This document shows, in pieces, positions 1-64,000 of a stretch of DNA of 64,000 nucleotides (the first letter of the stretch is position 1; each line of letters begins with the position of its first letter). The stretch comes from Desulfurobacteriaceae bacterium (GTDB taxonomy: Bacteria; Aquificota; Aquificia; Desulfurobacteriales; Desulfurobacteriaceae), in the NCBI GenBank assembly GCA_027068415.1, contig JAMOTD010000027.1, forward strand, positions 1 to 64,000, given 5' to 3'. The notes below the pieces were generated by a model. That model saw only the letters and a program-made list of their open reading frames with translations, had not been told where the DNA came from and made no database searches. Made by a program: the position numbers and the translations under genes.

Positions 1-107
1 CCGAAGAGGAAGTTAAAAAGGCCGTTGAGTTTTTAAAAATTTTTCCCGCCCAAAAGAGGGAGCCGTTAGAGAAGATTGCCCGCTTCATAGTAGAGAGGGA
101 GTACTAA
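1..107 (+). CDS. C-terminal end of a polyprenyl (isoprenoid) synthetase, partial
   Basis: The first 34 codons visible form the tail of a gene that begins upstream of the window; the stop is TAA at 105-107. The encoded tail has the pattern of the last helix pair of trans-isoprenyl diphosphate synthases of the IspB/HepT type: an Ala-Val-x-x-Leu helix, a short FP-containing turn, then a helix ending in a charged ARFIVEREY-like terminus. The catalytic DDxxD motifs lie outside the window, so this rests on resemblance of the tail only. The gene converges on dnaB with a 4-bp overlap of the two stops. Confidence 0.45.
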   Translation, partial: EEEVKKAVEFLKIFPAQKREPLEKIARFIVEREY

Positions 108-1555
108 AAGTCAAAGTTGTAGTCCTCCTCTTCAAAGGTAAAGCTCTCCTCTTCCTCCTCTACCGGCTGTGAGGGGACTTCCTCCCCTGCGGGTACTCTT
201 GCCTTCTCCCTCTCCTCCTTAACCTCCGTCTGGCCGGCCTCTTCTGTGTTTTCAAACCGCGTAAGCTCCTTAATAAAGGCCAATTTCACGGTTCCGGTTG
301 GTCCGTTCCTCTGCTTTGCAATTATGATTTCTGCTATTCCCTCCTCTTCGGGCTCGGGGTTCTTCTTGTAAACCTCGGGTCTGTGGATGAACATAACTAT
401 ATCTGCATCTTGCTCAATACTACCGCTTTCCCTGAGGTCTGAAAGCTGGGGGCGTTTGTCTGCCCTGTGCTCAACCTGCCTTGAGAGCTGTGATAGGGCT
501 ATTACCGGGACGTTTAGCTCCTTTGCAAGGGCTTTAAGGGAGCGGGAAATTTCCGAAACCTCCTGCTGGCGGCTCTCTGTTCTCTTTATTCCCCTCATGA
601 GCTGGAGGTAGTCAACTATTATCAGGTCAAGGCCTTTTTCCGACTTTAACCTCCGTGCCTTTGCCCTCATCTCAAGGATTGATATTCCGGGGGTATCGTC
701 TATGTAGATTGAAGCCTGCTCTATTCTGCTTCCGGCCTCAACTACCCTCTTTAGCTCGTCCGGCCTAAGGTAGCCGTCCCTTATCTTGTGGAGGGGAATT
801 CCCGAGTCTTGGGCAATCAGCCTTGTTATGAGCTGCTCTTTTGACATCTCAAGGGAGAAGAAGGCTACGGTCTTACCCTCTTTTAAACCTACGTTGTAGG
901 CTATTGAGAGGGAGAAGGCCGTTTTACCCATTGAAGGCCTTGCCGCAAGGATTATCAGGTCTGAAGGCTGGAGGCCCGAGGTCATTCTGTCTATTTCGTA
1001 AAAGCCTGTCGGAAGGCCGGTTATCGCCTCTTCCCTCTTTGCGGTCTCCTCTATTTTCTTGATGAGCTCCGGTATTACCTCTCCTACGTGGACGAGGGTG
1101 TTTGTAATTCTCTCTTCGGAGAGGGAGAAAATTTGCTTCTCAAGACTGTCAAGGAGGAGGTCTGGGTCGGGGGTCTCTTCAACCTTTTCGTTTATAAACT
1201 TTCCTATTTCAACTATTCGCCTCAGGAGGGCCTTATCCTTTACGATTTTGCAGGCCGACTCAAACTTTTCGTAGTTTTCAAGGGCGTACTCAATCAGGAG
1301 GGAGACGTGCTCCTCTCCGCCCACTTTGTCAAGGAGGTTTTTCTTTTCAAGCTCGTCAAGGAATGAGATTTCGTTTAGCTGGGCTTCCGTATAGCCCTCG
1401 GCTACGAGGTCCCTTATGAAACGAAAGAGAACCCTGTGCTCCTGTTTAAAGAACTCTTCAGGTTTTAAGAGCTCCACCCCCCTAAATACGAAGGATGGCT
1501 GAACGAGCATACTCCCCAGAACCGAGTACTCTGCCTCTAAGTCAAAGAGCTTCAA
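104..1555 (-). CDS. dnaB: Replicative DNA helicase DnaB
   Basis: Hexameric 5'-3' helicase that unwinds DNA at the replication fork. The 483-residue protein has the family layout: an N-terminal primase-interaction domain (about 1-150), a linker helix, and a RecA-like motor with Walker A ARPSMGKTA near 205-213. The motor also shows FFSLEMS, the Walker B-type LIIVDYLQLM and the LSQLSR motif. The start is TTG, overlapping the trpE stop as TTGA, so translation is probably coupled to trpE. The N-terminus is a few residues shorter than in most DnaB proteins. The C-terminus carries an acidic Glu-rich tail of roughly 30 residues. No intein is present in the motor. Confidence 0.97.
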   Translation of the reverse strand: MKLFDLEAEYSVLGSMLVQPSFVFRGVELLKPEEFFKQEHRVLFRFIRDLVAEGYTEAQLNEISFLDELEKKNLLDKVGGEEHVSLLIEYALENYEKFESACKIVKDKALLRRIVEIGKFINEKVEETPDPDLLLDSLEKQIFSLSEERITNTLVHVGEVIPELIKKIEETAKREEAITGLPTGFYEIDRMTSGLQPSDLIILAARPSMGKTAFSLSIAYNVGLKEGKTVAFFSLEMSKEQLITRLIAQDSGIPLHKIRDGYLRPDELKRVVEAGSRIEQASIYIDDTPGISILEMRAKARRLKSEKGLDLIIVDYLQLMRGIKRTESRQQEVSEISRSLKALAKELNVPVIALSQLSRQVEHRADKRPQLSDLRESGSIEQDADIVMFIHRPEVYKKNPEPEEEGIAEIIIAKQRNGPTGTVKLAFIKELTRFENTEEAGQTEVKEEREKARVPAGEEVPSQPVEEEEESFTFEEEDYNFDF

Positions 1556-3030
1556 CTCAGCCCCTCCTCTGCCAGCTCAACGGCTTTAAAGAGAGCTCTG
1601 GCCTTGTTTAGGGTCTCCTTGGCCTCAAACTCGGGGATTGAGTCGGCAACTATTCCCGCGCCTGCCTGAACGTATACCTTGTCCCTTCTTACAACGGCCG
1701 TCCTTATTGCTATGGCCGTATCCATATTACCGTCAAAGGAGAAGTAGCCTACGGCTCCGGCGTAGACTCCCCTCTCCGAGGGCTCCATCTCGTCAATTAT
1801 CTCCATTGCCCTTACTTTGGGAGCTCCCGAGACCGTCCCTGCAGGGAAGCACGCCCTTAAGACGTCAAAGGCGTCCCTGTCCTCGCGGAGCTCCCCTATT
1901 ACGTTTGAAACTATGTGCATTACGTGGGAGTAGCGCTCTATCACCATCAGCTCGTTGACCTTTACCGTTCCTATTTTTGCAACCCGCCCCACGTCGTTCC
2001 TTGCAAGGTCAACGAGCATTATGTGTTCCGCCCTCTCCTTTTCGTCAGCTAAGAGCTCCCTCTCAAGGGCGAGGTCCTCTTCGGGAGTTCTTCCCCTCCT
2101 CCTCGTTCCGGCTATGGGCCTTGTCTCAATTCTGCCGTTTTCAACCCTGACCAGAACTTCGGGTGAGGCTCCCACTATCTGGAAGTCCTCGTAGTCAAGG
2201 TAGTACATGTAGGGTGAGGGGTTTACGTGTCTTATTGCCCTGTAGAGGGTCAGGGGCTCGGCGTAGAAGGGTTTTTCAAAGCGCCTTGAGAGGACTACCT
2301 GAATTATGTCCCCTGCCCTTATGTACTCCTTTGCCCTTTCAACGGCCCTCATAAACTCCTGGTCTGAGAAGTTTACCCTCCACTCCGAGGAGCTCTTAAC
2401 CGGGGGCGTCTCAACCTGAACCCTTCCCTCCTTTAAGGCCTTCTCTATTCTTTGGAGCTTCTCCCTTCCCCTTCTGTACTCGTTTTCAAGCTCACCCTTA
2501 CCTGATAAGACGAAGGTAATAACCGTAATCGTGTTCTTAACGTTATCAAAGACGACGAGGGCCTCGGGGAGGGAGAAGAACATGTCGTAGAGGTAGGAAT
2601 CCTCCTTGTTCGGGTTTACGCTGACCCTCGGCTCAAAGAACTTAACTGCGTCGTAGGCAAGGTAGCCGAAGAAACCTCCCCAAACCTTGGGGAGCTCCTT
2701 GGGTCTGTAGGGTTTAAATTCCCTAAAAACCTCCCTAAGGACTTCAAGGGGGTCCCTCTCAAAGCTCTTTACCTCTATCCTTCCGAGCCTGTTAATTTCA
2801 ACGAACCTCTCTTTTGACTTTACGCTTACGAGCCTTCCTATCCCGATTACTGAGAACCTTCCCCACTTCTCCCCTCCCTCAACGCTCTCAAGAAGCATGT
2901 TGGCTCCTAACCCTTTTAGTTTTATAAAGGCCGAAAGGGGGGTCTCGGTATCTGCAAAGAAGGTTTTTGAAAGGGGAATCAGGTTAAAACCCTCTTTCTC
3001 AAGCTCTTTAGCCCTCTCAAGGCTTACCAT
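1552..3030 (-). CDS. trpE: Anthranilate synthase component I TrpE
   Basis: Large subunit of anthranilate synthase, converting chorismate to anthranilate in the first committed step of tryptophan synthesis. The N-terminal tryptophan-binding region is followed by the chorismate-binding domain, with SPEVLVRVENG, RPIAGTRRRG, ARNDVGRV and the C-terminal AGAGIVADS signature. I chose the ATG at 3030 because a GGAG ribosome site sits about 8 bases upstream; a GTG at 3045 is also in frame but has no site. The glutaminase partner TrpG is not nearby. trpC is also in this window, but 4 kb away and on the other strand, so the trp genes are dispersed. Confidence 0.96.
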   Translation of the reverse strand: MVSLERAKELEKEGFNLIPLSKTFFADTETPLSAFIKLKGLGANMLLESVEGGEKWGRFSVIGIGRLVSVKSKERFVEINRLGRIEVKSFERDPLEVLREVFREFKPYRPKELPKVWGGFFGYLAYDAVKFFEPRVSVNPNKEDSYLYDMFFSLPEALVVFDNVKNTITVITFVLSGKGELENEYRRGREKLQRIEKALKEGRVQVETPPVKSSSEWRVNFSDQEFMRAVERAKEYIRAGDIIQVVLSRRFEKPFYAEPLTLYRAIRHVNPSPYMYYLDYEDFQIVGASPEVLVRVENGRIETRPIAGTRRRGRTPEEDLALERELLADEKERAEHIMLVDLARNDVGRVAKIGTVKVNELMVIERYSHVMHIVSNVIGELREDRDAFDVLRACFPAGTVSGAPKVRAMEIIDEMEPSERGVYAGAVGYFSFDGNMDTAIAIRTAVVRRDKVYVQAGAGIVADSIPEFEAKETLNKARALFKAVELAEEGLS

Positions 3031-3095
3031 CACTCTTTCTCCCACTCTCCGTTTTGCAGGTTAAATTTATCACCAACTACTTAATTGGGGCGAAG

Positions 3096-4127
3096 ATGAA
3101 GGTAAGCGATTTTGACTACACCCTTCCCAAGGAGCTAATTGCCAAGTTCCCGGCCGAGCCCAGAGACAGCTCAAGGTTGATGGTGTTAAACAGGAAGACT
3201 GGAGAGATTGAGCACAGAATTTTCAGGGACATAAAGGAATACTTAAAGGAGGGAGACCTTCTTGTTTTAAACGATACAAAAGTTATTCCGGCAAGGCTCT
3301 ACGGGGAGCTCCCCACCGGTGCGAAAGTTGAGGTTCTCCTGGTAAGGCAGGTTGAGCCTGGCACTTGGGAGGTGATGGGAAGGCCTGCAAAGAAGTTGAA
3401 GCCCGGCAGGAGGGTTATCTTCTCTCCGGAGCTCTCGGCAGAGGTTCTGAAGTACCTCGGTGAGGGAAGGAGGCTCTTAAAGTTCCGCTACCCTGAAGGG
3501 AAGGAGTTTATGGAAATCCTCTCCCGGATAGGCCGCGTACCCCTTCCTCCCTACATAGAGAGGGAGGAGAGGCCCGAAGACAGGGAGAAGTACCAGACAG
3601 TTTTTGCAAAAAAAGAGGGCTCAGTTGCCGCCCCTACTGCAGGATTGCACTTTACCCCCGAGCTCCTTAAAGAGCTAAAAGAAATGGGAGTTATAATAAA
3701 GACCGTTACCCTCCACGTAGGCCCCGGAACCTTTAAGCCTGTTAAGGTTGACAGGGTGGAAGAGCACCGGATGGACTACGAGACCTACACCGTCCCGCCC
3801 GAAACGGCCGCCGAAGTTAACAGGGCCAAGGAGGAGGGGCGGAGGGTAATTGCAGTAGGAACCACCGTCGTCAGGACTCTTGAGAGTGCCGCAGACGAAG
3901 AGGGCTTTGTAGAGAGCGGGGAAGGAAGCACCAACCTCTTTATCTACCCCGGCTACAGGTTTAAGGTTATAGACGCCCTCATAACAAACTTCCACCTGCC
4001 CCGCTCAACCCTTTTAATGCTCGTCTGCGCATTTGCCGGGAAGGAGAAGGTGCTAAATGCTTACAGGGAAGCTGTTAAAGAGGGTTATCGCTTTTACAGT
4101 TTTGGTGATGCTATGTTTATCTACTGA
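3096..4127 (+). CDS. queA: S-adenosylmethionine:tRNA ribosyltransferase-isomerase QueA
   Basis: Transfers and isomerises the ribose of SAM onto 7-aminomethyl-7-deazaguanine in tRNA, making epoxyqueuosine at wobble position 34. The family start is recognisable as MKVSDFDYTLP, so I place it at the ATG at 3096, preceded by GGGG, rather than at the longer upstream frame opening at 3054. Motifs seen include RLMVLNR, LLVLNDTKVIPARL, AAPTAGLHFT and LHVGPGTF. The length of 343 residues is normal. It heads a long plus-strand run, and its 3' end overlaps the next gene by 71 bp. Confidence 0.97.
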   Translation: MKVSDFDYTLPKELIAKFPAEPRDSSRLMVLNRKTGEIEHRIFRDIKEYLKEGDLLVLNDTKVIPARLYGELPTGAKVEVLLVRQVEPGTWEVMGRPAKKLKPGRRVIFSPELSAEVLKYLGEGRRLLKFRYPEGKEFMEILSRIGRVPLPPYIEREERPEDREKYQTVFAKKEGSVAAPTAGLHFTPELLKELKEMGVIIKTVTLHVGPGTFKPVKVDRVEEHRMDYETYTVPPETAAEVNRAKEEGRRVIAVGTTVVRTLESAADEEGFVESGEGSTNLFIYPGYRFKVIDALITNFHLPRSTLLMLVCAFAGKEKVLNAYREAVKEGYRFYSFGDAMFIY

Positions 4128-4947
4128 CTCCCTTGCCGGGTTTAAGCCCGTTTACAGGGTGAGCAAAAAGCCCTCCGACTACGACTTTAACGGAGAAAAG
4201 CTCAAGTTCAGGCTCTACTGGACAATCTTCCACGTTGCAGACAGCGTCTCAAAAGTTGAGAGGGTTGACGGCAAGAGGTTAAAGTTCTGGGGAAAGGTCT
4301 CAACTGCCGGGGTCGCCTCCTGGTTTAGGAAAATTTCAGACGAGGGCTACTCAATCTGGAACGAGGAGTTGAAGAGCCCCGAGAAGACCTACCTCTACCA
4401 GTACGAGGGAGACTACCAGAGAATCAGGGTCTACACCTACGACCTCAAAAAGAGGGTTGTAAAGTACGAGAAGATTAACCCCAAGAAGAAAAAGGTAAAG
4501 GTAAGGTACATAAAGATTCCTGCGATTCCCTTTGAGGACATAGTAAGTGCCGTTTACTACTTCAGGCGCTACGGTATTTTTGAGGTCGGCAAGGAGACCG
4601 TCTTCCCCCTCTTTGCAGGGGGGAGGTTTCAGAACGTGAGTTTTAAGGTTGTTAAGAGGGAGAAGGTTGATACTCTCTTCGGGAGGATAGATGCTTACAA
4701 GGTAATTCCCTCAAACAACCTCTCTCCCGAGGGGGCCTTTGAGAGGAGGGGAAAGGTCGTTTTCTGGTTTACGGCAGACGAGAGACACCTTCCGATAAAG
4801 GCGGTTGCCGAAGTTGCAATCGGCAGCGTGAGTGCCGTTTTGGTTGACGCCAAGGGGAAAGGTTTTGACCTGAGGAAGGAGTACGAGAAGAAGAGGAAGG
4901 AGAGCCTATTTGAGAAGGTTCTAACGGGAAATTTCGGAGGTGAGTAG
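4057..4947 (+). CDS. Exported DUF3108-family protein
   Basis: A 296-residue protein with a clear Sec signal peptide: KLLKR n-region, hydrophobic core around residues 10-22, and SLAG cleavage region. The mature part is beta-rich with the pattern of DUF3108 periplasmic proteins, opening YDFNGEKLKFRLYW and containing GGRFQNVSFKVVKRE and a WFTADERHLP-like segment. Function is unknown; relatives are thought to act in the envelope. The ATG at 4057 has AAGGTG upstream and lies inside the queA 3' end. The long overlap is unusual but gives the only sensible signal peptide. The gene ends in a 1-bp overlap with the Nudix gene. Confidence 0.75.
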   Translation: MLTGKLLKRVIAFTVLVMLCLSTDSLAGFKPVYRVSKKPSDYDFNGEKLKFRLYWTIFHVADSVSKVERVDGKRLKFWGKVSTAGVASWFRKISDEGYSIWNEELKSPEKTYLYQYEGDYQRIRVYTYDLKKRVVKYEKINPKKKKVKVRYIKIPAIPFEDIVSAVYYFRRYGIFEVGKETVFPLFAGGRFQNVSFKVVKREKVDTLFGRIDAYKVIPSNNLSPEGAFERRGKVVFWFTADERHLPIKAVAEVAIGSVSAVLVDAKGKGFDLRKEYEKKRKESLFEKVLTGNFGGE

Positions 4948-5387
4948 TGGCCTTTAGACCTGAAACTCCCTTTTTGGCGGTTGACGGCATAGTCAACCTT
5001 CAGGATGAAAAGGGAAGGTGGCTCGGAATAGTCCTCATAGAGAGGAAGTACCCCCCTGTAGGCCTTGCAATTCCCGGCGGTTTTGTTGAGGTGGGGGAGA
5101 GCGTTGAGGAGGCGGTTATAAGGGAGATGAAGGAGGAGATAAGCCTTGAGGTTATTGCCCTTAGGCAGTTTAAGGTCTTCTCAAGGCCCGACAGGGACCC
5201 CCGCTTTCACACAGTTTCTGTAGTGTTTGAGTGCGTTGCAAGAGGTGAGCCTAAGGGGAAGGACGACGCAAAGGTTGCCAAAGTCTTCGGCTACGGTGAG
5301 ATTCCCTTTGAGAAGCTCGTTTTTGACCACGCCGATATTCTGAGGGAGTACTTAAAAGACCCCTTTGCCGTGTTTAAAAAACTTTAG
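4947..5387 (+). CDS. Nudix hydrolase
   Basis: A 146-residue pyrophosphohydrolase of the Nudix superfamily; these cleave nucleoside diphosphates linked to another moiety using divalent metal. The Nudix box is visible at about residues 43-66 (GGFVEVGE...REMKEE followed by ISL). The small Gly normally found near the end of the box is Ser here, a mild deviation, while the metal-binding Glu residues are kept. The substrate cannot be told; an ADP-ribose or housecleaning role is common for this size. It starts with GTG overlapping the previous TAG by one base and lies 12 bp before glmU. Confidence 0.85.
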   Translation: MAFRPETPFLAVDGIVNLQDEKGRWLGIVLIERKYPPVGLAIPGGFVEVGESVEEAVIREMKEEISLEVIALRQFKVFSRPDRDPRFHTVSVVFECVARGEPKGKDDAKVAKVFGYGEIPFEKLVFDHADILREYLKDPFAVFKKL

Positions 5388-5399
5388 AGGGAGGGAATT

Positions 5400-6791
5400 T
5401 TGGGGTTTAAGGCTGTTATTCTTGCAGCAGGTAAGGGAACGAGGTTTAAGTCGGAGCTCCCTAAAGTCCTTCACAAAGTCCTCGGTAAGCCCATGCTCTG
5501 GTACGTAATTAAGGCAGCCAAGGAGGCCGGTGCAGAGGATGTTATAGTCGTTGTAGGACACAAAAAGGAGCTTGTAGAGGAGTTTTTGAAGGGTGAATAC
5601 CCCGACGTTAAGACCGTCTATCAGGAGGAGCAACTGGGAACCGGACACGCGGTTATGTGCGGGGCGGAGCTCCTTAAAGGCTACAGCGGGAAAGTTGTGG
5701 TTCTCAACGGAGATGCCCCCCTCATAAGGGCGGAGGATATAAGGGCTATTGCTCAGACCCCCGGCGACATGGTCGTTCTGACCGCCGAGACCGACGAGCC
5801 TACGGGCTACGGAAGGGTTGTGAGGGACGGAGATGAAGTCCTCTACATAGTTGAGGAGAAGGACGCAACCGAAGAGGAGAAGAGGATAAAAGAGGTTAAC
5901 TCCGGCGTTTACGCCTTTGACTGTGAGAAGCTCCTCTCAACCCTCTCCCTCCTATCAAACGATAACGCTCAGGGGGAGTACTACCTTCCCGACCTTCTTA
6001 AAATCTTTAAAGAAAAGGGCTATAAAGTTGTAGCCGTTAAATCAAGGGATTTTGACTCCTTAAGGGGCGTAAACAACCGCTGCGAGCTCTCGGTTGTTGA
6101 GGGAATATTGAGGGATAGGATTGTCAGGGAGCTCCAGCTTTCGGGGGTAACGGTCCACCAGCCCCAGACCGTCTACATTGAGCCCGAAGTGAAAGTAGGC
6201 AGGGATACCGAAATCTTCGGCCCGGTTTACCTGAGGGGCAAAACAGAGATAGGGGAGGGCTGCTACGTAGGTCCCTACTGCGACATAGGGGACTCCAAAA
6301 TCGGCGAGGGAGTTAAAGTTGAGAGCCACTGCTGGCTCAGGGGAGCCCTTTTGGAAGACGGCTCTTCGGTCGGCCCCTTTGCAAAGCTCAGGCCGGGAAC
6401 TGTTTTAAAGAGGGGAGCGAGGGTTGGAACCTTCGTTGAAACCAAAAACGCACTCCTTGAAGAGGGGGCGAAGGCCAACCACCTTACCTACCTGGGAGAC
6501 TGCCGGGTAGGAAGGGAGACGAACATCGGTGCGGGAACGATAACCTGCAACTACGACGGCTTTAACAAGTGGTTTACCGACATCGGAGAGAGGGTCTTTG
6601 TTGGGAGCAATACCCTCTTTATAGCCCCCGTAAAGGTTGGGGACGGCGCCATCACCGCCGCCGGCTCGGTCATAACCTCCGACGTTCCCGAAAATGCCCT
6701 TGCCGTTGCCCGCTCAAAGCAGGTTAACTACCCGGGAAAGGCCGAAGTTATCAGAGAAAAGGCCAGAAAGAAGAAGGAGGGTAGGAGTTGA
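5400..6791 (+). CDS. glmU: Bifunctional UDP-N-acetylglucosamine pyrophosphorylase / glucosamine-1-phosphate N-acetyltransferase GlmU
   Basis: Makes UDP-GlcNAc for peptidoglycan and lipopolysaccharide: it acetylates glucosamine-1-phosphate, then uridylates it. The N-terminal Rossmann-like domain shows LAAGKGTRF (8-16), GTGHAV and NGDAPL. The C-terminal half is a left-handed beta-helix of hexapeptide repeats with NHLTYLGD and NIGAGTITCNYDG. It starts at TTG 5400 behind GGGAGGGAA and runs 463 residues, the normal bifunctional length. Its stop overlaps the trpC start (TTGA). Confidence 0.97.
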   Translation: MGFKAVILAAGKGTRFKSELPKVLHKVLGKPMLWYVIKAAKEAGAEDVIVVVGHKKELVEEFLKGEYPDVKTVYQEEQLGTGHAVMCGAELLKGYSGKVVVLNGDAPLIRAEDIRAIAQTPGDMVVLTAETDEPTGYGRVVRDGDEVLYIVEEKDATEEEKRIKEVNSGVYAFDCEKLLSTLSLLSNDNAQGEYYLPDLLKIFKEKGYKVVAVKSRDFDSLRGVNNRCELSVVEGILRDRIVRELQLSGVTVHQPQTVYIEPEVKVGRDTEIFGPVYLRGKTEIGEGCYVGPYCDIGDSKIGEGVKVESHCWLRGALLEDGSSVGPFAKLRPGTVLKRGARVGTFVETKNALLEEGAKANHLTYLGDCRVGRETNIGAGTITCNYDGFNKWFTDIGERVFVGSNTLFIAPVKVGDGAITAAGSVITSDVPENALAVARSKQVNYPGKAEVIREKARKKKEGRS

Positions 6792-7570
6792 ACATTCTTG
6801 ACAGGATAGTTGAGTACAAGAGGCTTGAGGTAGAGGAGAGCAAGAGGAAGTTTAACCTCTCCCTCATCAGGGAGGAGGCCGAAAGGTTGAAAACCCCTTA
6901 CGACTTTAAGGAGGCCTTGACCGGAGAGGGGATAAACGTAATAGCGGAGGTAAAGAAGGCCTCCCCCTCCAAGGGAGTAATAAGGGAGGACTTTGAGCCA
7001 GTAAAGATTGCAAAGGCTTACGAGAGGGGAGGAGCAAAGGCAATCTCGGTTTTAACCGATAAGAAGTTCTTTCAGGGCTCCCCCTTTTACCTGAGGCAAG
7101 TTGCTCAGGAGGTAAGGCTGCCGGTTTTAAGGAAGGACTTCATAATAGACCCGTTTCAGGTTTACGGCGCAAAGGTTTTGGGGGCCTCCTCTTTCCTCTT
7201 AATCGTCTCTATTTTGAGCGATTTCCAGCTTAAGGACTTTATAGAGCTTGGCAGGGAGCTGGGAATGGAGCCTCTGGTTGAGGTTCACGACGAGGAGGAG
7301 GCCGAAAGGGCCCTTAAGGCCGGTGCCGAAATTATCGGTGTTAACAACAGGGACTTAAAGACCTTTAAGGTGGATATCTCTACAACTTTGAGGCTTCTTC
7401 CGATAATTAAGGGTGAGGGAAAGCTCTTGGTCTCAGAGAGCGGTATAAAGGGAAAAGCCGACATATTGAAACTCAGGAAGGCCGGAGTTGATGCTTTCCT
7501 TATAGGAGAAAGCCTTATGAGGGCTAAAAATCCCGAGGAGGTTTTAAGGAGTTGGGTTTCCGCCTCTTAG
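6788..7570 (+). CDS. trpC: Indole-3-glycerol-phosphate synthase TrpC
   Basis: Closes the indole ring in tryptophan biosynthesis, turning carboxyphenylaminodeoxyribulose-5-phosphate into indole-3-glycerol phosphate. The TIM-barrel protein (260 residues) shows EVKKASPSKG, LRKDFI, LVEVHDEEE, GVNNRDL and VSESGI, all standard catalytic and phosphate-binding segments. The start is TTG in a 4-bp overlap with glmU. It is a monofunctional enzyme with no TrpF fusion. Confidence 0.97.
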   Translation: MNILDRIVEYKRLEVEESKRKFNLSLIREEAERLKTPYDFKEALTGEGINVIAEVKKASPSKGVIREDFEPVKIAKAYERGGAKAISVLTDKKFFQGSPFYLRQVAQEVRLPVLRKDFIIDPFQVYGAKVLGASSFLLIVSILSDFQLKDFIELGRELGMEPLVEVHDEEEAERALKAGAEIIGVNNRDLKTFKVDISTTLRLLPIIKGEGKLLVSESGIKGKADILKLRKAGVDAFLIGESLMRAKNPEEVLRSWVSAS

Positions 7571-8163
7571 CTCTTCTTCTGGCTCTTCTTACTTCCTCCC
7601 CGGCCCTTGCCGACTGGTACATTCTGCTTCCCAAGGAGAAGAGGCCTCCGAAGGAGGGAGCTCCCCTGCCAAAAATCTCTGGAGGTAAAGAGAAGAAGGA
7701 GGTAAAGCCCTACTCAGTTGAGGTCAGGAAAGTTTTAGCTCCCTCCTTTACCCTCTACACCCCCGACGGGGTTAAGCTTACAAAAGAGGAGCTCTCGGGA
7801 AGGCCTGTGGTCTTCCTCTTCGTTAAGGAGCTCTTCTCACCCTACACCGAGAGGCTGGCGAAGGAGTTTGAGGAGCTGAGCAGGAAGGGAGCTCTCTTTA
7901 TAGTTGTTGACGTTGACGATGCCGACTTTATTGCCGCAAGGAGCTTTAAAAGGCTTTTAAACTTAAAGAGGGTTATCGTTACGGCAGACAGCTACCTCTT
8001 CAGCCAGTTTAAGATAAACGTTAGGGAGCTCTCCGTTCCCTCAATTGTGGTTGTTGACAGGTACGGTTTTGTAAGGTTCTTCTCCCCCAAGCTCTCCTCA
8101 AAAGAGCCCGAGGTCGTTAAGAAAGAGGTTGAAGAGATTCTAAAGGGCTTGGAGAGGGCTTAA
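7552..8163 (+). CDS. Exported thioredoxin/peroxiredoxin-fold protein lacking cysteines
   Basis: A 203-residue protein starting at TTG 7552, overlapping trpC by 19 bp. An N-terminal signal peptide (LLALLLALLTSSPALA) is followed by a linker and a thioredoxin-like domain. The domain is seen as SGRPVVFLFV, a helix where the redox CxxC should be, the VVDVDDADF strand, and the VPSIVVVDRYG cis-Pro region. There is no cysteine anywhere in the protein, so it cannot do thiol redox chemistry. It may be a structural or chaperone-like periplasmic relative. Function is unknown. Confidence 0.6.
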   Translation: MGFRLLALLLALLTSSPALADWYILLPKEKRPPKEGAPLPKISGGKEKKEVKPYSVEVRKVLAPSFTLYTPDGVKLTKEELSGRPVVFLFVKELFSPYTERLAKEFEELSRKGALFIVVDVDDADFIAARSFKRLLNLKRVIVTADSYLFSQFKINVRELSVPSIVVVDRYGFVRFFSPKLSSKEPEVVKKEVEEILKGLERA

Positions 8164-8164
8164 A

Positions 8165-8188
8165 GGCCAGCCCTAACCGAGGCCGGCC
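8165..8188 (-). terminator. Hairpin between convergent genes, weak terminator of rpmB
   Basis: Immediately after the rpmB stop, arms 8165-8172 and 8181-8188 pair over 8 bp, with one G-U wobble on the minus-strand RNA but an A-C mismatch on the plus strand. The loop is 8 nt. Only TTT follows on the minus strand, so termination is plausible but not strong. Confidence 0.35.
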
Positions 8189-8377
8189 CTATATTGCTTT
8201 TTGAACCTTTCCGGCCTTGAGGCACTTTGTGCAGACCCAAATTCTCTTCTTCTCTCCGTTAACGATAGCCCTTACCCTCTGGAGGTTGGCCCTCTGCTTC
8301 TTGCTGGTAACCCTGTGGGAGTGGCTAACCTTGTTAACGAAGATTGTTGTCTTTCCGCATATTGCGCACTTAGCCAT
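8189..8377 (-). CDS. rpmB: 50S ribosomal protein L28
   Basis: Large-subunit ribosomal protein of 62 residues. The start is ATG 8377, giving MAKCAICGK, because GGAGGAG lies just upstream; the frame is open further but the extension is not L28-like. Two Cys pairs are visible, CAIC near the N-terminus and CTKC near the C-terminus, typical of the zinc-binding form. HSHRVTSKKQ and RANLQRVR match the family core. It stands alone between converging and diverging neighbours. Confidence 0.95.
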   Translation of the reverse strand: MAKCAICGKTTIFVNKVSHSHRVTSKKQRANLQRVRAIVNGEKKRIWVCTKCLKAGKVQKAI

Positions 8378-8493
8378 AACTCTCCTCCTTGCCTGAAAGT
8401 GCAGTGGCAAATTTAACACCCTTTGCCGTAAGTTTCAAGAAGAGAAGAGATGAGTTGATTTTTCTATTTTTATTTAATAAACTGAATACTGTT

Positions 8494-9012
8494 ATGAAAA
8501 GCAGATTAAAGAAGCTCTTCTCCTTCCGGTTTTACCTTGAGAAGCTGATGGAGATGAGGGATAGGCCCGACGAGACCGCAAAGGGCCTGGCCTTGGGGGT
8601 TTTCATCGGCTTTCTGCCTATTAACGGCTTTCAGGTTCTCGTTGCCGTCACAATCGCAACCCTGACGAGGGTCAGCAAAGTTGCGGCGGCCATAGGAACT
8701 CACGTTACAAACCCTTGGACTACAATTCCCGTTCTTATCCTTGACTACTACGTAGGTTGCCTCCTTTTAGGAAGGAGCTCCTGCCTGCCCCACGTTAACT
8801 TCTCTTCCTTCTCTTCCCTCCTTCAGACCGGTAGGGAAATCATAGTGCCGATGTTCGTAGGCGGAATCTTCTTAGGGGCAATCTTCTCCGTTCTCTCCTA
8901 CTTCGGAGTTAAAAAACTATTAACGAGAGAGGTGAAGGCCATAAAGGGATACGTCGGGAGGTTGAGGGAAGACCTTGCCGGAGAAAATCAAAAGGCTAAC
9001 AGAAGTTCTTAA
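8494..9012 (+). CDS. DUF2062 membrane protein
   Basis: A 172-residue integral membrane protein of the DUF2062 family. The recognisable core is SPxxxAxGLALGVFIGFLP-like (here ETAKGLALGVFIGFLP), then a hydrophobic helix, GTHVTNPWTTIP, and further membrane segments. I chose the ATG at 8494 (MKSRLKKLF); the upstream part of the frame is AT-rich and looks like promoter DNA. The function is unknown; relatives often sit near glycosyltransferases. It overlaps the next gene by 38 bp. Confidence 0.8.
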   Translation: MKSRLKKLFSFRFYLEKLMEMRDRPDETAKGLALGVFIGFLPINGFQVLVAVTIATLTRVSKVAAAIGTHVTNPWTTIPVLILDYYVGCLLLGRSSCLPHVNFSSFSSLLQTGREIIVPMFVGGIFLGAIFSVLSYFGVKKLLTREVKAIKGYVGRLREDLAGENQKANRSS

Positions 9013-9676
9013 AGACTTTTCCCTTAAGGATATTGAAGAGATAGAGTCTTCCGACAGGCAGTTTAAGGCCTTAAGGGAGTTCTTTAGAGAAATCAAAGAG
9101 CCCGAAAAATTTCTAAAGCTGATAGTCATAAACGCCCTCCTCTCCTACCAGCTCCAGATGAAGGGGGAGGAGTACTGGGAGGCTTTTGCCCGATTCTTCA
9201 AAGACGCAAAAGGAGTTGATGACTTCCCCGACTTCCTCTCACTCTACAACAGGCGATTTCTTAGTGCAAAGTTAAAGAGGTTTAAGAAAGTTAAAAGGTG
9301 CGTTGAGGAGCTCTTTAGGAAGTTCTCACTTAACGAGCTGGGGGAAAACTTGGAGCTCTTAGTAGAGCACCTCTCGGGCTGTTTATCTCAAAAGAGGGAC
9401 GCAAAAACCGTAGTATTTGCGGCAAAGATGTTTATGTACGGCTACAGGATAGCCTTCAGCCGCTACCCCGGAGGTTTGTGGAACATAGAGATACCCCTTG
9501 ATTCAAGGCTAAAAAAAGTTTTTCCTACCGTTAAAGAGTGGAGGGAGGTTGCCCGGGAGCTCGGAATTCCTCCGATTCGCCTTGACGCCCTGATTTGGGT
9601 TCCCATCGGAGGGGTGAGCTCCCTGCCCCCCCAGCTTGAGGAGAAGGTCAGGAAGTTGAAGAAGGTTCTTCCTTAA
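8975..9676 (+). CDS. 8-oxoguanine DNA glycosylase/lyase of the AGOG family
   Basis: Base-excision repair enzyme predicted to remove 8-oxoguanine. The 233-residue protein resembles the archaeal GO glycosylase family (PF09171): NALLSYQLQ and GEEYWEAFARFF in the N-half, KTVVFAAKMFMYGYRI containing the likely catalytic Lys, and IPLDSRLKK with the conserved Asp of the HhH-GPD fold. It starts at TTG 8975 inside the DUF2062 gene and converges on tlyA with a 29-bp overlap. AGOG is mostly archaeal; its presence fits a thermophile with ancient gene exchange. The family call is from remembered motifs. Confidence 0.7.
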   Translation: MPEKIKRLTEVLKDFSLKDIEEIESSDRQFKALREFFREIKEPEKFLKLIVINALLSYQLQMKGEEYWEAFARFFKDAKGVDDFPDFLSLYNRRFLSAKLKRFKKVKRCVEELFRKFSLNELGENLELLVEHLSGCLSQKRDAKTVVFAAKMFMYGYRIAFSRYPGGLWNIEIPLDSRLKKVFPTVKEWREVARELGIPPIRLDALIWVPIGGVSSLPPQLEEKVRKLKKVLP

Positions 9677-10454
9677 CCGCCTTCTCAACCTTTTCCTCGT
9701 CAACTTTGTCGTCTTGGGGGTTTTGGGAGAGTAAAACGAGGAACTCCTTGTTCCCTTTGGGGCCTCTCGGCTTTGAGAGGGTAAGGTTCTCCGGGTACAG
9801 CCCTATCTCCCTTGAGAAAGAGAGGATTTTGTTTATGGCCTTTTTGTGGAGCTCGGGGTCTTTAATTACCCCCTTACCTCTGTCAACCTCCTTCTTTGTA
9901 AGCTCAAACTGGGGCTTTATTAGGGCGATAATTTTTCCTTCCGGCTTTAGGAACTCCTTAACTACCGGTAGGATTTTTGTAAGGGAGATAAAGGAGACGT
10001 CAATAACTACGAGGTCAACCTTTTCGGGAACCTCTTTTTCAGTTAAGTACCTTGCGTTAAAGCCCTCAATTGAGATTACCCTCTCGTCGTTCCTCAACTT
10101 CCAGTCAAGCTGTCCCCTTCCTACGTCAACGGCGTAAACCTTTTTTGCTCCGTGCTTTAAGAGGCAGTCTGTAAAACCGCCGGTTGAAGCTCCAACGTCA
10201 AGGCAGGTAAACCCTTCTACGCTAAGGCCGAACTCCTTAATAGCCGTCTCTAACTTGAGGCCTCCCCTTGAAACGTAGGGAATATCCTCCCCCTTTACCT
10301 CAATCTTGGCCTCTGGGGGAACCTGAGCTCCGGCCTTGTCAACGACCTTGCCGTCAACGAGGACTTTGCCGGCCATTATTAAGGCCTTTGCCCTCTCCCT
10401 GCTCTTTACGAGCCCTTTCTCTACCAAGAGTTTGTCAAGCCTTTCTTTCTTCAC
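9648..10454 (-). CDS. tlyA: TlyA-family rRNA (cytidine-2'-O)-methyltransferase
   Basis: A 268-residue RNA methyltransferase. It has an N-terminal S4 RNA-binding domain (1-65, RLDKLLVEKGLVKSRERAKALIM) and an FtsJ/RrmJ-like Rossmann domain with the SAM motif DVGASTGGFTDCLL near 80-93. In related bacteria TlyA methylates 16S C1409 and sometimes 23S C1920. Older annotation calls it hemolysin, which is probably misleading. The C-terminal tail is Ser/Glu-rich. The start codon sits at the end of rseP, a 1-bp junction. Confidence 0.92.
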   Translation of the reverse strand: MKKERLDKLLVEKGLVKSRERAKALIMAGKVLVDGKVVDKAGAQVPPEAKIEVKGEDIPYVSRGGLKLETAIKEFGLSVEGFTCLDVGASTGGFTDCLLKHGAKKVYAVDVGRGQLDWKLRNDERVISIEGFNARYLTEKEVPEKVDLVVIDVSFISLTKILPVVKEFLKPEGKIIALIKPQFELTKKEVDRGKGVIKDPELHKKAINKILSFSREIGLYPENLTLSKPRGPKGNKEFLVLLSQNPQDDKVDEEKVEKAVKEEPSSTS

Positions 10455-11737
10455 TACTTTAAGACCCTCATTATGTCGTTGTAAAAGACTATAACCATTA
10501 AAAGGGCAAGGAGGAAGAGGCCTACCTGCTGGAACTTTTCCCTGAAGGAGGCCGAAAGGGGCCTTCTCCTTATCATCTCAATCAGGAACATTAAAATCAG
10601 CCCTCCGTCAAGGACGGGAAGGGGAAGTAGGTTAAAGTAGCCCAGCTGAAGGCTTATGAAGCCCATAAAGTAGATGAAGTTTGAGATTCCCGCCTGGGCG
10701 GCCTTCCCTGCAACTTCGGCAATTAAAATCGGTCCTCCCAAGCTCTTTATTGAGGCCTGGCCCGTTATGAGCTTGTAGAGGAACTTGAAAAAGAGGGCAC
10801 TCTGGCTCTTAAACTCCTCTATTCCTTTCTTAAAAGCTTCGGGGAACGGGTACTTGACGAAGACCATATCAAACTTGGGGACAATTCCGATTGTGTACCT
10901 GCTTACCTCTTTATTGAACCGGGGTTTTACCCTTATTTTCAGCTTTTGGTGGCCCCTTAAGATTAAGAGCTCCACCTCTTTGCCGCCGCTCTTTCCGATT
11001 GTCTCTACAACCTGTCTCCAGCTTGTTATCTCTTTTCCGTTGATTTTCAGGATTACATCTCCGGGCTTTAGGCCGGCCTTTTCTGCCGGTGAGCCTTTTA
11101 TAACCTTTCCGATTTTTGGTTTTATTGCCGGAACTACCTCAAGGGTTCCTATTCCGTTTTTCCGGTCTATTCCCGTCTTTATCGTTATCTCCTTAACCTC
11201 TCCGTTCCTATTTACCTGCAGTTTTATTTCCCTTTCGGGGTTGAGGGCAACAATCTGGTTAAATTCCTTCCAGTTCTTTACCTTTTCTCCGTTAACGGAG
11301 ATTATTGTGTCTCCCGGCTTCAGGGGAATCCGGCTTGAGGCCACGGCCCCTACGGTCGGCTTCTCAACCTGGTAAGCGGGAATGTAGCGTCCGATTGAGA
11401 ATGAGAGGGTGAAGAAGACTACCGCCAAGAGGAGGTTCATTACAGGCCCTGCAAGGGCAATTAATATTCTCTGCCACGGGGGTTTTGCGTAGAACTCGTC
11501 GGGCGATTTGGGGGGCTTGTCGGGGTCTTCGCCGGCCATTTTCACGTAGCCACCCAGCGGAATGAGGCTCACTGCAAACTCTGTTCCGCAGCAGTTAAAC
11601 TTAAAGAGCTTTGGGCCGAAGCCTATTGAGAAGGTCTCAACCCTTACGCCGAAGAACCTTGCCGCCAAGAAGTGGCCCAATTCGTGGACGAAAATCAGTA
11701 TTCCGAGGGCTATTATGAAGTATAGGAGCGTCTGCAT
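10454..11737 (-). CDS. rseP: Site-2 intramembrane metalloprotease RseP
   Basis: Membrane zinc protease that cleaves transmembrane substrates such as anti-sigma factors and signal-peptide remnants. The 427-residue protein has HELGH at 18-22 in the first membrane helix, two PDZ domains (around 125-185 and 200-270, each with a GD-x-I-x-x-x-NG element), and the second metal-site motif LPLPVLDGG near the C-terminus followed by the last membrane helices. It lies between holA and tlyA on the minus strand, 35 bp after holA. Confidence 0.95.
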   Translation of the reverse strand: MQTLLYFIIALGILIFVHELGHFLAARFFGVRVETFSIGFGPKLFKFNCCGTEFAVSLIPLGGYVKMAGEDPDKPPKSPDEFYAKPPWQRILIALAGPVMNLLLAVVFFTLSFSIGRYIPAYQVEKPTVGAVASSRIPLKPGDTIISVNGEKVKNWKEFNQIVALNPEREIKLQVNRNGEVKEITIKTGIDRKNGIGTLEVVPAIKPKIGKVIKGSPAEKAGLKPGDVILKINGKEITSWRQVVETIGKSGGKEVELLILRGHQKLKIRVKPRFNKEVSRYTIGIVPKFDMVFVKYPFPEAFKKGIEEFKSQSALFFKFLYKLITGQASIKSLGGPILIAEVAGKAAQAGISNFIYFMGFISLQLGYFNLLPLPVLDGGLILMFLIEMIRRRPLSASFREKFQQVGLFLLALLMVIVFYNDIMRVLK

Positions 11738-11772
11738 CTATCCTCCTGCTAAGTTTGTGAAAAATTTATTCC

Positions 11773-12705
11773 TTAAAGAGCCCTTTTAAAGGCAAGCTCG
11801 CTCAGGGCCTCCTTTCCTCCTTTAAGGCCGCTCTTTATTGAGAACTCTGCGGCGTGGAGCTCCTTTAAGAGCTTAAGCAGTTTGATTAAGCCTACTCCTT
11901 TAGCAACCTGCCTGTACTTGTGTAGGGCCTCTTTAGGAAGCCTTACGCTCCTTCCCGAGGCAATTTCAACCATGTTCCTTACCTGGCTCTGGAGGAGGCC
12001 CAATATCTGGAGGGGCTCGCTCCCTCTTGACAGGAGATTAGAGAGCTCCCTTAAGAACTCCCTCTCCCTTCCCTCAACCAGAGGAAAGATTAGCTCAAAG
12101 GGGTTTATCTTGCCGCTTGAGAAGAGAAGTGCCTCAATTGTTTCCCTGTTAAGCTTTCCCGGGTAGAGGAGGAGCTTGTCGGTTTCGTGCTTGAGCTCGG
12201 TTAAGTCGGTTCCCACGATTTCAACTATCAGTTTTATGAGCTGCGGGGGGAGCTCCCTCCCGGCACTCTTAAACTTCTTCGCTATGAGGCCGTAAATCTG
12301 CTTTTCGGTGTAGGGCTCAGACTCAATAACCGTTTCAGAGATTTCTATAATCCCCTTAAAGAGCTCCCCTTTTAAGGTTTTCCAGTCAAGCTCTCCGAAG
12401 GCGGCAATAATAAAGGAGTCAAGGCTCTTTAGCTTTTTCAGAAAGGCCTCTTTTTCGGCCTTTTTCCTCAGCTTTCCCGGGAGCTCCTCTGCGTGGAGGA
12501 GGAGGGGCACGACTTTACCCTCAAAAAGTGAGGAGCCTGTAAAGGAGAGGAATTCCTTTAAAGAGTCGGGGTAGAAAGTTTCGTACTTTACGCCCTTTAA
12601 GGCCTTTTTTATGAACTGTCTTGTTAGGTACTCCTCACTTCCGTAGATAAAAATTTTCCCCGGCTTAACCTCTCTCTTCAGGGCTTCCTGGACCTTAAAC
12701 CTCAT
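11773..12705 (-). CDS. holA: DNA polymerase III delta subunit HolA
   Basis: Clamp-loader delta subunit, which opens the beta sliding clamp. The 310-residue protein shows the diverged AAA+-like N-half (FIYGSEEYLTRQFIKKAL; TFYPD) and the helical collar domain with LLQSQVRNMVEIASG-like helix and a C-terminal HAAEFSIKSG segment. No Walker A is present, as expected for delta. It overlaps the upstream ferredoxin gene by 11 bp. Confidence 0.88.
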   Translation of the reverse strand: MRFKVQEALKREVKPGKIFIYGSEEYLTRQFIKKALKGVKYETFYPDSLKEFLSFTGSSLFEGKVVPLLLHAEELPGKLRKKAEKEAFLKKLKSLDSFIIAAFGELDWKTLKGELFKGIIEISETVIESEPYTEKQIYGLIAKKFKSAGRELPPQLIKLIVEIVGTDLTELKHETDKLLLYPGKLNRETIEALLFSSGKINPFELIFPLVEGREREFLRELSNLLSRGSEPLQILGLLQSQVRNMVEIASGRSVRLPKEALHKYRQVAKGVGLIKLLKLLKELHAAEFSIKSGLKGGKEALSELAFKRAL

Positions 12706-13246
12706 TCTTCTCCTTTACCAGCTCAATTGACTTCGGGTTTGTGGGGCAGGCGTTGATACACCTTCCACACCCTAAACACTCATCCTTGTGGAACTCAGGG
12801 TAGGCAAAGTCCTTGAGGGTTATTGCCCTGTCCATCTTCGGGCACGACCAGTAGCAGCTCTGACAGAAGATATCCTGATAGGCAACGCACCTTTCAACTA
12901 TCAACCTTGCGTAAACCCTGTACTTTTCAAGGTTTTCTTTTCTTAGGGCCCCGCTCGGGCAGGCCTCAACACACCAGTAGCACCTTTCACAGTAATTGTT
13001 CTCAAAATTCATAACCGGAGTTTCAAATACTACGGGGTGCATCTCCTTCAAGGGCTCAAGGACTCCCGTCGGGCATGCGGAGATGCACTTCCCGCACTTT
13101 GTGCACAGCTTTAAAAACTCCTCCTCGTCTCCGCTTCCCGGAGGTCTTAAGTAAACCTTGTTGGGCTTTGTGGCTTCGTAGGTAAACTCTGCCGCCGCCT
13201 GAGCCAAAGACTTCCCTAAAAGCTTAAAGAACCTTCTCCTGCTCAA
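12695..13246 (-). CDS. NapF-like ferredoxin-type protein with four Fe-S cysteine clusters
   Basis: A 183-residue iron-sulphur protein. The N-terminus SRRRFFK looks like a twin-arginine-type signal. Four Cys groups follow: CTKCGKCISACP, CERCYWCVEACP, a degenerate CQSCYWSC, and CLGCGRCINACP. NapF and MauM/NapG-like ferredoxins have this arrangement and serve periplasmic nitrate reductase maturation or electron transfer. No nap genes are nearby, so the partner is unknown. It overlaps both neighbours by a few bases, in a run with YqaA and holA. Confidence 0.75.
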   Translation of the reverse strand: MSRRRFFKLLGKSLAQAAAEFTYEATKPNKVYLRPPGSGDEEEFLKLCTKCGKCISACPTGVLEPLKEMHPVVFETPVMNFENNYCERCYWCVEACPSGALRKENLEKYRVYARLIVERCVAYQDIFCQSCYWSCPKMDRAITLKDFAYPEFHKDECLGCGRCINACPTNPKSIELVKEKNEV

Positions 13247-13824
13247 GGTAGAACTCCTTTCCTGTACCTTCTGTAGGTTAAAAAGGCTATTAATAAAGCT
13301 ACTCCCAGCCCTAAGAATATAAAGTTAAGGTTTTTCTCAACAAAGCCGGTGATCTGGGCGCCGAAGAAGTAAAAGAGTGAGGCCTCTAAGAAGAACCTGA
13401 GTCCGCGTCCTAAGAGCGAAAAGACAATTAACTTCCACAGTGAAGCAAAGAGGACTCCCGATGTTATCGTAAAAACCTTGTAGGGTAGGGGAGTGAAACC
13501 TGCAAGGAGGATTATCAGCCCCTCGTAGGCCTCGTAGAGCCTGTGGACTCTTGCGACCTTCTCTTTGCCGAAAAACCTCTCTGCAAGAGGCCTTCCCCCG
13601 AAGAAGCCCAAGTAGTAGCCTACAATTCCTCCTAAAGTGGAGAAGATGGTGGTTATCAGGGCGTAGAGGAAGCTCCTCTCGGGGTTTACCGAGCACAGGG
13701 TTATGAGGAGGACGTCGGGAGGAATGGGAAAGAAGATTGCCTCAATAAAGGCGTTAAGAGCAAGGGCGTAAGCGCCGTACTTGAGAGCTAAGCTCTTCCA
13801 GAAGGCAACGCTGAGGAGCTCCAT
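13243..13824 (-). CDS. YqaA/DedA-type (VTT domain) membrane protein
   Basis: A 193-residue inner-membrane protein with the VTT/SNARE-associated pattern: an amphipathic re-entrant helix containing FIEAIFFPIPPDVLL, then GGIVGYYLGFFGG, a FTPLPYKVFTITSG segment and C-terminal membrane helices. YqaA and DedA relatives help flip or scramble polyprenyl phosphates and phospholipids. It overlaps the ferredoxin by 4 bp and abuts surE without a gap. Confidence 0.82.
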   Translation of the reverse strand: MELLSVAFWKSLALKYGAYALALNAFIEAIFFPIPPDVLLITLCSVNPERSFLYALITTIFSTLGGIVGYYLGFFGGRPLAERFFGKEKVARVHRLYEAYEGLIILLAGFTPLPYKVFTITSGVLFASLWKLIVFSLLGRGLRFFLEASLFYFFGAQITGFVEKNLNFIFLGLGVALLIAFLTYRRYRKGVLP

Positions 13825-14586
13825 CTACCAATCGTACCCCTTTAGTATTTCAAGTGCCCTGTAGTCTGTAAGGTCAAGGTGTATCGGAGTTATTGAGACG
13901 TAGCCGTTTTTAACGGCCCAGTAGTCGGTTCCCGGCTCGGGAATCCAGTCGGGCTCCTCCCCTCCAATCCAGTAGTAGACCCTTCCCCACGGGTCTTTCC
14001 TGGCCTCAACCTTCTCTGTGTAGTTCTTCTTCCCCTGCCTCGTAATCTTTACTCCCTTAATCTGGTTGAAGGGGAGGTTGGGGATGTTGACGTTGAGACA
14101 GCACCCTTGTGGCAGCCCCTTCTCGTAGACTTTACGGGCTATTCTCTTTGCCCACCTTGCCGCGTCTTCCCAGTGGAAGTTCCTGAAGGTAGCAAGGGAG
14201 AAGGCAATTCCGGGAATTCCCAAAAGTGCCCCTTCCATTGCAATTGAGACGGTTCCCGAGTAGGTAATGTCCTCCCCGAGGTTTGGGCCCCTGTTTATTC
14301 CGCCTATTACCATGTCGGGCTTTCTTCCCTTCATTATTGCGTGGATTCCTATGTAAACGCAGCTTGTGGGGGTTCCGTCAACCGCAAACCAGTTCTCGTC
14401 AATCTGCTCGCACCTTAAGGGTCTGTGGAGGGTAAGGGCCCTTCCTACTGCACTCCTTTCTCTGTCGGGGGCTACAACCACAACGTCTGCAAACTCGGAA
14501 AGGGCTTCGTAGAGCGCCTTCAAACCCTCAGAGCGGATTCCGTCGTCGTTTGATAGTAGTATTCTCGGTTTTTCCTTAAGCTCCAT
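13825..14586 (-). CDS. surE: 5'/3'-nucleotidase SurE
   Basis: Nucleoside-monophosphate phosphatase used in stationary-phase and heat survival. The 253-residue protein shows the metal-binding LLSNDDG motif (10-16), APDRERSAVG, the GGINRGPNLG loop and YSGTVSIAMEG, all in family order. The start is ATG 14586, overlapping the upstream small membrane protein gene by 11 bp. Confidence 0.96.
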   Translation of the reverse strand: MELKEKPRILLSNDDGIRSEGLKALYEALSEFADVVVVAPDRERSAVGRALTLHRPLRCEQIDENWFAVDGTPTSCVYIGIHAIMKGRKPDMVIGGINRGPNLGEDITYSGTVSIAMEGALLGIPGIAFSLATFRNFHWEDAARWAKRIARKVYEKGLPQGCCLNVNIPNLPFNQIKGVKITRQGKKNYTEKVEARKDPWGRVYYWIGGEEPDWIPEPGTDYWAVKNGYVSITPIHLDLTDYRALEILKGYDW

Positions 14587-14827
14587 GACCTTTCCCCACG
14601 AAAACCCACCTTATTATACCCACCACCTCTACGGCTCCGTAGATTAAGGAGCTTACCATTATCCCGTACTGCTTTGTAAGGTATCCGTAGAGGGCGTAGA
14701 GGGTTGAGGCAAAGAGTGCAACTACAAAGCCTACCTGCGGGTAGCCTATTGCCGTTATAAACAGGGCTACAACTCCGACTATAGATGCAACTATCTCAAG
14801 GGCTTTCTGAAATTTAGTCCTTTCCAT
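14576..14827 (-). CDS. Small three-helix membrane protein, unknown
   Basis: An 83-residue hydrophobic protein with about three membrane segments (roughly 10-27, 31-47 and 54-74) and a Pro-Gln pair inside GYPQVGF. This recalls small PnuC- or SemiSWEET-like transporters, but no diagnostic motif is complete, so I leave it as unknown. ATG 14827 is the first gene of a minus-strand run into surE and diverges from the WYL1 gene. Confidence 0.6.
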   Translation of the reverse strand: MERTKFQKALEIVASIVGVVALFITAIGYPQVGFVVALFASTLYALYGYLTKQYGIMVSSLIYGAVEVVGIIRWVFVGKGHGA

Positions 14828-14843
14828 CGAACTCCCCTTCCTG

Positions 14844-14849
14844 TATAAT
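14844..14849 (+). promoter_or_regulatory. Candidate -10 box upstream of WYL1
   Basis: TATAAT lies 43 bp before the WYL1 start in the 64-bp divergent gap. A weak TTTCCA at 14821-14826 is 17 bp upstream as a possible -35, but it falls inside the start of the divergent gene. Confidence 0.4.
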
Positions 14850-14891
14850 CGGTAATTCGGTGTAGCCTTAAGATAGACCCGGGGAGGGGTT

Positions 14892-15989
14892 TTGCCAAAG
14901 GACTCGGGGAAGAGGCTCTACCTTGCCGTAGAGGTTCTTAAACTCCTTTCTGAAAACGGGGCCGACTTTATTCCCACTCCCGAAATTCAGGAGAGGTTAA
15001 CGAGGAAGGGAGTCCTTTCGGGAGAAAATCCGTCTGCAGACAGGAAGAGGTTAAACAGGGCTCTTTCAGACCTTCACCAGGCCGGCTACGTTGAGCCGAA
15101 GTTTGTAAGCGTAAAGGGAAGAAAGCCCCAGACGTGGAGGTTGAACGTTAAGGCCGTTCCCTACCTGATTTCCCTCTCTGAAGAAGAACTGATTTCCCTC
15201 TTTACCTTGATTTCCTTTGTTCCGAAGAAGTACAGGAAGATGGAGATTTTGGAGCCGGGCTTAAAGGCCGTTAACCGCTTAGGGAAGCTCCTTGACGGGG
15301 AGAAGAAGGAAGTTGCGATGGAGTCCTTTGAATATCTTCCCGTGCCCATTGAGAGGTATACGAACGTTGAACCCCAGACTTTAAAGCTGATTTTTAACGG
15401 GATTGTTGAGAGGAGGGAGCTCCTAATCAACTACAAAGGAAAGCAGTTTACGGTTTACCCTATAAAAGTTTTCCACTATAACGGGGTCTTTTACCTCTCC
15501 TCCTACATCCCGGAAAAGGGTCAGTACAGACACCTCCAGCTTGTGAAGATGAGGGTTTACGGCTTGGGCAAGGAGTACCCGACCTTCTACTGGAAGAGGT
15601 ACAAGGGAAAGTTTTTCTCCTTTCCCGAGGAGCCCTTTATTATGAAGGTGGAGCTCCCAGTCGACTACATGGCCGACTTGAAACCCGAGCACTCGGTCCT
15701 CCACTACCCCACCCAGTTTCACATGGAGTGGGACAGCGAAAAAGTTATGGTCTGGCTGGTTGCCTTTAACAGCTACCGTTTTACAAGCTGGATAATCCTT
15801 GACGAGCTCCGGGCAATCTATCCTCCCTCCAAAGAAGATGTAGAGGTTGCCAGAAGTAAGGGGGTTAAAGAGCTCTACGAGGGGCTTACCTACAACCTCA
15901 GGGAGAACAGAAAAAGGTTCAACCGGTTTAAAGAAATGGTAAGGCGTTTCTTTGAAAGGAGGCAGCAGTTTTACTCCTCCCTCCTCTAA
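14892..15989 (+). CDS. WYL-type transcriptional regulator (WYL1)
   Basis: A 365-residue protein with an N-terminal winged-helix domain (about 8-95; ADRKRLNRALSDLHQAGYV) and a WYL-like beta-sheet domain near 175-230 (LLINYKGKQFTVYPIKVFHY, then FYLSSY in place of WYL, then the Arg-His-Leu stretch). WYL proteins bind nucleic-acid or nucleotide ligands and often control defence loci. The start is TTG behind GGGGAGGGG. It has two diverged relatives at 22306-23481 and 24483-25661, but sits 7 kb from the island with no obvious target beside it. Confidence 0.7.
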   Translation: MPKDSGKRLYLAVEVLKLLSENGADFIPTPEIQERLTRKGVLSGENPSADRKRLNRALSDLHQAGYVEPKFVSVKGRKPQTWRLNVKAVPYLISLSEEELISLFTLISFVPKKYRKMEILEPGLKAVNRLGKLLDGEKKEVAMESFEYLPVPIERYTNVEPQTLKLIFNGIVERRELLINYKGKQFTVYPIKVFHYNGVFYLSSYIPEKGQYRHLQLVKMRVYGLGKEYPTFYWKRYKGKFFSFPEEPFIMKVELPVDYMADLKPEHSVLHYPTQFHMEWDSEKVMVWLVAFNSYRFTSWIILDELRAIYPPSKEDVEVARSKGVKELYEGLTYNLRENRKRFNRFKEMVRRFFERRQQFYSSLL

Positions 15990-16066
15990 ATTTTCCCCCT
16001 TTGCTCCCCAGTTTCGGGGTCTTTTTTTCCGTAAAGTAGCCTTAAGAACCCGATCGGGGGTAGAGT

Positions 16067-16309
16067 GTGGCCGTCTACATGTGTTCAAAGTGCGGTACCC
16101 TCGTTGAGAACCCGTCTCCCCCCATTTCGGGAGGGTGCCCTGCAGGAGGAAATCACCTTTGGGTTAAGCTCTGTGAGGGGAGCTTGGTCTTTAAAGAGGG
16201 GCTAAAACCGTATCAGTGCAGGAAGTGCGGGGCTCTAATCTACTGCTCAAAACCTCCGGTTTCCAGCAAGTGCCCCGCCGGAGGAAACCATCTTTGGATG
16301 AGGCTTTAA
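16067..16309 (+). CDS. Small zinc-ribbon protein built of two tandem repeats
   Basis: An 80-residue protein made of two copies of one unit of about 38 residues: C-x-KCG, a PP turn, then CPAGGNHLW. The first unit spans about 6-34 and the second about 50-79. Each unit carries three Cys and one His, enough for one zinc. I do not know a function. The start is GTG 16067, with ATG 16079 also possible. It follows WYL1 by 78 bp on the same strand and may be co-transcribed. Confidence 0.6.
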   Translation: MAVYMCSKCGTLVENPSPPISGGCPAGGNHLWVKLCEGSLVFKEGLKPYQCRKCGALIYCSKPPVSSKCPAGGNHLWMRL

Positions 16310-16488
16310 CCCTCGGAGCACTTCCTTTTAACCTCTTTAAGCCTCTTTTCCGTTCTTGGGTGCTCGTCTATGAGCTCCCCGTAGATTCCTTTTTTAAGAA
16401 TTCTCCTAAAGAACTTTTCCCCTCCCATGTAGGAAAGGTTCGCTTTCTTTATGAGCTCCAGCTCATACCCTAAAGACAGGAACCTCAC
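16306..16488 (-). CDS. Short protein resembling the C-terminus of an M48 metallopeptidase
   Basis: A 60-residue ORF starting at GTG 16488, which overlaps the TGA of the upstream zinc-finger gene (GTGA), a coupled-start arrangement. Its sequence looks like the last part of M48/HtpX-type peptidases: a YELELIKKANLSY-like helix, GGEKFFRRIL, then DEHPRTEKRL, which matches the family's THPxTEERL close. The HExxH active site is absent and an upstream stop blocks any longer frame. It may be a gene remnant or a small protein in its own right. Confidence 0.35.
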   Translation of the reverse strand: MRFLSLGYELELIKKANLSYMGGEKFFRRILKKGIYGELIDEHPRTEKRLKEVKRKCSEG

Positions 16489-16667
16489 CCTTCAACCTTT
16501 TTATAGTAGTCGCACAGGGGGTTTGAACAGGTGAGGTAGTTTCCGAAGGGGGATTTTGTAAGGTAGAGGGGGGAGCCGCACTTCGGACACCTCCCCAGGG
16601 TGGGTATTTTTAAAACGGAGCTCCCCACCGCCAGCACCTTTTTTTTTGCCAGCTTAAGCGGGTTCAC
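16485..16667 (-). CDS. Topoisomerase-type zinc-finger small protein
   Basis: A 60-residue protein ending in a Cys4 zinc finger of the topoisomerase IA C-terminal type: CPKCGSPLYL, a GNYLTC strand, then CDYYKK. I chose GTG 16667 because a GGAGGGAGGAG site sits directly upstream; the longer frame to 16718 runs back into the DUF1232 gene. Such lone fingers often bind single-stranded nucleic acid, but no function is known. It overlaps the DUF1232 gene by 14 bp. Confidence 0.55.
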   Translation of the reverse strand: MNPLKLAKKKVLAVGSSVLKIPTLGRCPKCGSPLYLTKSPFGNYLTCSNPLCDYYKKVEG

Positions 16668-17055
16668 CTCCTCCCTCCTTCTCCCTCCAGGCCTTGTACT
16701 TGTTAAGGTCTTCCTCAACCATCATAAGGCACAGCCCCATTACGAAGGCGTCGTCAATCTGTCCGACTAACGGGATAAAGTCGGGTATGACGTCAAAGGG
16801 GTTTAGGATGTAGAGGAGTGCAGCTACTATAGCCGCAATCGTGTACCAGGGAACCTCCCTGTACCTTCCGCTTACAAAGTCCGAAAGGAGCTCAAAGAAG
16901 AGCTTTACCTCGTCAATAAACTTCCTTAAAGGGCCTTTGAGTTTTCCCTCTATCTCCTCCCTTTTCCTTAAGACCTCTTTAACGTCCTCCGGTTTTACCC
17001 TTTTTAGCTGCTCTTCAAACTCCTTTTGGGCTTTTCTCTTTTCCCTTTCGTCCAT
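16654..17055 (-). CDS. YkvA-like DUF1232 membrane protein
   Basis: A 133-residue protein with a charged coiled N-half and the DUF1232 core YILNPFDVIPDFIPLVGQIDDAF, which forms a short membrane-associated helical hairpin. The function of the family is unknown. It starts at ATG 17055 and leads a small minus-strand group with the zinc-finger and M48-like ORFs. Confidence 0.85.
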   Translation of the reverse strand: MDEREKRKAQKEFEEQLKRVKPEDVKEVLRKREEIEGKLKGPLRKFIDEVKLFFELLSDFVSGRYREVPWYTIAAIVAALLYILNPFDVIPDFIPLVGQIDDAFVMGLCLMMVEEDLNKYKAWREKEGGGEPA

Positions 17056-17125
17056 AACCTCTCCCCAATTTAGGTTCTCAGTTAATAATACTCCCCTTTT
17101 GACCCTTTCTGCGGGGCAATCGGGA

Positions 17126-18223
17126 CTAAAAATTGGATAGGAGCTCCCCGATTACGGCATTTGAGACAAAAAGCCCCTTCTCCCCGAGCTTTACCCTTCC
17201 CTCGGCCAGCTCAACGTACCCCTCCTCTAAGAGCCCCTTTACCCTTTCCCTTTCAAAAAATCCCTTGGGGAAGAGCTCGGCCTCCACTCCCTCTATTAGC
17301 CTCATTCCCATAGTAATCTTCAGCTCAAGGAGCTCCCTTCCCTTAAACTCTACCCTCTCGTTAATCGGGGGCTCACCCCTCTTTAGGAGCTCCCTGTACC
17401 GGCCGTAGTCGGGCACGTTCTTCCAGTAAACGCCGTCTTGGAAGGAGGCCGCCGAAGGGCCCAGACCGAGGTAGTTTTCAAGCCTCCAGTAGATTAAGTT
17501 GTGCTTACTCTCAAAGCCCTTTATCGCAAAGTTTGAGATTTCGTAGTGGGTGAAGCCGCGGCTTTTTAGGAGTTCCACCGCCCCGTAGTAGGCCTCTCTT
17601 ACCTCCTCCTCGGCCGGGAGCTCCACCTGTCCCTTTTCGACCATTTCCGAAAGGGGAGTTTCCTCGTAAACCGTTAGGGCATAGAGGGAGACGTGTTTAA
17701 CGGGATAAGTTGTTATTCTCTCTAAGTCTTTTAGGAACTCTTCCGGCTTCTGACCGGGAGCTCCGTAAATAAGGTCAACCGAGACGTTTGAAAAAACAGA
17801 GAGGGCATTTTCAAGGGCTTTCAGGTTATCCTTTTCCCTGTTTTTCCTTCCCAAGGCTTTAAGGACTCTGTCGGAGAGACTCTGGATTCCGAGGCTAATT
17901 CTGTTTACCCCCGCCTCCTTAAGCTCTTTCAGTTTACCGGTAGCGGCGTCTTCGGGGTTAAACTCAACGGTTACCTCCGAAAACTGGCCTACCTTTGACA
18001 GAATGGCCTCAAAGAAAGAAGACGGAAGAATTGAGGGAGTTCCTCCTCCAAAGTAAACAGTGGGAAACTGGGATAACTCGGGGGAAGTGAGTGAGAGTTC
18101 CGTCAGAATTAATTTTAAAAACTCCCTCTCTTTCGGCTCTGTAGCTTCAGAGTAAAAATCGCAGTAGGGACACTTCCTCCTGCAGAAGGGGACGTGAACG
18201 TAGAGGCCTTTAAACTCGCTCAT
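17126..18223 (-). CDS. hemW: HemW-like radical SAM haem chaperone (coproporphyrinogen III oxidase-like)
   Basis: Radical SAM protein of 365 residues with the cluster motif CRRKCPYCDFY at 13-23, YFGGGTPSIL, VEFNPED, and RISLGIQS, then the HemN C-terminal region. HemW relatives insert haem into respiratory enzymes; true coproporphyrinogen dehydrogenase HemN is longer, so HemW is preferred by length. It overlaps the TPR gene by 14 bp. Confidence 0.85.
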   Translation of the reverse strand: MSEFKGLYVHVPFCRRKCPYCDFYSEATEPKEREFLKLILTELSLTSPELSQFPTVYFGGGTPSILPSSFFEAILSKVGQFSEVTVEFNPEDAATGKLKELKEAGVNRISLGIQSLSDRVLKALGRKNREKDNLKALENALSVFSNVSVDLIYGAPGQKPEEFLKDLERITTYPVKHVSLYALTVYEETPLSEMVEKGQVELPAEEEVREAYYGAVELLKSRGFTHYEISNFAIKGFESKHNLIYWRLENYLGLGPSAASFQDGVYWKNVPDYGRYRELLKRGEPPINERVEFKGRELLELKITMGMRLIEGVEAELFPKGFFERERVKGLLEEGYVELAEGRVKLGEKGLFVSNAVIGELLSNF

Positions 18224-19715
18224 TGGTAGAGAGCTCTTTAATCTTTTCCTTAAGCTCCTCGTCGTTTAAGACCTTGTTGGCCTCTTTGTACCATATCAGG
18301 GCTTTATCCTTCTCTCCCAGCTCCTCGTGAATTTCCCCTATTAAGGCCTTAATCTTTGCCCTCTCCTCCTCGGTTAGGTTGGGGTTCTTTACCTGGTCAA
18401 AGAGGAAGAGTAGAGCTGCCTTGTGCTCTCCCTTTTTCCTGTAGGCCTCGCTTATTATTGCTATTGCCTTGAAGGCCTCGTCGGTGTTGAGGGCTTTTTC
18501 GGCCATCTCTACGGCCTCGTCGTACTTATCAAGGCCCAAAAGGGCTTCTGCGGCTGAGGTAAACCTTTTACCGTCTTTATCAAGCTCTTTTAGAACGACA
18601 ATCTCTTTTGAGATGTCCTCGGGCTTCTCTTCGGTCTCAATTTTGTCAACGTACTCGGTGACTATGTCGTTGAGGTCAAGTACCTGGTCAAGAACTTCAA
18701 GGACCTGCTCGGGCTCGGGGAGCTCCTCTGCACCGGTAGGCTCAAACTGGATCTCCGGCATGCTCTTTTCGTGTTTTGTCTTGATTGCAATCAAGACCTG
18801 CTCGTACATATTCCTGTCTATCAGTTTAAGTTTTTCAAGGTACTCCTGTCCCTCTTCGGTCTCACCGAGCTCAAAGTCTATAAGTGCCAAGAGGGCGTAC
18901 TTCAGTTTGGGAGCCTTTAAACTCTGTGCTATTTTCCTTAAGAAGTTGAGGTTCCCCGATTCTTTGAATACTTCAACCGCATACCTGATAAAGTCTACGT
19001 TCTCCTTGTAGGCGCTCAGGAGGCTCAGTAAAAGCGCGGTTGTCGTCTGCGGGTCGGTGTTAACCAGGTGGGCTAAGACTTCAAGGAGCTGTTTATCTAT
19101 GTTTTCACCTTTCTTAATCTTCTCGGCTTTTAGGAGTGCCCTCAGGGCGGACTTATAGTTTTTAAGGTTAATGAACATGTTTGCAGCAAGGACGTAGTTG
19201 ATGAGGGCTTTCTCCTTCTCCCCCTCCTCCATGAGGAGGTCTCCGTACTTTTCGTAAAAGAGAGGGTGGAACTGCTCCTGAATGAAGTTTTCAAGGAGCT
19301 CCTTTACCATTTCAGTATTGAAGCTGGCCTCTTTGTATTTCTTGAAACTTTCGGTAAGAACTTTAAAGGCATCGTAGTAGAGTTCCTTTTTCCTGTAGGC
19401 GGTAGTTAACAGTCTTATGGCCTTTAAGTTTAACGGGTCAATCTTAAGTGCTTTTTTTAAAACGGGAATTGCTACATCGTAGTACTCCTCTTTTACCTTC
19501 TTTTCGCCGAAATTAATTAAAATTTGGACTGCCTTTTCCTTTTTTCCCAGCTTTACGAGGGCATCTACGTAGGGATTTAGAATAGACAGGTTGTTGGGAT
19601 ATCTACTAAGGAGCTTTTCCCCTAACCTCGCCACTTCCATGTAGTCCTGGTTTGCAACCGCCTCCTGGAAGAGCTCTTCTTCTGTCTTCTTTTTAAAGAA
19701 GTCAAAAAGCCCCAA
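18210..19715 (-). CDS. Tetratricopeptide-repeat protein
   Basis: A 501-residue all-helical protein with repeated 34-residue TPR-like units, clear around residues 30-130 (AVQILINFGEKK; AIPVLKKALKIDPLNLKAIRLL) and again near 385-490 (AVEMAEKALNT; KALIWYKEANKVL). A low-complexity acidic stretch rich in Glu, Pro and Val lies between the two sets. It probably acts as a scaffold, with partner unknown. Transcription likely starts in the AT-rich palindrome at 19753-19764 shared with the divergent gene. Confidence 0.8.
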   Translation of the reverse strand: MGLFDFFKKKTEEELFQEAVANQDYMEVARLGEKLLSRYPNNLSILNPYVDALVKLGKKEKAVQILINFGEKKVKEEYYDVAIPVLKKALKIDPLNLKAIRLLTTAYRKKELYYDAFKVLTESFKKYKEASFNTEMVKELLENFIQEQFHPLFYEKYGDLLMEEGEKEKALINYVLAANMFINLKNYKSALRALLKAEKIKKGENIDKQLLEVLAHLVNTDPQTTTALLLSLLSAYKENVDFIRYAVEVFKESGNLNFLRKIAQSLKAPKLKYALLALIDFELGETEEGQEYLEKLKLIDRNMYEQVLIAIKTKHEKSMPEIQFEPTGAEELPEPEQVLEVLDQVLDLNDIVTEYVDKIETEEKPEDISKEIVVLKELDKDGKRFTSAAEALLGLDKYDEAVEMAEKALNTDEAFKAIAIISEAYRKKGEHKAALLFLFDQVKNPNLTEEERAKIKALIGEIHEELGEKDKALIWYKEANKVLNDEELKEKIKELSTNERV

Positions 19716-19752
19716 AGTTCCTCCAGCTTAAGCAAGTTAGTAATACTGATTC

Positions 19753-19764
19753 GTATTATAATAC
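19753..19764. promoter_or_regulatory. Palindromic bidirectional -10 region
   Basis: GTATTATAATAC is a perfect 12-bp palindrome holding TATAAT on both strands, in the 79-bp gap between the divergent TPR gene and the HhH-GPD-like gene. Clear -35 boxes were not found on either side. Confidence 0.4.
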
Positions 19765-19794
19765 AAAAGAAAACGGCCAATAGCGGAGCCTTTA

Positions 19795-20673
19795 ATGAAA
19801 GTGAACCTTAAGCTTCACCCGGATAGAGGAAGGAGTCTTGCCTACCACTTAATGGATGTCTATCAGAGGGAGGGAATCTTTGGCTACAGGGAGCTCCCTG
19901 ACGATGCGGTGAAGGATGTTTTAAAGGAGTTAAAGGAAGATGAGCTCCTTCTGCTCATTACTTTTACCACCGCCCTTGACTACATGAGGAGCGCTGAGGA
20001 ACTCTGGAAGAGCTCAATTACGACCATGAGGGACGAGGAAATCAGGTGGGTCTTTGACCCCAACGAGGTTGTTAAAAGGGGAAAAGAGGAGCTCAGCAAA
20101 GCCCTGCAGAAGCACAAACTGGCAAAGAAGAAGGTCAGGGACGTTGAAATCTGGCACTCAATCTCTCAAACCCTTTCAAACAAGTACGGAGGGAGCTTAA
20201 AGGGGCTTTTTGAGGAGTACGACTACGACGTTGAGAGAATGTTTAACGACTTTTTGAAAAACAGAAAGACCGAGTTTCCCAGTCTTTCCGGCATAAAAAT
20301 TTTCCCCCACTGGATTAGGAGTTTGAAGGAGAAGGTGGAGCTCCCCTTTAAAAACCTTGAGAAACTCCCTATCCCGGTAGACGTTCACGTTGCAAGGGCA
20401 ACCTTCACAACCGGATGCATAACCGGTAAGTACACTTCAAAGGGAGTTAACGACACCATAAGGAGGAGAGTTATAGAGCTCTGGAAGCAGGCCCTTGAGG
20501 GGACGGAGATTGCTCCTATAGAGATGTTCAGACCCCTCTGGCTCTTGAGTAAACACGGCTGCCACTATAGAAAAAACGGCGAAAGGCCTAAGCTTGACCG
20601 GTGCCCTGCCGGAGAGTTCTGCGTTGAGGGTAAGGTTATCGTTACCTCAAACCGGGTGGAGATTGATACCTGA
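19795..20673 (+). CDS. Putative HhH-GPD superfamily DNA glycosylase-like protein
   Basis: A 292-residue protein that I do not recognise as a named family. Two features suggest the helix-hairpin-helix glycosylase superfamily. The first is IPVDVHVARATFTTGC near 200-215, similar to the PVDTHVxR element with the catalytic Asp. The second is a C-terminal set of Cys (HGCHY, then RCPAGEFC) that could bind an Fe-S cluster as in endonuclease III. An LWLLSKHGC helix lies between. The Cys spacing is not the standard C-x6-C-x2-C-x5-C. It is followed by a pseudopilin whose ATG overlaps the TGA. Confidence 0.45.
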   Translation: MKVNLKLHPDRGRSLAYHLMDVYQREGIFGYRELPDDAVKDVLKELKEDELLLLITFTTALDYMRSAEELWKSSITTMRDEEIRWVFDPNEVVKRGKEELSKALQKHKLAKKKVRDVEIWHSISQTLSNKYGGSLKGLFEEYDYDVERMFNDFLKNRKTEFPSLSGIKIFPHWIRSLKEKVELPFKNLEKLPIPVDVHVARATFTTGCITGKYTSKGVNDTIRRRVIELWKQALEGTEIAPIEMFRPLWLLSKHGCHYRKNGERPKLDRCPAGEFCVEGKVIVTSNRVEIDT

Positions 20674-21158
20674 TGAGAGCCTTTACCCTACTTGAACTCG
20701 TTGTAGTTTTGGCGATTATCAGCGTTCTGCTAACCCTGAGTTTTCCCGCCTTCTACTCCCACTCCTTTAACTCCCCGGAACTCTTTGAGAACAAGGTTAG
20801 GAGCCTCTTTAAGAACTCTTTCACCTTCGGAAAAGGTAAAGAGGTTTGCGTTGACTTTAAAAGGGGGGAGCTCTCTGTAGGAGAGGAAAAAGTGGAGCTC
20901 CCCTACCCTGCCGAGAGTCTCGTCGTTCCCGGAAAAATTGTCAGCGGAGAGCTCCTCAGCCGGTACTGTTTTGAGCCTTTTGGTTTTTCCTACTTTGCGC
21001 TAAACTTAAAGAAGGAAGACGGCTACCTTACCCTCTTTACGCTTTTCCCTTCCGGAGAGACTCAGATTTTAAACCTTAGAGAATCGGAAGAAGAAACACT
21101 TAAAGATAAGGTGGAAAAGGGGAGGATAACGCAATGGTTCAGCTACTACTCATACTGA
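20673..21158 (+). CDS. Type IV pilin-like / GspH-type pseudopilin
   Basis: A 161-residue protein with a prepilin-type N-terminus: the short leader MRA, then FTLLELVVVLAIISVLL, where processing would occur before Phe and Glu5 is conserved. The C-terminal globular part resembles minor pseudopilins of type II secretion or type IV pilus systems. No pilus gene cluster surrounds it; pilT is 16 kb away. Its 3' end overlaps the next small gene by 25 bp. Confidence 0.75.
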   Translation: MRAFTLLELVVVLAIISVLLTLSFPAFYSHSFNSPELFENKVRSLFKNSFTFGKGKEVCVDFKRGELSVGEEKVELPYPAESLVVPGKIVSGELLSRYCFEPFGFSYFALNLKKEDGYLTLFTLFPSGETQILNLRESEEETLKDKVEKGRITQWFSYYSY

Positions 21159-21379
21159 ACCTGCTGGCAGTTTTGACTCTCTTTGTCTTTTTAGTAAATT
21201 TATACTCCCTCGTAAAGAACCTTGAGAGGAAGTACGAGGAAGTGGAGAAGGAGGTTCTTAAGGAGGGAAGTGCGATTTCGGAGCTCAGGACGAGGGTTGA
21301 GCAGCTTGAAAGCAGATTAACCTTCCTCCAGAGGGAACTCAGAATGGTTGCAGAGAAGCTGAGCATCGGGAGGGTTTAG
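21134..21379 (+). CDS. Small membrane-anchored coiled-coil protein
   Basis: An 81-residue protein with one N-terminal membrane helix (about 4-27) followed by a charged heptad-rich helix (28-75) likely to form a coiled coil outside or along the membrane. No family is recognised. It lies between the pseudopilin and argF with an overlap and a zero gap, so it is probably cotranscribed with both. Confidence 0.6.
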   Translation: MVQLLLILNLLAVLTLFVFLVNLYSLVKNLERKYEEVEKEVLKEGSAISELRTRVEQLESRLTFLQRELRMVAEKLSIGRV

Positions 21380-22309
21380 ATGAAGGACTTTATTTCTATG
21401 CTTGATGCGGACAGGCTCTTTATTGAGAACATTCTCTCCCTGTCTGCCTTTTTGAAGGAGAAGAACGGGAAAGGTGAGCTCTACCGCCCCTTAGAGGGCT
21501 TCAAGGCCGCGCTGATTTTTGAAAAACCCTCAACCAGAACAAGGGTCTCCTTTGAAGTCGGGGTTTACGAGCTGGGGGGCCACGGAGTTTACATGGATAC
21601 CCGAAGTTCCCAGCTCGGCCGCGGAGAGCCCATTAAGGATACAGCCAGAGTACTCTCCCGCTACGTTGACCTTATAGTAATCAGAACCTTCGGTCAGGAA
21701 AGGGTTGTTGAGCTTGCAAGGTACTCAACCGTTCCGGTAATCAACGCTTTAACAGATGAGGAGCACCCTTGTCAGGTTCTTGCCGACCTCTTTACAATCT
21801 GGGAATACAAGGGAAGACTTGAGGGGCTTAAGGTTGCCTACCTCGGAGACGGGAACAACATGTGCAACTCCTGGCTGATTGGCGCGGCCTACATGGGAAT
21901 GAAGTTCTACGCGGCTACTCCCGAAGGCTACGAGCCTCTGCCCCTTTACGTAGAGAAGGCTAAAGAGATAGCAAAAGAGACGGGAGCCGAGATAGTAGTA
22001 ACCCGAGACCCCCTTGAGGCCGTTAAGGACGCCGACGTAGTTTATACCGACGTTTGGGCTTCAATGGGTCAGGAAGAAGAGGCCGAGGAGAGGAGAAAAA
22101 TTTTTATGCCCTATCAGGTTAACTCGGAGCTCGTAAAACACGCAAAGCCCGACTTCCTCTTTATGCACTGCCTTCCGGCCCATAGGGGTGAGGAGGTAAC
22201 TGAGGAGGTCTTAGAGGGTGAGCGCTCTGTGGTCTGGGAGCAGGCGGAAAACCGCCTCCACACCCAGAAAGCCTTAATTTTGAAGCTGGTAAGAAAACCT
22301 ACACCTTAG
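21380..22309 (+). CDS. argF: Ornithine carbamoyltransferase
   Basis: Forms citrulline from ornithine and carbamoyl phosphate in arginine synthesis. The 309-residue protein has the carbamoyl-phosphate site STRTR (within EKPSTRTRVSF), HPCQVLADL, the GDGNNMCNSW region, and the ornithine-binding HCLPAHRGEEV loop, which separates it from aspartate carbamoyltransferase. ATG 21380 follows the previous stop directly. A strong hairpin terminator lies 12 bp after the stop. Confidence 0.96.
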   Translation: MKDFISMLDADRLFIENILSLSAFLKEKNGKGELYRPLEGFKAALIFEKPSTRTRVSFEVGVYELGGHGVYMDTRSSQLGRGEPIKDTARVLSRYVDLIVIRTFGQERVVELARYSTVPVINALTDEEHPCQVLADLFTIWEYKGRLEGLKVAYLGDGNNMCNSWLIGAAYMGMKFYAATPEGYEPLPLYVEKAKEIAKETGAEIVVTRDPLEAVKDADVVYTDVWASMGQEEEAEERRKIFMPYQVNSELVKHAKPDFLFMHCLPAHRGEEVTEEVLEGERSVVWEQAENRLHTQKALILKLVRKPTP

Positions 22310-23481
22310 GTTAGGTCTTTAACGGCCCTTTTTAGGGCCGTTTCCTTTGTTTTTACTCTCCTCTCCATACACTTCAGGAAGAGTTTAAGGTTCTCCTGGT
22401 TCTCATTGTAATTTGAGGGAAGGAGGGTTTTCTTCCCTTCAAAGAGCTCTTTTGCTCTCTTTTCTGCTCCTTTAAACTCTTCAGCGCTCAGCGGAATAAT
22501 CTCTATGAAGTCCTTCTGTATAAATTCCGTGCAGAACCTTGGCTCTGCATATCCAACGAGGGTAATTTCGTAGTTTCCGTCCTTCCTCTTCCGGCTCTCA
22601 ATTTGTGTTAAAAAGACTCTTGCCTTCTGGCCGCACTCTAATACTCTTCCTCCGCTTTTAGTTAAAACCACTTTAAAAAGGAAAGGCTTGGGGTCTGGGT
22701 GGTCTATTCCGCTCCTCAGCTTCTCCTTTACAAGCTCTTTAAATTCTCTGTCCTGAGGTTGAGGAAACTCCTCTTCCGAAGGGTATAGGTCAAGACTACC
22801 CAGTAGGTAGCTCCTGTAAGTCCAGCTCCCCTTGTGCTCTCTAATTGCTCCTACGTAGAGGTTCCCCTCGTAGCTGAAGATGCTTATCGGAAAAATTTCT
22901 CTCCAGCCGTAAATTTCCGGGCTCTCTTTGTAGTCCTCTTCTATGTAAAGCTCTTTTCTTCTTACTTTAACTCCCTTCTTTTCTATTATTGCCTTGACTA
23001 TCTTTTCCAGAACCTTTTCCTCTACAGAGCAGTAAACGGCAGTGTAGGGGTCCTGGTGATAAAAGCTCTCTATTATCTCTTTCTCACATACGTTTGGGTT
23101 AGCGTTTCTTGCAAAACCAGTAATCCACTCTATAAACTTGCTTAATTTCTTCATAGCTTTGAATTCTTCGGGGATAAAAGAAAGAGTAGCCAGCGCCTGA
23201 TTTATCTCTTTTTCGCTAAGGACGTAGAACTTGGAAAATCCGGTTTTACTTATTCTCCACTTTTTACCGGGCTTTCCTATTCCACCTTCCGATTCTGTCA
23301 GCTCCTGCTCCTCAAGCCAGTTGAGGGCCCTCGTGACAGCCTTTTGGTCTCTTATGGAGTTTGGATTGTTTATTACTCCCCTCCTGTGGAGCTCACTCAG
23401 TAGCTCGTGAGTTGTCATCTTTTTTAAGCTCTTTGCCAGGATAGTTAGGAGCTCTATCCTTAATTCACTCTGTTTACTCAT
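22306..23481 (-). CDS. WYL-type transcriptional regulator (WYL2)
   Basis: A 391-residue protein with an N-terminal winged helix (about 5-75; MTTHELLSELHRRGVI and AVTRALNWLEEQEL) and a WYL-like domain (REIFPISIFSYEGNLYVGAI, with LYV in the WYL place), then a conserved C-terminal domain (LVGYAEPRFC; KDFIEIIPL) shared with WYL3. I placed the start at ATG 23481, which has a perfect AGGAGGT 6 bases upstream. It lies 38 bp after orf272, so the two are probably one operon. Its last codons contain the argF terminator hairpin of the opposite strand. Confidence 0.72.
   Translation of the reverse strand: MSKQSELRIELLTILAKSLKKMTTHELLSELHRRGVINNPNSIRDQKAVTRALNWLEEQELTESEGGIGKPGKKWRISKTGFSKFYVLSEKEINQALATLSFIPEEFKAMKKLSKFIEWITGFARNANPNVCEKEIIESFYHQDPYTAVYCSVEEKVLEKIVKAIIEKKGVKVRRKELYIEEDYKESPEIYGWREIFPISIFSYEGNLYVGAIREHKGSWTYRSYLLGSLDLYPSEEEFPQPQDREFKELVKEKLRSGIDHPDPKPFLFKVVLTKSGGRVLECGQKARVFLTQIESRKRKDGNYEITLVGYAEPRFCTEFIQKDFIEIIPLSAEEFKGAEKRAKELFEGKKTLLPSNYNENQENLKLFLKCMERRVKTKETALKRAVKDLT
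22321..22355 (+). terminator. Intrinsic terminator of the argF operon
   Basis: A 9-bp stem (22321-22329 with 22334-22342), a TTTT loop and a T-rich tail follow the argF stop by 12 bp. The hairpin lies inside the 3' coding end of the convergent WYL2 gene. Confidence 0.75.
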
Positions 23482-23519
23482 ATTACCTCCTAAAAGCCGG
23501 GGCAGGAACGCCCCCAGAA

Positions 23520-24338
23520 CTAAACAATTACACACCCCCTTAGCGCTTTTATTGAGCCGTTTACCCCGAGTCTGTTTGCTACCAGGGGATTTAACTTCTT
23601 TGAGCCGTTGGGGTTCCAGATCAGAAAGTCAAGCTCAAGAGGAGCAATAGGGGTAAAATTACCCTTGGGGGCTAAGTTTATTACTCTTTCTATTTCGTTC
23701 TTTAGGCTGAGATAAGAGCTTCTATCCAACTTTGACCAGGTTTTTCCGTTATAAGTATAAGCGCCATTTGTTTTTCTTATCAGCGTAAAATAGGGTGTTC
23801 CATTGTAGATAAAGGAAAGGTTTTCAAGAACTATCCCATCTATTGGGCAGTGAAACCAGTCATAAGAGTTGTTTAGAATAACAATTTTTCCGTTGTTATG
23901 CTCAACAAATAGGTATTTTAATGCCATGTTCAGCAGCTTTTGGGCAACTCCATAGGTAATCAGGCCGCTTTCTCTCTCTCCGTTCTTGGTATACTGATAA
24001 TATCCAACGAGGCTGGTACACAGGTTATCGTGGCGATTATCAAAATCGGCCTTTGACTTTATTAAGCCGTTAATCACGTTAATAAGAAACTTTGTAACCT
24101 CGTTAAACATCGTTTTCTTTACAGGTTGTCCTCTAAATCTTCCGCTTGTGTAAATTGCATTTTTTCCTATTCCCCTGCAGACCCTTGCTACGGAGCTCCC
24201 AGAATAGGCCCTGTTTATGCAAACTCCTACTATCGCAGGGCCCTTTATTGGTTGCACCGGCTTTTTAATCCTGCAGGCTCTGTCCACTTTTTGAAAGTGG
24301 TTTACTACTGGGTCGCTGGGTGGAGTGATTACTTTCAT
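23520..24338 (-). CDS. orf272, unknown protein of the island
   Basis: A 272-residue soluble protein with no family I can name. The start is ATG 24338 behind GAGGAGGG. A central block looks conserved: FNEVTKFLINVINGLI helices, a TYGVAQKLLNMALKYLF helix, then FHCPIDGIVL. The N-terminus is Pro-rich and contains several Cys and basic residues; the C-terminus has LELDFLIWNPNG. Codon use is more AT-rich than the housekeeping genes. It is followed by WYL2, suggesting an effector plus regulator pair, and preceded by a leader with alternative hairpins. Confidence 0.65.
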   Translation of the reverse strand: MKVITPPSDPVVNHFQKVDRACRIKKPVQPIKGPAIVGVCINRAYSGSSVARVCRGIGKNAIYTSGRFRGQPVKKTMFNEVTKFLINVINGLIKSKADFDNRHDNLCTSLVGYYQYTKNGERESGLITYGVAQKLLNMALKYLFVEHNNGKIVILNNSYDWFHCPIDGIVLENLSFIYNGTPYFTLIRKTNGAYTYNGKTWSKLDRSSYLSLKNEIERVINLAPKGNFTPIAPLELDFLIWNPNGSKKLNPLVANRLGVNGSIKALRGCVIV

Positions 24339-24347
24339 TTTTCCCTC

Positions 24348-24480
24348 CTCATTTGGGTTTTCCTCTATGTTAACACCTAAATGAGACGTTTTTAGTCTAA
24401 TTAAGGGTTTTCGTCCTCAGACTGTTTGTGTGGGCTGAAAGTGAAGGGAAGCTTTGATTAATGGGCTAACTTTAGGTGTT
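24348..24480 (-). promoter_or_regulatory. Leader of orf272 with mutually exclusive hairpins
   Basis: On the minus-strand RNA three segments occur in order: A AACACCUAAA (24480-24471), B CUCAUUUAGGUGUU (24385-24372) and C AAAACCCAAAUGAG (24361-24348). B pairs perfectly with A over 10 bp, or with C over about 13 bp with one wobble and one mismatch. C ends directly before the GGAGGG ribosome site of orf272. The layout resembles a translational or transcriptional switch, but a protein operator is also possible. Confidence 0.45.
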
Positions 24481-24482
24481 CC

Positions 24483-25661
24483 TTAACCCTTGAGGGCTGA
24501 TTTTACTGCGTTGTTCTTTTTATTGATTAAATCCTGTAGATACCTCAGAAATGTCTTGAAATTTTTAGCGTTTTGCTTAAAACTTCTCGGCGGTAGGGGA
24601 AGGTTTACTCCCCTCCTCCTGAAGATTTCTTTAAGGAACTCTCTGTCTATCCTCTCAAACTCCTCCTCAGTCGGAGGTATTATCTCTATGAAGTCTTTCT
24701 GGAGGAACTCGTTGCAGAAGCGGGGCTCTGCGTAGCCAACCAGTAAGACCTCAAAGGTTCCGTCACTTCTCCTTTTTGCCTCTATCTGGGTTGTAAATGC
24801 TAAGGCTCCCTCTATCTTCAGCTCCCTTCCCCCTATTTCTGAGAGAACTACCTTAAAGAGGAAAGGTTTGGGTTCTGGGAAATCCATTCCCGTCTTTCTC
24901 TTCTCCTCAACCAGTTTGACGAACTCCCTGTCATGGGGAAAGCTCTCGTAGAGGACTCCGTAGAGTCTTAAGCTTCCCAGTAAGTACGTTCTGTACCTCC
25001 ACCCGTTTCCGTGCCTTCTGATAGCCCCCACGTAGAAGTTTCCGTCGTAGTAGAAGAGGCTTATCGGGTAGATTTTTCTCAGGTTGCTCATTCCCGGAGG
25101 GCTCTCCCTAAAGGGCCAGTCTATAGGTAGGTCTTTTCTTATTACTTCTACGGGGCGCTCCTCAATTATTGCCTTAACTATTTCTGCAAGCTTGCTATCT
25201 GAAATAGGGGCAAACCTCATTGTGTAGGGCTTCTGGTAGAAGAACCTTTCTTTTAAGTCTTTTACCCTTTTCTCTCCCAGCCTTTTTGAGATGCTCAGTG
25301 CAATTCTCTCCACGGAGCTGAAAATCGGGAGTTCCCTATACTCGTCCGGAAGGAGAGCCAGAAGAACGAGTAGCCCTATTCCGTCCTCGTCGTTAATTTG
25401 GCTGAACATCTCCTCGGCCTCGGGGGTGAGCTCCCACTTTTTACCGCTCCTCCCCCTGCCCCCTTCCGAGACAATCAGTCCCAGCTCTTCAAGCCTGTTA
25501 AGAGCTCTGATTAGGCTCTTTTTATCCCCCTCGCTCCTGTTGAGTATCCCCTCCCTCGCAAGGGCTTCCAAAATCTCCTTTGTTGAAAGAGGCTCGGGCC
25601 TCTCTATCAGAAGCTGGATTACCTTTATGTAAATCCTGTCTATCCTCTTACCCCTGTTCAT
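24483..25661 (-). CDS. WYL-type transcriptional regulator (WYL3)
   Basis: A 392-residue paralogue of WYL2 with the same parts: N-terminal winged helix (PLSTKEILEALAREGIL; SLIRALNRLEELGLI), a WYL-like domain (RKIYPISLFYYDGNFYVGAI then WRYRTYLLGSL), and the C-terminal LVGYAEPRFCNEFLQKDFIE block. It is the last of four overlapping genes, its ATG lying in the stop of the gamma-glutamylcyclotransferase-like gene (ATGA). As a coupled last gene it is a natural candidate for the operon's own regulator and for binding the operator at 27178-27204. Confidence 0.72.
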   Translation of the reverse strand: MNRGKRIDRIYIKVIQLLIERPEPLSTKEILEALAREGILNRSEGDKKSLIRALNRLEELGLIVSEGGRGRSGKKWELTPEAEEMFSQINDEDGIGLLVLLALLPDEYRELPIFSSVERIALSISKRLGEKRVKDLKERFFYQKPYTMRFAPISDSKLAEIVKAIIEERPVEVIRKDLPIDWPFRESPPGMSNLRKIYPISLFYYDGNFYVGAIRRHGNGWRYRTYLLGSLRLYGVLYESFPHDREFVKLVEEKRKTGMDFPEPKPFLFKVVLSEIGGRELKIEGALAFTTQIEAKRRSDGTFEVLLVGYAEPRFCNEFLQKDFIEIIPPTEEEFERIDREFLKEIFRRRGVNLPLPPRSFKQNAKNFKTFLRYLQDLINKKNNAVKSALKG

Positions 25662-26026
25662 TCCCCCTCCCAGATGAAGAATTCTCCCTTAGGCGGGACG
25701 GGAGCTCCCCTGGGCTCTTCCCTATAATACATGAAGGCTTCAACCTCCTTTCCCGTATTAAGTTTAACCTTTACCCTCTTTCTCTTGTAGTGAATCGGGT
25801 AGCCCTCAAGGTTATCAAGCTCAAGGAGTGTTTTTTCGTCAACCTCATAGACCTCACCCTTTAAGGGGAGCCCCTTTTCGTCAGGTACCGCGTAGGGGAA
25901 GCCTACCGTGTAGAGCTTAAACTTCTCAAGGGTAATCCCCTCGCCGATAAACCTCGCCCTCTTTAAAAGGGCGTTGTTCCAAAAGCCCCTCTTTAAAGTT
26001 CCGTAAACGAAGACAAGCTCTCTCAC
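25658..26026 (-). CDS. Gamma-glutamylcyclotransferase-like (AIG2/GGCT fold) protein
   Basis: A 122-residue protein with the GGCT signature VYGTLKRGFWNN at 7-18 (the YGTLRxG substrate loop), GEVYEVDEKTLLELDNLEG with the catalytic Glu region, and the Tyr-rich closing strand FMYYREEP. The family cleaves gamma-glutamyl amines or related amides to 5-oxoproline, but many members have unknown substrates. It overlaps both neighbours by 4 bp in the NADAR operon. Confidence 0.8.
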   Translation of the reverse strand: MRELVFVYGTLKRGFWNNALLKRARFIGEGITLEKFKLYTVGFPYAVPDEKGLPLKGEVYEVDEKTLLELDNLEGYPIHYKRKRVKVKLNTGKEVEAFMYYREEPRGAPVPPKGEFFIWEGE

Positions 26027-26682
26027 CTCTTCTCCCTCAAAACTCCTTTAACCGCAAGGAATAAAGAGGAGATAACCTCGTCGGTAAACCTCTCCCTGAG
26101 CTTTTTTGACAGCTCAAGTTGAATTAAGTAAAACTTCTCTCCGAAGAGTCTCTTTATTTCTATTAACGAAGGGTCTCCCGAATATCTGACCTCTTTCACT
26201 CCTCTGTGGGGAGCCCCGCAGGTTTTAAGTGCTTGGCTGAGCCTTTGAGTGAATCCGTCTCTGAACTCCAGCGGGCACAGCTGCCCGTTGATTGTTCCTA
26301 CGATGAAGTCTCCGCCGCAACTGTTTGCGTTTTCATCGCTTACGCCGTGAAGCGTAAGGTAGAGGAGGGGGGAGCTCCCCTTCCAGTTTAGCCTTTCAAC
26401 GAGCTTTTTGAGAGCTCCGTTCCTGGCCTCTACTCCCTCTCTCTGGTAGCTTCCGAACTTTACCTGAGAGTTTTTATCTCTGTTAAAGTCAACAATTAAT
26501 CTTGAAGTCCTTGAGATAATTCCTCCCCAGCCGTACCTATCGCAGAGCTCCACGGCTATGTAGCCGGTGTAGTACTCCCTTTTTGGGCCCCCGGCGTGGG
26601 GAGCCTCAACGATTACTCTATCTTCTGAAACGGGGTAGATTACGTCAAAGAACCTCTTTTCCTCAAGCCGACCTCTTGTCAT
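26023..26682 (-). CDS. N-formylglutamate amidohydrolase-like protein
   Basis: A 219-residue protein with the N-formylglutamate deformylase (PF05013) pattern: VIVEAPHAGG near 24-33 with the metal His, SRLIVDFNRDKNS resembling the VxRxxVDxNR block, a later LYLTLHGVSD with a second His, and a closing IQLELSKKLR resembling the QIExNxxLR motif. The enzyme family hydrolyses amides attached to glutamate or peptidoglycan-like substrates. Here the context is defence-like, so the natural substrate is uncertain. It overlaps NADAR and GGCT by 4 bp each. Confidence 0.65.
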   Translation of the reverse strand: MTRGRLEEKRFFDVIYPVSEDRVIVEAPHAGGPKREYYTGYIAVELCDRYGWGGIISRTSRLIVDFNRDKNSQVKFGSYQREGVEARNGALKKLVERLNWKGSSPLLYLTLHGVSDENANSCGGDFIVGTINGQLCPLEFRDGFTQRLSQALKTCGAPHRGVKEVRYSGDPSLIEIKRLFGEKFYLIQLELSKKLRERFTDEVISSLFLAVKGVLREKR

Positions 26683-27143
26683 TTTTCCTCCCTTAACTCC
26701 TGTCTGATTTTCATGAGAATCTGTCCCAGCATGTTCTTTCCCTTATAACCCCACGGGGAGTTAGGGTCGGGCTTTCTGAGGTTTACCCCCCAGAACTCGT
26801 CTCCCCACCTGTTTCCCTCAATTAAAAGGGCATCTCCCGTCTCAAGGAGCTTTTCCTTTAAATCGGGGTTCTGATTAAACTTTCTCCTTAAGAGCTCCTC
26901 CATTACCTTTACCTTCCTGCTCTCCCAGTGGCCGACCCCTCCTAAGAGGGGAACTTTCCTTCCCATCTTCTTTGCCTCTTTCGGAGAGACTCTCGTAAAG
27001 GGCATTCTCCTGTGGGGAGCCGTCTTTGCAGCCTGAAAGGCATTCTCAACGCTTGGGTAAACGAGCCCCTCGTATTCAACCTTGCAGGGGTAGAAGTTTG
27101 AGAGGAAAAAGTACTTTCCCCTGAAGCTCAAAATCTTCTCCAA
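26679..27143 (-). CDS. NADAR (YbiA/DUF1768) domain protein
   Basis: A 154-residue single-domain protein. It shows the NADAR core: FLSNFYPCKVEYEGLVYPSVENAFQAAK near 13-40, a GRKVPLL loop, LRRKFNQNPDLKEKLLETGDALLIEGN, and the FWGVNL close with a GKNMLGQILMKIR helix. NADAR enzymes hydrolyse N-glycosidic bonds in ribosylated intermediates, and some reverse ADP-ribosylation of guanine in toxin-antitoxin systems. It is the first gene of a four-gene overlapping operon with a dedicated operator-like region upstream. Confidence 0.88.
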   Translation of the reverse strand: MEKILSFRGKYFFLSNFYPCKVEYEGLVYPSVENAFQAAKTAPHRRMPFTRVSPKEAKKMGRKVPLLGGVGHWESRKVKVMEELLRRKFNQNPDLKEKLLETGDALLIEGNRWGDEFWGVNLRKPDPNSPWGYKGKNMLGQILMKIRQELREEK

Positions 27144-27177
27144 AATCTCCTCCTAATCGGGTTCAAATCTGAAGATA

Positions 27178-27204
27178 TCCTATTAATAGGACAAAATTTG
27201 TCCT
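27178..27204 (-). promoter_or_regulatory. Overlapping palindromes in the NADAR operon promoter
   Basis: Plus-strand 27178-27191 (TCCTATTAATAGGA) is a perfect 14-bp palindrome; 27188-27204 (AGGACAAAATTTGTCCT) is a palindrome with 8-bp arms around one base; they share AGGA. On the coding strand TTTTGTCC directly precedes TATTAA, a possible -10. Likely an operator for the NADAR operon. Confidence 0.55.
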
Positions 27205-28068
27205 TTAAAACTCCTCTAAGTGGAATTGGGGCTCTTTGAAAAAAAGGGGGTAGAATCCGGCTTCTCTCCACTGCTCTTCAAGGTCTTTAACTCTGAGCTC
27301 CCACTTCTTGATTCTCTTTCTCTTTGATTCAGGGTAGAACTTGTCAATCAGTTTCTCTTCGTTGTAGGTACTTTTTGAGAGCTCCCTGTGGAGCCTTTTG
27401 AGGAACTCCTCGAGCTCCAAATCCCGGTCTAAGTGGGGAAAGTCTCTCGGAACTCCCCCCTCCAGCAGAAAGTGGTAAAAGGCCAGCTCTCTCTTTGCTT
27501 CCTTATAAACCTTTACCAGGGCGGCTAAAACGGGAAGAGCTCTTCTGTCATTCCTGTGTAGGGCTGCAAACTGAGCAACCAGCCCCGGGAAAAGGTTATC
27601 TATCATCTCCATAAGCCTGTTTCCCCAGAAGAGGGGGTCTTCTCCTAAGTCTCCCTGATAACTAACGTAGAGGACTCCTTCAAAGGCAAGGCCTTTTAAG
27701 ATGGCTTCTCTTAACTTCCTTTTCCTTGAGAGCTCCGGAACCCTTAAGAAGGCAGTGGTTAGGAAGGAGAGAACCTGAGCGGTAGGAACCCTTACAATTC
27801 CCAAGAACTCGTCTAAGAAACCTCCCCTGAATTTCTCAATCTGCCAAAAGCCTCCGTGTTTAACGAACCTGTTTTTCTTCTGCTGTTTTCTCATTAGGAA
27901 TTCTGTTAACTTCTTAAGCTCTTCAACTACTTCGTCTGTGAGGGGGAGCTCCCTGTACTTTAGAAGAAAGGTTAGTCGGTTCAGGGAGTAAAGTCCCGAC
28001 TCGTTTATGCACTTTTTCCTCCTACCCAGTTCTTCCCTCGTTTTCCTTACGAGCTCTACGGCCTCCAC
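27205..28068 (-). CDS. orf287, unknown helical protein of the island
   Basis: A 287-residue, mostly alpha-helical, charged protein with no family I recognise. Visible parts are a helical N-terminus, a central hydrophobic stretch (VPTAQVLSFLTTAFLRV, then the KGLAFEGVLYVSYQGDLG region), a FPGLVAQFAALH segment, and a basic C-terminal region (KFYPESKRKRIKKWELRVKDLEEQW). The start at 28068 has AGGAGGAG upstream. It follows mcrC by 61 bp and carries its own copy of the shared promoter box, so it may be expressed separately from mcrBC yet in the same regulon. Confidence 0.6.
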   Translation of the reverse strand: MEAVELVRKTREELGRRKKCINESGLYSLNRLTFLLKYRELPLTDEVVEELKKLTEFLMRKQQKKNRFVKHGGFWQIEKFRGGFLDEFLGIVRVPTAQVLSFLTTAFLRVPELSRKRKLREAILKGLAFEGVLYVSYQGDLGEDPLFWGNRLMEMIDNLFPGLVAQFAALHRNDRRALPVLAALVKVYKEAKRELAFYHFLLEGGVPRDFPHLDRDLELEEFLKRLHRELSKSTYNEEKLIDKFYPESKRKRIKKWELRVKDLEEQWREAGFYPLFFKEPQFHLEEF

Positions 28069-28100
28069 CTGCTCCTCCTGAAGTGGTTTAACCTTAATGT

Positions 28101-28121
28101 GGCCGCTTAAAAGGACAGAAA
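28101..28121 (-). promoter_or_regulatory. Copy of the shared island box upstream of orf287
   Basis: On the coding strand TTTCTGTCCTTTTAAGCGGC matches the NADAR promoter box at 14 of 20 positions, including TGTCCT and TTAA at the likely -10. It is the weakest of the three copies. Confidence 0.4.
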
Positions 28122-28129
28122 AAGTCTTA

Positions 28130-29332
28130 TTAGAGGAGCCGTAGGAGTTTCTCCCTTACCTTCCGTCTCAGGCTCTCCAGTTGCTCGTCTAAGGGGAGCT
28201 CCCTACTTATACTCTCCATAATTTCCCTCATGTTGAGGTTTAATGCCGTTAACTCTTTCCCTTCCCCTATGTCCCAGGTTAACTGCTCCCTGCTCTCTAT
28301 TTCCGGGTAGACGAGAAGGGCCTTTCTTATCGGCCTTCCGAACCTCTTTTCAAGGAGATAGGCGTAGGAGATAACTTGAAAGCAGTCGTTATTGGGTATT
28401 TCGTCTACTCTCTTCCACTTTGCGTCTATTACTGCGTCTTTAAAGAGTATGTCCGGCCTTATTTTGAAACCCTCTCCGACGGGAAACTCCCTTTGATACT
28501 CGGATTCGGGGAGAGCAGTGCTTATTAACCTTTCAAAGAGGAAGTCCATATTGTAAAGCCAAGTTATGGCCCCTCCCCTTCTGCCCCTTCCTCTTCCCTC
28601 TTCAAGGAGCTTTGCCAGCTCAACTACTGGCTCGTAGTGGGCGTTCATTCTGTTTAGCCTTATCCGGCCGGGGCTCTCTCCTGCCGGCCAGTTTCCAACT
28701 TCAAGGTTTTTCAGGTAGAGGATTATCCTCCCTGCGAGGCTTTTGAGTTTTTTAAAGGTAGCTCTCTTCCCCACAAGCTCGGCTACTTTTAAAAGAAGCC
28801 TGTTTACCGGGACGTCTGCAGTTAAGAGCTCTCTCTCAATAAAAAGCTTTTCTCTGTTAAAAGGATTTCTCGTTAGGTTCTTTGAAACGAGAACCCTTCC
28901 CGACAGGCTCCTTGACAGGAGCTGTCGCCTTTCGTAACTTCTGTAAATTCCGGGGATGACGATTTTCCTCTCTGCATAAAGAAGAGTTGCATACATAACA
29001 AGCTCAAGGAAGGGAACTTTAAGGTCGGGAGCCCCCGCAACTCCCTTTAGTCGGCGGAGGTTTCTCTCAATCAGGTTAACCATTAGTAGAGTAGCAAGGC
29101 GTCTGCCCTCTTCTTTGCTCTCGCTGTGGTAGATTTTCGGGAGAATTTCAATAACCGTTCCGTCTGATAGGCTTATAAGGCCTATGTGGCTTGAGAGTTT
29201 TACTCCTTTCTTTCTCAGCTTGAACCGGAACCTCTCCCTTTCGGCTACTTCCTGGAGCTCCTCCCATCCTTCCCGGCTCAGCTCATCCTTTTCAATCAAC
29301 TGGTGCTCAAACTTGGTTAGTACTTTGCTCAT
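28130..29332 (-). CDS. mcrC: McrC-like nuclease subunit of an McrBC restriction system
   Basis: A 400-residue McrC. The N-terminal half is the McrB-contacting beta-rich region (GLISLSDGTVIEILPKIYH), followed by LMYATLLYAERK-like helices. The C-terminal half is a PD-(D/E)XK nuclease with RPDIL and VIDAKWK as the metal-binding core and a QVISYAYLL helix. McrC stimulates McrB GTP hydrolysis and cuts modified DNA after translocation. It overlaps the separate McrB lid gene by 26 bp, with AAAGGA as ribosome site. Confidence 0.9.
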   Translation of the reverse strand: MSKVLTKFEHQLIEKDELSREGWEELQEVAERERFRFKLRKKGVKLSSHIGLISLSDGTVIEILPKIYHSESKEEGRRLATLLMVNLIERNLRRLKGVAGAPDLKVPFLELVMYATLLYAERKIVIPGIYRSYERRQLLSRSLSGRVLVSKNLTRNPFNREKLFIERELLTADVPVNRLLLKVAELVGKRATFKKLKSLAGRIILYLKNLEVGNWPAGESPGRIRLNRMNAHYEPVVELAKLLEEGRGRGRRGGAITWLYNMDFLFERLISTALPESEYQREFPVGEGFKIRPDILFKDAVIDAKWKRVDEIPNNDCFQVISYAYLLEKRFGRPIRKALLVYPEIESREQLTWDIGEGKELTALNLNMREIMESISRELPLDEQLESLRRKVREKLLRLL

Positions 29333-29675
29333 TGTTATTCCTTTCCGTGAAGTTGATTAATATCTCAACTATCTCGTAGGTTTTATCCTTAGGGAGCTTT
29401 ATCTCGCCGTACTTGTCAATTATTAACTTGCTTACCTTATCCTTTTGGGAGCTCCCCCCGGCAAGTATGGAAATTAGAGTTTCCCAGTCGTCGTAGAAGT
29501 ACTCCTGAAGCAGGGGAAGTACCGACTTTCTCAGGATTTCTACAAACTTCTCCGGCGTCTTATCGTTTTTTAAGGGCAGAAAGTAGGCGTGGCCGATTGT
29601 GAAGTCTTTACCCTTCTTTTCTTTTATTTCATTGTTTAGCTTTTCAAGGAATTTCCAGACCTTTAGCTCTCTCAT
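29307..29675 (-). CDS. McrB C-terminal lid encoded as a separate small protein
   Basis: A 122-residue protein that matches the part of McrB normally found after the arginine-finger helix of the AAA+ domain: FLEKLNNEIKEK, then KDFTIGHAYFL, then LPLLQEYFYDDWETL, the classical McrB lid (sensor 2) sequence. It lacks Walker motifs. Its own ATG (29675) follows GAGGAGGAG, one base after the stop of orf334. Together with the gene at 30674-32521 it would rebuild a complete McrB motor from two chains. Confidence 0.82.
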   Translation of the reverse strand: MRELKVWKFLEKLNNEIKEKKGKDFTIGHAYFLPLKNDKTPEKFVEILRKSVLPLLQEYFYDDWETLISILAGGSSQKDKVSKLIIDKYGEIKLPKDKTYEIVEILINFTERNNNEQSTNQV

Positions 29676-29676
29676 A

Positions 29677-30681
29677 CTACTCCTCCTCTTCCGGTAAGTA
29701 TGTCAGTTGCTCTTTAAAGGCGGTTCTCATCTCCCTTAGCTCCTCCTTTGAAACTCCGTACCTCTTAAAGAAGAAGCTCAGCTCTTTGAAGGCTTTGTCG
29801 TAATCCCCTCCCGAATCGGCTATAAACTCAACGAGGGCTTTTACTACAAAGAGGAGTTGAGGCCTTGCTGCGTCGGGCGGGAGCTCCCTATCTAAAACGC
29901 CCTCAAAGAACTCTGTGAACTCCTCGGAAAACTTTAGGAGAAAATCCTTTAAGAGAATTCCTACTTGAAAGAGCTCCTTTGAGGGTTTAAAAATCATGGG
30001 AATTTCTATCAGAGGGTAGGTAAGTTTCGTTAGAAGGAGCTTTCCCTTCGGCCTCTCCTTTGAGGATAGTGCCTCGGTTAAGAGCTCTTTGAGGAAGAGG
30101 ATTTCTCCTTCCAAGTGTGGAGCCCCCACCCTTTCTAAGGCCTTGAACCACTTCGTAAGGCCGAAAAGGGCTTCTGCTGTTAACCGAAGGCTTTTGTCGG
30201 CCATAGAGTAGAGCTTTCTTGCAGACAGATAGTTTCCCCACTCAACGGAAGTTCTCGTAAATGCCTCAATTACCTCTTTTTCTTCATCCTCTACCCAGCA
30301 ATGAAAGAGCTCCTCCTCCTGGTCGTGGTAGTTTATTAAAACTGCGGCCGTTGCGGTAATTTCAACGAAGTTGGCCTCTGCGTAGGCTATGGCGTCAGCA
30401 AGCCTTTCAAGGAATTTTTCGTTAAAGCCTATCCCTTCGGCCGTGAGCTCCGCTGCCTTCTCCTTTTCCAGTAGAAGGTGGTAGAGGGTGAGGAGCTCCT
30501 CAAGGAGACTTAAAACCGCTTCCCAGTTCTCCTCGTTAAGTACCTCTTCTAAGCTCTTGAGAAGGAGCTCCTTTGTCTGGTTAAAGGCTCTCTTTAGCCC
30601 CTCCTCTGCCCCTTCTTTGTTTCCCTTTATACCCTCCCTTACTATCGGAGGGTAGACGAAAAACTCCTTGGGATTACTCAT
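29677..30681 (-). CDS. orf334, helical protein inserted between the two McrB parts
   Basis: A 334-residue acidic, nearly all-helical protein (many [17 protein letters not shown]-like helices) with no recognised family. It starts with ATG 30681 overlapping the stop of the McrB motor gene (ATGAGTAA) behind AGGAGGAAG, and ends one base before the lid gene. It interrupts McrB exactly between the RRRF arginine-finger region and the lid. It could be a structural bridge or a specificity or inhibitory subunit of a four-chain complex. No zinc, nuclease or NTPase motif was seen. Confidence 0.7.
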
Positions 30682-32521
30682 TTTCTTCCTCCTGGGAGCT
30701 CTGTTGGGAAGGAAGAACGACTTTTATGTTTTCCTTTCTAAGAAGTTCGGTATCGGGAAGGAGTTCTTCAAACTCAAACCTCCTTCTTAAGGCTGCGTCA
30801 AGGAGGACGATGCTTCTGTCTGTTGTGTTCATCGTTCCGATTACGTGAAGGTTTAGGGGAACTGCGAAAATTTCCCTTGAGTAGGGGAGGACTGCGTGGA
30901 GCTCCTCTTTCTTATTTCTTGACTTACTACCTAACCGCTTGTTATTTTCAATTAGACTTATAAGCTCTCCGAAAATTGAAGGGATGTTCCCCCTGTTAAT
31001 CTCGTCAATAATTACTACCACCCTGTCTGCATCGTCAAAGTTGAAGAGCTCCTTCTCTCCGTTCAGGTACCTTTTGATAGCCTCTTTTAGCTCCTCCTTT
31101 CTTCCTTCGTAGTCCGGCGTTTCCTCGGGCTTTTGGGTGTAGGCCAGCCAGAGGGCCTGATAGACTGCAACTTTGAAGAGGCCGTCTCTGACTTTGTAGG
31201 TTAACTGACCGTTTTCAACTTCAGCCCAGATGCCCTCAATAAACGTTTCGTAGGAGGTTGAGGGATGAAATGTCGTGAAGATTACCCTCCAGTCGGTCTC
31301 GTCGGGGTTCGTGAACAGGTACTGGGGAAGCTCTTCAACCTCTACTCCTATTATCTCTGCAGCAAGTTGCCTTGCCTTAAAGGTCTTTCCCGTTCCCGGC
31401 GGCCCGTAGAAAATCAGGTTTAAAGGATAACTTTTACTCTCTCCTTCACCGTTTTCCTCTTCTATCTGGCTATCCTGGCTATCACACCTCCAACGGAGAC
31501 AGTCGGGCTCTTGGTTTTTGAGCTTCTTTAATGCGCAGGCCACTTCCGGTAGGTAGAGGTTTTCTTCAATACAAATCCCTATGAGCTCTATGAGAAATCG
31601 CTTAAGGCACTCTGTGTTAACTGAGTCTGTCCCGACGCACCTGGCCTTATTTCCCGAGTAATCGGGGTTGTACCTGTTTGTTAACTCCCACCACCACCTT
31701 TTTATTACTGCTGTTGCAATTTCTTCAGATATTGGAATGAAAAATTCAGGGTTGATCGCGTGGGTGAGCGTCGTTATAAAGGTTGTTGGGATAGCTCTAA
31801 CTCCGAGCTCTTGGTTTAGTGATTCTATTTCTTTAACGAGGGTCTCTATAACTTGGGGAAAGTTATCTTTATCTGCAGATTTGGCTATCTCTATCAGCCT
31901 ATTGACTTTTCCCGACTCAAAAAGGAGTTTGGGAATGGAGCTCGTTGTAAATAGAGGGGGCCTGCTTGGAATGTATGGAATTTCTCTGATAATTTTGTTA
32001 AGTGTGGTTCCGTCAAATTTCCCGCTTTTGGCCTGGTTGAGAATCTCTTTTTTAAGTTTCGTTAAGTTGGGATGGGGAGTAAGGCACTCGTCTTTAAATA
32101 GCTCCACCACCCACTTAAGGTACTTATTGAGGTCGGGGAGCTCCTTTAGGCACGGCTTACTCTCGTAGTGGCGCTCTGTCGGGGCCGGAGTGAGTCCCCA
32201 CTTTCCGTGTTTGTCGGGCTCGTACGGCTCAAGGACAGCTTCCGGCAGAAGGGTCTCTCTTCTTCTTCCGGGGTTTTTTGCTATGTAGATGCAGTCGTAC
32301 TCCCTTGAGTTAAGGGGAGCCGAGGAGTAGAGGGTACGGTTGCAGTGATTTACGGAGGTTTCGTAGACGCAGTATACAAACTTCTCTCTAAACTCTTCTT
32401 TTGTTATCCCCAGCTTATCCGATAAAATGCCGATGAAATCGTCAAAGTTTACTCCCTGAGGAAATCTCCCAATCTCTTGACAGCACAGCTTTCTACATTG
32501 GTCTTTTGATATTTGGGCCAT
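30674..32521 (-). CDS. mcrB: McrB-like AAA+ GTPase, motor part lacking the lid
   Basis: A 615-residue protein. The N-terminal 370 residues are a Cys-rich targeting region unlike the standard McrB DNA-binding domain (CCQEIG, then [10 protein letters not shown]). The AAA+ core follows: Walker [12 protein letters not shown] near 379-389, [14 protein letters not shown], Walker [20 protein letters not shown], and sensor/finger GTMNTTDRS with ALRRRF. The chain then ends about 25 residues later, where McrB proteins normally continue into the lid. The lid is encoded separately at 29307-29675. ATG 32521 follows a shared box promoter. Confidence 0.88.
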
Positions 32522-32560
32522 TTCTCTATCCCCCTGCTGTTGGGTTTTGATGTTATTATC

Positions 32561-32580
32561 TCCCCTAAATAGGACAAAAT
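32561..32580 (-). promoter_or_regulatory. Shared island box in the mcrB promoter
   Basis: Plus-strand 32561-32580 matches the NADAR operator (27178-27197) at 17 of 20 positions. On the coding strand ATTTTGTCC runs directly into TATTTA, a possible -10, about 40 bp before the mcrB ATG. Confidence 0.5.
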
Positions 32581-32609
32581 CCGGTAGATAAAACGGAATT
32601 TTTGGAGGG

Positions 32610-32630
32610 CGGAGCCCGCGGAGGGCTCCG
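32610..32630 (-). terminator. Hairpin downstream of valS
   Basis: An 8-bp GC-rich stem (32610-32617 with 32623-32630) with a 5-nt loop directly follows the valS stop. There is no clean T-run, so it may be a weak terminator or simply protect the transcript end. Confidence 0.5.
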
Positions 32631-32634
32631 AGCT

Positions 32635-35262
32635 TTATTCCATATTCTTAAGCTGCTCTAAGGTAGAGGAGAGTTTGGCGTGGAGCTCCTTGAGCTCTTT
32701 TAGTTCTTCTTTGTTCTTCTCAACTACCTCTTTGGGAGCTCTCGTTAAGAAGTTCTCGTTTGAGAGCTTCTTCTCCAGCTTTTCAATCTCCTTGGCCATC
32801 TTCTCTAACTTCTTCTTAATCCTCTCTATCTCTTTGGCCACGTCTATCAGCTGGCCGACCTTAACGTAGACTTCAACTCCTGGAAGGAAGAAGGAGACTG
32901 AACCGGCAGGGGCTTCGTTGGTTTTGTGAATTTGTGAAACCCTTGCCATCTGCTTAATTGCAGGTGCCATCTTTGCAATGGTCTCAATGAGTTTTTCGTC
33001 CTCTGTTTTAACGAATACTTCAACCTCTGTTGAAGGAGGAATTGAGAGCTCCGCCTTAACATTCCTTATTCCCCTTATGAGCTCTTTAACCGTCTCAACG
33101 AGCCGGGCAACCTCAGGGAAGGCGCAACACTCCTTTGCAGGCCAGGGAGCAATGACTATTGACTCTGCGTCTTTGTTTGGGAGTTTCTGGTAAATCTCCT
33201 CGCTTATAAAGGGCATAATCGGGTGAAGAAGCTTTAGAGCTTCCCTTAGAACCCTTAAAAGAGTGTGGGCGGCGGTTCTCTTTTCCTCTTCGCTTCCCCT
33301 GTAGAGCCTGTGTTTTGTGAACTCAACGTACCAGTCGGCAAGCTCGTTCCAGATAAACTGGTAAACTGCCTTTGCGGCGTCGTTGAAGCGGTAGCTCTCA
33401 AGGGCCCTGTCGTACTCCTCAACTGCCTCAGAGAGCTTTGTCAGTATCCACATATCCTCAGGTGCGTAAGCTACCGAACCTTCCGTTTTAATCCCTTCTG
33501 TAGCTGTTAAAACGAACCTTCCGATATTCCACACTTTGTTTGCAAAGTGGCGGTAGCCCTCAATAATTCTCTCCGAAAGCCTTATGTCCCTTCCCTGTGC
33601 CGCCAGGGCTGCCAGAGTAAACCTTAAGGTGTCTGCCCCGTACTTCTCAACCATCTTCAAGGGGTCTATTACGTTCCCCTTGGTCTTACTCATCTTCTGG
33701 CCCTTCTCGTCCCTGACTAAGGCGTGTACGTAAACGTCTGCAAAGGGCCTCTTTCTTGTAAAGTGGTAGCCCATCATCATCATTCGGGCCACCCAGAAGA
33801 AGATGATGTCAAAGCCGGTTACCAGTAAATCGGTGGGGTAGAAGGCCTTTAAGTCGTCTGTCTCTTCGGGCCAGCCGAACACCCCGAAGGGCCACAGGGC
33901 AGAGCTAAACCACGTGTCAAGGACGTCCTCGTCCTGTTTGAGGTTGTAGCTCCCGCAGTTTTCACACTTTTCGGGGGCTTCCTCGGCAACGTTTACGTGG
34001 CCGCACTCAAGACAGTACCATGCCGGAATCCTGTGTCCCCACCAGATTTGCCTTGAAATGCACCAGTCTCTTATGTTGTACATCCAGTCAAAGAAGGTGT
34101 TCTCCCACTGCTTCGGAATGAACTTTACCTCTCCGCTCTTAACCGCTTCAATCGGCTTTTGGGCAAGGGGTTTAGTCTTAACGAACCACTGCTCTGTTAG
34201 GTAGGGCTCAATTACGGTCTTGCAGCGGTAGCAGTGGCCTACGGCGTGGGTGTGGGGCTCAACTTTCTCAAGGAGCTCCTCTTCCTTCAGCATTGCAACG
34301 ATGGCTTCCCTTGCTTCAAACCTGTCCATCCCCTTAAATGGAGGAACCGTAATCCTTCCCCAGTCGTCCATTACCTGTATTTCGGGAAGGCCGTGCCTCT
34401 GGGCGACCTCGTAGTCGTTAAAGTCGTGGGCGGGAGTGATTTTTACCGCTCCCGTTCCGAATTCAGGGTCAACGTACTCGTCGGCTATCACTGGAATTTC
34501 CCTTCCGACTATGGGAAGTCTCAGCTTCTTTCCGACTAAGTGGGCGTACCTTTCATCTTTGGGGTTGACTGCTACTGCAACGTCTCCCAAGAGCGTTTCG
34601 GGCCTCGTTGTTGCAACTACTACGTAGCCATCCTCTCCGACAATCGGGTAGCGTATGTACCAGAGGTTCCCCTGCTCCTCCTCGTGCTCAACCTCAAGGT
34701 CGGAAAGGGCGGTGTGGCACCTCGGGCACCAGTTTATTAACCTCTTTCCCCTGTAAATGAGCCCCTCTCTGTAAAGGCTTACGAAGGCCCTCCTAACGGC
34801 CTTAGAAAAGCCCTCGTCCATCGTGAACCTTTCTCTCTCCCAGTCGCAGGAGGTTCCCAGCTTCTTGAGCTGGTTAATAATCCTGCTTCCGTACTTCTCC
34901 TTCCACTCCCATACCCTCTTTAAGAACTCTTCTCTGCCGACGTCGTGGCGGGTTAACCCCTCTTTTGCCAGCTCCCTTTCAACCACCCACTGGGTTGCGA
35001 TTCCGGCGTGGTCTGTTCCAGGGACCCAGCAGACCTCATACCCCTTCATTCTCTTCCAGCGGCAGATAATGTCCTGAAGGGTTGAGTTAAGGGCGTGGCC
35101 TACGTGGAGAACTCCCGTTACGTTGGGAGGAGGCAGAACTACGCTGAACTTCTTCTTTTCTCCCTTTAAAACCTTTTTCTCGTCTGCGTGGAAGTAGCCT
35201 TTGCTGAGCCACTCTCTGTACCACTTATCCTCAAAGAGTGCTGGATTGTAGGTCGGCTCCAT
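32635..35262 (-). CDS. valS: Valyl-tRNA synthetase
   Basis: Class I aminoacyl-tRNA synthetase charging tRNA-Val. The 875-residue protein has the HIGH-type motif [10 protein letters not shown] near 48-57, the editing (CP1) domain with [10 protein letters not shown], a zinc-binding CLECGHVN...CENCGS pair, and the KMSKTKGN loop near 520. An anticodon-binding domain follows, and the C-terminal coiled-coil arm (about 810-875) is typical of ValS. ATG 35262 has AGGAGGAGG upstream. It is not linked to a T-box-like leader. Confidence 0.97.
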
Positions 35263-35313
35263 TTTCCTCCTCCTTTTTCCTTAAAGCTTTGGAAATTTTA
35301 GCTCTTTTTAAGG

Positions 35314-35341
35314 TTGAAAAGTCAGCCTGCGGGGATAAATT
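35314..35341 (+). promoter_or_regulatory. Promoter of tRNA-Arg
   Basis: TTGAAA (35314-35319) and TAAATT (35336-35341) are separated by 16 bp and end 14 bp before the tRNA. Confidence 0.5.
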
Positions 35342-35355
35342 TATTCCCGAAATCC

Positions 35356-35432
35356 GCGCCCGTAGCTCAACTGGATAGAGCGTGGGACTACGGATCCCAA
35401 GGTTGCAGGTTCGACTCCTGCCGGGCGCGCCA
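35356..35432 (+). tRNA. tRNA-Arg (anticodon ACG)
   Basis: The cloverleaf folds by eye: acceptor GCGCCCG with CGGGCGC, a D-arm GCTC/GAGC, anticodon stem TGGGA/TCCCA around loop CTACGGA, and T-arm GCAGG/CCTGC with TTCGACT. CCA is encoded. Anticodon ACG is the classical substrate for A34-to-inosine editing by TadA, whose gene lies just downstream. Confidence 0.95.
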
Positions 35433-35445
35433 CTTTTGAGTTTAC

Positions 35446-35671
35446 AGAAATGTTGCTAAGAAAGCCCTGCTTTTTAAAGCAGGGATGAATTAGGGGAGGT
35501 GGGTGGGTTATAATAGAGAATGAAGATGAAGACAGCGGTAGAGAAGCTTAAAGGAGAAGGAAAACTCCTAAAAACCCTACCCGTGGACTGCGGGGAGGTT
35601 AAGCCCGTGGAGTGGGGTTTTTCCCACGATGAAGCGGGAAGCCCCCGACTTTAGTCGGGGGAGGAAGTCAC
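35446..35671 (+). mobile_element. 226-bp IS200/IS605-derived mini-element (PATE-like)
   Basis: Two palindromes with the same build mark the ends: left 35465-35484 (9-bp stem, TT loop) and right 35642-35661 (9-bp stem, TT loop). TTAC at 35442-35445 could be the single-strand insertion target. Between them lies a TATAAT and a 44-codon ORF that joins a TnpB-like start to a TnpB-like end. No transposase remains, so it would need a helper in trans. Exact ends are inferred from the hairpin positions. Confidence 0.65.
35520..35654 (+). pseudogene. Internally deleted TnpB (44 codons)
   Basis: The reading frame starts ATGAAGATGAAGAC behind a TATAAT box (35509-35514), as IS605 tnpB genes do. After about 20 codons it passes into the C-terminal TnpB-type sequence LPVDCGEVKPV, then DEAGSPRL, with the stop inside the right-end hairpin. 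The whole RuvC nuclease region is missing. The overlap of the C-terminus with the end palindrome is the usual TnpB arrangement. Confidence 0.55.
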
Positions 35672-35674
35672 ACG

Positions 35675-36121
35675 ATGGAAGACCTCCTCTTCCTTAATGA
35701 GGCCCTCAAGGAGGCTGAGAAGGCCTTTTCCTACGGCGAAGTCCCCGTTGGAGCTGTTATTGTTAAGGACGGCCGGATAATTTCAAGGGCTTTTAACAGG
35801 AAAGAGTTCCTCCAAGACCCTACCGCCCACGCAGAAATCCTCGCAATCAGAGAGGCCTCAAGGAAGTTGAACTCTTGGAGGTTGACCGGCTGCACCCTCT
35901 ACTCAACGGTTGAGCCCTGCGCCATGTGTGCCGGTGCTATAATCCAGGCAAGGGTTGAAAGGGTGGTTTACGCCGTTGCCGACCCCAAGTTCGGCGGGGT
36001 GGAGAGTTTGTTTAAAATTCTTTCAGATAGAAGAGTCAACCACAGACCGGAGGTTGTTAAGATAGAGCTTGAGGAGGCGGTAGAGCTCCTTAGGAGCTTC
36101 TTTAAGCTTTTACGCCCCTAA
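35675..36121 (+). CDS. tadA: tRNA-specific adenosine deaminase TadA
   Basis: Deaminates A34 to inosine in tRNA-Arg(ACG). The 148-residue zinc deaminase shows HAEILAI with the catalytic Glu near 53-59, and PCAMCAGAI with the two zinc Cys near 84-92. Its ribosome site GGGGGAGGAAG is formed by the right arm and flank of the IS605-derived element, so the insertion supplies its translation signal and perhaps its promoter. Its substrate tRNA gene lies 243 bp upstream. Confidence 0.95.
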
Positions 36122-36123
36122 AC

Positions 36124-36219
36124 GGAGAGGTGGCCGAGTCCGGCTTAAGGCGCCCGACTCGAAATCGGGTGTGGGGGCAAAAACCCCCACCGCGGGTTCA
36201 AATCCCGCCCTCTCCGCCA
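36124..36219 (+). tRNA. tRNA-Ser (anticodon CGA)
   Basis: A class II tRNA with acceptor GGAGAGG/CCTCTCC, anticodon stem CCCGA/TCGGG around loop CTCGAAA... giving anticodon CGA, and a long variable arm TGTGGGGGCAAAAACCCCCA. The T-arm is GCGGG/CCCGC with TTCAAAT, discriminator G and encoded CCA. It sits 2 bp after the tadA stop and 38 bp before recA. Confidence 0.95.
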
Positions 36220-36257
36220 CTTCCCCCCATCAAACCCTTATTTCTCAAGGAGTGCCT

Positions 36258-37253
36258 ATGCAAGAGGAAAGGAGAAAAGTTCTTGAAGACGCCCTTAGGA
36301 GAATTAAGAAGGAGTACGGAGAGGGCTCCGTAATGTTCTTGGGCGAAAAGCCCGTAGAGAAAGTTCCCGCAATCTCCACCGGCTCAATTGCAATTGATAG
36401 GATTACCGGAATCGGCGGAGTTCCCAGGGGAAGGATTACCGAAATCTACGGCCCCGAGTCCTCCGGAAAAACGACCCTCGCCCTTCACGTTATTGCAAAC
36501 GCTCAGAAAGAGGGGGGAGTCGCTGCCTTTATTGACGCCGAGCACGCCCTTGACCCGACCTACGCAAAGAAGTTAGGGATAAACCTTGAGGAGCTCCTTG
36601 TCTCCCAGCCCGACAGCGGCGAACAGGCCCTTGAAATTGCAGAGACTTTGGTGCGCAGCGGTGCGGTTGACGTTATAGTGGTTGACTCGGTTGCCGCCCT
36701 CGTTCCAGAGGCCGAAATCAAGGGAGACATGGGAGATTCCCACGTCGGCCTTCAGGCAAGGCTCATGTCTCAGGCCTTGAGGAAGCTGACTGCGGCAGTT
36801 AACAAGAGCAACTGTGCCCTGATTTTCATCAACCAGATTAGGGAAAAAATCGGGACGATGAGCTACGGAGGCCCTCAGGAAACTACCCCGGGAGGTAGAG
36901 CTCTCAAGTTCTACTCCTCAATGAGAATGGAAATCAGAAACGTCGGCCAGATAAAAGGTAAAAACGATGAAAGGATAGGCCACAAAGCAAAAGTTAAAAT
37001 AGTAAAGAACAAGTTAGCGCCGCCCTTCAGGGAAGCTATTGTTGAGGTCTACTACGGAGAGGGAATCTCAAGGGAGTCAGACCTTTTAAACCTCGGCGAG
37101 GAGCTCGGGCTTGTTAAAAAGAGCGGTTCCTGGTACTCCTTCGGAAACATGAGGCTGGGGCAGGGGAAAGAGAATGCAAGACAGTTCCTTAAGGAGAACC
37201 CTGAAGTGGCCAAGGAGCTTGAGGAGAAGATAATGGAGGCACTCGGTGGCTAA
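36258..37253 (+). CDS. recA: Recombinase RecA
   Basis: Strand-exchange ATPase of homologous recombination and the SOS response. The true start is ATG 36258 ([11 protein letters not shown]); the frame upstream runs through tRNA-Ser. Motifs: Walker [10 protein letters not shown] near 59-67, [10 protein letters not shown] (Walker B), the L2 loop [10 protein letters not shown] and [10 protein letters not shown]. The 331 residues are slightly short at the C-terminus. The stop overlaps the pilT start by 8 bp. No LexA-type box was recognised upstream. Confidence 0.98.
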
Positions 37254-38349
37254 GATAGACCTTGACCAGCTCTTAATAAAAGCACACAAGATAGGGGCTT
37301 CCGACCTTCACCTGAGGGTCAAGGCCCCTCCCATACTCAGGGTTAACGGAAAACTGGTAAAGCTTGACCTCCCTCCTTTGGAGGTTAAGGACATAGACGA
37401 GTTTGTGAAAAAGATACTTCCCTTAGAGAAGAGGAAAGAGATTCCTTACATAAAGAACATAGACCTTGCTTACTCACTACCCGGAGTCTGCAGATTCAGG
37501 GTTAACGTCTTTAAGCAGAGGGGAACCTTTGCAATCGTTATGAGGACAATCCCCGTTGAGGTTCCCAAAATTGAAGATCTTAACTTACCCGAAGTTATAA
37601 AGAAGATAGCCCTTTACCCCAGGGGGCTTGTTTTAGTTACCGGTACTACGGGTTCAGGTAAATCAACAACCCTTGCTGCAATGCTTAACGAGTTAAATGA
37701 GAAGGACGCAAGGGTAGTGATAACAATTGAGGACCCTGTTGAGTACCTCCACAGGGACAAGAAGTGCCTCTTTTACCAGAGGGAAATTGGTAGTGATGCT
37801 GAAGATTTCTTTACGGCCTTAAGGGCTGCCTTAAGGGAAGACCCCGACGTAATTTTGGTGGGCGAAATGAGAGACCCTGAGACAGTAAGGACAGCTCTTG
37901 ATGCTGCTGAAACCGGCCACATGGTCTTTTCAACTCTTCATACCCTTGATGCCAAGGAGACGATAAATAGGGTTATCTCGTTCTTTCCCCTTGACCAACA
38001 GCAGGCTATTAGGTTTCAGTTGGCTTCAGTTTTAAAAGCTACTATATCCCAGAGATTAATTCCAAGGGCTGATGGTAAAGGAAGGGTTCCCGCAGTTGAA
38101 GTAATGATTGTTACTGAGGCGATAAAAGAGAGGATAATGAACCCTGAGCTGACGGAAGAGATTCCCCACTTCATTGAAAAAGGGCACGAAGTTTACGGTT
38201 CTCAGACCTTTGACCAATCTCTCTACGAGCTCTGGCGTAAAGGCCTTATTACGAAGGAAGAAGCCCTCAAGTACGCTACAAAGCCCGACGACTTAAGGCT
38301 CAAGATGGAGGGAATCTTTTCAGGCGGGGCCGGGATAGATGGAATTTAG
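37246..38349 (+). CDS. pilT: Type IV pilus retraction ATPase PilT
   Basis: Hexameric ATPase that depolymerises type IV pili for twitching and DNA uptake. The 367-residue protein has the N-terminal PAS-like domain (ASDLHLRV), Walker [11 protein letters not shown] near 127-136, the Asp box ([10 protein letters not shown]), Walker B ([10 protein letters not shown]), the His box (HMVFSTLHT), and the C-terminal [18 protein letters not shown] helix typical of PilT rather than PilB. It starts with GTG overlapping recA and overlaps recX by 11 bp. No pilus structural cluster adjoins. Confidence 0.95.
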
Positions 38350-38785
38350 GGAGGTTTTCTCCTACGCCCTCTCGCTCCTTTTAAGAAGGGATTACTCCGA
38401 GAAAGCCCTTACGGAGAAGTTGAGGAAGAAGTTTCCCGAAGTTTGCCGGGAGGAGCTCCTGAGGGTTGTTGAGGAGCTCTCGGCACAGGGATTCCTTGAC
38501 GAGTACAGGGCGGTGTGGAGCTACTTTGAATTAAAAGTTAAAAAGGGCTGGGGCAGAAGGAAGATAGCCTTCAGCCTGAGGCAGAAGGGCTTTAAGCCGG
38601 AAGTTATTAAAGAGGTGGAGCTCTCCTTCCCCTTTGATTACTCTTACGCAGTTAGAGAGGTTTTGAAGAAATATCCCCATGACAGGTTAAAGGCAAAGAG
38701 GTTTCTCCTCCAGAGGGGCTTTACCTTCTGTGAAGTTGACAGGATTTTGAGGGAGGCAGGGGGAGAGCCCCCTACCTCGGAGTAA
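38339..38785 (+). CDS. recX: RecX regulatory protein
   Basis: A 148-residue three-helix-repeat protein that binds RecA filaments and modulates their activity. The family pattern is visible as YALSLLLRRDYSEKALTEKLRKK, then LSAQGFLDEYRAVWSYFELKVKKGWGRRKI, a repeated SxxxLxxKG.. layout. It is the third gene of recA-pilT-recX, overlapping pilT, and is followed by an intrinsic terminator. Confidence 0.87.
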   Translation: MEFREVFSYALSLLLRRDYSEKALTEKLRKKFPEVCREELLRVVEELSAQGFLDEYRAVWSYFELKVKKGWGRRKIAFSLRQKGFKPEVIKEVELSFPFDYSYAVREVLKKYPHDRLKAKRFLLQRGFTFCEVDRILREAGGEPPTSE

Positions 38786-41592
<2,807 letters not shown>

Positions 41593-41630
41593 AGCATTTA
41601 TATAAAAAATTCTGAACATATATCTTCACT

Positions 41631-41651
41631 TTTTATCAAAAACTGATAAAA
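41631..41651 (+). promoter_or_regulatory. Inverted repeat upstream of the multihaem cytochrome
   Basis: TTTTATCA-AAAAC-TGATAAAA is a perfect 8-bp inverted repeat, 50 bp before the cytochrome ATG in an AT-rich gap. It has the size and symmetry of an operator for a dimeric regulator. Confidence 0.45.
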
Positions 41652-41701
41652 TCATGAAGCCTGCATTGTAAACGATTTGTAAATTTCTTCGGAGGTATTC
41701 C

Positions 41702-44700
41702 ATGGGAAGAAAGTGGAGGAGGAGCAGGCTCACCCTTACTACGGGTTTTATACTGTCTGCCCTTGTCGCTTCTCAGGCCTCTGCCCAGCACCCTGCCGTT
41801 AAGCTCATTGACGTTGAGGGTAAGCCTGAGGTTGAACAGCTTGACTCAAGTAAGACTGTAACCGTTCAAAACAAAGACGGCCGAGAGGTTCAGCTCATTA
41901 AGGGAACTCCCATCAGCTTTGAGAAAACCTGTGCTCAGTGTCACAAGGATATAATCACCGATGTAAGGGCCTCCCACCACGGTGCGGTCGGCCTCCACGA
42001 CATGGGCTGGATGGACAACCACGAGACGAGGGGAGACGACACCGGAACGAAGGACTTCGTTACAAACGAACTTCTTAAGATGCGCTACTTCAGGACGAAG
42101 TCCCACTACGGAGGCTGGTGACCTCCCTCCTACCGCCAGTTGGCGGCAAAGAAACCCCTTAAAGACCCTGCAGTTCCCGACGGTGCGGTTGACGGCGTTG
42201 ACTATAACACCGGCGGTGATATGAACGCCTACAAGGGTTTCAACTTTGACATGGGTACTATGAACCAAAACATAACATGTAACTCGTGTCATGCAGGAGG
42301 AGGGGCAGCTCAGTTTGGAAGGGAGGAGAAATCTCTTGATGAGGTTTTAGAGGAGAAGCTGGGAGCGGAGCTCTGGGAGGCTCTTGAAAACAAGGACTGG
42401 TTCATTCATGAAGATGAGTACCTTGCAAAGACGGGAATTGACGGCGACCTCCTCGGCTACTCCGATTACGAAGTCGGTGCCGGATACCTCGGTAAACCGG
42501 GGGTATTTAACTACAAGAGGGCCGGCGTTAACGATACCGACTGCTTCATGTGCCACGCCGACGCCTCTTCTAATAAGAGGATAGTCTCCGAAGTAAACGG
42601 AACGAAGGTCTACCCCTTAATGCCTGCCAACCCGAGGGTAATGGTATTTAAGGGTATGACTGCCGATGGTGAGACAATTGTTATTTCTCTCGGTTTCCCC
42701 CCGAAAATAGGGGAGGTTATTAACGGGAAGGAAGTTAAGAAAGTTGACTCTGCTTACTACAACTCCGTTCCCCTCTCCGTTCTAAACAGCGTCTACAACG
42801 ACCCCAACCTTGATGACAGGATAACCGATAAGGATAATCAGGAGCTCAAGTTCTACCTCTACCCCAACAATGCAAACGGCGCGACGAGGGAAGTTGCAAG
42901 GGTAGTCTACTTTGAGCATAAGGATAAGACAAAGGACAAGGACGGCGGAGAGGTTTACGTTAACGGCGGTGCCGTTACCTTTAAGGACACTGATGGTGAT
43001 GTAGTTTACAGGACATTTGCAGGTTTCTTCTTTAAGTACATCTCCACTGCATCCCTAATGGGCGTTGATACAGACGGAGACGGCGTCCCCCTTGCCTACG
43101 TAAGGTTCGTTAAGGACGAGAACGGCTTCTGGAGACCCGAGGTCTACTACGATGCAGATGAGTTTGAGGGAGGAGAGGTAGAGCTCCCAATCCTTGAAAA
43201 CAGGATTGGCGATAAGAACACTCCCTCAACCGAAGTTTCTCCCCAAGACTACACCTACTCCGTTCCTGAAAAACTCGGAGATGCCAACGACCCCTACCCC
43301 AAAATGACCAGGGCCGATAAGAATAGGGAGTGGGGCTACGTCTGCTCTTACTGTCACATGGCTATCCCCTATAAGAGCGGAGAGACCTCTGACGGTAAAA
43401 GTGTTTATACTTGGGTAACCAGGAAGGGAACTCTTGGCCTTGCCGCTGAAATCGTCAAAAGGGGAGATGTCTTCTCCTACGACCTCCACAGGGGAGGAGA
43501 GGAAAAGGGCAACCTTCCCTATGATGCCTTCGTTGGAGTTGACTTCAGCGACCAAAATGAGAAGCGGCAAGCTTTCGGCAGAATGCTTACGGCAAAGTCT
43601 GTAGTCTCCTTTGACGACATCCCCATAGGCTACGACGTCCACTTTGACAGTGAAGTAGGAAATATGACCTGTCTCTCCTGCCACGGTGAGGGCTCCCTCT
43701 CTCCTGAGGAGAAGAAGTACCACCCGATTCACCACGACTTCCTCAAAGGAAACGACTGGGGAGGTCACTGGGACCAGTCCCTTGACTACAACCCCTCCTT
43801 AAAAACCTGCGTTGACTGTCACTTCGGCGGCTCAAGGCAGCTTGCTGCAGAGGTTCACTCTGATGCTTTCGGGCCTGGTGGAAATTCTGCAGTTCACATG
43901 GAGAAAGTCGCGTGTGAAGTCTGCCATATCCCATTTAAAACCCACTGGACTTTCAGGACTTTCTATGACGTCCTTGGCTACTCCTACAACTTTGATAACA
44001 GAATGCTTGCCTACGACCTTGAAAACGGAACTGTTCAGAAGCTTCCCGAGAGTATGTTTACTCCGGGCTTTGGCCCCTTCATGCCTATTGCAGGGTACGG
44101 AGCTCCCCAGCCCTTCTGCATAGTCAGAACCGATGACGGCAAGGATACTGTAGTTCCCATTTATCAGGCAGACTTTGACCCGAGGCAGGCCGCTCTGAGG
44201 TACAAGCAGGATATGTTCGGAATCTGGAAAGTTCCCGAGGGAACCTTCCCGTGGGCTTGGGCTCCTGTAATTATCAACAACGGTTTCAGGCCCGATACGC
44301 CCGGTGGCCAGAAGTTTATGTACAGGATTGCCAACCCGTTAACCCTCGTTACCTGGTACGATAAATCAACGGGCAAAGTCCTTTACACCCGCGAAATTGC
44401 AGCAGCCTTAGACGGTACCGTCAAGTCAGAAGCGGCATCTAAGGGAATTCTCCCTGCAGGACAGAGCGAGAAGAGGGTTCCGGCCTACTTTATTGAGGGC
44501 GGTAAAGTCTGCGTTAAGACAATCCTCGGTAAGTACATCTGCGACGACAACGGCGATTACCTGCCTGAAATTGATACTGACGCAGAGTACGAGGACATGA
44601 AGGCCGCCCTCACGGAGGTTCTCAAGGCCGAAGGGGTTAAAAACCCTGAGCCCGTCTTTTACCTCTGGATTGCGCCCTTCAGCATTGACCACGGAGTTCT

Positions 44701-46240
44701 TCCCAAGGAGTACGCCCTCGGTGGAGGTAAGACGGTTAACGGTGAAAAGCTCAACTGTTCCGCCTGCCACGACGCTAAAGAAGGTAGACTTCCTCAGGCA
44801 AACATGGCCGACATCAACTCAAGTGATAGCCTTAGCCAGTTGATTGTTAAGGATGAAAACGGCCACATTAAGTACTTCGGCCTCGGCAGAGAAATTGTCA
44901 CCGTTCCGGTTAAGATTCCGGCTACCGCCTACAAGGAGGCCGTGAGGGTCTTCTTCAACTCTCCTGAGAACCCTGACGGCTCTCCCAAGTACGGAAAGGT
45001 GGGCGGTAAAGACGCAATGGTTACTACGGCCGGAGATATCCTCGTTAACGCCCTTGCAAACGGAGTTGACGTTGACAGGCACCTCGTTCCTATTCCCGTT
45101 GAGAGCTCCGGAATAGACGGAATTGCTTTCGCCCTTCCCGGAAAGAGCTCAAGCTGGAAAATGAAATTTGACGGAGTAGAGGCGGAGGTTGAGACCGAGG
45201 CCCTTCACGACGACGAAGTTCCCAGGAGGGCAATCGTTATAAGGCTTAAGAACGAGCTTCCCGAGCTCCTCGGCTTTGAGCACCACGCCAAGGAAATCCT
45301 TGAGGCTGGTGGAGAGACCCTTATTCCGGTCTTTACTCCTATAATTCCTTCAGAGTATATTGAGAGAATTAAGTTCAGCCTTGCTCAGCTGAAAGTCGCA
45401 AGCCCCGATGGTCTCTACATCAATTACGCCAAGATTCACAAGGTAAGGCACTCTGAGGGAGAGCACGTTCATTACGAGATTGATAAGGAGAACTTCAAAC
45501 CCGCTTCGGTTTCTATAAGCGAGGCTATCAGCAGGGGTTGGGCTTCCTACGATTCCTACACCAAGGAGCTGACAGTTAACGTTGCAGCCCTTAGGGAGGA
45601 AACTCCCGGAGAAGGCGAGCTGGTCTTTGCCCTTATGAGAACTCCTACCTCTTCTGTTTCAATACCTACCAGCGTTGAGGCCACTCTCGTTTCGGGAACC
45701 GAGGCAGACGTTAAGCTCAAGTTTAGCGGTGAAGAGCACAAGGTTAAAGTTAGGGTTGAAGACGATGGAACCTCAATTGCCGAAATTCTCGGGGAGACTC
45801 CTGAAGGCCAGAGGGAGCTCCTTAACTTTGCAAAAGAGTTTAAACTCAGCAAGGTTGTTTTAGGAATGAGGTTAACGGGAACTTCTGGGAAGTTTGAGCT
45901 CACCTTTGAAGGTGCCGCTCCTCTTGTTAACCCCGATAGGGCGGTTGTCGTCGTTCAAAGGGGAGAGACCAAAGTTGAGGTTAAGCCCTCCGTCTCCGGA
46001 AACGACCTTGTTGCCGAGGTTGACCTTGCCACCAGAACTACCGGCGAAGAGGAGCCCATTGTTGCCGTACTGGGCGAGAGGAGCACTACCCCGACCGTTG
46101 AGGTCTCCGGTACCGGAGGAGGCGGAGGAGGAGGTTGCTCAATGGGAGCTCCCCAGAGTGCCGCAAGCGGCCTTCTCAACCTCGGAGCTCTTCTAACCGG
46201 CCTTTTAGGGCTCTTTGGCTTCAGGAGGAAGAAACACTGA
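41702..46240 (+). CDS. Octahaem surface cytochrome c with an in-frame UGA (probable selenoprotein)
   Basis: Read through one UGA at codon 140 (42119-42121), this is a single frame of 1,512 residues; the halves before and after the UGA share the frame. A signal peptide (basic n-region, FILSALVASQASA) leads to eight CxxCH haem sites: CAQCH (77-81), CNSCH, CFMCH, CSYCH, CLSCH, CVDCH, CEVCH and CSACH. The last 350 residues are beta-rich. The end is a Gly-rich linker, a Cys, a hydrophobic helix and RRKKH, a CTERM-type surface-sorting tail. ATG 41702 follows GGAGGT. The protein likely carries electrons at or outside the outer membrane. If UGA is not decoded as Sec, it is a truncated 139-residue monohaem protein plus an orphan. 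Confidence 0.75.
42119..42146 (+). promoter_or_regulatory. UGA codon followed by a SECIS-like hairpin
   Basis: After the UGA come 11 bases, then stem CCGCC (42133-42137), loop AGTT (42138-42141) and GGCGG (42142-42146). The loop lies 16 bases after the UGA and carries G-U in its first half, within the usual limits for bacterial selenocysteine insertion elements (short stem, small loop with an early G, 16-37 bases from UGA). Confidence 0.6.
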
Positions 46241-46268
46241 TAGGGCTTTCTGCCCTTAGTTTTCCGAG

Positions 46269-46290
46269 GGGGGCCTTGAGCCCCCCTTTA
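46269..46290 (+). terminator. Intrinsic terminator after the cytochrome gene
   Basis: GGGGGGC (46269-46275) pairs with GCCCCCC (46281-46287) around a 5-nt loop, followed by TTTATAATTT. Confidence 0.6.
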
Positions 46291-46321
46291 TAATTTCCGG
46301 ATAATGGACTCTGGAGGAAAA

Positions 46322-47593
46322 ATGAAGAGAAAACTGGGACTGCTTTTAACCGCCACCCTCTTTCTTCTCTCCTGCTCCGGCGGAGAGAAGGGTACAACTC
46401 AGACAAAGAGCCCAAAAACTTTAGAGCTCAAAAAGGAAAAGATCTGCTCCGACGATACGGTTTTGGCCGAAGGTAAGGGTATAAGGGTAACCGTTGCAGA
46501 CTACAAGTACACTTTAAAGCTCCTAAATCCCGAGGCAAAGAGTTTTTTTCAGAGCCATCCCCGGGAGCTCCTAAAGAGAATGGTTAACCGCCGTCTCGTT
46601 CTGGCCTACATTGAAGACAGCGGCCTTGCAAAAAAATACGGCCTTGATAGAGAAATGGAGGAGTTTAAGAAGGAGTACCTCTCAAGGAAGTACGTCTCGG
46701 CAGAGGCCCGCAAGAGGTTAAAGCCCATAACAGAAGAGGATATTGAGAAGAGGTTTAAGGAGCTCTTCCCCGATAAAGACCCCAAGAAGATGAGTAAGGG
46801 GGATAAGGAGTTTATCAGGAATGAGCTCAGGGTGAAGTTCTACGACGAGGCGGTAAAGTCAATCTACTCTGAGGTAGAGAAGAAGATTGAGGTTAAAAAG
46901 GGTAACGGCGAAGTGGTGGTAAGCTGTTGCGGGATAGAGCTGAAAGGAAAGCCCGGAGAGGAGGAGAAGTTAAAGGAGGAGCTCCTAACAGACTACTTCT
47001 ACAGGCGGGCCTTAAAGGCCGGCTACGGTAAAAATCCCGAGTTTAAGAGAATGTTTACCGAGTACTTTGCCGGTAAGGCAATAGAAGTTTTTAGAAAGGA
47101 GCTCTCAAAGGGAATAAAGCCCACCCCTCAGGAGGTAGAGGAGTTTTACCGGAAGAACATAGATAAGTTCAAGATGCCCGACAGAGTAAAGGCCGTTGTT
47201 TTCTACTTTAGGGATAAGAAGCAGGCGGAGGAGGCCGAGAAGCTTTTAATGAAGGGTAAGAGCTGGCAGGAGATTGCAAAGCGCTTCGGCCAGTTTAACG
47301 CCAAGGAGAAGACCTACTACAAAGACGCAAAAGACCCGATAGGGGTTGCCCTCTTTTCAATAGGGAACCCGAAGGAGAGGAAGCCCGTAATAATTTCACT
47401 ATCGGAAGACAGATACGCCCTTATCTATCCCCTTAAGTACGAGCCCGGAGGGTCTATTCCACTTAAAAGGGCTGAGCGTTTTATAGCCCTGAAGCTTAAA
47501 GAGCAGAAGCTGAGGGAAAAAGAGGAGGAGAAGCTAAAAGAGCTCTGGAAAGAGTACGGGGTGAAGCTTGAGAACCTTGACTGTTTAAGATAG
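46322..47593 (+). CDS. Parvulin/SurA-like peptidyl-prolyl isomerase lipoprotein
   Basis: A 423-residue exported protein. A lipobox (LLSC) at about residues 15-18 of the ATG 46322 start predicts lipid anchoring; GGAGG precedes that ATG while the earlier ATG at 46304 has no site. The N-terminal part is SurA-like helical (MVNRRLVLAYIEDSGLAKKYG), and the C-terminal part has a parvulin-like segment (PDRVKAVVFYF, AEKLLMKGKSWQEIAKRFG). It directly follows the surface cytochrome and may help fold or deliver it. Confidence 0.72.
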   Translation: MKRKLGLLLTATLFLLSCSGGEKGTTQTKSPKTLELKKEKICSDDTVLAEGKGIRVTVADYKYTLKLLNPEAKSFFQSHPRELLKRMVNRRLVLAYIEDSGLAKKYGLDREMEEFKKEYLSRKYVSAEARKRLKPITEEDIEKRFKELFPDKDPKKMSKGDKEFIRNELRVKFYDEAVKSIYSEVEKKIEVKKGNGEVVVSCCGIELKGKPGEEEKLKEELLTDYFYRRALKAGYGKNPEFKRMFTEYFAGKAIEVFRKELSKGIKPTPQEVEEFYRKNIDKFKMPDRVKAVVFYFRDKKQAEEAEKLLMKGKSWQEIAKRFGQFNAKEKTYYKDAKDPIGVALFSIGNPKERKPVIISLSEDRYALIYPLKYEPGGSIPLKRAERFIALKLKEQKLREKEEEKLKELWKEYGVKLENLDCLR

Positions 47594-48568
47594 GAGCTCC
47601 CCCTTTATCTCCTCCCAACTGCGTTGGGGCTGAGGGAAGGGCTCCTTAAAGAACTCCTCGTACCTCTCAACGACCTGCTCCCAGCGGGGGAGGCTCGTCT
47701 GAGCCCCCTCTGCCTCTATTGTGAAGGAGGCGACCGTTGAAGCAATCTTTGCCGCCGTTTCAACGGTGTATCCCTTGAGGAGTGCAGAGATAAAGCCCGC
47801 CCTGTGGGAATCTCCCGCTCCGGTTGGGTCAACCAGCTTCTTGGGTTTAACTGCCGGAACCCTAAAGGACTTGCACTTAAATATGACGATAGAGCCCTGA
47901 GCGCCTAAGGAGATGCACACGAGGTTGGGCCCTTTCTCTCCCTTAACAAGCTCCTTTATGCTCTTTATCTTTAGGAGCTCCTTAATCCTCTTTGCCTCGT
48001 GGTTGTTCATGAAGAGCATGTGGGTTTTCGGTATTAACCTTACCACCCTGTAGGGGTAGCTGAAGGTCTCCTGCCCCGGGTCAAAGCTCACAACGCTCTT
48101 TACAGAGTTCTTCTTTAAAATGTGGTAGTAAAACTCAAAGTGCCCCGTTGAGAAGTGGCAGACCTCGTGGCGGTTTGCAAGCTCAATCGCCCTTCTCCAG
48201 TTCTCAAAGAGAACCCTTGAAGTGCCCCTCTTGTTCTCGTAGTAGTAGAGAATTTGGTCGTCACTACCCTCTTTGCTTATTATGAAACTTCTTGGCATCA
48301 GGAAAGGAGCCGGCAGTAGGCCTTTTATGTCAACGCCTTCTTCTTTCAGGTGTCTTTCGTAGTTTGTCCTCTTGAAGTCGCTTCCCGCAACTGCAAAGAG
48401 GGAGCTCCTAACTCCGAGCCTTGCCGCCGCAACAGCAACGTTTGCCCCCGCTCCTCCGTAGGTGTAGCGGTACTTCTCCGCCTGAACGGTTTCGTTTACC
48501 GAAGCGAACTTCTTAACAACTAAGACGTTATCTATAACGACGCTTCCGAAGGATAGGAGCTCTCTCAT
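47585..48568 (-). CDS. PfkB-family carbohydrate kinase
   Basis: Sugar or nucleoside kinase of the ribokinase family. The 327-residue protein has the N-terminal GGAGANVAVAAARLG motif near 38-52 and the C-terminal catalytic motif DPTGAGDSHRAGF near 252-264, with the catalytic Asp retained. The substrate is not clear; adenosine, ribose or fructose-type kinases are possible. It converges on the PpiC-like gene with a 9-bp overlap. The gap upstream holds TAGAAT as a possible -10. Confidence 0.85.
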   Translation of the reverse strand: MRELLSFGSVVIDNVLVVKKFASVNETVQAEKYRYTYGGAGANVAVAAARLGVRSSLFAVAGSDFKRTNYERHLKEEGVDIKGLLPAPFLMPRSFIISKEGSDDQILYYYENKRGTSRVLFENWRRAIELANRHEVCHFSTGHFEFYYHILKKNSVKSVVSFDPGQETFSYPYRVVRLIPKTHMLFMNNHEAKRIKELLKIKSIKELVKGEKGPNLVCISLGAQGSIVIFKCKSFRVPAVKPKKLVDPTGAGDSHRAGFISALLKGYTVETAAKIASTVASFTIEAEGAQTSLPRWEQVVERYEEFFKEPFPQPQRSWEEIKGELLS

Positions 48569-48669
48569 GGGGCTCTCCGTTTTCGGCGTACTTTAGGCTA
48601 TTCTACCATTCCTGTCTTTGTCCTTTTTATGTTCCTTGAGATAAACCGGGGAGCTACCAATTGATTTTT

Positions 48670-49206
48670 CTACCGGGAGTTTGAAGAGGTTAGGGAGATT
48701 AGCTTTTCGGCGTTTTCGTAGAGCTTCCTCCCCAGGCCTGCTTTTTCAATAAAGAGAGCTCCCACCCTTCTATCCTTCCTTATTGCGTTTCCGATTTCCT
48801 CGCTGGTGAAGAGGTCTTCAAGGGTTAGCCAGTTTTCCCTCTTTAACCTCTCCTTCGTTCTGGGGCTTAAGTCCTCTGCAAGGATTAAAACCCCCTCGGG
48901 GCTTCTTAACTCCTTTATCTCGTCTTGACCGATTACGGTTATTCCGGTCTTGTGGCAGAGGGAAATGAGGTGAAGAATGTAGTCTTTTAAGGCCTTTACC
49001 GTTTGGTTGTAGATTTCATCGGGGTCTTTCTTGCCCCTAAACTTCCTCTTTACGAAGTCCTTGATGCACTTATAGGTGGGGCAAACGTTGTAGCCCCTTC
49101 CCGGCAGTTTCCTCGTAAGGTCGGGAAGGAGCTCCCCCTCAAACTCAACAAACCTTATAAACTCCTCGTTTTCTCCCTTTCTCTTACAGCCTGCGCAGGT
49201 CCTCAT
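48670..49206 (-). CDS. YlxR-YlxQ fusion: RNA-binding protein
   Basis: A 178-residue protein joining two domains that are usually separate neighbours of nusA. The N-terminal YlxR/DUF448 part is RTCAGCKRKG, then the FIRFV strand and PGRGYNVCPTYKCI (1-65). The C-terminal L7Ae-like YlxQ part runs from about 70 to 175 (GVLILAEDLSPRTKERL). Both bind RNA. It overlaps the nusA stop as TAATG and belongs to the rimP-nusA operon. infB is not in the window. Confidence 0.8.
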   Translation of the reverse strand: MRTCAGCKRKGENEEFIRFVEFEGELLPDLTRKLPGRGYNVCPTYKCIKDFVKRKFRGKKDPDEIYNQTVKALKDYILHLISLCHKTGITVIGQDEIKELRSPEGVLILAEDLSPRTKERLKRENWLTLEDLFTSEEIGNAIRKDRRVGALFIEKAGLGRKLYENAEKLISLTSSNSR

Positions 49207-50345
49207 TACTCCTCTTCCTCAAAGCCCTCTTCAAGCTCTTCCAACTTCCTGTAGTCGCTCTCCTTGATTATGTCTATTCCGACAACCTGTCCGGCCTGTG
49301 CGGCCAGCTTTGAGGCGAGCCTTGCGTTTACTCCCCTCTTTCCTATTGCAAGGGAGAGCTGGTCGTCGGGAACTACAACTTCAACTCTGAGCTCTCCGTT
49401 CTCGTCCTCGTAGCTCTCTGCGTGGACAACCTTTGCCGGCGAGAGGGCCTCTGCAACGAGCTTTGCGACGTCGTCGTGCCACCTGATTATCTCTATCTTC
49501 TCGCCTGAGAGCTCCCTTGAAATGGGCAAAATCCTGCTACCCTTAACGCCGATGCAGGCTCCTACCGGGTCTATGTAGTCCTCCTTAGCATCAACTGCCA
49601 CCTTTGCCCTTACTCCCGGCTCCCTCGCAACGGCCTTAATCTCTACGAGCCCCTCTGCAACCTCTGGAATCTCAATCTCCATGAGCCTCTTAAGGAGTTT
49701 TGGGTGGGTTCTTGAGAGGATTACGTAGGGGGGCGGATAGTCGTCTATCCTTGAGGGCTTCTTCCTGTTATACCTCTTGTAGTCAAAGACGACGTCGTAG
49801 ATGTAGGCCCTTACCCTGTCGCCTATTTTGTACTTCTCCTTCGGAATCTGCTCCTCTTTCGGGAGAATTCCTACAACCCTTCCCAGGTCAACGATTATGT
49901 CTCCATTTCTCTTTATCTCTTTAACCGTTCCGGAGATTACGTCTCCGATTTTCTCTTTAAAGTAGTCGTAGAGAGCTCTCCTTTCGGCCTCGGTAATCTT
50001 CTCGTGAATTACCTGAGCCGCTGCCTTTGCGGCAATCCTTCCGAGTTCCTCGGTTTTTATTTCAACGAGAACTTTGTCTCCCGGTTTTATTTCATCTCCG
50101 AAGAGCTCCCTTGCCTCCTCAACCGATATTTCCGTGTCGGGGTCTTTTACTTCTTCAACGACCGTTTTTTCCTGAAATATTCCGAAGTCTTTTCCGTCCT
50201 CATCAATTTTTACAACAAGGTTTCCCCTATATCCGGCCTTTTTGGCGGCGTTTATAATCCCTACCTTCACCGCCTCTATTACGTCTTCCTTTGAAATTCC
50301 TTTCTCCTTGCAAAGGAGCTCTATCGTTTTTCCGAGACTTTCCAT
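49206..50345 (-). CDS. nusA: Transcription termination/antitermination factor NusA
   Basis: RNA-polymerase-associated factor controlling pausing, termination and antitermination. The 379-residue protein has the N-terminal domain, an S1 domain (GDVISGTVKEIKRNGDIIVDLG, about 130-195), and two KH domains (DPVGACIGVKGSRI and LSLAIGKRGVNARLASKL), ending in an acidic tail. The C-terminal acidic repeats of proteobacterial NusA are absent, as in many thermophiles. It lies 18 bp after rimP. Confidence 0.96.
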   Translation of the reverse strand: MESLGKTIELLCKEKGISKEDVIEAVKVGIINAAKKAGYRGNLVVKIDEDGKDFGIFQEKTVVEEVKDPDTEISVEEARELFGDEIKPGDKVLVEIKTEELGRIAAKAAAQVIHEKITEAERRALYDYFKEKIGDVISGTVKEIKRNGDIIVDLGRVVGILPKEEQIPKEKYKIGDRVRAYIYDVVFDYKRYNRKKPSRIDDYPPPYVILSRTHPKLLKRLMEIEIPEVAEGLVEIKAVAREPGVRAKVAVDAKEDYIDPVGACIGVKGSRILPISRELSGEKIEIIRWHDDVAKLVAEALSPAKVVHAESYEDENGELRVEVVVPDDQLSLAIGKRGVNARLASKLAAQAGQVVGIDIIKESDYRKLEELEEGFEEEE

Positions 50346-50363
50346 TTACGTTGGCCTCCTTAT

Positions 50364-50852
50364 TTACTTGTCAAAGAGGGAATCTATGTCCACCCTCGCG
50401 CTCTTTATCTTCTCGTAAGGTATCTCAACCTCGGCGTTCCTTGAAACGTCGTGAACCGTAACTCCCCTCTCTGAGGTTGAGATAACCTCTCCCTTAAAGT
50501 TCCTCTGGTTATCAAGGGGCTCGGTGGTCTTAATCTTAACCACTATTCCCTTGTGCCTCTCAAAGTCCTTCTGGCTCTTTAAGGGCCTATCAAGGCCTGG
50601 GGATGAAACCTCAAGGTTGTAGGAGTGGGGAATGACGTCCTCAACGTCCAAAATGGTTCCGATTCTCTCGCTAATCCACTGGCAGTCGGAGATTGTAATT
50701 CCGCCCTGAGGTCTGTCTGCGTAAATCCTCAAGACCCAGCCTACAGGCTCCCTCACGAATTCTATGTCAACAAGCTCAAAGCCGCCCTCTTCCAAAATTG
50801 GGGCTAAGAGCTCCTTAACCCTCTCAACAATCTCTTTGGCTTTCTCTTCCAT
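50364..50852 (-). CDS. rimP: Ribosome maturation factor RimP
   Basis: A 162-residue factor for 30S subunit maturation. Family motifs: LAPILEEGGFELVDIEFV, GGITISDCQWISERIG, SSPGLDRPLKSQKDFERHKG. I preferred ATG 50852, spaced correctly behind GAGGTGG, over GTG 50858, which overlaps that site. It heads a minus-strand operon with nusA and the YlxR-YlxQ fusion, downstream of a promoter and an intrinsic terminator in its own leader. Confidence 0.92.
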   Translation of the reverse strand: MEEKAKEIVERVKELLAPILEEGGFELVDIEFVREPVGWVLRIYADRPQGGITISDCQWISERIGTILDVEDVIPHSYNLEVSSPGLDRPLKSQKDFERHKGIVVKIKTTEPLDNQRNFKGEVISTSERGVTVHDVSRNAEVEIPYEKIKSARVDIDSLFDK

Positions 50853-50873
50853 AGCCACCTCAAAAGTGGGGTT

Positions 50874-50905
50874 AAATAAAAAGGAGCGGTTCCGAAGAAC
50901 CGCTC
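50874..50905 (-). terminator. Strong intrinsic terminator in the rimP-nusA leader
   Basis: On the minus strand GAGCGGTTC-TTCG-GAACCGCTC forms a 9-bp stem with a stable TTCG loop (50905-50884), followed by CTTTTTATTT. It lies 22 bp before the rimP start. Confidence 0.75.
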
Positions 50906-50959
50906 TAAGAACAAAGTATGAGTGCGATGAACACAGACAGCTTCTAACCGCCGCTTCTA

Positions 50960-50988
50960 AATTTAGTGCTCTTTACCTTTGTTAGCAA
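50960..50988 (-). promoter_or_regulatory. Minus-strand promoter of the rimP-nusA leader or a small RNA
   Basis: TTGCTA (50988-50983) and TAAATT (50965-50960) are 17 bp apart. A transcript from here would run about 78 nt to the terminator at 50874, then into rimP if termination fails. No ORF lies in this stretch. Confidence 0.5.
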
Positions 50989-51043
50989 ATTGGTAGTGTT
51001 AAAATAGCTTAGCCGGTTAAAACGATAGAATAAAGAGGGGGAA

Positions 51044-51952
51044 ATGGAGAGAGAGCTCCTTGAGCAAATTCTTACAGAGCTTAGGGCTATCAGAGCTATC
51101 TTAGAGGAGAAAACAGAGGGGAAAGGTCGGTTTGTAAAAGAAGAGAAAAACCTCTCAAACTTAGCAAGTATACCCAGGCCTGAGGCTAATGAAAGTTCTG
51201 AAAAGCCTTTGGATATAGGTTATGAATTCATAATCAATTCTCTTAAAATGAGAGGTCTTAAGGTAAAAGACTATACGCTCGTTGAAAACGGTTCTTCAAC
51301 TTGGGACAAGCTTGCTCTTTTTATGGGAAAACATTTTCGCCACATAAAGCTTGTTTATAAGCACATAAAGAAAACCTTAAGCTCTGGCGAGTTTTTCACC
51401 GTTTCTCTCAAAGGGTTGCCCCAGGAAACAATTAGTTATATAACTAATTGGTGTACAGAGCTCCATCAGCTTGCTCTCCTTGAAGAATATAAGTATTCAA
51501 AATCTCCGTACTTCCTTTTAAGAGCAAGAATTAACAGAACTCCTGAAGTTATTAACTTTTTTACAGGAGGGTGGCTTGAATTATTCGTTATAGAGGTTGT
51601 AAAACGAACTCTTCGGGAAAAAGGTTTCTCTCCTTACATGATTAGGAATGTAAAAGTTGAGTATCCCAACGGAGATGAGGGGGAGTTTGACCTTTTCCTA
51701 AACTTAAAGTCAAATCTATTCTGGTTTGAGTCAAAGGCTGGCGAGTATCAAAGTCATATTTCAAAATATTCCAAGATAGCCAAAATGTTCTCCTTACCTA
51801 AGGAGAGAAGTTTTATCATTTTAGCCGAAATTACTCCAGATAAGGCGAAAGATTTAGGAAACCTATACAATATGAGTGTTTCCTACGTTGAAGATTTCCC
51901 TTCTCTATTTAAGGAGAGGGTAGAGAAGTTCACTATCTATAGTACTTCATAG
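51044..51952 (+). CDS. Solitary PD-(D/E)XK nuclease-like protein
   Basis: A 302-residue protein of AT-rich codon use unlike its neighbours. The N-terminus is a short coiled coil (ELLEQILTELRAIRAILEEK). The C-terminal third has a restriction-nuclease fold pattern: FTGGWLELFVIEVV (first Glu), EGEFDLFL (Asp), FWFESKAG (ExK core) and KYSKIAKMFSLP. This resembles the nuclease domain of CARF-type proteins such as Card1/Can2 (DUF1887), but no CARF domain or CRISPR array is nearby. It converges on smpB with a 20-bp overlap and is probably an acquired defence gene. Confidence 0.55.
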   Translation: MERELLEQILTELRAIRAILEEKTEGKGRFVKEEKNLSNLASIPRPEANESSEKPLDIGYEFIINSLKMRGLKVKDYTLVENGSSTWDKLALFMGKHFRHIKLVYKHIKKTLSSGEFFTVSLKGLPQETISYITNWCTELHQLALLEEYKYSKSPYFLLRARINRTPEVINFFTGGWLELFVIEVVKRTLREKGFSPYMIRNVKVEYPNGDEGEFDLFLNLKSNLFWFESKAGEYQSHISKYSKIAKMFSLPKERSFIILAEITPDKAKDLGNLYNMSVSYVEDFPSLFKERVEKFTIYSTS

Positions 51953-52394
51953 CCTTCTGAGCTTCCCTCTCAAGCTCGCGCCTCTTTATTGCCTCTCTCT
52001 TGTCGTACTTCTTCTTTCCTTTAACGAGAGCTATCTCTACCTTGGCCTTTCCCCTCTTGTTGAAGTAAATCCGCAGGGGAACAATTGTTAAGCCCTTCTC
52101 TGCAACTTTTCCCGCAAGCCTCTTTATCTCCCTCTTGTGGAGAAGGAGCCTTCTCTTCCTCGTAGGCTCGTGGTTAAAGAGGTTTCCGTGTGTGTAGGGG
52201 GCTATGTAGGCGTTAAAGAGGAAGGCCTCGCCGTTTTCTATTCTGACGAAGGCGTCCCTTATGTTTGCTTTACCTTCTCTTAGGGATTTTACCTCAGTTC
52301 CTTTGAGCTCTATTCCGGCCTCGTACTTCTCAAGTATCTCGTAGTCAAAGTAGGCCTTTTTGTTCTTTATCTCTGGGGCGTTTCCTCCGGCCAT
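51933..52394 (-). CDS. smpB: SsrA-binding protein SmpB
   Basis: Binds tmRNA and brings it to stalled ribosomes for trans-translation. The 153-residue protein has KAYFDYEILEKYEAGIELKG near the start, then TEVKSLREGK, the NAYIAPY segment, and the basic tail KKYDKREAIKRRE. It overlaps the upstream S1 gene by 28 bp. The tmRNA gene itself is not in the window. Confidence 0.96.
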   Translation of the reverse strand: MAGGNAPEIKNKKAYFDYEILEKYEAGIELKGTEVKSLREGKANIRDAFVRIENGEAFLFNAYIAPYTHGNLFNHEPTRKRRLLLHKREIKRLAGKVAEKGLTIVPLRIYFNKRGKAKVEIALVKGKKKYDKREAIKRRELEREAQKAMKYYR

Positions 52395-53386
52395 TTCAGA
52401 ATTACTCTCCTTTTCTCCTTGTCAATTGAGTCAACGATAAATTTATACCTGTGCTTGTACTTTAGCTTTACTCCCTTGGGGAGTTTTTCGGCCGGAAGGT
52501 AGCCTGCAACGTCCTGAGGAAGGTATATCCAGTAGCCTTTCTTGTCCTCCTTTACTACCTCTCCCTCAACCTCCATTCCGGGCTTTAAGAGCTCCTCAAT
52601 CCTCTCCCACGGGTCGGGGTTTATCTCCTTCAGCGATAGGACGAGCCTCTCCTTATCCCTCTCAATCTTTTTGATTTTTACCTTTATCCTGTCCCCTAAC
52701 TTTGCAGCGTCAAAGGGGGTTTTGAGTCCGCTCCAGGAGATGTCGCTCTTGTGAACTAAGCCGTCAACTCCGTCAACGTCAACGAAAATCCCGAAGTCAA
52801 CGATGTTCTTGACGGTTCCCTCTACAATGTCCCCCTCTTTTAACCTCTTAAGGGTCTCCTTCCTCTTCTTAGCCCTCTCTTCTTCAAGGAGTTTCCTCCT
52901 TGAGATTACGATGCTTCTCCTCTTCCTGTCAACCGAGAGGACTTTTGCCTCAATTTCTCTATCAAGCCACTGGTCGGGCTGGGTTACGGGCATTATGTCA
53001 ACCTGAGACATGGGAAGAAAAACGGTCAGGCCTTCCTCAAGCTGAACCTTATATCCTCCCCTTACTTTCTGTCTTATCCTTCCCCTTACTACTCCCTTCT
53101 TCTCAATCTCGTCAGCAAGCCTCTCCCACTCCTTAATTGAGCGGGCACAGTTTACCGACAGGAGAGCGTACCCCTCTTCAGTTTCTGGCTCCACAACACA
53201 GACCTCTATCTTCTCCCCTACTTTGGGCTTATAGCCCAGCTCTTTAATCGGAACCACCCCCTCAGACTTCCAGCCGAAGTCAACGAAGACCTCTCGGTCG
53301 GTAACCTTTACGACCGTTCCGGTTATTACCTCCTGATTGAGCTTCTTAAAGCTCTCTTCCAGCAGTTTGGCAAACTCCCCTTCCAC
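52367..53386 (-). CDS. Ribosomal protein S1-like RNA-binding protein
   Basis: A 339-residue protein with about four S1 domains: starts near residue 15 (GTVVKVTDREVFVDFGWKSEG), 100, 190 (GDIVEGTVKNIVDFGIFVDVDG, the best conserved) and 275. Short S1 proteins of this kind bind mRNA on the ribosome. It lies between ispH and smpB and overlaps ispH by 41 bp; in some Firmicutes ispH and S1 are fused into one protein. Confidence 0.88.
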   Translation of the reverse strand: MEGEFAKLLEESFKKLNQEVITGTVVKVTDREVFVDFGWKSEGVVPIKELGYKPKVGEKIEVCVVEPETEEGYALLSVNCARSIKEWERLADEIEKKGVVRGRIRQKVRGGYKVQLEEGLTVFLPMSQVDIMPVTQPDQWLDREIEAKVLSVDRKRRSIVISRRKLLEEERAKKRKETLKRLKEGDIVEGTVKNIVDFGIFVDVDGVDGLVHKSDISWSGLKTPFDAAKLGDRIKVKIKKIERDKERLVLSLKEINPDPWERIEELLKPGMEVEGEVVKEDKKGYWIYLPQDVAGYLPAEKLPKGVKLKYKHRYKFIVDSIDKEKRRVILKWPEETPQR

Positions 53387-54233
53387 TTAGCTCTCCCCCT
53401 TTGAAAAGAGTAGATAGATGGCTCACTACCTCGTCTATTACCCACTTTGGAGTGGATGCTCCGGCGGTAATTCCTATTGAGCGGGCACCCCTAAACCACT
53501 CCTCCTTTATCTCCTCCTTTGACTCTATGTGGTAGCTCCTTGGGTTGACGCTCTTTGATATCTGGTAGAGCTTTGTTGTGTTTGAGCTGTTCTTACCCCC
53601 GATTATCAGCATAACGTCAACCTTTCCTGCAAGCTCCTTGGCCTCTTTCTGTCTTATTGATGTTGCACTGCAAATAGTATTATAAACCTTTAATTCCTTA
53701 ACTTTGGAAGAGAGGAGTGCTATTGCCTCTTTAAAGAAGTTTAGGTTCAGAGTCGTCTGACAAACGACTCCCAGTTTTGTCATCTTCGGGAGGGCCTCAA
53801 CCTCCTCAATCGTGCTTGCTATCATCGGCTCTTTTATGTGGCCGGCTATTCCTATAACTTCAGGGTGGTCGGGGTTCCCCAGAATCAGTACCGGATAGCC
53901 TTCCCTCTCAAGTTTCATTGCCTTTTCGTGGACGTCCTTTACAAAGGGGCAGGTGGCGTCAACTATGTGGGTTCCCTTCTCCTTAAGCTTCTTTATAACC
54001 TTGGGGGAGACCCCGTGGGAGCGGATTATCACCGTGTCTCCCTCTTTTAGCTCATCCATTCCCTCTATAAAGCTCATTCCTAACTTTTTCAGCCTCTCTA
54101 TTTCCCGTTTGTTGTGGATTAGCTCCCCGAGGCAGCGGGTATTCTTACTCTCTTTTAAGGTCTCAACGGCCATGTTTACTGCCCTTTTAACGCCCCAGCA
54201 AAAGCCTGCGCTCCTTGCTACCTTAATCTCCAC
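53346..54233 (-). CDS. ispH: 4-hydroxy-3-methylbut-2-enyl diphosphate reductase IspH
   Basis: Last step of the MEP isoprenoid pathway, making IPP and DMAPP with a [4Fe-4S] cluster. The 295-residue protein has the three cluster Cys in context: GFCWG (residue 12), DATCPFV and NTICSATS, with HGV and the HPE motif of the active site. The C-terminal GVCQTAGREL extension lies in the overlap with the S1 gene. It overlaps plsC upstream by 11 bp. Confidence 0.96.
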   Translation of the reverse strand: MEIKVARSAGFCWGVKRAVNMAVETLKESKNTRCLGELIHNKREIERLKKLGMSFIEGMDELKEGDTVIIRSHGVSPKVIKKLKEKGTHIVDATCPFVKDVHEKAMKLEREGYPVLILGNPDHPEVIGIAGHIKEPMIASTIEEVEALPKMTKLGVVCQTTLNLNFFKEAIALLSSKVKELKVYNTICSATSIRQKEAKELAGKVDVMLIIGGKNSSNTTKLYQISKSVNPRSYHIESKEEIKEEWFRGARSIGITAGASTPKWVIDEVVSHLSTLFKGGELSGRGVCQTAGREL

Positions 54234-54870
54234 CTTTAAGCTCCTTTATCCTCTCCATCATTATGTCTGCCGCTTTCTGGTAGTTCTCCTTTCTATCTTC
54301 TAAATCTATGGTGAAAGGTTTACCGAAGGTAATGGTTACTTTGGGAAGGCCGTTTGCAAGCCCCTCTTTTCCTATCAGGGCTTCGCTCCCCTCTATGAGG
54401 CACGGAACTATAGGGGCTTTAGCCTTGATTGCCACCATTCCCGCTCCCCACTTTCCCCTGAGGAACTTGCCTTTGGGAGCTCTCTGCCCCTCGGGAAAGA
54501 TGCAGACGAGCTCTCCTTTATTTAAGAGTTCTAAGGCCGTTTTTAGGGCGGTAAGGTCGGCTTTACCCCTCTTTACCGGGAAGGCGTTTCCCCAGTGTTT
54601 TATGAGGGAGCCCAAAATGGGCGTGTCAAAGAGCTCCGACTTTGCCATGAAGAAGACCGGTCTCTTCTTTACCGCAAAGGCCACAAGAGGCGGGTCAAGG
54701 TAGCTCCTGTGGTTTGCCACTAAAAGTACTTTCCCCTCTTGAGGAATGTTCTCCCTTCCTTTCACTTTAAGGCGGCAGATTTTCCCGATTAGGCGGGCGA
54801 CGGTGTTGAGCCAGACCCAGTAGGCCTTTTTCCTTTTAACCCATGGATATCTTGAAGTTAGAGATTCCAT
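54223..54870 (-). CDS. plsC: 1-acyl-sn-glycerol-3-phosphate acyltransferase PlsC
   Basis: Membrane acyltransferase making phosphatidic acid. The 215-residue protein shows the HxxxxD motif NHRSYLDP near 53-60, KSELF, and the FPEGQRAPKG substrate motif. There is no clear ribosome site before ATG 54870, so a slightly later start is possible. It begins the minus-strand plsC-ispH-S1-smpB run; the promoter lies in the gap with the divergent rsmH. Confidence 0.9.
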   Translation of the reverse strand: MESLTSRYPWVKRKKAYWVWLNTVARLIGKICRLKVKGRENIPQEGKVLLVANHRSYLDPPLVAFAVKKRPVFFMAKSELFDTPILGSLIKHWGNAFPVKRGKADLTALKTALELLNKGELVCIFPEGQRAPKGKFLRGKWGAGMVAIKAKAPIVPCLIEGSEALIGKEGLANGLPKVTITFGKPFTIDLEDRKENYQKAADIMMERIKELKGGD

Positions 54871-54977
54871 GTACCAATTTTACTAAAAAGGGCTCTCTCG
54901 GGAGGAGCGGAGTTTTTAGGTTTTCTTTAAGAAAATAGATTTTGGACCGGTTTGAGAAATAGTGTGAGGAGAAAGAG

Positions 54978-55862
54978 ATGGAAGAGATTTACCACCCTCC
55001 CGTTCTGCTTAAAGAGAGTATTGAGATGCTGAAGGCCAAAGAGGGAGGGATTTTCGTTGACGCAACCCTCGGAGGCGGCGGCCACACCGAGGCAATCCTA
55101 AAGGCCAACCCCGAAAACAGGGTAATTGCAATAGACAGGGACGAGGAGGCAATAGAGAGGGCAATAAGGAGGCTTGAACCCTTCGGAGACAGAGTCTCAA
55201 TCTACCACGCAAACTTCTCCCAAATCGGGGAGGTCCTTGAGGCCGAAGGGGTGAGCGAGGTTAACGGAGTTCTCTTTGACCTTGGGGTCTCTCACTTTCA
55301 CCTAAGGGGAGAAAGGGGCTTTACAGTCTGGAAGGAGCAGCCCCTTGATATGAGAATGGATAGAAGACAAAAGCTAACGGCTAAAGAAGTGGTTAATGAG
55401 CTCTCTGAAAGGGAGCTTGCGGACATAATCTTTAAGTATGGTGAGGAGCGCTTTGCAAGGAAGATTGCAAGGGAGATAGTAAGGAGGCGGAAGGTTAAAC
55501 CGATTGAGACCACCACCGAGCTTGCAAAGATTGTTGAAGAGGTAATTCCCAAAAAGCTCTGGGCGGGCAGGAAAAAGCACCCTGCAATAAAAACCTTTCA
55601 GGCCATAAGAATTTTCGTAAACAAGGAGTTTGACGAGATAGAGAAAGGAATCCCCGCCGCTGCTGAGTTTATAAAACCCGGCGGAAGGCTTGCAGTAATA
55701 ACATTCCACTCTCTTGAGGACAGGCTCGTAAAGAACATTCTGAGAAACCTTGAGGGCTTTAGGGTAATAACCAAAAAACCCATTGAGCCCACTCCCGAGG
55801 AAGTTAAACAAAACCCCGCCGCCAGAAGCGCAAAACTGAGAGTTGCCGAGAGGGAGGTTTGA
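54978..55862 (+). CDS. rsmH: 16S rRNA (cytosine(1402)-N4)-methyltransferase RsmH
   Basis: SAM-dependent methyltransferase modifying C1402 in the ribosomal P site. The 294-residue protein has YHPPVLLKES, the SAM motif VDATLGGGGHTEAIL, GVLFDLGVSH, the RMDRR motif and KTFQAIRIFVN. ATG 54978 follows GAGGAGAAAGAG. It is not followed by the usual cell-wall genes; instead a decayed nucleotidyltransferase gene lies downstream. Confidence 0.96.
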   Translation: MEEIYHPPVLLKESIEMLKAKEGGIFVDATLGGGGHTEAILKANPENRVIAIDRDEEAIERAIRRLEPFGDRVSIYHANFSQIGEVLEAEGVSEVNGVLFDLGVSHFHLRGERGFTVWKEQPLDMRMDRRQKLTAKEVVNELSERELADIIFKYGEERFARKIAREIVRRRKVKPIETTTELAKIVEEVIPKKLWAGRKKHPAIKTFQAIRIFVNKEFDEIEKGIPAAAEFIKPGGRLAVITFHSLEDRLVKNILRNLEGFRVITKKPIEPTPEEVKQNPAARSAKLRVAEREV

Positions 55863-55897
55863 TAAATTAAAGGTTAAACTGGAATTTTGAGGGTTGT

Positions 55898-56178
55898 TTG
55901 AGGTTAGAAGAGGTAGTTGAAAGGCTGAAGGAGGTAAAAAGGGAGCTCCAGAGCAAGTATAAGGTTAAAACCCTTGCCCTCTTTGGCTTAACTGTCAGGA
56001 ACGAAAAGGACAGAGACATTGATATTTTGGTTGAGTTTAAAGAGCCCGTAGGCCTTAAATTCTTTGAGCTGTAGGATTTCCTTGAAGAAGTGAGCTACGG
56101 TTGACCTTCTAGCCTTTTCAGCGGTGAAGGAGAAAAGAGAACTCTGGACAGAAATTGAGGGAGAAGTTCTAATTATCC
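55898..56178 (+). pseudogene. Decayed MNT-type nucleotidyltransferase (antitoxin-like)
   Basis: A TTG-started frame (55898-56074) encodes VERLKEVKRELQSKY, then LFGLTVRNEKDRDIDILVEF, clearly the MNT/MntA motif GSxARGExxxxSDIDILVEF with the GS replaced by GL. A stop follows FFEL; the reading then continues as DFLEEVSYG, meets TGA, and resumes in another frame with VDLLAFSAVKEKRELWTEIEGEVLII, the family's C-terminus. One nonsense and one frameshift separate three recognisable pieces. No HEPN toxin partner remains beside it. Nothing else was seen in this 306-bp gap. Confidence 0.7.
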
Positions 56179-56951
56179 AGATTACTTACAGAGGTCGGAT
56201 TGTATTTTTTTATTATTTTTTCCAAACCTTTTTCTTCTTCAATTTTCACCTTATATATGTATAAAGTACCTTCCTCCTCTATTCTTTGTTTATTCCTATC
56301 TATTTTCTCTACTCTTACTGAGATTTTCCTTGATGATTCTTTTTTTTCTAATTCTAATTTTTCTAATTCTAAAGAGAAGAGCTTGAAGTTGTCAAGTGAT
56401 TCGGATGTTATCAGTATATATGATAGAGCTTCTTGTGCAGCTTCTTGTGCATATGCGAGTGTATTTTTCAATGCTTGACCTAGTGTATCACCATTAATGT
56501 TAAAGTATTCTCCGCCTACTTCTACTATATAAATATAGTAGGAGTCATCGTCGGGTTTTTCACTCTGTGAGTTCTGTGAATTTTTATATAATTCCTCTTT
56601 TAAAGTATCATTATCATTTAATACAAGAAAATACTCTCCTCTAGCACTACTTGCTTTGTAGAGCTTAATTTTACTGTCTTGCTTTTCCCTTAATATTTCA
56701 CTTGAGCTTCTGATTTTTTCATCCTTTTTAATCTCAAAAGTTGCACATTTTTCTGTGTTTTTGCAACATAAAATTAAGTCTGTCTGACTTCTGCTATTGC
56801 AAGTTTTAGGTTTTATAGCTTTGTCAGTTTTTATGTATAAGCAAAGAGCAAGTAATGGGTAATTCCATTCTTCTCTCAATCCTAAGCTGAGAGAAAGTTC
56901 CCAAAATTCTTTGACTTCGTTAAGGCAGGTGCTCATGGAATTGTCACTCAT
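56169..56951 (-). CDS. AT-rich orphan ORF coupled to thrB
   Basis: A 260-residue protein I do not recognise. Its codon use is strikingly AT-rich compared with thrB and rsmH on either side, and it is rich in Ser, Asn and Glu with several Cys (CCKNTEKCATFEI). The middle has IVEVGGEYF and a long helix, and the C-terminal half is charged. An FEIKKDEKI segment is weakly reminiscent of a nuclease ExK, but not enough for a call. ATG 56951 overlaps the thrB stop (ATGA), so it would ride on thrB expression. It is probably horizontally acquired. Confidence 0.6.
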   Translation of the reverse strand: MSDNSMSTCLNEVKEFWELSLSLGLREEWNYPLLALCLYIKTDKAIKPKTCNSRSQTDLILCCKNTEKCATFEIKKDEKIRSSSEILREKQDSKIKLYKASSARGEYFLVLNDNDTLKEELYKNSQNSQSEKPDDDSYYIYIVEVGGEYFNINGDTLGQALKNTLAYAQEAAQEALSYILITSESLDNFKLFSLELEKLELEKKESSRKISVRVEKIDRNKQRIEEEGTLYIYKVKIEEEKGLEKIIKKYNPTSVSNLDN

Positions 56952-57835
56952 TTTATCCTTGCCCCTTCCTTGTCAACATCCAAGACTAAATACCTGCTTT
57001 CTATTCCGAGGGCGTCAAAGACATTGCACATTGCCCTTCCTATTTCGTCAAAGTTCTTATCGGCAAGTGCTCCTATACAGCTCCCGGCTCCGGAGAGGTA
57101 AACTGCGTAAGCCCCTGCCTTGTAGCCCTCAGAGAGGACCTCCCAGAAAGAGGGGATAAGGTCGCAGCGGTAAGGTTGGTGGATTCTGTCTTTAACGGCC
57201 TCTTTTAAAAGGCCGAAGTCTTTTTTCTGGAGAGCTCCCAATAGCAGCGCAACCCTCTGAATGTTGAAGATGACGTCCTCCCTTGAGTAATTGTCCGGAA
57301 GGACCGAGCGGGACTCTTCTGTTGAGAGGAAGAGCTCGGGAACGACGATTATTACTTTTAACTCCTCAGGCCAGTCAAGTTTTATGTAGGTTAAATCTCC
57401 GTTTGTTGCGGCAACTACGAAACCCCCGGTGTAGGCCGGCAGGACGTTATCGGGGTGGGGCTCAAACTTGAAGGCAACGTCTATGACTTCGGGGAGGGAG
57501 AGCTCTTTCCCGCTGATTTTCTCGGCCGCTAAGATTCCGCCCACTATTGCGGTAGCGGAGCTCCCGAGCCCCCTTCCAAGGGGAATCCTGTTTACCTGTT
57601 TAACTTTTATGGGCTGGCTCTGGCCCAGGTACTCCATTGTTGAGCGGTAAGCCCTCAAAAAGAGGTTCTTCTCGTCCTTCGGGAGAGTATCTGCACCTTC
57701 TCCCTCTATTTCAACTGAGTAAAAGTCTGAAGGCTCCACTATAAAGTCGTTGTAGAGCTTCAGTGCAAGGCCGAGGGCGTCAAACCCGGGCCCCAAGTTG
57801 CTCGTAGATGCCGGAACGGAGACCTTAAACTTCAT
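56948..57835 (-). CDS. thrB: Homoserine kinase ThrB
   Basis: GHMP-family kinase phosphorylating homoserine for threonine synthesis. The 295-residue protein has VPASTSNLGPGFDALGLAL near the start, the ATP loop PLGRGLGSSATA near 86-97, and the C-terminal YLSGAGSCIGAL motif. It starts at ATG 57835 and its stop is shared with the start of the AT-rich orphan. Confidence 0.95.
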   Translation of the reverse strand: MKFKVSVPASTSNLGPGFDALGLALKLYNDFIVEPSDFYSVEIEGEGADTLPKDEKNLFLRAYRSTMEYLGQSQPIKVKQVNRIPLGRGLGSSATAIVGGILAAEKISGKELSLPEVIDVAFKFEPHPDNVLPAYTGGFVVAATNGDLTYIKLDWPEELKVIIVVPELFLSTEESRSVLPDNYSREDVIFNIQRVALLLGALQKKDFGLLKEAVKDRIHQPYRCDLIPSFWEVLSEGYKAGAYAVYLSGAGSCIGALADKNFDEIGRAMCNVFDALGIESRYLVLDVDKEGARIK

Positions 57836-57886
57836 CTCTGACTCCCTACTTTTCGTTGATGAGAGTTTACCAAGAATTGGGTTTAA

Positions 57887-59242
57887 TTAGTACTCTCCGT
57901 AGTCGCAGCTCTTAACGAAGCTTCCGTCAAGCTCTTTTGGTACTACTATAGTTCTTATTCCCTCTTCTTCGGCCTTTTTGCACAGCTCCTTAAAGGCCTC
58001 TTCGTCGTTTAAGTACTTTTCATCGTACTCGGCGTTAAAGACCGGCTTTCCCTGCTCTATAAAAGGTTTTAGGATGGGGCACTCGTTATAGGCGTGGCAC
58101 TCCTCGTTGACCGCAAAGTCAAAGTAGACCGAGAGCTCCTTAACCTGCTCAAGGTCGTTTTTCAGCCCGACTAAGAGCCCCCTCTTCTTTGCCTCTATTG
58201 AGAGGAAACGGTTGTAGTCAAGTTGCTCTTCGTAGGTTAGGGGAAAGCCCGTATCGTTTAAGTAGCCGTCAACGTTGTCAGGCTCAACCCCGTCGCAGCC
58301 CTTTTCCTTTGCAAGCTCAAGCCGTTTAACCATTATCCTCTTTACGTTCTCGCTCCTTATGTCAAGCCACTTCTCCCCCGGCCACTCATCAAGGGGGTTG
58401 CCCAGCTCCTCCTCTTTAAACTCCCCTGCGTCCGGTCTCCACTCTTCGTATGTTCCCGCACTGAAGTAGCAGATTACGACTTTTCCCTCTTCCTTGAGCT
58501 TCTCTATCGTCTCTTTCGGCGTGTCAAAGAGGTCAACGTCGTAGAGCTCTGCCGGAATGTCGGCTCGGAGCTCCCCCTGAAGCTGCCAGTACCACGTTGT
58601 TTCAGCGGAGATTTCCGGGAAGTTGAAGAAGCTTACGGGAGTTTTTGTAATTACCTCCTTCCAGGGGCCCGGCGGGACTTCGTCTTTGTCAACAAACTGC
58701 CAGTCAACGTAGTCCACGTCCTTTAAGCCCAAGTAATCCCTTACTGCCGGGCTTACGTCAAGGCCTACTCCGTTGACGGGGTTTGAGGGATGGGAGCTCC
58801 CGAAGACGTAGTTAAAGTCGTTTTCCCCGAAGGGGCCTACGTCTTCCCACTGGGCGTAGGCTACTTTATCCCCTTTAATTATTTTTACCCACCTGTTCTT
58901 CAGAACCGAGCCGTTCTTTTTGAATTCTTCATAGTTAAACCACGGGATTTTCTTTGCTATCTCCTTCAGATTTCCCTTTTCGTCAAGGTCGTTAAAGGGG
59001 AGGGCGACGTAGAAAGGGTTTTCTGACGGTTTAAAGGAGGCCGGGAAGTAGCCGCTCCTCCTTTCGGGGTCGTCAACTCCTCCGTAGTGCCAGAGCCAGA
59101 TGTCGTCCCAAGCGCTTGAGGTGTTGGGAATGTTGCCGTTTTCTTCGGTTGCAGGCTCTCCGACGTAGAACCAAGTGGTTTTCACGTTTCTGTGAAGGGG
59201 ATACTTAGAGCTCTCCCCCTTTTCCTCCGCCACCTGCTCCAC
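57887..59242 (-). CDS. GH114-family polygalactosaminidase-like protein with an N-terminal beta-barrel domain, frameshifted from its signal peptide
   Basis: A 451-residue frame. The C-terminal half (about 215-445) is a GH114 TIM barrel: TWYWQLQGEL, YDVDLFDTP, VICYFSAGTYEEWRPD, EKWLDIRSENVKRIM, CDGVEPDNVDGY and the closing VNEECHAYNEC. The family cleaves alpha-1,4-galactosamine polymers found in biofilm. The N-terminal half has a DVGPFGENDFNYVFG and GLDVSPAVRDYLGL pattern resembling a double-psi barrel. The frame begins only after a TAA; a lipoprotein signal peptide lies just upstream in another frame (59205-59288). Removing one G from the G5 run at 59215-59219 would join them. Confidence 0.75.
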   Translation of the reverse strand: MEQVAEEKGESSKYPLHRNVKTTWFYVGEPATEENGNIPNTSSAWDDIWLWHYGGVDDPERRSGYFPASFKPSENPFYVALPFNDLDEKGNLKEIAKKIPWFNYEEFKKNGSVLKNRWVKIIKGDKVAYAQWEDVGPFGENDFNYVFGSSHPSNPVNGVGLDVSPAVRDYLGLKDVDYVDWQFVDKDEVPPGPWKEVITKTPVSFFNFPEISAETTWYWQLQGELRADIPAELYDVDLFDTPKETIEKLKEEGKVVICYFSAGTYEEWRPDAGEFKEEELGNPLDEWPGEKWLDIRSENVKRIMVKRLELAKEKGCDGVEPDNVDGYLNDTGFPLTYEEQLDYNRFLSIEAKKRGLLVGLKNDLEQVKELSVYFDFAVNEECHAYNECPILKPFIEQGKPVFNAEYDEKYLNDEEAFKELCKKAEEEGIRTIVVPKELDGSFVKSCDYGEY

Positions 59243-59288
59243 ACCCGGAAATTAAGAGCGTCAACAGGAAAAGGAATACTCCTTTCAC
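59205..59288 (-). other. Out-of-frame lipoprotein signal peptide of the GH114 gene
   Basis: From GTG 59288 the frame reads a signal peptide with FLFLLTLLISGC (lipobox SGC), then a Gly-rich linker, and meets TAA after 27 codons. It sits exactly where the GH114 protein needs its export signal. This points to a one-base insertion in the G5 run, whether real, phase-variable or a sequencing error. Confidence 0.65.
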
Positions 59289-59297
59289 GACTTTTCC

Positions 59298-59948
59298 CTA
59301 ATCTTCTTTTGAGATAAAGAGGAAGCGGCGGGTGAAGTTTACGCCCTTCGGCTCAATTGTTATCTCCTTAACTCTGTAGCCCGGGAGCTCCCCTTTAAAG
59401 CTCTCCTTCCCCCTGTAGATACACAGGATTGCCCCTTTATTAAGCAGGTGCTCAGTTATCTTTACGGCGTCCTCCGGGTCCTCAACCGCCCTCATCGTTA
59501 GGAGCTTAAACTCCCCGTCAACCTCCTCAATTCTCCTGCACTCTACTTTTACGTTTTTTAGACCCAGCCGTCTTTTAACCTCCTCTAAGAAAACGCACCT
59601 TTTTTTTCTCGGCTCAACCAGAGTTATATGGGAGCTCTCAAGAACCGCCGCAAGGGGAATTCCCGGAAAGCCCCCTCCCGAACCTACGTCGCAGATTGGA
59701 ACTCCTTCAACCTCAATTCCCGCCTCTTTAAAGGCCTTTAAACCTAAAAGGGAGTCAAAGAAGTGCTTCTCTTCTATTTCTCTGTCCTCCAATAGGGAAG
59801 TGAGGTTAATTCTCCTTCCCCACTTCTTTAGTAATTCTTTAAACTCTGCGAGCTTCCCGTAGTGCTCCTCTTTTAACTCTATACCGTTTAGTCGGCAGAG
59901 CTCCCTAAGCCTTTCCACGGGCAAGCTCCCCCCTCTTCCACTTCTCAA
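59298..59948 (-). CDS. rsmG: 16S rRNA (guanine(527)-N7)-methyltransferase RsmG
   Basis: SAM-dependent methyltransferase of the 530 loop of 16S rRNA. The 216-residue protein has [15 protein letters not shown], the SAM motif [14 protein letters not shown] and [13 protein letters not shown]. The start is uncertain: 59948 lies 44 bp inside mnmG, and GTG 59918 is an alternative. The mnmG-rsmG pair is a common bacterial arrangement near replication origins, but no dnaA or origin was seen. Confidence 0.95.
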
Positions 59949-61812
59949 TGTAGATTGCCAAAATAGGAATTGATGCCGGCCTTATTCCCTCAAGCCTTGC
60001 TGCCTGCCCCAACGTTAAGGGCTTCATTTCCTTTAACTTCTGCCTCTCCTCAACCGAAATCGGAACTAAATCATAGTCAAAGTCTTCCGGAATCTTTATG
60101 TTCTCAAGCTTCCTGAACTTCTTAACCTCCTCAAGCTGGCGTTTGATGTAGCCCTCGTACTTAACCTCTATCTCAACCTCTTCTAAGATTTCCTCTAATA
60201 GCTTTTTGTCTTCAACAGTCAGCTCAAAGGGAATCAGCTTTAATATCTCCTCAAGTTTAACTTCCGGCCTCTTTAAGAGCTCGTAGGCGCTCTTACTCTC
60301 CTTAACGGGGGTTGAGCCGGCCTTCTCAAGAATCGGGTTAACCTGCTCTGGCTTCAGCTTTACCTCTTTTAGCTTCTCTATGAAGACCTTTACGGTTTCG
60401 TACTTCTTCTTGACCCTTTCGTACTGCTCCCTCGTTAAGAGGCCGAACTTGTAGCCGTACTTGGCAAGGCGGTAGTCGGCGTTGTCGTAGCGCAGCAGCA
60501 GTCTGTACTCGGCCCGGGAGGTAAAGAGGCGGTAGGGCTCCCTGACCCCCTTGTTTACGAGGTCGTCAATCATTACTCCTATGTAGGCCTCGTCCCTCCC
60601 TAAGACGAACCTTTCGTCTTTTCCGAGGGCGTAGAGGGCGGCATTTATTCCCGCAACTATTCCCTGGCCGGCCGCCTCCTCGTAGCCGGTAGTTCCGTTT
60701 ACCTGACCGGCATTAAAGAGGCCTTTAATAATTTTTGTTTCAAGTGTCGGGTAGAGGTGGCGGGGGTCTATGAAGTCGTATTCAATTGCGTAGGCAGGTC
60801 TTATTATCTCGGCGTTTTCAAGGCCGGGAATTGAGCGGATTATTGCAACCTGAACGTCGTAGGGGAGGCTCGTTGAGGTGCCGTTGGGGTAGAACTCTAT
60901 GGTGTTCCTGCCTTCCGGTTCAACGAAGACGTGGTGGCGCTCCTTATCGGGGAATTTAACGATTTTGTCCTCAATTGAGGGGCAGTAGCGGACGCCGACC
61001 CCGCTTATGAGTTTACACTCACCGTACATAGGGGAGCGGTGGAGGTTTTCCCTTATTATCCTGTGGGTTTCGGGGGTGGTGTAGGTTAGCCAGCAGGGGA
61101 TCTGCTCAACTTCCCTTGGCTCAGTCCAGTAGGAGAAAAAGGGAGGGGGTTCGTCGCCGTCCTGCCTCTCCATTTTTGAGAAGTCTATCGTCCTTCCGTC
61201 TATTCTGGTCGGGGTTCCGGTCTTTAACCTTGAGACCTTGAAGCCGTGGCGCTCGTAGAACTCCGAGAGCTTGTTGGCAGGGGGCTCCCACATTCTGCCC
61301 CCTTCAAACTCTTTAAAGCCGATAAATATTTTCCCCCGCAGAAAGGTTCCGGCTGTTACCACTACTGCCTTTGCACCGTAGCGGGCACCTATGTGGGTTA
61401 GAACTCCCTTTACTTTCCCGTCTTCAACTATTATGTCGTCAACGATTTGCTGGATTACCTGAAGGCCGGGGGTGTTCTCTATTACCCTTCTCATTCGGTT
61501 TCGGTAGGCCTCTTTGTCGGCCTGAGCTCTGGGAGCTCTTACAGCTGGCCCCTTTTTTCTGTTTAATATCCTGAACTGTATTCCCGTTTCGTCTATGTTC
61601 TTTGCCATCTCCCCGCCCAGGGCATCTATCTCCCTAACTACAGTTCCCTTGGCTACGCCCCCTATGGCGGGGTTGCACGACATCTCCGCAATTTTGTCAA
61701 CGTTAACGGTAAAGAGGGCGGTTTTACACCCCATCCTCGCGGCCGCCAGTGCCGCCTCACACCCGGCGTGGCCTGCGCCAACCACTATCACGTCAAAGAC
61801 TTCGTCCCACAC
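59905..61812 (-). CDS. mnmG: tRNA uridine-5-carboxymethylaminomethyl modification enzyme MnmG
   Basis: FAD protein that works with MnmE to modify U34 of several tRNAs. The 635-residue protein begins with the dinucleotide motif [17 protein letters not shown], followed by [21 protein letters not shown], the [11 protein letters not shown] motif, [16 protein letters not shown] and the C-terminal helical region. It overlaps rsmG downstream and is 9 bp after the SAM hydrolase gene. Confidence 0.97.
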
Positions 61813-61821
61813 GGCTACTCC

Positions 61822-62589
61822 CTAAAAGTTCACTTTAACTTTTGCTCCTCTGCCGACCTTTAAAAGTTTGGCGGCGCTGGCCATGTAGGCAACTACCTGA
61901 AGGTAGTTTTCGGGATGGACGCTTATAAAGAGCTCTCCCTTTTGGAATCCCGAGAAGTCTTCCGACGACTTCTCTACTTTTACGCCGTTTACCTCTATGC
62001 TCTTCGGTAGCTGACCGCTGTAGGTCATGTTCAAAATCAGGTTTCCGAAGTAGTCAACGTCTATTACCATAGCCTCGTAGCTGTTATTCCCTAAAGGCTT
62101 GGGCTCGGGGAGTTTAAACCTCTTAAGGAGCTTAAGGTCAATCATCTCCCCTAAGTGCCTTGCAGACTGGAGGCGGGAGAGCTCTGCCGCAATCGGGGTA
62201 AGCTGGTTCCTGCTCCTGAAGTTCCCCTTACCCTCAATGAAGTAGTGGTCTGCAGTAATCCTGTAAACCGCCTCTGGGGGCTCCTCCTCAAACATCAGGC
62301 TTCCTATTCCGTTGTTGGGGCAGACGATGAAGTAGTTCTCCGTTGAGACTATAATCGGGATTGCAGTCGGGTCGGGGTCAACGAGGCAGAGGAAAATCGT
62401 TCCGGTGGGAAAGTACTTGTATGACCACTTGAGCTTTAGAGCTCCGTCAACCAGGTCAAAGGGCCTGACCTGATGGGTAATGTCAACCACCTCTACTTCC
62501 GGAGCCACATCCTTTATTATTCCGTGGATTGTTCCTACGTAGTGGTCTTTAAGGCCGAAGTCCGAAAGGACTGCAATGAGGTTTTTCAT
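61822..62589 (-). CDS. SAM hydrolase / SAM hydroxide adenosyltransferase (DUF62)
   Basis: A 255-residue protein of the DUF62 family, which splits SAM to adenosine and methionine and is related to fluorinases. Motifs: VLSDFGLKDHYVG near the start, VDITHQVRPFD, FLCLVDPDP, and CPNNGIGS. The C-terminal domain is the small beta-barrel with DYFGNLILN. It overlaps the DUF374 gene by 4 bp. Confidence 0.92.
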   Translation of the reverse strand: MKNLIAVLSDFGLKDHYVGTIHGIIKDVAPEVEVVDITHQVRPFDLVDGALKLKWSYKYFPTGTIFLCLVDPDPTAIPIIVSTENYFIVCPNNGIGSLMFEEEPPEAVYRITADHYFIEGKGNFRSRNQLTPIAAELSRLQSARHLGEMIDLKLLKRFKLPEPKPLGNNSYEAMVIDVDYFGNLILNMTYSGQLPKSIEVNGVKVEKSSEDFSGFQKGELFISVHPENYLQVVAYMASAAKLLKVGRGAKVKVNF

Positions 62590-63203
62590 TTTATCCCCCT
62601 TTCCGCTTCCTTCGTTAACTCCTTTAGCCTTAATTCTAACCCTTTCTTCATTTCTTCTTCTTTTGTGAAATCTTCGGGTTTTAGGGGCTCTCCCAAGAGA
62701 ACTTTACACTTTGAGAAGGGGTAGGGTACGACGAACCTGTCCCAGGAGCTCAGCTCCTTGTACCTGTTGCAGGCAAAGGTTAGGGGGTAAACCGGAAGGC
62801 CCGTGGTCATTGAGAGTTTAACTACCCCCGGCTTTACAACTTCCCTCGGACCTCTGGGACCGTCGGGGGTTATTGCTACTGCGTTTCCCTCTTCAAGGAG
62901 CTTTAACATCTTAAGGAAGGCCTTACTTCCCCCCTTTCCTTTACCTGTAGAGCCCCTTACCGTTTTAAATCCCAACCTCTCAACGAGCCTTGCTATGAGC
63001 TCCCCGTCCCTGTGGCGGCTTATCAGAATTGCCACTTTAGAGGCGTAATTTTGGAGGGCAAAGGGGAGGAGAAACATCCTGCCGTGCCAGAAGGCCACGA
63101 TGGAGGGGAACTTTGGGGGAGTCCGGAATTCAACCTCAACCTTTAGGGTTTTTACCAGCACTTTTGAGACGGTTAAGAGAGTTCCTACCCTATCTAACCT
63201 CAA
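62586..63203 (-). CDS. DUF374 lysophospholipid acyltransferase-like protein
   Basis: A 205-residue acyltransferase-like protein. The family motif is visible as IVAFWHGRMFLLPF, then RHRDGELIARLVERLGF, RGSTGKGKGGSKAFLKML and ITPDGPRGPREVVKPG. DUF374 proteins belong to the LPLAT superfamily and probably acylate a lipid such as the lipid A core. It overlaps both neighbours (14 bp with the TonB-like gene and 4 bp with the SAM hydrolase). Confidence 0.85.
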   Translation of the reverse strand: MRLDRVGTLLTVSKVLVKTLKVEVEFRTPPKFPSIVAFWHGRMFLLPFALQNYASKVAILISRHRDGELIARLVERLGFKTVRGSTGKGKGGSKAFLKMLKLLEEGNAVAITPDGPRGPREVVKPGVVKLSMTTGLPVYPLTFACNRYKELSSWDRFVVPYPFSKCKVLLGEPLKPEDFTKEEEMKKGLELRLKELTKEAERGIK

Positions 63204-63924
63204 AGTTTACCTTTAGTTTAACCTGGTTTACCTTTACCCCTTCGGAGAACTTCTCAAAGGGCTCGCTTGAGTAGATTGCCCTAACCGCCGAGCGGTTAAA
63301 AGCGATGTCGGGAGAGAATTTTATAATGTTTATCTCCTTAATGGAGCCGTCCCGGTTTATTTTGAGGGAGACGATAACCTTCCTCTTTTCGTTGGAGCTC
63401 CTGTAGTAGGGCGGAGTCCAGTTCTTCATAATTTTATCCCTTACTTTTATCAGGTAGGGAACGAGCCGGTTGTAGGAGACCGAAGGGAGCCTCTTGGAGC
63501 TCTTGTCTCCGGGAATGTCCACCGAGAGTGAGATAAACTTATCTCCCTTGCCGGTTGTAAGTCTCCTTAAGCTGTAACTTCCGCTTTTGCCTACAGATGC
63601 CTCTTTAACAGCTCTCTTTACCTCTCCCTTCCTTCGGGCTTTCACCTTTACAGAGTTTAAGTTCTGGTTCTGCCATGCCGAGCGCTTTCCCGATGAGATT
63701 GTGGAGCTCTTCCTGCTTCCCCCGCTTTTGGAGTTTCCCTTTACCGACTTAACCCCCACCAGCTCCGACTCAACTTCGGTGTCAAAGGAAATCGGTACCG
63801 CATTTACAATCTGGAATGTTTTGGAGGAGAAGGCCTCCTTAAAGAGGGGAACCGAGAGAAGTAATGAGTGGATTATCAGAGAGAGCCCTACGGAAAAAAA
63901 GTCAAGTCTTAGCCGGTTTTCCAC
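63190..63924 (-). CDS. TonB-like energy transducer
   Basis: A 244-residue protein with one N-terminal membrane helix (about 10-28), a long basic Ser/Lys-rich periplasmic spacer in place of the usual Pro-rich one, and a TonB C-terminal domain. The last domain shows YLIKVRDKIMKNWTPPYYR, VSLKINRDGSIKEINIIKFSPDIAFNRSAVRAI and the closing strand. No ExbB/ExbD genes are in the window. Such proteins energise outer-membrane receptors or serve as TolA-like links. Confidence 0.82.
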   Translation of the reverse strand: MENRLRLDFFSVGLSLIIHSLLLSVPLFKEAFSSKTFQIVNAVPISFDTEVESELVGVKSVKGNSKSGGSRKSSTISSGKRSAWQNQNLNSVKVKARRKGEVKRAVKEASVGKSGSYSLRRLTTGKGDKFISLSVDIPGDKSSKRLPSVSYNRLVPYLIKVRDKIMKNWTPPYYRSSNEKRKVIVSLKINRDGSIKEINIIKFSPDIAFNRSAVRAIYSSEPFEKFSEGVKVNQVKLKVNFEVR

Positions 63925-63955
63925 TCTTTTTCCTATTTCTTAAGGAGAATTGAAA

Positions 63956-64000
63956 TGGAGCGGGCGACGGGACTTGAACCCGCGACCCTCAGCTTGGGAA
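63956..64000 (-). tRNA. tRNA-Gly (anticodon probably CCC), 3' part
   Basis: The minus strand gives the anticodon loop TTCCCAA, the T-arm CGGG/CCCG with TTCAAGT, the acceptor 3' strand CGCCCGC, U73 and encoded CCA. The CGCCCGC acceptor strand with U73 is typical of bacterial tRNA-Gly. The 5' half lies beyond the window edge. Confidence 0.85.

What the first reader, a model, noticed from the sequence alone, without database searches (positions are those of the whole stretch)
41702..46240. Octahaem surface cytochrome interrupted by an in-frame UGA with a SECIS-like hairpin
Codon 140 is TGA, and the same frame continues for 1,372 more codons with seven further CxxCH sites and the export tail, while the signal peptide and first haem lie before it. 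No ribosome site or sensible start follows the UGA. A CCGCC-AGTT-GGCGG hairpin with its loop 16 bases after UGA meets the general rules for bacterial selenocysteine insertion. A selenocysteine in a multihaem electron-transfer protein would be a notable redox design, perhaps ligating or gating a haem.
Basis: partly seen in the sequence, partly recalled or inferred. Interest (0 to 1): 0.85.

Follow-up and report, generated by a model that had tools for sequence, protein, structure and literature searches.

The report
Selenocysteine in a surface haem protein
A stop-like UGA codon near the start of a large eight-haem cell-surface electron-transfer protein almost certainly codes for the rare amino acid selenocysteine, and it belongs to a widespread family of such proteins, so bacteria appear to put selenium into outer-surface respiratory machinery more often than the curated protein families record.

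Summary
Confirmed and extended. The frame 41702-46240 holds one in-frame TGA (codon 140, 42119-42121), eight CxxCH sites and a CCGCC-AGUU-GGCGG hairpin whose loop starts 16 nt after UGA. The hairpin alone is unremarkable (z +1.1); comparison makes the case. In 133 aligned relatives from several phyla the site is UGA in 112, Cys in 12 and another residue in 9. A matching hairpin is present in 112/112 UGA members, 0/12 Cys members and 1/9 others (a relic beside a Ser codon). It covaries, and keeps synonymous codons frozen (CGC CAG TTG GCG in 98/98). selA, selB and selD are in the genome; tRNA-Sec is missing from this draft, but so is its neighbour radA, and all three congeners have it. The genome holds two paralogues of the same design. 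No Pfam or NCBIfam model covers the family. It is not ExtKL, and is a distant relative of octahaem tetrathionate reductase (TIGR04315), which carries Sec/Cys between the same two haems. In Thermodesulfobacteriota it follows an outer-membrane barrel gene and a 12-haem lipoprotein gene. Most likely a surface or outer-membrane reductase in which Sec, near an active-site haem, attacks S-S or oxyanion substrates. Sec insertion is near certain from sequence; the function is inferred.

The parts
41691..41696 (+). Shine-Dalgarno GGAGGT
   Evidence: sequence
41702..46240 (+). Sec-containing octahaem c-type cytochrome, 1512 residues, including the stop codon
   Evidence: orthologues with the same UGA in 13 relatives
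41702..41785 (+). signal peptide (about residues 1-28)
   Evidence: sequence; assigned by eye
41930..41944 (+). haem 1 CAQCH (residue 77)
42119..42121 (+). UGA codon 140 read as selenocysteine
42133..42146 (+). bSECIS hairpin CCGCC-AGUU-GGCGG, loop 42138-42141
42116..42151 (+). conserved peptide motif W-U-P-P-S-Y-R-Q-L-A-A-K
42278..42292 (+). haem 2 CNSCH (residue 193)
42542..42556 (+). haem 3 CFMCH (residue 281)
43343..43357 (+). haem 4 CSYCH (residue 548)
43670..43684 (+). haem 5 CLSCH (residue 657)
43808..43822 (+). haem 6 CVDCH (residue 703)
43913..43927 (+). haem 7 CEVCH (residue 738)
44756..44770 (+). haem 8 CSACH (residue 1019)
46115..46237 (+). C-terminal sorting-like tail: Gly run, Cys, hydrophobic stretch, RRKKH
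   Evidence: GGGC nearly invariant in the three paralogous families

Best explanation
The gene makes a single 1512-residue exported octahaem c-type cytochrome in which UGA codon 140 is decoded as selenocysteine by SelB and tRNA-Sec, directed by the hairpin just downstream. The protein is the window's member of a wide, so far unnamed Sec-octahaem family with a fold distantly related to octahaem tetrathionate reductase. Sec sits in the loop between haems 1 and 2. The most likely role is catalytic: a selenolate beside an open or weakly ligated haem attacks a sulfur-sulfur bond or oxyanion (elemental sulfur, polysulfide, tetrathionate), while the other haems supply electrons from the outer membrane. 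Shown from sequence: reading frame, conservation, SECIS and its covariation, Sec/Cys exchange, SelABD, operon partners in relatives. Inferred: surface location, catalysis (about 55%), substrate. The confidence given is for selenocysteine insertion in an octahaem cytochrome.
For: UGA in 14 orthologous loci of the family and in two paralogous families, with Sec in W/L-U-[PA]-P-[SA]-YRQLA. A codon-degenerate peptide scan of GTDB genomes gave 48 relatives, 48/48 with TGA, in Desulfurobacteriaceae, Thermodesulfobacteriota/Deltaproteobacteria, Calditrichota and Ammonifex. HMM-based set: 112 UGA, 12 Cys, 9 other; hairpin 112/112, 0/12, 1/9. Covariation: 95.1% of cells paired and 17 double changes, none of 500 shuffles reaching either. 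Synonymous freeze: CGC CAG TTG GCG 98/98 in UGA members and 0/5 in Cys members, while CGC, TTG and GCG are minority codons in the rest of these genes. Third-position excess continues past the UGA. selA, selB, selD present. Homology to TIGR04315: hhalign 99% with scores 151-182 against 48-75 for other multihaem alignments; one significant Foldseek hit, 1SP3. TIGR04315 has Sec/Cys between haems 1 and 2 as well. Barrel and 12-haem lipoprotein genes precede it in 16-18 loci.
Against: tRNA-Sec not seen in this draft genome. No protein-level evidence. The Sec region is modelled with low confidence, so nearness to a haem is unproven. The second model (L105) gave no significant PDB match. The window gene itself stands alone between alaS and a PpiC-like gene, without porin partners. 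A few divergent relatives have Ser, Leu, Val, Gln or Trp at the site, so Sec is not needed in every branch. Independent pairs in the tree are few (4 on supported branches, p 0.125).
Confidence: 0.93

Rival explanations
1. UGA is a plain stop: the gene is broken or split, giving a short one-haem protein and a separate downstream protein.
For: UGA serves as a stop in 9 of 48 long ORFs of the window; the hairpin is not extraordinary by folding energy alone.
Against: The same UGA is kept in 112 distinct relatives with open frames on both sides; purifying selection continues downstream; there is no start with a good ribosome site; Cys replaces UGA where the hairpin is gone.
Confidence: 0.02
2. UGA is read through as tryptophan or another amino acid without selenium (suppressor or leaky UGA).
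For: One divergent relative has TGG at the site (L225); no tRNA-Sec in this draft assembly.
Against: The main substitute is Cys (12 against 1 Trp) and the hairpin tracks UGA. selA, selB and selD are present, and selD itself carries an in-frame UGA with its own hairpin.
Confidence: 0.02
3. Sec is real but only structural or electron-relaying: it tunes or ligates a haem in a pure electron conduit and does no chemistry on a substrate.
For: Six invariant non-CxxCH His against eight in the TIGR04315 alignment, so two haems may lack a His distal ligand; the barrel and 12-haem partners suggest an electron conduit.
Against: Cys and Ser substitutes are accepted in relatives. The matching Cys/Sec of the OTR family lies, as I recall it, in the active site (from memory, not tested).
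Confidence: 0.3
4. A sequencing or assembly error created the TGA.
For: Draft assembly of 34 contigs.
Against: The same TGA is found in independent genomes, among them two whose assembly sizes match published Thermovibrio ammonificans and Desulfurobacterium thermolithotrophum.
Confidence: 0.005

Closest known systems
TIGR04315, tetrathionate reductase family octahaem cytochrome (OTR; PDB 1SP3)
   Same: Eight haems in matching order; His 12 residues after the haem-1 His; Sec or Cys between haems 1 and 2; 1SP3 is the only significant Foldseek match. A Sec member is listed in PMC13188914.
   Different: Scores 23-46 bits against a cut-off of 375. Its Sec motif is NNF-U-I 10 residues before haem 2, with another hairpin (GGTGC-AGGT-GCACC); window-type members are 2-3 times longer with sheet-rich extensions.
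ExtKL of Geobacter (NF040886, cyt_C_like_Sec; PMC5877670)
   Same: Exported multihaem cytochrome with one Sec, encoded near a porin-like gene.
   Different: Five haems with Sec after all of them in GHxIPDG-U-PTPNRLVLSV; different hairpin; no NF040886 match for the window protein.
Porin-cytochrome outer-membrane conduits (Mtr, Pcc, Ext types)
   Same: In Thermodesulfobacteriota the gene follows a haem-free OM-barrel-like protein and a 12-haem lipoprotein.
   Different: The barrel has no NCBIfam match and only a weak OMP_b-brl match; the Aquificota genes stand alone.

Membership tests
bacterial selenoprotein with bSECIS | in-frame UGA with a coding frame continuing beyond it, conserved in homologues | tested here: met
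[quoted passage not shown]
   112/112 with at least 4 G-C pairs; spacing 16 nt in the window
bacterial selenoprotein with bSECIS | Cys homologues without the hairpin | tested here: met
   12 Cys members, none with it
bacterial selenoprotein with bSECIS | selA, selB, selC, selD in the genome | tested here: inconclusive
   selA, selB, selD over cut-off; selC absent from this draft together with its neighbour radA, present in three congeners
bacterial selenoprotein with bSECIS | selenium in the protein | not testable with these tools
   needs mass spectrometry or 75Se
TIGR04315 octahaem tetrathionate reductase | score over curated cut-off | tested here: not met
   23-46 of 375 bits
TIGR04315 octahaem tetrathionate reductase | distant homology and fold | tested here: met
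   hhalign 99%; Foldseek 1SP3 E 3e-4; not reproduced with the L105 model
TIGR04315 octahaem tetrathionate reductase | invariant Lys 12 residues after the start of haem 3 (my recollection: the distal ligand of the active-site haem) | tested here: not met
   K133 in the TIGR04315 alignment; no invariant Lys there in A4 or A6
ExtKL NF040886 | profile match and Sec after haem 5 in IPDGUPTPNR | tested here: not met
OmcA/MtrC decahaem TIGR03507 | ten haems and score over cut-off | tested here: not met
   eight haems; 14.9 of 209 bits

The most novel reading that the evidence does not exclude
The selenolate of Sec140 is a direct axial ligand, perhaps redox-switchable, of a c-type haem (haem 1 or 2) in an extracellular cytochrome, so that binding of a sulfur substrate gates electron flow out of the cell.
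Probability: 0.12. Interest if true: 0.92.

Novelty: new variant of a known kind. Interest (0 to 1): 0.74.

Why it matters
Selenocysteine in multihaem cytochromes has been recorded for ExtKL and for some octahaem TIGR04315 members. This is a separate, multi-phylum family with its own hyper-conserved SECIS, present three times in one 1.6-Mb genome, and covered by no curated model, so gene callers that follow such models may cut these genes in two. It points to selenium chemistry at the outer surface of sulfur- and metal-cycling anaerobes, and gives matched Sec, Cys and Ser natural variants to test what selenium does next to a haem.

Tried and rejected
The single-sequence hairpin energy is not significant, so it is not used as evidence. 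Rfam: no SECIS-like or other meaningful hit. The first GTDB scan used a Cys-coding pattern and found no relatives: informative only in that no Cys version with [YD]G[KGA][WL]CPP[SA]Y exists in that collection. The IMG/VR scan found none. ExtKL was considered and rejected. PDB sequence search: nothing useful. Foldseek with the L105 model: nothing, so the OTR-fold claim rests on one model plus hhalign. hhalign E-values between multihaem alignments are inflated by CxxCH (controls at 80-96% probability); only the score difference is used. The codon-freeze count on the motif-selected set is circular and was redone on an HMM-selected set.

Full report
Observation. The frame 41702-46240 is open except for one TGA at codon 140. 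One CxxCH lies before it and seven after. A Shine-Dalgarno GGAGGT precedes the ATG; no convincing restart follows the TGA. The hairpin CCGCC-AGTT-GGCGG starts its loop 16 nt after the TGA. Taken alone its folding energy is ordinary, so everything depends on comparison.

Relatives in the same family. In the bacterial family of the window, full-length orthologues occur in most genera examined, each with exactly one TGA at this place. G002 (chromosome of 1,682,965 bases) and G005 (1,541,968 bases) match, by my recollection of published sizes, Thermovibrio ammonificans HB-1 and Desulfurobacterium thermolithotrophum; the window would then be another Thermovibrio. A second paralogue family (own copy G000:C14:105332-109261) and a third (own copy around G000:C14:8860-8888, L083:6726-9209 minus) share only about 24-40% identity with the window protein but the same UGA, 8 haems and the nucleotides TACCGCCAGTTGGCG.

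Wider family. A scan of one genome per GTDB species for the codon-degenerate peptide PP[SA]YRQLA[AP] returned 48 relatives in Desulfurobacteriaceae, many Thermodesulfobacteriota/Deltaproteobacteria MAGs, a Calditrichota MAG, a Methylomirabilis MAG and the isolate Ammonifex thiophilus; all 48 have TGA before the motif and the same 15 nucleotides. HMM searches then reached diverged members. In total 133 distinct members could be read at the Sec column: 112 TGA, 12 Cys, 9 other.

SECIS evidence. A hairpin meeting the published bSECIS rules (PMC13188914) with at least 4 G-C pairs is found in 112/112 UGA members and 0/12 Cys members. With the family-specific loop AG[TGA]T it is 112/112, 0/12 and 1/9 for other residues. 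The single exception, L218, has a Ser codon TCA followed by an intact 8-bp hairpin, which looks like a relic of recent Sec loss. Stems change in a paired way: CCGCC/GGCGG, UCGCC/GGCGA, GCGCC/GGCGC, GCAGCC/GGCUGC, GCGGCC/GGCCGC, UUUCCGC/GCGGAAA. In one search 95.1% of cells are paired with 17 double changes; none of 500 shuffles reached either. The loop varies AGUU, AGGU, AGAU while its second base stays G. Where two codons are inserted after Sec, the hairpin moves with the peptide to 22 nt. Synonymous codons in RQLA are frozen in UGA members (98/98) and free in Cys members (0/5). On the tree at least 8 changes between UGA and non-UGA are needed; in the few independent pairs the hairpin always goes with UGA.

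Decoding machinery. selA, selB and selD are in the genome over cut-off; selD itself carries a UGA with a GAGCCC-GGUC-GGGCUC hairpin. tRNA-Sec was found at 79-84 bits in every examined genome of the family except this draft and G020. In G003 it lies next to radA, and radA is also absent from this draft, so an assembly gap is the likely reason. Published work reports tRNA-Sec in T. ammonificans and D. thermolithotrophum (PMC4227106, PMC5441870).

What kind of protein. No Pfam or NCBIfam model covers it. Foldseek of the window model (mean pLDDT 81.5) gave one significant match, octahaem cytochrome c of Shewanella oneidensis, 1SP3. hhalign against 29 TIGR04315 members gives about 99% and scores of 151-182, against 48-75 for other multihaem alignments. 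TIGR04315 members carry Sec or Cys in NNF-[U/C]-I between haems 1 and 2, with a hairpin of different sequence. So two branches of one octahaem superfamily use Sec/Cys on the same haem 1-2 linker. Whether the two positions are strictly equivalent is not shown: spacing to haem 2 differs (about 10 against about 50 residues). Only six non-CxxCH His are invariant in the window-type alignment, fewer than in TIGR04315, so one or two haems may be open or otherwise ligated.

Context. In Aquificota the gene stands alone, here between alaS and a PpiC-like gene. In Thermodesulfobacteriota it is third after a haem-free barrel-like protein (18 loci) and a 12-haem lipoprotein (16 loci). Short members are fused to a formate-dehydrogenase-gamma-like cytochrome b. 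This fits a terminal component of membrane-linked, partly extracellular, electron transfer.

Most likely mechanism. SelB/tRNA-Sec insertion (near certain from sequence). Export and c-type maturation (expected from signal peptide and CxxCH). Surface display through the C-terminal tail or the barrel partner (inferred). Catalysis at Sec near an open haem with a sulfur-type substrate (inferred, about 55%); a haem ligand or conduit tuning without catalysis is the main rival (about 30%).

Known or new. Sec multihaem cytochromes are known (ExtKL; TIGR04315 members; PMC13188914, PMC5877670). This family differs in Sec motif, SECIS, architecture and spread, and no paper in the held library describes it. 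Individual GenBank records may already annotate some members; that could not be checked.

Noticed in passing
L218 (G367:C144:20500-26000), Ser codon TCA at the Sec column: Intact 8-bp hairpin TTCGAGTC-AGTT-GACTCGAA after a Ser codon: looks like a relic SECIS after recent Sec to Ser loss.
   Followed up: partly
L253, L257, L258, L263, L264, L267, L268, L270, L273, L275-L277, L279, L280: TIGR04315 (tetrathionate-reductase family) members with UGA at NNF-U-I; about half of the over-cut-off hits in this phylum carry a UGA, Cys elsewhere.
   Followed up: partly
L081 (G000:C31:2171-3097 minus): selD of the window's genome is itself a selenoprotein gene: in-frame UGA in SG-U-GAKL with its own hairpin.
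   Followed up: partly
window 46115-46237: C-terminal Gly-run/Cys/hydrophobic/RRKK tail shared by the three paralogous families; an unassigned sorting signal, with only weak JDVT-CTERM, Loki-CTERM and LPXTG similarity.
   Followed up: no
L172/L174 (G084:C345): Giant 1900-residue, 19-haem relative with Leu at the Sec column in WLPYPYRQLA and a decayed hairpin.
   Followed up: partly
L112, L113, L118, L141 and others, upstream of the Sec cytochrome: Conserved pair: haem-free OM-barrel-like protein (no NCBIfam match) and a 12-haem lipoprotein resembling QrcA, an apparently undescribed porin-cytochrome conduit.
   Followed up: partly
G000 assembly: tRNA-Sec and its neighbour radA are both missing although the genome is rated 99.98% complete.
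   Followed up: partly
L105, L208, L231-L236: Short Sec-octahaem members fused to an FdnI-like cytochrome b domain, suggesting a quinone-linked membrane version.
   Followed up: no
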